DNA from: a bacterium
GTDB taxonomy: Bacteria > Armatimonadota > Zipacnadia > Zipacnadales > Zipacnadaceae
Length of the DNA: 21,118 nt
Direction of reading: 5' to 3'
Assembly: GCA_030603495.1 (NCBI GenBank)
Contig: JAUVXR010000039.1
Span: forward strand, 1 to 21,118
Every line of letters begins with the position of its first letter. Positions within the stretch are counted from its first letter, which is position 1. Below the pieces are notes generated by a model. That model made no database searches and was not told where the DNA came from. It saw only the letters and a list, made by a program, of their open reading frames with translations. Shown piece after piece: positions 1 through 21,118 of the stretch. A program made the position numbers and the translations under genes.

Positions 1-215
1 CGGCTCAGCGCCATAGCGAACTCGTAGCGAGTCATGGCGCGGTTGCCGCGGATCGTGCCATCGGGATACCCAATGAGTATCCCCATGTCCACTAGCTGCT
101 GGACGGCATCATAGGCCCAGTGGTCGAAGGGAACGGTCTGAGCGGGGTTGATCTGTGCGCTAGCCGGAACCGCCAGGGCTACGACTAGACACAGAACTAC
201 AATATACTTGGTCAT
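1..215 (-). CDS. S-layer homology (SLH) domain protein, N-terminal part, cut by window edge
   Basis: Translating the minus strand from the ATG at 215-213 gives 71 residues that run off the left edge. Residues 1-20 form a signal peptide (short basic start, a hydrophobic run VVLCLVVALAVP, then ASA before Q21). Residues about 28-71 are an SLH module: VPFDHWAYDAVQQL, then GILIGYPDGTIRGN and MTRYEFAMAL, which carry the conserved aromatic, GYPDG and R-x-E-F positions. SLH modules anchor exported proteins to cell-wall polymer or, in diderm phyla, often sit at the front of outer-membrane porin-like proteins. What follows the SLH domain is outside the window, so the full function is unknown. A GAGG site about 8 bases upstream supports the start. 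The gene is divergent from the mannosidase operon. Confidence 0.9.
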   Translation of the reverse strand, partial: MTKYIVVLCLVVALAVPASAQINPAQTVPFDHWAYDAVQQLVDMGILIGYPDGTIRGNRAMTRYEFAMALS

Positions 216-840
216 TTGATTTATCCTCGCATTAACTCTCAGGAAGCAAAGCCAATTAGCCTCACTTCACCCAAACAGATCGCTTCATAAAGCCGAGTCG
301 TGAGCGCAGTGTCCTTTGTTTCCTGGCTCTAAGGCTCGGGTGTAGCTTTGACGTGTCTGGCTTCCTAACCGCTGACCAAACTGCCTGTCTGGCTAAGCGA
401 GGTACCCTCCCTTCTTGGCCAAGTTTTGACTGGCAGTGCGACTAGGTGCTGAGAGAGCCGGTGAATGAACAAATGAACACTATTCCTCACCGACCAGTGG
501 AAAGTATAGCAGAAATGGTGCCAAAACGCAAGAGAAGCCGCCCCATCAGCCCAGCAACTTCACCAGCAGGGGCCGTCCGCCCTGCTAGTCGGCCAGGATG
601 CAGACTTTTGCTTATGCCCAGAGGGCACTGTGCCCGTTCTCTGCCCACAAGGCACCAACGTTACCTAATTCGGGGTATTATGACCGCCAATAGGCCTGCA
701 AGCTCGCCCTTTCCAAATAGATGGCCGAGGCGGAGAGGGATTCCTGCGTCAAGCCGAGAATCTCCACCGCAACAACAAAGCATACGGGAAATCCTGGCTC
801 TTTTTGCTCCTGTTTGAGTTGCAGACTCAGGAGGTAAGCG
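216..840. other. Divergent intergenic region between the SLH gene and the mannosidase gene
   Basis: These 625 bases should hold promoters for both flanking genes. No frame looks like a real protein: the 123-codon plus-strand frame at 446-817 is rich in Arg, Pro and Ser with no domain pattern. A small hyphenated palindrome, GGGCACTGTGCCC, lies at 623-635 inside a longer imperfect pairing (CAGAG at 619-623 with CTCTG at 639-643). It could be an operator or a leader hairpin, but nothing else supports that. No convincing -35/-10 pair and no tRNA were seen. Confidence 0.5.
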
Positions 841-3543
841 ATGGCCGAGAAGAAGTGGACGATGATGGTCGTGCCGGAAACCCACTGGGATAGGGAGTGG
901 TATCTCACCTTCCAGCAGTTCCGCCACAAGCTGGTCGCGTTGGGCGATAATCTGCTGCATATTATGGAGACCGACCCACGCTACGAGTACTACGTTTTCG
1001 ACGGGCAGACCGTGGTGCTGGAAGACTACCTCCAGATCCGACCGCAGAACCGGGGGCGGCTTGCTGACCTGGTCAAGGCCGAGCGGCTCTTTGTCGGTCC
1101 GTGGTACGTCCTGCCTGACGAGTTCTTGGTCAGCGGTGAGGCTCTGGTGCATAACATCCTGCTGGGGCACAAGATCGCGGCCGAGTTCGGCCGAGTTATG
1201 AAGGCTGGGTACGTGCCTGATCCCTTCGGACACGTCTCCCAGCTCCCCCAGATCCTGGCCGGCTTTGGCCTCGACTCGGCCCTCTTTATGCGCGGCGTGG
1301 GTAATGAACTCGACGACCTGTCCAACGAGTTCTGGTGGGAGGCTCCCGACGGTTCCCGCGTGCTGGGCATTCACCTGATCAATTCGTATTGCAACGGCGC
1401 GAACCTGGGCCAGGAGAGATGGGCGGGTCCAGTAAGTGCCCACCAGCCAGTTGATATGGACATGGCGCTGCAACGGTTCGAGGAAGAGCGCAGTTCGCTG
1501 AGCCAGAAAGCCGCCACTTCTTACCTGCTGCTCAACAACGGCTGTGACCATCTCGAGCCCCAGCCCGAGCTGCCAGACATAATCGAGTACGCCAACGCGC
1601 GGATTGAGAGTATGGAGATCGTCCATAGCCATTATGAGGCGTACGTCGAGGCTGTTCTCTCGGAGGTTGGTGAGTTGGGCACGGTTCGCGGGGAGCTGCA
1701 CAGTGGCAAATACTGGCCGCTGCTCTCGGGCGTCTACTCGGCGCGTATGCACCTCAAGCAGGCCAACGAGCGCTGCCAGACGCTGCTGGAGAAGTGGGCC
1801 GAGCCGTTCTGCGCGTTGGCCTGGCTGACCGGTGCTTCCTACGAACAGAGCTTCCTGTGGGAGGCCTGGCGGCAACTGCTGCGTAACCATCCCCACGACA
1901 GCATTTGCGGCTGCTCGAGTGACCAGGTGCACCGTGAGATGATGCCGCGCTTCTGGCAGGCCCAACAGATTGGCGAGACGCTCTTGGAAAGCGCTACCCA
2001 GCACCTGGCCGGCATGGCCCAGGTTGAAGCTCCGGAGACCGCTGAGGGCTGCGTGTGCGCACGCCAGGTCGTGGTATTCAATCCCAGCAACTGGCGACGC
2101 TCCGAGCCGGCCGTTGTCCACCTGAGCGGTGCCGTTGCGTCGGATAGCGTACCGTTGAATGTAGTTGTGCGCGACGCCAGCGGCACCGTACTGCCCAGCC
2201 AGATTGTGCACCAAGATGTGAGGGAGTGCCGGTGGTTCGCCAATGCCGCTATTCCCGAAGACAAGCTCGCCTGGCAGGCCCAGGTTCTGCTTCCCGCCGA
2301 GGTGCCTCCTCTGGGCTTTGCCGCCTACAGCGTTGTAACGGAGGCCGCCGCTCAAGCCTGTCCTGAAACGGATATTGCGGCTGGTTCGAACTGGATCGAG
2401 AACCAGTACGTGCGGGTGGCGGTTCAGCCCAATGGAACGCTTCAGGTGACCGAGAAGGCCAGTGGCCGAGTCTACGACGGCTGCCATCTGTTCGAGGACA
2501 CTGAGGATGTGGGCGACGAGTACGACTATTCGCATGCCGCGAATAGCATGACTATTACCTCTGCTGGCACCGCCGCGCGCATTTCACTGGTCGAGCGCGG
2601 CCCGCTACAGGCGACCCTCCAGGCTGACCTGGTCCTGCAACTGCCCAAGTCGGCAAGCGAGGATCGCCGCTCGCGGAGCGAGCAAGCCGTGGCCTGTGCC
2701 GTAACCACACGTGTGAGTATCTGCGCGAGCAGCCCCCGCATCAGTGTCGAGACCACAGTGGATAACCAGGCCCGCGATCACCGCTTGCGCGTTTGGTTCC
2801 CCACCGGCTTGAATGTGGCCCACTGCTATGCGGCAGGCCACTTCGATGTAATCAGGCGCAGCCTCGATCTCCCCGACGCTGAGGGGTGGTGCCAGCAGCC
2901 GCAGCCGACTAAGGCCATGCAGGGCTTTGTGGATGTCAACGATGGTGAGCATGGCCTGGCGCTCTGCGCGGTGGGGCTACCGGAATACGAAGTGCTTAGG
3001 ACTAATGGCGGAGCTGTCATTGCTCTGACGCTGCTTCGTTCGGTGGGTTGGCTATCGCGCGGTGATTTAATCACCCGTCCGGGGAACGCCGGGCCCAAGC
3101 TGCCTACGCCCGAGGCGCAGTGCCTGGGACAGCATACCTTCCGCTATGCGCTGGTGCCGCATCAAGGGGGCTGGCTGAGGGCGCAGATGTGGCAGCACGC
3201 CGCAGCCGAGAAGGCGCCGCTGCGAGCAGTGGCGACCGATCTAAGCGGATCCGGTGCCCACACCCGCCTCAGCTTCCTTCAAGTTGAGCCGACTGAGTTG
3301 GTGGTGACGTGCGTGAAGAAGGCAGAGCGCGAAGAGGCCCTGACTGTTCGCTGCTACAACATCTCCGAGCATCCCATCTCCGGGCGCGTCTCGGCCTACA
3401 GACCTATTGAGCGAGCTGAGCTGCTCAATCTCAACGAGGAGCCGACCGAAGAACTCAGTGTTAGTGGAGGTGGCGACGTCGAGCTGGCCGACGTTCCCGG
3501 CCGCCGTATTCTCACCCTGGCGCTCTACTTCGGTGAGTCCTAA
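841..3543 (+). CDS. Glycoside hydrolase family 38 alpha-mannosidase
   Basis: The 900-residue protein has the usual length of bacterial GH38 enzymes, which are zinc-dependent retaining alpha-mannosidases. The family's active-site signatures are present in order. PETHWDREW gives the zinc ligands H15 and D17. GYVPDPFGH gives the nucleophile D127. LLNNGCDHLEPQ lies at about 231-241 and SGKYWPLLSGVYSAR at about 288-302. NHPHDSICGCSS gives the zinc ligand H352 and D353. The remaining ~500 residues are the beta-sandwich part typical of the family. There is no signal peptide, so it probably acts in the cytoplasm on imported oligosaccharides or glycosides. Mannosylglycerate or mannosyl-oligosaccharide is possible; the sequence does not settle the substrate. 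The start is well supported by AGGAGG at 829-834. A membrane-protein gene follows after 110 bases. Confidence 0.93.
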   Translation: MAEKKWTMMVVPETHWDREWYLTFQQFRHKLVALGDNLLHIMETDPRYEYYVFDGQTVVLEDYLQIRPQNRGRLADLVKAERLFVGPWYVLPDEFLVSGEALVHNILLGHKIAAEFGRVMKAGYVPDPFGHVSQLPQILAGFGLDSALFMRGVGNELDDLSNEFWWEAPDGSRVLGIHLINSYCNGANLGQERWAGPVSAHQPVDMDMALQRFEEERSSLSQKAATSYLLLNNGCDHLEPQPELPDIIEYANARIESMEIVHSHYEAYVEAVLSEVGELGTVRGELHSGKYWPLLSGVYSARMHLKQANERCQTLLEKWAEPFCALAWLTGASYEQSFLWEAWRQLLRNHPHDSICGCSSDQVHREMMPRFWQAQQIGETLLESATQHLAGMAQVEAPETAEGCVCARQVVVFNPSNWRRSEPAVVHLSGAVASDSVPLNVVVRDASGTVLPSQIVHQDVRECRWFANAAIPEDKLAWQAQVLLPAEVPPLGFAAYSVVTEAAAQACPETDIAAGSNWIENQYVRVAVQPNGTLQVTEKASGRVYDGCHLFEDTEDVGDEYDYSHAANSMTITSAGTAARISLVERGPLQATLQADLVLQLPKSASEDRRSRSEQAVACAVTTRVSICASSPRISVETTVDNQARDHRLRVWFPTGLNVAHCYAAGHFDVIRRSLDLPDAEGWCQQPQPTKAMQGFVDVNDGEHGLALCAVGLPEYEVLRTNGGAVIALTLLRSVGWLSRGDLITRPGNAGPKLPTPEAQCLGQHTFRYALVPHQGGWLRAQMWQHAAAEKAPLRAVATDLSGSGAHTRLSFLQVEPTELVVTCVKKAEREEALTVRCYNISEHPISGRVSAYRPIERAELLNLNEEPTEELSVSGGGDVELADVPGRRILTLALYFGES

Positions 3544-3653
3544 GCATTACGTCATCTTGTTGTACTCGGGGAAGCATAGCTTCTGCTGACGAGGCCACTT
3601 CTGCGGGGGAGTGCCCTTTCGTCTGATGTTTAGCGCTGGGACAGGAGGAGACG

Positions 3654-4757
3654 ATGCCGAGAAACCTACACTGTCACATCTTGGCGAGTCCGCGTTGGCC
3701 GGGGTGGCGCATAGCCATATTCTATGCCCTCCTGTGTCTGTTCTTCGCACGCCATCTGGTGCCGTTCACTGTGGCAGGGACGATGGCGGATAGCGAGGGC
3801 ACGGTAACCACTCTACACGAGCGCATTGTCTCTTGGCGTGAACCCACTATATACCAGTACCGCTGGCTGGTGCCGCTGATGGCGGAGGGCATTAGCCGGG
3901 TAACGAGTTTGTCGCCACGCCATTCCTACATGATATTGGCCGTGGTGACGATGTGGCTGGTGCTGGTAAGCTTTCATATGCTGCTGCGCCGCTGTTTCTC
4001 CCCGGCTGCCTCCCTTGCGGGTGCTCTTATCGTGCTGATGGCTTACGTGGTTACAATACCGCACATGTACTTCCATCCGTACGACATCCTCTGCGCCCTC
4101 TGGGTGGTAGTGGCGATAGAAGGGATATTTCGCAAATCCGCACTCGTGTACGTTGCTGCCTTGGCTCTGCTGTGCCTGACCAAGTGGGTAGCCGCAGCAG
4201 TTGCTGTGATTTTTCTGGCGCCTGCCTGGTTTGATCACAGCACAAGTCGCTCCTTGCGCTGGCGGGCCGTTCTGGGCGGTATAGCGGTTGTGGCGATAGT
4301 CTTCGGTGCTCTACACATACCTCTCATAGGTGTTGATCTACTCTTCAAGACACCTACGACTCCCCTTTATGCGGGGGGGATAACCACCGCTCAATGGGTG
4401 GCAAGTGTGCTTGACCCGAAGCAGTTCGCTAATGCTGTCGTGTATCTGCTGCCGGCGCTGGTCGGGGTATTCTGGGGCTATCGTTTGGTGGCCAGCACCT
4501 GGCGTAGGCTGCTCTGGTATCCACTCGGTATTCTTCTCTGCGGCTTGGGGGCAAAGATAATCATCTGGGAGACGCGGACATACTTCTCTGCTTGGGTGGT
4601 GTTTGTGCCTTTTCTTCTGGCGGCCCTGTTCAGAGCATCGGCCGCGGATGCTCACTTCGCGAGACCACCACGAAGCCTTGAACCGGGGCAGACGCGGAAA
4701 GAAGCCGGGGGCTCCCCGCCTCCGCCCGAGGTGGACAACACTGAAGCTGTTGATTAG
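3654..4757 (+). CDS. Polytopic inner-membrane protein of unknown function
   Basis: The 367-residue protein has about eight or nine predicted membrane spans, roughly at residues 18-36, 91-111, 117-137, 143-159, 163-190, 205-222, 260-277, 288-306 and 311-327. A hydrophilic loop (about 40-70) precedes YRWLVPLMAEGI. The C-terminal ~40 residues are a polar Pro/Gly-rich tail ending in an acidic stretch. The long first loop and the many aromatic residues at membrane edges resemble GT-C-type glycosyltransferases or polymer-export proteins, but I see no diagnostic motif and do not assign a function. AGGAGGAG at 3643-3650 fixes the ATG. It may be co-transcribed with the mannosidase gene upstream. The 289 bases after it contain nothing recognisable. 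Confidence 0.75.
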   Translation: MPRNLHCHILASPRWPGWRIAIFYALLCLFFARHLVPFTVAGTMADSEGTVTTLHERIVSWREPTIYQYRWLVPLMAEGISRVTSLSPRHSYMILAVVTMWLVLVSFHMLLRRCFSPAASLAGALIVLMAYVVTIPHMYFHPYDILCALWVVVAIEGIFRKSALVYVAALALLCLTKWVAAAVAVIFLAPAWFDHSTSRSLRWRAVLGGIAVVAIVFGALHIPLIGVDLLFKTPTTPLYAGGITTAQWVASVLDPKQFANAVVYLLPALVGVFWGYRLVASTWRRLLWYPLGILLCGLGAKIIIWETRTYFSAWVVFVPFLLAALFRASAADAHFARPPRSLEPGQTRKEAGGSPPPPEVDNTEAVD

Positions 4758-5046
4758 ACGCTGCCTGGGCCTGCGATGAATCCTGGCCGCATCGTATCGC
4801 CGCCGCAATGCCCTAGTTCGAGCTGCTTAGTTTGTACTACGTTATTCACGTCGCCCAATGGCTGCACGAAGACTGCTTCAAGCGAAGACTGATACAAGTG
4901 CCATACTCCCACGTCGGCCTTTCGCCGCGCCCAATACGGAGACCAAGCTCTAACCGACCTCAAGAAAGGTTAAACCATAGTTCTGGATGGGTATATTGTG
5001 ATTAAGCACCTATTCCTCAATATCTGGCAGCATTGGCCGACAGCAT

Positions 5047-6072
5047 ATGTGGTGGAAGACAATGGTCAATCGGTCACCAAGCTATGTCAGAACGGCGGCG
5101 TTGGTTTTGGTCTGCGCCGGTCTTATGGCCTGTGCTCATGCGCAAGCGCCGGCGCCGGCGAACCACGATGACGCCCGCCCCGTCATACTGACCCTCGGCT
5201 CTAGCCAGGTGCAACTGACAGTGCCGGCGGGCTGGCATGCTCAGCAGCCCCAGACCCATCCCGACGACGCTGTAACCCTGGCGCTTATCGGACGCGACCC
5301 AGCCGCGAGACTCACCGTCAAAGTGAAGCCCGTTTCGGTTGAATTGGGCCTGGAGGCGTTGGGCAAGGCCCTTCAAGTAGCACTCACGGCCCATCCTGGC
5401 TTTGAGTTGACCGGGTCCCGCCTGGTGTTGGTCTCAGAAATTCCCGTGATCACTCTGGCGGGTACGCTCGCTGAAAACGAGCATCAGCTCGATGTGTGTG
5501 TCTATGTCTTCCGCGCTTCCGGATACCTGTGGGAGATGGTCCTGACGGCGCCTCAGGCTGTCGGCGTGTCTACTGACCTATTGAAGGAGATGGTCGCCGC
5601 CCTGAGCGTGCGCCCTACGCCCGAGGACCGGTGGGCCCGGCTTAGTTGCTCCCAAGAGGTGCTGCTGGCCTACCAGGACTCGCACCACTTGGCACTGGCT
5701 GAGTCAGGAGTTGGCCTGCCAGGTGTGATCATTCGCGATCTGGACTCGTGCCTGAACAAAGTGGCAATCGGGACTCGGCTCAATGCTGAGAAGCAGCTCG
5801 CCGATGAAGGCCAGCACTTTCCCGCCAATACGTCCCAACTGATCATCTACCTAGAGACGAACAATGCTCCAAGCAATACCGAGATCACCTTCCAGTTCGC
5901 CAGCGGCGAAGAAACGATCTTCCAGCGCCGCATCCGTCTGTCGGGCAGCCGCAAGTTCGCCGTGACCGTCTCCCCGCGCAACCGCCCGAGCTTTCCGCCG
6001 GGCGCTTACCTCTGCCGCGTGCTGGTCAACGATCAGATGGCTTGGGAAGTCCCCACCCAGATTGGCAATTAG
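5047..6072 (+). CDS. Exported DcrB/PsbP-like protein (possible lipoprotein)
   Basis: The 341-residue protein begins with a signal sequence: a basic start, hydrophobic core AALVLVCAGLMA, then CAHAQA. Either C29 (LMAC, a weak lipobox) is lipidated or signal peptidase I cuts after AHAQA (A34). Residues about 45-195 resemble the DcrB/DUF1795 or PsbP-like fold: a strand ending TVPAGWHAQ, a VTLALIGRDPAARLTV segment, a helix GLEALGKALQVAL, a paired-strand region and a closing LLKEMVAALSVRP. The last ~80 residues look like a separate beta-rich domain with SFPPGAYLCRVLVND, as in Ig-like ligand modules. Function is unknown; such proteins are periplasmic or surface-anchored. The start is uncertain: ATG 5047 has no clear ribosome site, and ATG 5062 (M6), preceded by GGTGGAAG, is a good alternative. 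Confidence 0.7.
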   Translation: MWWKTMVNRSPSYVRTAALVLVCAGLMACAHAQAPAPANHDDARPVILTLGSSQVQLTVPAGWHAQQPQTHPDDAVTLALIGRDPAARLTVKVKPVSVELGLEALGKALQVALTAHPGFELTGSRLVLVSEIPVITLAGTLAENEHQLDVCVYVFRASGYLWEMVLTAPQAVGVSTDLLKEMVAALSVRPTPEDRWARLSCSQEVLLAYQDSHHLALAESGVGLPGVIIRDLDSCLNKVAIGTRLNAEKQLADEGQHFPANTSQLIIYLETNNAPSNTEITFQFASGEETIFQRRIRLSGSRKFAVTVSPRNRPSFPPGAYLCRVLVNDQMAWEVPTQIGN

Positions 6073-6173
6073 CCACGCTTCGCGGTCTCATCTGGCTCCG
6101 CCTGCTTGCGCCAGAACCACTCATTGTGTAGTATGTACTGATGTCTTGTCTTATGCCCAGTAGAGTTCCCTGC

Positions 6174-6179
6174 GAAGGA
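6174..6179 (+). promoter_or_regulatory. Ribosome binding site that decides the small-protein start
   Basis: GAAGGA at 6174-6179 lies 8 bases before the ATG at 6188. It overlaps the other in-frame ATG at 6179, so the downstream start is preferred. Confidence 0.55.
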
Positions 6180-6187
6180 TGGCTATC

Positions 6188-6355
6188 ATGCACTGGTTAT
6201 CCGCAACCGTGGCGCAGTGGCACGAAGGCAGCCGACTGCTCTATGCCTTCGTAACGGTAGGCACAGTTCTCGGCATTGGCCTGCTCTTCGGCTTCTTGAG
6301 CGCCTGGATTGGTCGCAAATTGGGTATTGATCCGTCCCGGCGCAAGCACCAATAG
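6188..6355 (+). CDS. 55-residue single-span membrane protein upstream of a TauE/SafE permease
   Basis: The frame from ATG 6188 to TAG 6353-6355 encodes 55 residues (58 if the ATG at 6179 is used). It has an amphipathic start (MHWLSATVAQWHEGSRL), one strong membrane span (LLYAFVTVGTVLGIGLLFGF, about residues 17-37), and a positively charged tail ending in SRRKHQ, which predicts the C terminus inside the cell. The stop codon lies inside the ribosome site of the permease gene, 17 bases before its GTG start, so the two are almost certainly co-translated. It resembles small auxiliary subunits of transporters, but I do not recognise a named family. Confidence 0.65.
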   Translation: MHWLSATVAQWHEGSRLLYAFVTVGTVLGIGLLFGFLSAWIGRKLGIDPSRRKHQ

Positions 6356-6362
6356 GAGGGAG
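6354..6362 (+). promoter_or_regulatory. Ribosome binding site of the TauE/SafE gene
   Basis: AGGAGGGAG at 6354-6362 overlaps the stop codon of the preceding small gene and sits 10 bases before GTG 6373. This supports a GTG start and translational coupling. Confidence 0.6.
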
Positions 6363-6372
6363 TCGCTCTTAC

Positions 6373-7416
6373 GTGTTTTTCCCTGTAGCTGAGGTTAGCA
6401 TAGCTGTATGGTACTTGGTGGGTATTGGCTTTGCGGTAGGGGTATGTGGCGGCTTCTGGGGAATGGGTGGCGGCTGGATAACCACGCCCGCTCTTTACGC
6501 ACTCGGCATCCCGATGAACATCGCCGTGGGCACCGGCTTAGCCCAGATGGTCGGCCAGTCCGTGGTCGCCACCATTTGGCACAGCAGGTTCGGCAATGTA
6601 TCGTTTCGAGTGGCAGCGATAATGATCCCCGGTACCATACTCGGTGTCGAAATCGGCGCACGCATTATGGAGCATCTCAAAGCAGCGGGGCAGGCCCACG
6701 TTGATGAGGTAATTAGCATTCTGTACGTCATTCTGCTCAGTGCTCTGGCCATCTACATCGTTCTGGAGTCTGTCCAGTCTCAGCGGTCGCTTCGCCGTGA
6801 GCGCCAACTGATGGCCCAAGACGGGGCCAAACCACCCGCTCAGAGTGCTGATGTCCCAGACCACGTCAGCTTTGACCTGGCCAGGCGACTGCAGTACCTG
6901 CGTATCCCCCCTATGGTCTCCTGCCCGCTGCTGCGCGTCGAGAGCATTTCGTTTTGGGTCGTTTTCGTCGCGGCTGCGTTAACGGGTATCCTGGCAGGCC
7001 TACTGGGGGTGGGCGGCGGCTTTCTGCGCGTGCCGATGCTTGTCTACCTCATCGGCTGCCCCACACATGTTGCGGTTGGCACCGACCTATTTGCCATCAT
7101 CATCTCCGGCAGCTACGGCTCCTTCACGCATGCACTGAAGGGCAACGTAGACCTGATGATTGCGCTCGTCATGCTACTGGGCGCTTTATTCGGCGCGCAA
7201 ATCGGTAGCTTCGCTACGCGCTATGTCCAAGGGGTCCAGCTCCGGGCCCTGTTCGGCGCCGCCCTGATGGCGGCGACCGCTTCCCTCATCTTCAAGAGTT
7301 TCCTTAACATGCCCCAGTTGGCTGCCGTTCTGATCATCGGCATGGCTGCCCTGATGGCCGCAATCATCATCGGGCTGCTTATTCGCGGCGTAATCCGTAG
7401 TACTTCGCCTTCCTAG
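6373..7416 (+). CDS. TauE/SafE-family (DUF81) sulfite/anion exporter permease
   Basis: The 347-residue integral membrane protein shows the internal duplication typical of the family. The first half carries GFAVGVCGGFWGMGGGW (about 19-35) followed by TTPALYALGIP and AVGTGLAQM. The second half carries GILAGLLGVGGGFLRVP (about 204-221) followed by a CPTHVAVGTDLF segment. About eight spans are expected, with a charged cytoplasmic loop near residues 135-180. Family members export sulfite, sulfoacetate and related organosulfur anions, or are of unknown substrate. A S1 sulfatase further downstream makes a sulfur-anion role tempting but unproven. The gene starts at GTG with a strong ribosome site and follows a 55-residue membrane protein closely. 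Confidence 0.9.
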   Translation: MFFPVAEVSIAVWYLVGIGFAVGVCGGFWGMGGGWITTPALYALGIPMNIAVGTGLAQMVGQSVVATIWHSRFGNVSFRVAAIMIPGTILGVEIGARIMEHLKAAGQAHVDEVISILYVILLSALAIYIVLESVQSQRSLRRERQLMAQDGAKPPAQSADVPDHVSFDLARRLQYLRIPPMVSCPLLRVESISFWVVFVAAALTGILAGLLGVGGGFLRVPMLVYLIGCPTHVAVGTDLFAIIISGSYGSFTHALKGNVDLMIALVMLLGALFGAQIGSFATRYVQGVQLRALFGAALMAATASLIFKSFLNMPQLAAVLIIGMAALMAAIIIGLLIRGVIRSTSPS

Positions 7417-7874
7417 CGCAACACTGGCCAGACCGCGTCGGCCGGCCAGCCAGGCCAGCACACTCGGCACAAGTGCCGCTGCCCCTGGTGGCCCGACTAA
7501 GGTAGCGGCCAGCAACACGGCGGAGCTCCGCTGCCTGCCCGGGACGCAAGATGGCTCCTTCACCGTGGCCGTACTGATGTTGGCTTGCCATCCATGTTTA
7601 TTGACCCTCGTTCTCAGTCCCTCCCTTGTTGCCGGGCAGAGGCTGACCGCTTGGTGAGACCACCAATGATCTGTAGTTTTGCTCATACTCAGGGGTACTG
7701 TGCTTGCTATCTGCCCAAAGCCGACAGAGTTTGATGATTCACGGCCAGAAGCCCCTGGGAAGCCTGCAAAGCGCTGGTTTTTCCGAAAACATTCCCAGCA
7801 TGAGCAGGAATTCATTACAAGTTCTAAGAATATGGCAATAGGCAGCAGCCAAATGGGGAATCGATGTCATAATA
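7417..7874. other. Intergenic region before the lyase gene
   Basis: These 458 bases have no frame with recognisable protein character on either strand. A GC-rich inverted sequence just after the permease stop (CTGGCC near 7424 paired with GGCCAG near 7444) could fold into a hairpin, but no T-run follows, so I do not call it a terminator. The region should include the promoter for the lyase gene; no clear promoter was found. Confidence 0.4.
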
Positions 7875-10800
7875 GTGAAGAATCTTCGGACGATGCAGGC
7901 AATTCTGCTCTGGGCCGTATTGGCGGGTGGCATCAGTGGGGCCGTTGCAGTGCCGGTCCTCGGTGAACAACTCCAGACCCAGTCTCTCAACCCCCTATGG
8001 AAGTTTGCGACCGATCCGGACAAAGTAGGCGCAGACCAAGAATGGTTCGCCCCTTCATTTGACGACAGCAATTGGGCTGAGCTGCGAACTGATAAAGGCG
8101 TGGGATGGGAAATGCAGGGTTTTGGTGGCTACGTGGGGTTCGGGTGGTACCGACAGAAGGTCACGGTTTCCCCAGAAATAGACTTGCAACACATCTACCT
8201 GTATTTCGAGGCAGTGGATGAGGAAGCCTGGATTTACATCAACGGTAAGCTGGCCTTTGAGCACAGTTGCGAGACTACCGGCCTGACTCCAAACGAGCTC
8301 TGGGTCAAACCGTTTGCCTTCGATGCCAAAGAGCATATACAGATCGGCGAGGTCAACACCGTAGCAGTACAAGTGTTTAACGAGACCGGTATGGGCGGAA
8401 TCTATAGGCCGGTCGATCTAATCGCTTCAGATAAAGCTCTGGAGGTTGACGACCTGGCAACCCTCCCCCTCCGAGGGGACAACAGGGATTTCATATTAGG
8501 CAAGTTTGCCATTGATCCCAATGAGGAGCACATCTACGGGATATCCTTTGAGGTCCGGGGCGCTCCTGGCACCGTAGTCGTGTCTCGCTACTATCGTACT
8601 TTCCGCGAAGACGGTACTGAGCGTCAGAAGGTCACGACCGGCGGCCACGCCATCTCTGCCTGCCTTCGGATTCCCGTGGATGAGAGCTGGCAACCCGGCA
8701 ACGTCGAGGTCTTCACCAAACGTGGTGCGGCTTCACTGCTGGTGGTAATGCACAGAGACGGCGGGGAAGTTGCCATCCGTAACGTGCGCCTCGTCGAAGG
8801 GGGCTTCCCCGAGCAGCCGCCGTTGTTTGGTCCTCCTTACCTTAAATGGATCAACTCGTTGCAGGCTAATCGCGACATTGCTAAGGCCAACCCCCTGCTC
8901 ACGTTTGGGAATCCCGATGCCACTGGAATCAGTATGTCGGGTCCAAGGCACGCTTCGGTCAATATCCAGCTGCCCGATGCCGAAGTTTCTACCGTCCAGC
9001 AAGAGGTCCAGGCCTACCTGGAGGTGCCGGTGGAGCGTCTTATCCAGCTCATGCCTCAGCGGCGTCCTTTTCCCTTCGAGGTAAGGTACAGCTACCGTTT
9101 GCAATACCGCGAGAAATCTGAGGAGGGCTTGCTCAAGGTCAAGTCTGCTGCACCACAAGTCCCGATATGGGATCCCCGCGAGCCCGACGTCCTACGCAAG
9201 CAGGACGGGACGGTATTCGACTATGAGGCTGAGTATCCCGTCACCGGCTACGAGAAGGTCGCTACTCCCGACGGACAGATTGTCGAGTACCCCTACCATG
9301 ATCCGCCCGGCGTTGACACCTCAACTGGGCCTCCCGAAGGGCGGGTTTACCTGGACCGCTTCATGACGGCGGCACGTGTCAGCGAAATGGGACACGCCGC
9401 TTACCGGATGGCGGCGCTGTACCGCAAAACCGGCAATCTGGAATACGGTTTGCGATCTGCTGGCATCCTCTGGGCGCTGGCCCGCGCTATCCCCCAGTGG
9501 CCCATCTACGGCACCCCGGGCAGTGGTGATCCGCACCGAAAGTTCTACCCCCCAGATACCTATGAGCACTGGTTCGCCTCCATCATCAATACTTGGTACA
9601 TACCGAACTTCGGCCAAATGATATGGCCCGTCCGCACCTATGATTTGATACGCGAGGCGCCGGTCTGGGATTCTACCTCGCAAATTACCGGGCGGGATGA
9701 TCCCCGGGCTGACATTGAAGCCGCTCTATTGCACGTCACCCGAATGGTGCTGAAGTACGATGCCTACCAGCGCACCAACCCGTGGGTGTTCTACCACAAC
9801 ACCATCTGCACTGAATTACAGACCATGATCGATATTGGCCGCGCGATAGGCTGTCCCGAGCTGGTGCATTACGCGGTGCAAAAGATGCGCGGCGCCTTCC
9901 GCTACGCCGTGATGGCAGACGGCATGTTCCCGGAGAGTGCGAGCTACGTGCATGACTTTGTGGCCGGTCTGTCGGTTCGCCCCGTCGGTAGCCTAGAGGG
10001 CTATGCCGACCCGCCCGGGTTCGTAGCAACCATTGATGGCAGACACATTGAGGCTTTCGATCCTGCCAAGGAAATTCCTATCTGCGGTCGGGCTCTTGCT
10101 GTAATGCACCGTCTGTATTATCCCAACGGGGCGCTTCTGACCATGCACGACACGTGGCCTTACACTGGTTGGCCGCAGCGGCCTGAGCCAAAACCATTCC
10201 TCCTGCCCGACTTTGGCCATGCTATTCTCGGCTGGGGGCAGAAGCCTAACTGGGCCGAGGCCCATCTGCACTACTCGGGCTATTACAACCATGGCCACGG
10301 CGACTATCTGAACTTCGTCCTGTGGGCCTACGGTGATGAGCTTACCTCCGATATAGGGTACACTCATCAGAACCAGTATCCGACTGCCACCATCTCCCAC
10401 AACTTGGTGGTAGTAAATGGCGAGAACCAAATGCGGTATGGCCAGCACGTTGGCGACCTGCTGGCCTGGTATTCGCTGCCGGATGCCGCCCAGATAGTTC
10501 AGGCGAGCGCCCCTGCGGCCTACCAGACTGCCAGCCGCTATCGCCGCGGGATAGTCACTTTGCCACGGGGTCCCGGCCAAGCCGCGGTCGTAGACATCTT
10601 CGAAGTGCAAGGCGGCCAGCGCCACGAGTGGATGGCCAACGGCTGCGCCGACTATGAACAGAACGTGGAAACGGACCTCGTAACGACGCAGGAACTGGAC
10701 AATCTCGCCGCCGACGGCAAAGCTTTGACCAGACCCCAGCCCCAGCAGGTCTCCGACATGCCGGGCCAGAAGAGCCATTTCTACGGGGCTTTCCGCAACG

Positions 10801-11924
10801 CCCGCGTCGGGGACAATGTCCGGCCCTGGCAAGTCACCATGACCGCAGGACCACCAGTACCAGAGGGTACACCGGGAGCCGTTGCGCGGGCCACGTCTCA
10901 AGACCCGAAGGCCGGCCTGCGACTGCACTGGCTGGCCCCCCTTGACGGCCAAGCTATCCTGTGCGAGGCTCCGCGCAATCGTTACTACCGGGAGCTGCCG
11001 AATTTTGAAGCGGCGCTGGACGCCTGGTCTCGCGACCTTATGCCCAAGGTCATAGTGCGTCGCGACGGCACAGACCTGGATAGTACCTTTGTGGCGGTCT
11101 GGGAACCTTTCGCCGGTCAGCCGTGGCTGTCCGCAGTCAACCTCCTCCCTGACATACCCGCGGAGCAGGGCGTTGGCGTGGCGCTGACTGCCGAGGATAT
11201 GCAGGCTACCATTCTGTACCGCCGCCCGGAAAGTACCGCCACGCTGCGGACCGAGGGACTTTCGACTGACGGTCGCTTCACGGTCGTGCGCGTTGAAGAC
11301 AAGGAGACCTATCTCGATCTGTACGATGGCACCCACGCCACCGCCGGCCCGGTGATGGTTACACTCCGGCCGCCGTCGGCCCTTCCCGTGCTGTCGGTGG
11401 GCGAAGAGAACGGTGAGCACTATGTTATCGTACGGGGCGAGTTGCCAGACTATCCGAGAGACGTAGCCGGGCAACCCCATGCTGGGCAATTCATCAGGTT
11501 TACCCAGGAGGGCCAATCCAGCCGCTGGCTGCCGCTGCAGCGTATCGAGCCGGACGGGGACGGCCAGTGGCGTCTTGTCCTCACCCGCGAGCCCGGATTT
11601 ACCTTCGACGCGCCGCGAAAGTCCCTGCGCGAGCTTTGCGTCCCGTATCGGACTCTGTTCGGCGCTGCCACTGTCACGTTGCCGTCCTGGATGAACGTGA
11701 GGTGGCATCCCGTGACCGATGATGGTGTACAACTGTGGGTTCGGGCCAGCTACGATGTGCGCTTGCGACTGAAGGGCCTCGAGAAGATGAGCAAAGCCCA
11801 AGCACGCGCTGAGTCGTCGGAAACATGGATAGACGTGCCCGTACAGAGGGTAGACGGCGACTCGGTCATCGTGCTGCCTATAAGCGTGGTCGGGGCCGAC
11901 TGGTGCACGGTCAGGCTTTGGTGA
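7875..11924 (+). CDS. Secreted multidomain heparinase II/III-like polysaccharide lyase candidate
   Basis: The 1349-residue protein has a signal peptide (about residues 1-26, cleavage near GAVAVP). Residues about 35-185 resemble a GH2-type sugar-binding jelly roll: EWFAPSFDDSNWAELR, GFGWYRQKVTV, EAWIYINGKLAFEH. Residues about 190-310 look like a second carbohydrate-binding-like sandwich. An all-helical part (about 500-720) matches the alpha/alpha toroid of this lyase fold. The heparinase II/III signature follows: SGYYNHGHGDYLNFVLWAYG (H806, H808, D810), then HNLVVVNGENQ (H842, N843), equivalent to the conserved HxHxD and HNTVxVDG segments. The last ~350 residues are beta-rich and unassigned. 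These enzymes cleave uronic-acid polysaccharides such as heparan, chondroitin or alginate by beta-elimination. It starts at GTG with a weak ribosome site; ATG 7893 is an alternative. A sulfatase follows. Confidence 0.8.
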   Translation: MKNLRTMQAILLWAVLAGGISGAVAVPVLGEQLQTQSLNPLWKFATDPDKVGADQEWFAPSFDDSNWAELRTDKGVGWEMQGFGGYVGFGWYRQKVTVSPEIDLQHIYLYFEAVDEEAWIYINGKLAFEHSCETTGLTPNELWVKPFAFDAKEHIQIGEVNTVAVQVFNETGMGGIYRPVDLIASDKALEVDDLATLPLRGDNRDFILGKFAIDPNEEHIYGISFEVRGAPGTVVVSRYYRTFREDGTERQKVTTGGHAISACLRIPVDESWQPGNVEVFTKRGAASLLVVMHRDGGEVAIRNVRLVEGGFPEQPPLFGPPYLKWINSLQANRDIAKANPLLTFGNPDATGISMSGPRHASVNIQLPDAEVSTVQQEVQAYLEVPVERLIQLMPQRRPFPFEVRYSYRLQYREKSEEGLLKVKSAAPQVPIWDPREPDVLRKQDGTVFDYEAEYPVTGYEKVATPDGQIVEYPYHDPPGVDTSTGPPEGRVYLDRFMTAARVSEMGHAAYRMAALYRKTGNLEYGLRSAGILWALARAIPQWPIYGTPGSGDPHRKFYPPDTYEHWFASIINTWYIPNFGQMIWPVRTYDLIREAPVWDSTSQITGRDDPRADIEAALLHVTRMVLKYDAYQRTNPWVFYHNTICTELQTMIDIGRAIGCPELVHYAVQKMRGAFRYAVMADGMFPESASYVHDFVAGLSVRPVGSLEGYADPPGFVATIDGRHIEAFDPAKEIPICGRALAVMHRLYYPNGALLTMHDTWPYTGWPQRPEPKPFLLPDFGHAILGWGQKPNWAEAHLHYSGYYNHGHGDYLNFVLWAYGDELTSDIGYTHQNQYPTATISHNLVVVNGENQMRYGQHVGDLLAWYSLPDAAQIVQASAPAAYQTASRYRRGIVTLPRGPGQAAVVDIFEVQGGQRHEWMANGCADYEQNVETDLVTTQELDNLAADGKALTRPQPQQVSDMPGQKSHFYGAFRNARVGDNVRPWQVTMTAGPPVPEGTPGAVARATSQDPKAGLRLHWLAPLDGQAILCEAPRNRYYRELPNFEAALDAWSRDLMPKVIVRRDGTDLDSTFVAVWEPFAGQPWLSAVNLLPDIPAEQGVGVALTAEDMQATILYRRPESTATLRTEGLSTDGRFTVVRVEDKETYLDLYDGTHATAGPVMVTLRPPSALPVLSVGEENGEHYVIVRGELPDYPRDVAGQPHAGQFIRFTQEGQSSRWLPLQRIEPDGDGQWRLVLTREPGFTFDAPRKSLRELCVPYRTLFGAATVTLPSWMNVRWHPVTDDGVQLWVRASYDVRLRLKGLEKMSKAQARAESSETWIDVPVQRVDGDSVIVLPISVVGADWCTVRLW

Positions 11925-12326
11925 GGCCGCCTTCACCCAGTAGGATGCCGGCAATCGCAATCGCGTGGCTGCCTAAGCCAGTTGAACGCATGGTCATTCC
12001 TGGCACTAGCAACGGCTAACCAGGGAAGGGGTGCGACGTGACTCATCGCCGCTGCTGGACAATACCGTGCTCCTGGACGGGCGCACTGAGTGCCCGGATA
12101 TTGCTTGATTGGCGGTGCCAATGCAGTTCTGTGGATGAAGCCGGCAGTGGGGATTATCGCCGCAATGGAGGAAGACTTGGGGCTTCTTCCCTACCACCGC
12201 GGCATCGTGATTACCTCAGTGGTGTCATTCATGACTCCATTGTGCAAGCCGCAGACCGTCTGCACAGTATGTGAGTGGGTTAGGCAGTACCCGGTGCAAA
12301 CAAACTGATCGGAGCCAAGGTAGACT
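11925..12326. other. Intergenic region between lyase and sulfatase genes
   Basis: The 402 bases contain short frames only. Two overlapping plus-strand frames of 72-78 codons (12038-12308) do not resemble a known protein and lack good ribosome sites. The second could be decayed coding sequence, since some stretches look protein-like (GDYRRNGGRLGASSLP), but I cannot name a source. GGAGCCAAGG at 12311-12320 is the ribosome site region for the sulfatase. No terminator was seen. Confidence 0.4.
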
Positions 12327-13736
12327 ATGCGTAGGCCCAATGTATTGTTCATAATGTCAGACGACCACGGCGCCCAGGCGATGAGTTGCTACGGCAGCCG
12401 GATCAACGAAACGCCCCATATTGATCGCATCGCCCAGGGGGGCGTCCGCTTTGACAACTGCTTCTGTACGAATTCGATCTGCACGCCGAGCCGGGCCACG
12501 ATCCTGACCGGCAAACACAGTCACATAAACGGCGTGCGCTGCCTGGCACCCTTCGACTGGATGGACTGCCGGCAGTGGAGCTTCCCCAGAGATTTGCAGA
12601 GGGCGGGATACCAGACGGCGGTCATCGGCAAGTGGCACCTGGGCCACGGCGGCGTGAGCGATCCCCAGGGATTCGACTACTGGAACGTGCTGCCGGGCCA
12701 GGGCCTGTACCACAATCCCGAGTTCATAGAAATGGGCGAACAGAAGATCATGCCGGGCTATGCCACCGACCTGATCACCGATATGTGCCTGGACTGGCTC
12801 GAGCACAGGTCGAAGGAACGGCCCTTTTGCCTGTTGTGTCATCACAAAGCTCCGCATCGGCGCTGGGAACCTGACGCGAAGCACGCCCAGATGTATGAGG
12901 ACATCGAGATTCCCGAGCCGGACAACTTCAACGACGACTACGCCAACCGGGCCGGTGCGGCCGCGGCGGCGACGATGAGGATTGAGCGGGACCTGCGTCC
13001 GGATGACCTCAAACAAGATCCGCCACCAGGCCTATCACCGCAAGAGCTGAAGAGATGGAAATATCAGCGGTATATCAAAGACTATCTGCGCTGCGTTGCT
13101 TCGATTGACGATAATGTCGGCCGCATGCTGGATTACCTGGCTGACAAAGGGCTGGAGGAAGATACCATCGTCATCTATACCTCCGACCAGGGCTTCTTCC
13201 TCGGCGAGCACGGCTGGTTCGACAAGCGCTTTATGTACGAAGAGTCGCTGCGTATGCCGCTGGTGGTGCGCTACCCGCAAGAAATCCAACCCGGTACGGT
13301 TAACGACGAGATCGCTCTGAATAATGACTTCGCGCCGACGTTCCTCGACTACGCCGGTCTTGACATTCCCGACGACCTTCAGGGCCGCAGCATCCGTCCG
13401 CTCCTGCAGGGAAGGACTCCCCAGCACTGGCAGACGTCAATGTACTACCGCTACTGGATGCATCTGGGCGGCGGCCATACGGTCTGTGCGCACTACGGCG
13501 TGCGGACCAAGCGCTACAAGCTGATCTACTACTACGGGGAGGCGCTGGACGCACCGGGCGCAGTAGATGAGCCCAGGTCGCCAGAGTGGGAGCTGTTCGA
13601 CCTGGACAATGACCCGATGGAGATGCACAGCGTCTACGACGATCCGGCCTACGCCGAGGCCGTCAAGGAACTGAAAGCCGAGCTGGCCCGCCTCCGCGAT
13701 GAGGTCAAGGATGACAGCGCGCCGTGGACGGAGTAG
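12327..13736 (+). CDS. Class I (S1) formylglycine-dependent sulfatase
   Basis: The 469-residue protein hydrolyses sulfate esters, most likely on a glycan. The N-terminal metal-binding motif is NVLFIMSDDHG (D12, D13). The sulfatase signature CTPSRATILTGKHSH holds C52, which a formylglycine-generating enzyme must convert to formylglycine, with R56 and K63. GKWHLGHGG gives K102 and H104. The second metal site is TSDQGFFLGEHGWFDKR (D287, Q288, K300), with Gln where many sulfatases have Asn or His. The C-terminal part has the usual FDLDNDPMEMHSVYDDP segment. The cysteine-type motif needs an FGE, which is not in this window. No signal peptide is visible, so a cytoplasmic role on imported oligosaccharides is likely unless the start is misread; AAGG at 12317-12320 supports this start. 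The exact S1 subfamily and substrate are not resolved. Confidence 0.93.
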   Translation: MRRPNVLFIMSDDHGAQAMSCYGSRINETPHIDRIAQGGVRFDNCFCTNSICTPSRATILTGKHSHINGVRCLAPFDWMDCRQWSFPRDLQRAGYQTAVIGKWHLGHGGVSDPQGFDYWNVLPGQGLYHNPEFIEMGEQKIMPGYATDLITDMCLDWLEHRSKERPFCLLCHHKAPHRRWEPDAKHAQMYEDIEIPEPDNFNDDYANRAGAAAAATMRIERDLRPDDLKQDPPPGLSPQELKRWKYQRYIKDYLRCVASIDDNVGRMLDYLADKGLEEDTIVIYTSDQGFFLGEHGWFDKRFMYEESLRMPLVVRYPQEIQPGTVNDEIALNNDFAPTFLDYAGLDIPDDLQGRSIRPLLQGRTPQHWQTSMYYRYWMHLGGGHTVCAHYGVRTKRYKLIYYYGEALDAPGAVDEPRSPEWELFDLDNDPMEMHSVYDDPAYAEAVKELKAELARLRDEVKDDSAPWTE

Positions 13737-13841
13737 CTGGCTATGGCATGCGCTGACCCAAGCCATACAGCAGCTAAGCACTCGCGGGAAGATTAACAAC
13801 ACGCGCCCGGCTGGACTGTCCTTCGGAGCTACAGAGAGAGG

Positions 13842-14891
13842 TTACGGAGGTGAGTTGGACTCCTCGAAGTCCATCCCATGCGTAGGTTTGACCACGGCGA
13901 AGCGGTAACCTGCTTCTTCCAGGGCTTGGCCGACGTGCTCGACCCGTTCGGGGTCCTCATATATTCCTACGATTGCGCCACCAGACCCGGGGAACTTGGC
14001 CGGCAGCCCATGTCGGCGAGCGATCTGAATCATCTCCAGATTCGCTGCCCCGATGGCCTTATCACCATATAGCTCGCGGCGCAGGTCAAAGTTCTTATCC
14101 ATCAATTCACCCAGGGTCCGGAAATCGCCTCGCGCCAGCACGGCACGGCCCTGTTCAGCATGATCGGCAAGCTGGCTCATCCCCGCAATGACCTCGGGGT
14201 CACCTGCGTCGTACCGGAACCGCATCGGATTATGAGCCTCGCCGGAGGTAACCGTCGAATGCGGGTTCCAGGCGATGTACATCGGCGGCAGCAGCTCCAG
14301 AGGTATAGGCTCGTAGCGACCGTGATCATGCTGCTCCATATAGCCGGGGTCGAAGTCCATATATACGGCCCCACCATAGACCTGAACGACGCGGTCCTGA
14401 AGACCGGCCTGGATACCGAGCTCCTCAGTTTCCACAGATAGCACCAGGTGGGGCTGAAAATGCCGGGGAATGTCATCATCGGTCAGCCCATAGAACTCCA
14501 TCAGCGCTTGGATAGTGGCGGTGACAATGGCACTGGAGCCGGCCAGCCCGACCTGGCGGGGGATATTGGTGTCATACTCGATGGTGAAGCAGTCGTCGGT
14601 AAGAGGTATACCGTGTTCACAGCAGTAGTCGTGGAACCGCTTGCAGGCCGCGTACACCAGGCGGATACCGCCGTGGTAGCCGTCGCGGGAGGCGACCCGG
14701 GCCAGATTGTCGAAGCTGCTGAAGCTAGAGGGGTCGAAGTGGCGATGCGGGACAATCCGGAGTTCGGTACTTTCGGATATCGCGATGGAGGCCCCGAAGT
14801 TCTCGATCATTGCCGCGATAGTCTTGCCCCCGAACCCATCGGAGGGGTTACCCAGCAATCCGACGCGCGAGCCGACCTGTTTGCGAATCAC
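13842..14891 (-). CDS. GHMP-family sugar kinase, glucuronokinase-like
   Basis: About 349 residues from a GTG at 14891; the open frame extends to a TTG at 14933, but family proteins begin about ten residues before the GLLGNPSDG motif, which favours the GTG. Key motifs (GTG numbering) are RVGLLGNPSDGFGGKT (about 9-24), the GHMP ATP loop NIPRQVGLAGSSAIVTA (about 109-125), GIQAGLQDRVVQVYGG with the likely catalytic D166, and PGSGGAIVGIYEDP near the C terminus. The GNPSDG start with the NIPRQ-GL-GSSAI loop matches plant glucuronokinase, which makes glucuronic acid 1-phosphate from glucuronate and ATP, and its bacterial relatives. Cytoplasmic. It is convergent with the sulfatase, 105 bases away, and would handle uronic acid released by the neighbouring enzymes. 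The exact sugar (glucuronate, galacturonate or other) is an inference. Confidence 0.82.
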   Translation of the reverse strand: MIRKQVGSRVGLLGNPSDGFGGKTIAAMIENFGASIAISESTELRIVPHRHFDPSSFSSFDNLARVASRDGYHGGIRLVYAACKRFHDYCCEHGIPLTDDCFTIEYDTNIPRQVGLAGSSAIVTATIQALMEFYGLTDDDIPRHFQPHLVLSVETEELGIQAGLQDRVVQVYGGAVYMDFDPGYMEQHDHGRYEPIPLELLPPMYIAWNPHSTVTSGEAHNPMRFRYDAGDPEVIAGMSQLADHAEQGRAVLARGDFRTLGELMDKNFDLRRELYGDKAIGAANLEMIQIARRHGLPAKFPGSGGAIVGIYEDPERVEHVGQALEEAGYRFAVVKPTHGMDFEESNSPP

Positions 14892-14971
14892 TTGTCTGCC
14901 CAAAGCCTTTCTGCCGTGATGACCCTCCCGCAACCGCCCCTAAACTCGACCTGAGGCAGTTGCCTTCACCG

Positions 14972-15100
14972 TTAGGTATTCTGCTGGACTGTCGCAATCT
15001 CCTCTTCGGTCAAGTCGTAAAGCTCATAGACCAGCCCATCAATGGCCTGGTCGGTGGCGGCTCTTGGTGCAAAGTAGGTTGCGAAAGTAGCGTCTATTAT
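14972..15100 (-). pseudogene. C-terminal remnant resembling an Eco57I/type IIG restriction-methylase
   Basis: The minus strand from a TGA at 15103-15101 to TAA at 14974-14972 reads 42 residues ending ATDQAIDGLVYELYDLTEEE, then IATVQQNT. The LVYELYxLTEEEI ending is characteristic of the extreme C terminus of Eco57I-like restriction-methylases and other TaqI-like N-6 adenine methylases, which are normally many hundred residues long. Here there is no start codon, no RBS and a stop just upstream, and the neighbouring frame shows nothing of the family. It is therefore a leftover of a larger gene lost by deletion. A short independent protein is unlikely. Confidence 0.6.
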
Positions 15101-15138
15101 TCAAGACAACCAGCACCCGCCAGAGTTCCGCCCCCTCC

Positions 15139-15170
15139 TTGACACCTTTAAGGGGGGTATAACATACAAT
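15139..15170 (+). promoter_or_regulatory. Weak candidate promoter for the 1039-residue protein gene
   Basis: A perfect TTGACA lies at 15139-15144. Possible -10 boxes are TACAAT at 15165-15170 (20-base spacer, long) or TATAAC at 15158-15163 (13-base spacer, short). Neither spacing is ideal, so this is only a candidate. It is about 60 bases before the start codon. Confidence 0.25.
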
Positions 15171-15227
15171 ACCAGAAGGTGAGTAGTTGCAACTATTACA
15201 ACAATCTCTTGAGCAGGTCCAACTGAA

Positions 15228-18200
15228 ATGACTACTTCCCACTATAACGCCCGTAGAAAAGCGGGCAACTGGTCTCTATCAGGAGCTACTCTGGTGCTCT
15301 CGGGCCAGGCCAACGAGATTATGAAACTCGCCGCGGGAGAACTCTCCCGATATCTGTACCTGCTCACCGGCAAACTCAGTCCGGTAGCGAGCCGCCTGCC
15401 AGAATTGGGCACTGCGATCATTCTCGATCATAGTATAGCCTCGTCATTGGGGGTATCCGTAGATCCGGCTGTCGTAGGCGACCAGGGCTACTGCTTAGCG
15501 ACCGTACAGCAGGACCGCCGGCGCTACCTGGTCATCACCGCCACTCAGCCGGTGGGGATTCTTTACGGGGTCTATGGCTTGCTGGAGGAGCTAGGCATGG
15601 GCTTCTACGCGGGCGGGGATACCTTCCCTGAGCTGCCTACGCGGGCGGAGATACCAAGCGACCTGGATCGCTATGACCGTCCGGCCTTCGAAGTGCGGGG
15701 CAATCTGCTATGGTGCAATTTCCTGTGCGGGTTGACTGACTGGGGCCTGGACGACTACAAGTTCTATTTTGACCAACTGGCCCGCATGCGCTGCAACATG
15801 CTGCTAATCCATTGGTATGACTCTGAGCCGACCGCAGCCTATGAGGTCAACGGGGAGTATCTGGCCGGTGGCATCACCCCCAATGCTCTGACCAAACCAT
15901 GGGGAGCATTGGCTGCCTTACGTGCGTCGGAGTTCTATTTTGGCACGGGGCGCTACTTTGACCAAGAGTTCTTCACCAGCCCGATGGGGGAGAACAGTCC
16001 TGATTTGCTTACCGAAATCAAGCGTAGCGAGGCTGTCTTTAGTGAGGCGACGCGCTACGCCCGGCAGTGTGGGGTGAAAGTGGCGGCGGGTTTTGAGGCG
16101 CCACGGGGGGATCCTACTAATCCACGTGTGGTAGAGAACTTCAAGGCCCGTATCCGCCAATTCCTGGAGCGCAATCCCGCCATCACGCACTTTGCTCTCT
16201 GGCAGCATGAGGCCGGAGGATGCACCGGGACGACGCCTCCGCCTGCGGCCTCCGAGGCTGCCCGTCTCTTTGACCAGCAGAAGGAACTGTTCACCTACTT
16301 GGGTACACCGCGCCGGGTGTGGGAGGCCATCCGCTTCGGGCGCTTCGCCGCGATAGCGGCGGACCTTGTGGCGGCAGAAGCTCCAGGCCTGCCCCTAGTG
16401 GTAGTGGGCTGGGGTGGAGATCGCTGGATGCGTTTTGCTGACTATTGTCTGGGCTATGACAAGATCCTGCCTGCGCACGTCGCCTTTACCTGCCATGACA
16501 ACATTGATCCTTCCTTTGGTCCTAACGTGAGCACGGCCTGGGGAGAGCTCCCGCCAGAGCGTGAACGCTGGGCCATTACCTGGGCCGAGGACGACCTTGC
16601 TGATTGCTGGGCGCGCCGACCGAACGTGGAATCTTTCAGTAAACTCACCCCCGATGCCCTGCAAAAGGGTTGCCAGGGCCTGCTGAACCTGCAATGGCGT
16701 ACCCGTGACGTGGAGGAGGAGAATGCTCACACCGCCCAATTCGCTTGGGACACTAGCCTCACGCCTGAAGAGTTTTACTGTAAGCTAGCTCGAGATTACT
16801 TCGGCCCCGACCAGGAAGAGCGGGTAGGCAAGCACCTGGCTGTCCTCCAGCGTCTGGGCTCACGCTGGACAGGGGTACACGGTAGCGTCGAGTGTGGACG
16901 CATGTGCTGGACGGGCTGGGCGCCTCATTTCCCATTTGAACTCGATGAAAAGACCCCTACGTATCTCCTGGCCAAGGCAGAGAAAGCGGCGGAGATACTC
17001 TCTGAGATACCTCCTGAGGGCGAGGGCGGTGAAGCGGGCGCATTTCACTTGCGACGGGTAGGTGAGGAGCTAGAAGACATCGAGCATGACGACACACGCC
17101 CAGGTGTACAGGTAATGAAGCAGGTGGCCAAGCGCCTGCGGAAGCTTGCCGGTGAAACGGCCAAGCGACGCCTGCGCGCAGCACTCATCGAGATTGAGGA
17201 ACAAGTCTGGGCGTTGCGTGAGCGGCTCGTGGTATATGGGATGACTACTCGCTCTTACCGAGCTGTTGATAGCTTTCTGATTGCGATCCATCACCTGCAG
17301 CGTAATGCGGGGGCGAAGAGTCATTTCGCCACGCTCCGCGGCATCCGCCGGGACCTGGAGAAGCTACGCGAGCAGTATCTGACTGAGAAACGCCTCGCAC
17401 GCCTGGAGCGGCTGGACTTCCTGGTCGCCACCATGGACTTTGTCCTGAACTTCGACTCTGCAGTGATGCTGCTGGCTGACGGAGAACGGATTGACCAGGC
17501 CCTGGAGGCAGCTGCGCAGGCGCGGGAGGCGGGTGAGAACACATGTGCGGCAGAGATCGTTGCCCAGGCCTACGGGGAGTTGGTAGGAGCGGGCATGCAG
17601 CAAGCGCTGCAGGCTTACACCCGCAAGCTTACGACTCGCTGTGAGTTCGGCGTGCTGGCCACGCTCAATGTCAAGGCTCTCCCGTTGTATTGGGAGACGA
17701 TTGGACGACTGGAGGAATTCCTGCCCGCAGTACCGCCACGAGAGGTACAGGCTCGTGGCCAGGCCCAGGAGGTGTGGCTCTCCTGGCAGCCCTCCCCGCG
17801 CACCGCTGGTCACCATCTCTACCGGCGGCCTGCTGAAGGCGGCCGCTGGCGCCGGATTAACAAAGAGCTGATGGACGCGAAATGCCGCATGTTCGTGGAT
17901 CGTCCCGTTAAGCCCGCAGTGTACGAATATGCCGTGACCGCACTTGCCGAGTGCGGCTGGGAGAGCCCGAGGTCGCACTTGGGGCGAGCTACCTGCGGAC
18001 CGCTGCAGGCTGGGCCTGAGCTGGTAGCTTGCAAGCCTTACAGCCACTTAGAGGTCGGCGAGGACCTGACCTTGCGTATAGTGGTTCTCACTGAGCGAGA
18101 GGTAGAGCGGGTAGAGATCGCCTTTCGCAGAGCGGGCGAGCGCTCCTGGCGCCGCGTGCCCATGATCAACTGCTTCCGCTACTCGTATCGGGGGACAGTA

Positions 18201-18347
18201 CCGGCTATTGAGATAGAGCCGGGGACGCTGGAGTTCTACGTGGAGGCGGTAGACAGTGAGGGCAATTCGTCGGTGTGGCCGGAGTCTGCCGCCGTAGGCT
18301 TGCCCTGGAGCATCTCGGTGAACTGGTCCGTACACGACGCCGGGTAG
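15228..18347 (+). CDS. Alpha-glucuronidase-like glycoside hydrolase candidate with FN3/Ig-like C-terminal domains
   Basis: The 1039-residue protein starts with a GH67-N/GH115-like domain: AAGELSRYLYLLTG, then LVITATQPVGILYGVYGLLEE and a GGDTFPELP segment. A TIM-barrel-like region follows (about 155-560) with candidate active-site stretches WQHEAGG (E328), VVGWGGDRW (D398) and TWAEDDLADCW. The segment TAQFAWDTSLTPEEFYCKLA, with YFG after it, is common in this superfamily (GH67, GH115, DUF4838/GH163 relatives). A helical part (about 570-830) is followed by an FN3-like domain (about 838-925) and an Ig-like domain (about 945-1035). No signal peptide is visible, which is odd for a protein with FN3-like modules. 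The likely role is release of a uronic acid or hexosamine from oligosaccharides; the family is not settled. The start has a modest GAGCAGG site at 15211-15217. Confidence 0.65.
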   Translation: MTTSHYNARRKAGNWSLSGATLVLSGQANEIMKLAAGELSRYLYLLTGKLSPVASRLPELGTAIILDHSIASSLGVSVDPAVVGDQGYCLATVQQDRRRYLVITATQPVGILYGVYGLLEELGMGFYAGGDTFPELPTRAEIPSDLDRYDRPAFEVRGNLLWCNFLCGLTDWGLDDYKFYFDQLARMRCNMLLIHWYDSEPTAAYEVNGEYLAGGITPNALTKPWGALAALRASEFYFGTGRYFDQEFFTSPMGENSPDLLTEIKRSEAVFSEATRYARQCGVKVAAGFEAPRGDPTNPRVVENFKARIRQFLERNPAITHFALWQHEAGGCTGTTPPPAASEAARLFDQQKELFTYLGTPRRVWEAIRFGRFAAIAADLVAAEAPGLPLVVVGWGGDRWMRFADYCLGYDKILPAHVAFTCHDNIDPSFGPNVSTAWGELPPERERWAITWAEDDLADCWARRPNVESFSKLTPDALQKGCQGLLNLQWRTRDVEEENAHTAQFAWDTSLTPEEFYCKLARDYFGPDQEERVGKHLAVLQRLGSRWTGVHGSVECGRMCWTGWAPHFPFELDEKTPTYLLAKAEKAAEILSEIPPEGEGGEAGAFHLRRVGEELEDIEHDDTRPGVQVMKQVAKRLRKLAGETAKRRLRAALIEIEEQVWALRERLVVYGMTTRSYRAVDSFLIAIHHLQRNAGAKSHFATLRGIRRDLEKLREQYLTEKRLARLERLDFLVATMDFVLNFDSAVMLLADGERIDQALEAAAQAREAGENTCAAEIVAQAYGELVGAGMQQALQAYTRKLTTRCEFGVLATLNVKALPLYWETIGRLEEFLPAVPPREVQARGQAQEVWLSWQPSPRTAGHHLYRRPAEGGRWRRINKELMDAKCRMFVDRPVKPAVYEYAVTALAECGWESPRSHLGRATCGPLQAGPELVACKPYSHLEVGEDLTLRIVVLTEREVERVEIAFRRAGERSWRRVPMINCFRYSYRGTVPAIEIEPGTLEFYVEAVDSEGNSSVWPESAAVGLPWSISVNWSVHDAG

Positions 18348-18381
18348 GGGCAGATGCGGTACATTGGCCACTTCGTGCGTG

Positions 18382-18801
18382 TTAACGAATTGCAGCTTCG
18401 CGTAGATTGGCTGCCCCCGGCGACAAGGCCTGGATCCACTGTAAGATGTGCGCAAACAACTCCTTAGATACGGCTACCTCTGCCAGCTGGAAGATTGTGT
18501 GTCGAGCGTGGTGAATGACTCTCCCCCCGCTATTGATCACCTTAACCGGGAGGTTGCGCCGGGACCACGGGCGTATGCTCTCTGGCAAGGCTAAGCGTCC
18601 CAGAAACTGGCCCAGGTTGGAGGCTGAGACCAACTGTGCCCGGCGCACTTGATTGGCCGCAAGACGAGGGCAGGACAAGCGGGTCCAGTGCAGGGCATAC
18701 TTGCCCTCCTTGATCCACTGCTCGGCGGTACCCCGCCTGTCATATAACTACACCCCCTCCTCGGCCCTCGCGCTAAGATTGGTCACCACGAAGGGAAGTT
18801 G
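18382..18801 (-). mobile_element. IS1380-family transposase remnant (C-terminal third, with nonsense mutation)
   Basis: The minus strand reads QLPFVVTNLSARAEEGV, a stop (TAG at 18750-18748), then LYDRRGTAEQWIKEGKYALH, WTRLSCPRLAANQVRRAQLV and, further on, NLGQFLGRLALP and RHTIFQLAEVAVSKELFAHI, ending in TAA at 18384-18382. The RGTAEQWIKEGK, NLGNFLRRLALP and FQLAEVAVPRELF blocks are typical of the C-terminal third of IS1380 transposases, which are normally about 430-460 residues. The N-terminal two thirds, including the first catalytic residues, are absent, and no terminal inverted repeats were found. It is dead. It lies between the 1039-residue protein gene and the broken lyase remnant and probably marks the edge of a deletion. 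Confidence 0.85.
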
Positions 18802-18833
18802 TCTGCTGGGCAGTGCCGGGGCCCGACGGGATA

Positions 18834-19619
18834 TCAGTTGTGCCCCAGCGTCACTGCCCTTATCCCTGCGGGCACGAGCAACAGGTGCGTGCTGCCCCGT
18901 ACTTGTAGTGTCAAGCCGTCAGTTGCTCCGTGGAGTTTCCAGGTGCCGGGCGCAGTCACTCGAATCTGTGTCCGAGGATGGTCCGCAGGCAACTCTACCA
19001 CTAGCCGATCCGGTAGCACGCGCATAGCGCACGCTGCTTTCGCGCTCAGACCGTACCGCTCGTATCGCACTTCGCCCCGAGCGCCGAGGGCGAGCAATAG
19101 TCCGCTCTCCCGGTCCTGTATCGGGCCGGCGGTACCATGGAAGAAAGCCCCCTCCCCGCTGGCCTCCGCCCTTGTTGCCGACAGGAAGCTGTAGTCGATG
19201 CCGAATGCCCCGCTGGTCTTGATGATGTAGCCGTCGCCCAAGGTGGCAAATCTGGGCACAGCGTCCGTGGGTTTGTGGGGATAGATAGCCACATAGTAAG
19301 CGCCGTCGCCCGTCCTCTGCAGGTGCAGCATATCCTGGTACTCGGCGTAGCCCGTGATGGGAGAGTAGTTGTACCTCAGCCCATAGCGCAGGGTGTAGCG
19401 GGGGGTATCAGTCGGACTGGCGATGTAGAAGTCAATGTCCACGTCGAACTGCCCTACCGCCGTGTAGCGGTCGCTCTGCGGCAGTTGGTAGGCGTCCACT
19501 ATCTGGATTTCCGGTACTTCCGCCCCATATGTCACCTTGGGGCCCGGCGCTTCCGCCACAAATGTCTCGCGATCGGCGGCCTGCTCCGCCGTTCCAATTC
19601 TCTCTGAGACTGTCCAGAA
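18834..19619 (-). pseudogene. C-terminal remnant of a heparinase II/III-like protein
   Basis: The frame continues straight on from the preceding one after TAG 19622-19620: FWTVSERIGTAEQA, EAPGPKVTYGAEVPE, then the typical tail of large heparinase-like proteins with TPRYTLRYGLRYNY, EYQDMLHLQRTGDGAYYVAIYP, ATLGDGYIIKTSGAFGIDYS, AFFHGTAGPIQDRESG and a last strand HLLLVPAGIRAVTL, ending in TGA 18836-18834. The first possible ATG is at 19559, with no clear ribosome site. No toroid or HxHxD region is present, so the catalytic part is missing. It differs from the C terminus of the intact lyase at 7875-11924 and so derives from another paralogue. The segment may still be translated from an internal start, but it cannot be an active lyase. 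Confidence 0.7.
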
Positions 19620-19976
19620 CTACCACATGGTGGGCTGCCCTCTGCTGGTGGTATCACGCAGAACCAGGTAGTCTGCCCCGGCAGGGTCTTCGTCCTTGAT
19701 GAACAGCACCTGTCTCCGCCAGTTTACTGGTCCAGTGGCTTTGGCCAGCGCCGGTGGCCACTCGGGTAACTCCTTCATGTGCTCGAAGGGCGGCCCGATG
19801 TACTTTGGCACGAGATTGGCGATACCGTCAATGTGCAGAGCCGAGTAGAGATCCGCGTCTGCACCGAAGTGCTGGCGCAGCTTGTCCCAGACCTCCTCCG
19901 TCGCCCAGATATCGGTGGGGACGCGGTCGAGTTTCTCCAGATTCATTGCGGCCAGGACACGTTCTCGTGAGTTCAT
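19620..19976 (-). pseudogene. Chimeric frame: uroporphyrinogen decarboxylase-family N terminus joined to a heparinase-like segment
   Basis: From ATG 19976 the frame gives 118 residues up to TAG 19622-19620. Residues 1-65 (MNSRERVLAAMNLEKLDRVP, TDIWATEEVWDKLRQHFG and PKYIGPPFE) match the N terminus of URO-D superfamily proteins (MtaA/CmuA-like), which are normally about 340-380 residues. From about residue 68 the sequence changes to a heparinase-like region: ELPEWPPALAKATGPVNW, RRQVLFIKDEDPAGADYLVL, RDTTSRGQPTMW, which then continues in frame beyond the TAG. The join (about 19740-19790) therefore looks like a deletion that fused two same-strand genes. The ATG is one base after the stop of the mutarotase gene, so it was probably translationally coupled. 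A short product could still be made but no intact enzyme. Confidence 0.7.
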
Positions 19977-19977
19977 C

Positions 19978-20310
19978 TTAGTCACTATGAAACACTTCTT
20001 CCATCTCGGCCCACCACTCGCCGTCTTCCTCGCGCGACTTGCCGTCCAGGGGCACCTGCATCGGGTCCATCCACTTCCACCATTCGTGCGTCTTGGGGTT
20101 AGCGGCGATCTTGGCCATATCCGCTTCATAGTCATCGCCGACGTACTCGTAATAGCTGAAAAGCATGCCGTCATGGTAGAAGATAGTGTAGTTGCGGATG
20201 TTGGCCTCCTTGATCATCGCCAGGACCTCCGGCCAGACATTACGATGGGCTTCCTTGTACTCTTCCAGCCGCTCGGGTTTCAGGCCGATTATCATACCGT
20301 AACGCTTCAC
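19978..20310 (-). CDS. rhaM: L-rhamnose mutarotase
   Basis: The 110-residue protein interconverts the alpha and beta anomers of L-rhamnose, feeding rhamnose isomerase in the cytoplasm. It aligns without gaps to the E. coli RhaM active site: Y18 and H22 in EYKEAHRNVWPEV, and W76/W77 in NPKTHEWWKWMDP. IRNYTIFYHDGMLFSYYEY is the central strand pair. Length is close to the usual ~104 residues, with a short acidic tail. The start is GTG 20310-20308, with an AGGAGG ribosome site (20319-20324) inside the end of the upstream beta-helix gene, whose TGA is three bases before the GTG. It is the middle gene of a minus-strand cluster. No rhamnose isomerase or kinase is visible here. Confidence 0.93.
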   Translation of the reverse strand: MKRYGMIIGLKPERLEEYKEAHRNVWPEVLAMIKEANIRNYTIFYHDGMLFSYYEYVGDDYEADMAKIAANPKTHEWWKWMDPMQVPLDGKSREEDGEWWAEMEEVFHSD

Positions 20311-20313
20311 AAC

Positions 20314-21118
20314 TCATTCCTCCTTTTCGCGGTCCTCCGGGGCGCGCGGGCCGACAGTACTCAGGTCAATTGGCATAAAGCCCAGGTCAAAGGCGGGCGA
20401 ATCAGGTTTCAGAGTGAAGTCACGCTTGTCCGGGTCTACGAACAGGGGATCAGCGACCAGCGAATTGCAATCCTTGCCCCAAGCCTGCCACTCCGCCAGT
20501 GACCGTCCCGCGAAATCCAACTCGGCACCGGAGGTATCCCAATAGAGATTGTTATCGAGTTGGAAGTTGCCGTTTGTCCACGTCTTGCCTAGGAGTTCCC
20601 CATTGTCGAAGTAGACAATATTCCGCTTGAAGGTGAACGAGATGTGGTCCTCGTCGCGGCCGCGCCTGATCTGTCCTTCTCGGGAGAATGCAAAGATATT
20701 GTTGCGGACAATATTCTCGCGGCCGTAGTGCTGCATAAAGCCGCCGTCCTTGATATTGTACACCACGTTATTCTCCAAGAGTATGCCGGTGCTGCCTGCG
20801 TCGGTGTAGAGGCCCCAACCGCCGTAGCTGTATGAGTCGACATCGTGGATGAGATTGTAGCGCAGCCGTGTGCCGGGCTGCAGCCCCAGCGTGTAAATGC
20901 CGCCCATATCGCTGAGCAGGCCCCGGCCGATATTGTGAATATGGTTGTATTCAATGATATTGTCGTGGGCCAAGCTTGGCCCATACCCCCATGTCCAGCC
21001 CACAGAGATGCCGGTGTAGTTCAGGTCGCAGATTTCGTTGTGCGAGACGACATTGCCGGCACTCTGGCGAATCAGTACGCCCACAGCGCACAAGAAGACT
21101 TGCCCCAGGTCGTAGATG
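20314..21118 (-). CDS. Right-handed parallel beta-helix protein, C-terminal part, cut by window edge
   Basis: The frame is open to the right edge and covers the last 267 residues. It shows repeated beta-helix rungs: NIIEYNHIHNIGRGLLSDMG, RLRYNLIHDVDSYSYGGWG, STGILLENNVVYNIKDGG, ENIVRNNIFAFS and FKRNIVYFDNGELLG, with the Asn-rich ladder turns typical of pectate-lyase-like and PL/GH right-handed helices. The C terminus has LVADPLFVDPDKRDFTLKPD, SPAFDLGF, the usual final element of PbH1/NosD-like and glycan-degrading helix proteins. The signal peptide, if any, is outside the window. It probably cleaves or binds a polysaccharide; catalytic residues are not assignable from this part. It overlaps the ribosome site of the mutarotase gene, so the two are an operon. 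Confidence 0.85.
   Translation of the reverse strand, partial: IYDLGQVFLCAVGVLIRQSAGNVVSHNEICDLNYTGISVGWTWGYGPSLAHDNIIEYNHIHNIGRGLLSDMGGIYTLGLQPGTRLRYNLIHDVDSYSYGGWGLYTDAGSTGILLENNVVYNIKDGGFMQHYGRENIVRNNIFAFSREGQIRRGRDEDHISFTFKRNIVYFDNGELLGKTWTNGNFQLDNNLYWDTSGAELDFAGRSLAEWQAWGKDCNSLVADPLFVDPDKRDFTLKPDSPAFDLGFMPIDLSTVGPRAPEDREKEE
20319..20324 (-). promoter_or_regulatory. Ribosome binding site of the mutarotase gene
   Basis: AGGAGG on the minus strand, 8 bases before GTG 20310 and inside the 3' end of the beta-helix gene. This supports the GTG start and translational coupling. Confidence 0.6.

What the first reader, a model, noticed from the sequence alone, without database searches (positions are those of the whole stretch)
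13842..14891. Glucuronokinase-like kinase in a lyase/sulfatase locus
Bacteria usually feed glucuronate through isomerase and KDG routes. A plant-like glucuronokinase beside a uronic-acid lyase, a sulfatase and an alpha-glucuronidase-like protein suggests direct phosphorylation to a 1-phosphate, which could supply UDP-glucuronate or a phosphorolytic-type salvage branch.
Basis: partly seen in the sequence, partly recalled or inferred. Interest (0 to 1): 0.6.

Follow-up and report, generated by a model that had tools for sequence, protein, structure and literature searches.

The report
Bacterial plant-type glucuronokinase, UDP-glucuronate salvage
An uncultured bacterium (Armatimonadota) carries a plant-like enzyme that probably phosphorylates glucuronic acid so that it can be recycled into the sugar donor UDP-glucuronic acid, and its genome lacks the usual enzyme for making that donor.

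Summary
The gene is real: a 349-aa GHMP sugar kinase at 13842-14891, but on the MINUS strand, convergent with the sulfatase and divergent from the GH67N-like gene, so it is not in an operon with them. Congeners do not keep that neighbourhood. It belongs to a well-bounded family (44-80% identical) found in hundreds of bacterial species, distinct from heptose, fucose and galactose kinases, and matches the Arabidopsis glucuronokinase as I recall it (43%; memory-based lead). In several phyla the kinase is tightly paired with a ~290-aa GalU-like uridylyltransferase, a two-gene counterpart of the zebrafish glucuronokinase fusion. In the window's own clade it sits just downstream of UDP-glucuronate decarboxylase (UXS). 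The window's genome (93.5% complete) has UXS, two kinase copies and a GalU-like gene, but no UDP-glucose dehydrogenase, MIOX, UxaC or UxuA. Best reading: glucuronate -> glucuronate-1-P -> UDP-glucuronate (-> UDP-xylose), salvage for glycan synthesis, not catabolism tied to the lyase/sulfatase locus. The substrate is inferred, not shown. A known enzyme kind in a bacterial setting that no held paper describes.

The parts
13842..14891 (-). GHMP sugar kinase, glucuronokinase-like (349 aa, GTG start)
   Evidence: Open frame; Pfam GHMP N and C; AlphaFold model pLDDT 93.8, best VIA-align matches galactokinases Z about 32
14826..14852 (-). N-terminal motif GNPSDGFGG (residues 14-22), signature of the family
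   Evidence: G14 N15 P16 S17 D18 G19 G22 invariant in 21 relatives; G14 N15 P16 D18 G22 invariant in 56
14529..14549 (-). GHMP phosphate-binding loop GLAGSSA (residues 115-121)
   Evidence: G115, G118, S119 invariant in 56 sequences
14388..14405 (-). GLQDRV motif (residues 163-168) with the predicted catalytic base D166
   Evidence: G163 and D166 invariant in 56 sequences; aligns with GGKQDQ of the heptose kinase 3k85; catalytic role from general knowledge of GHMP kinases
12327..13736 (+). Neighbour, convergent: sulfatase (context only, not thought to be part of the system)
   Evidence: PF00884 184 bits, SGSH_C 198 bits
15228..18347 (+). Neighbour, divergent: 1039-aa protein with a GH67 N-terminal domain only (context only)
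   Evidence: PF03648 26.7 bits; no catalytic domain, no useful PDB match

Best explanation
The gene encodes a bacterial member of the plant/fish glucuronokinase type of GHMP kinases. It most likely uses ATP to phosphorylate free D-glucuronate at C1. A GalU-like uridylyltransferase then turns glucuronate-1-phosphate plus UTP into UDP-glucuronate, which feeds UDP-glucuronate decarboxylase (UDP-xylose) and exopolysaccharide glycosyltransferases. In this organism the route would replace UDP-glucose dehydrogenase (UGDH). Shown here: family identity, conserved catalytic motifs, operon pairing with the uridylyltransferase in relatives, adjacency to UXS in the same clade, presence of UXS and absence of UGDH in the own genome. 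Inferred: the substrate, the product, and that the own-genome GalU-like protein accepts glucuronate-1-phosphate.
For: Family: 44-80% identity across bacteria, own clade supported at SH-aLRT 95. Scores far below the cut-offs of heptose kinase (33.6 vs 600), fucokinase (23 vs 721) and galactokinase (21.6 vs 509) models. Recalled Arabidopsis glucuronokinase is 43% identical to the window protein, up to 52% to others, and lies inside the family (memory-based). Partner: in 34 loci the kinase gene is adjacent on the same strand (from a few bases of overlap to about 100 bp apart) to a ~290-aa GalU-like uridylyltransferase; RefSeq itself annotates such a pair as 'GHMP kinase' + galU in Rufibacter. The zebrafish glucuronokinase is fused to a bacterial-type nucleotidyltransferase (PMC3938481). 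UDP-glucuronate link: UXS (298 bits to UXS1) directly upstream of the kinase in L040, and a 72% identical gene just upstream in L039, both in the window's clade; UGDH next to kinase and uridylyltransferase in G049/L065. Own genome: UXS at G000:C24:98021-98968 (309 bits to UXS1, 129 or less to all else), GalU-like gene at C37, no UGDH by two domains, no MIOX, no UxaC, no UxuA.
Against: No enzyme assay. The window copy itself has no linked uridylyltransferase or UXS; the own-genome paralog, not the window copy, sits in an exopolysaccharide operon. Group 1 kinase alone is not associated with UGDH loss (p = 0.3); only the union with the distant group 2 kinases is (27 of 27 UGDH-less versus 15 of 23 UGDH-positive genomes of at least 85% completeness, naive p = 0.0009, not corrected for ancestry and formed after seeing the data). 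12 kinase-bearing genomes also have UGDH. The source of free glucuronate is unknown. The plant comparison rests on a recalled sequence.
Confidence: 0.7

Rival explanations
1. A sugar-1-kinase of the same family whose substrate is a different sugar or uronic acid (for example galacturonate or a neutral sugar of the exopolysaccharide), still feeding a UDP-sugar.
For: GHMP specificity changes easily; the paralog and many relatives lie in exopolysaccharide clusters with epimerases such as WbpP-like proteins; the GalU-like partner is not specific evidence for glucuronate.
Against: UXS adjacency in the window's clade, UXS without UGDH in the own genome, zebrafish enzyme of the same type strictly specific for glucuronate (PMC3938481).
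Confidence: 0.2
2. A catabolic kinase tied to the lyase/sulfatase locus, phosphorylating uronic acids released there for energy metabolism.
For: Physical proximity in the window; copies of the same clade lie near DUF4838 genes (L036) and a pectic acid lyase (L042).
Against: Opposite strand and single-gene unit; neighbourhood not conserved, with secretin/LptFG in L037/L038; no UxaC or UxuA; no catabolic use of glucuronate-1-phosphate known to me.
Confidence: 0.06
3. The window copy is a redundant or diverging duplicate, with the exopolysaccharide-operon paralog (G000:C56) doing the glucuronokinase job.
For: Two copies 55% identical; the paralog has the biosynthetic context.
Against: Intact frame and all invariant residues; window-type orthologs are retained in several genera at 60-80% identity; clade members next to UXS are of the window type.
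Confidence: 0.1

Closest known systems
Arabidopsis glucuronokinase (AtGLCAK1, EC 2.7.1.43)
   Same: Single-domain GHMP kinase of about 360 aa; recalled sequence 43% identical end to end with the same GNPSD, NIPRQ-GL-GSSAIV, GLQDRV-QVYGG and GSGGA motifs (memory-based)
   Different: Plant uses a broad UDP-sugar pyrophosphorylase (PF01704) and MIOX; neither is in the window's genome
Zebrafish bifunctional glucuronokinase/putative pyrophosphorylase DrGKUP (PMC3938481)
   Same: Kinase coupled to a ~260-300 aa bacterial-type nucleotidyltransferase; strictly glucuronate-specific
   Different: In bacteria the two are separate adjacent genes; in the window's genome they are not adjacent
HddA D-glycero-D-manno-heptose 7-phosphate kinase (3k85, 4n3o)
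   Same: GHMP fold, QD(Q/R) motif; best PDB match by sequence (39.6 bits)
   Different: 24% identity, far below the HddA model cut-off, outside the family in the tree
Galactokinases (1pie, 1s4e, 6gr2)
   Same: Best structural matches, Z about 32 over 300 residues; sugar C1 phosphorylation
   Different: 17-18% identity; galactokinase models not reached

Membership tests
Plant/fish-type glucuronokinase | GHMP_kinases_N and _C domains with GSSA loop and QD catalytic motif | tested here: met
Plant/fish-type glucuronokinase | Full-length homology to a characterised glucuronokinase above that to other GHMP kinases | tested here: inconclusive
   43% to recalled AtGLCAK1 versus 24% to HddA; the recalled sequence agrees with the family consensus against the window at 19 columns and with the window against the consensus at 2, so it is not a copy of the query, but no database copy was available
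Plant/fish-type glucuronokinase | Coupling to a nucleotidyltransferase making UDP-glucuronate | tested here: inconclusive
   An adjacent GalU-like gene is found for the family in 34 loci, but not next to the window copy, and the substrate of the partner is not shown
Plant/fish-type glucuronokinase | ATP-dependent D-glucuronate 1-kinase activity | not testable with these tools
   needs an assay
HddA heptose kinase | NCBIfam NF049969 at or above cut-off 600 bits | tested here: not met
   33.6 bits
Fucokinase (FKP) | NCBIfam NF009948 at or above cut-off 721 bits | tested here: not met
   23.1 bits
Galactokinase | NCBIfam galactokinase equivalogs at cut-off | tested here: not met
   21.6 bits versus 509
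GH67 alpha-glucuronidase (neighbour 15228-18347) | GH67 catalytic domain | tested here: not met
   Only PF03648 N-terminal domain, 26.7 bits
UDP-sugar pyrophosphorylase (PF01704) in the same genome | PF01704 match in G000 | tested here: not met
   none; GalU-like PF00483 protein present instead

The most novel reading that the evidence does not exclude
A whole lineage of Armatimonadota has given up making UDP-glucuronate from UDP-glucose and depends on scavenged glucuronate, through a bacterial glucuronokinase plus GalU-like uridylyltransferase, as its only source of UDP-glucuronate and UDP-xylose; the same two-gene module, widespread in Bacteroidota and found in other phyla, is the prokaryotic counterpart (perhaps the source) of the plant kinase and of the animal kinase-pyrophosphorylase fusion.
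Probability: 0.4. Interest if true: 0.65.

Novelty: new variant of a known kind. Interest (0 to 1): 0.5.

Why it matters
Glucuronokinase is described in the held literature for plants and lower animals; the one paper that discusses bacteria reports only the pyrophosphorylase part there (PMC3938481). Hundreds of bacterial species carry the kinase, called only 'GHMP kinase' in the one RefSeq record seen. If the reading holds, it names that family, explains how genomes with UDP-glucuronate decarboxylase but no UDP-glucose dehydrogenase get their substrate, and supplies the partner uridylyltransferase (whose activity could not be clearly shown for the zebrafish fusion) as a separate protein that can be assayed.

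Tried and rejected
Reading the gene on the + strand (stops). Single-sequence scan of genome contigs found nothing; the alignment scan worked. Search for family motif strings in papers found none; the Arabidopsis cloning paper is not held. The idea that the lyase/sulfatase neighbourhood defines the function was rejected because of strand, lack of conserved synteny and missing GH67 catalytic domain. MIOX-fed pathway rejected for this genome. Isomerase route UxaC/UxuA absent. The PF03721 hit at G000:C1 (30 bits) was rejected as UGDH: partial domain, no PF00984, no NCBIfam match. A first UXS candidate picked by my ORF caller (L195:8282-9223) turned out to be a UDP-glucose 4-epimerase; the real UXS is L195:6022-6969. 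The epimerase near the paralog's ortholog in L051 is WbpP-like, not UXS. Statistical link of group 1 kinase alone with UGDH loss: not significant.

Full report
What is there. The reading frame at 13842-14891 is intact but on the minus strand. Pfam finds GHMP_kinases_N and _C above cut-off. The predicted structure (pLDDT 93.8) is a complete GHMP kinase, with galactokinases, mevalonate kinases and the heptokinase WcbL among the best solved matches (Z up to 32.5). The sulfatase lies tail-to-tail with it and the GH67N-like gene head-to-head, so the kinase is a single-gene unit. The neighbour called alpha-glucuronidase-like has only the GH67 N-terminal domain.

Which family. One clade of relatives, here 'group 1' (44-80% identity to the window), is found across Armatimonadota and in hundreds of other bacterial species: Bacteroidota, Verrucomicrobiota, Planctomycetota, Acidobacteriota, Poribacteria and others. 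A second, distant 'group 2' is about 30% identical. NCBIfam scores for heptose kinase, fucokinase, galactokinase and mevalonate kinase are a small fraction of their cut-offs. No eukaryotic sequence could be fetched, so I used the Arabidopsis glucuronokinase sequence from memory as a lead. It aligns end to end at 43% with the window protein and up to 52% with other members, against 24% for the solved heptose kinase. At columns where the family majority differs from the window, it sides with the family 19 times and with the window twice, so the recollection was not modelled on the query. In a quick maximum-likelihood tree it falls within group 1. This remains a lead, not a test.

What the family works with. 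In 34 loci the kinase gene is next to, and on the same strand as, a ~290-aa uridylyltransferase of the GalU type, mostly within a few tens of bases and sometimes overlapping. Most are Bacteroidota, with single cases in several other phyla. NCBIfam GalU scores of the six tested partners range from 253 to 381 bits against a cut-off of 327, so some may be ordinary GalU and others a diverged form. In the RefSeq record of a Rufibacter plasmid the pair is annotated 'GHMP kinase' and galU. The zebrafish glucuronokinase is fused to a nucleotidyltransferase of bacterial type and is strictly specific for glucuronate (PMC3938481). The bacterial pair looks like the split counterpart of that protein.

Link to UDP-glucuronate. 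In the window's own clade (SH-aLRT 95), L040 has UDP-glucuronate decarboxylase immediately upstream of the kinase (298 bits to UXS1, next other enzyme 115), and L039 has a 72% identical gene just upstream. Both genomes lack UDP-glucose dehydrogenase. In G049 the uridylyltransferase, the kinase and UDP-glucose dehydrogenase are neighbours (L065). The own-genome paralog (55% identical) ends an exopolysaccharide operon with a polysaccharide biosynthesis protein, a priming sugar transferase and an aminotransferase; its orthologs lie in exosortase-type exopolysaccharide clusters.

The own genome. It is 2.67 Mb, 93.5% complete, 0.85% contaminated; named close relatives are Candidatus Zipacnadia / WS1 of Armatimonadota. 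It holds UXS (309 bits to UXS1, 129 or less to anything else), UDP-glucose 4-epimerase and a GalU-like uridylyltransferase. It has no UDP-glucose dehydrogenase by two independent domains, no PF01704 pyrophosphorylase, no MIOX, no UxaC and no UxuA. UXS without UDP-glucose dehydrogenase leaves a gap that a glucuronokinase route would fill. The same combination occurs in G001, G018, G035 and G040, so a missing contig is an unlikely cause in all five.

Limits. Among 61 genomes, group 1 alone is not associated with missing UDP-glucose dehydrogenase (p = 0.3). All 27 genomes of at least 85% completeness that lack the dehydrogenase have a group 1 or group 2 kinase, against 15 of 23 that have it (naive p = 0.0009), but that union was formed after seeing the data and ancestry is not corrected. 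The function of group 2 is unknown; two of its members sit beside a CMP-sugar synthetase-like gene and a NeuB-like gene (L070, L073). The single GalU-like protein of the own genome may also be its ordinary UDP-glucose pyrophosphorylase. The window copy's place next to glycan-degrading genes is not conserved: L037/L038 have secretin and LptF/G neighbours, L036 DUF4838 genes, L042 a pectic acid lyase. A role in collecting glucuronate released by glycan breakdown is possible but not shown.

Verdict. A bacterial glucuronokinase-like kinase, most likely part of UDP-glucuronate salvage for biosynthesis. Known enzyme kind, bacterial variant with a split partner gene, in genomes that lack the usual route. 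No held paper describing a bacterial glucuronokinase was found; papers outside the open library were not searched.

Noticed in passing
G000:C55:24772-24852 (L035, contig end): An 81-base stretch at a contig end encodes 27 residues 85% identical to residues 77-103 of the window kinase, with unrelated sequence upstream; probably an assembly artefact at the contig end or a third partial copy.
   Followed up: partly
L070, L073, L067, L066, L071, L072, L074: Group 2 GHMP kinases (about 30% identical, motif APGRGGIIGNPSD[IM]YGG), in L070/L073 next to CTP_transf_3 and NeuB/AP_endonuc_2 genes; present in all UGDH-less genomes of at least 85% completeness that lack group 1.
   Followed up: partly
window 6373-7416 (+): TauE/SafE sulfite exporter family gene upstream of the lyase and sulfatase genes.
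   Followed up: no
window 19978-20310 (-): L-rhamnose mutarotase (rhaM, 119 bits); the overlapping ORF downstream reads like the start of a uroporphyrinogen-decarboxylase-like gene but gave no Pfam match.
   Followed up: partly
L156, L157 (IMG/VR contigs): Group 1 kinases (52% and 43% identical) on contigs classed as viral; may be phage-carried or misclassified.
   Followed up: no
G049 (L065, L176): One Armatimonadota genome holds MIOX, kinase, GalU-like partner, a UXS-like gene, UxaC and UGDH, that is, both routes to UDP-glucuronate.
   Followed up: partly
L206 (Rufibacter tibetensis plasmid 1, NZ_CP012644.1 131366-133304): The kinase/galU pair is carried on a plasmid predicted to be mobilizable.
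   Followed up: partly
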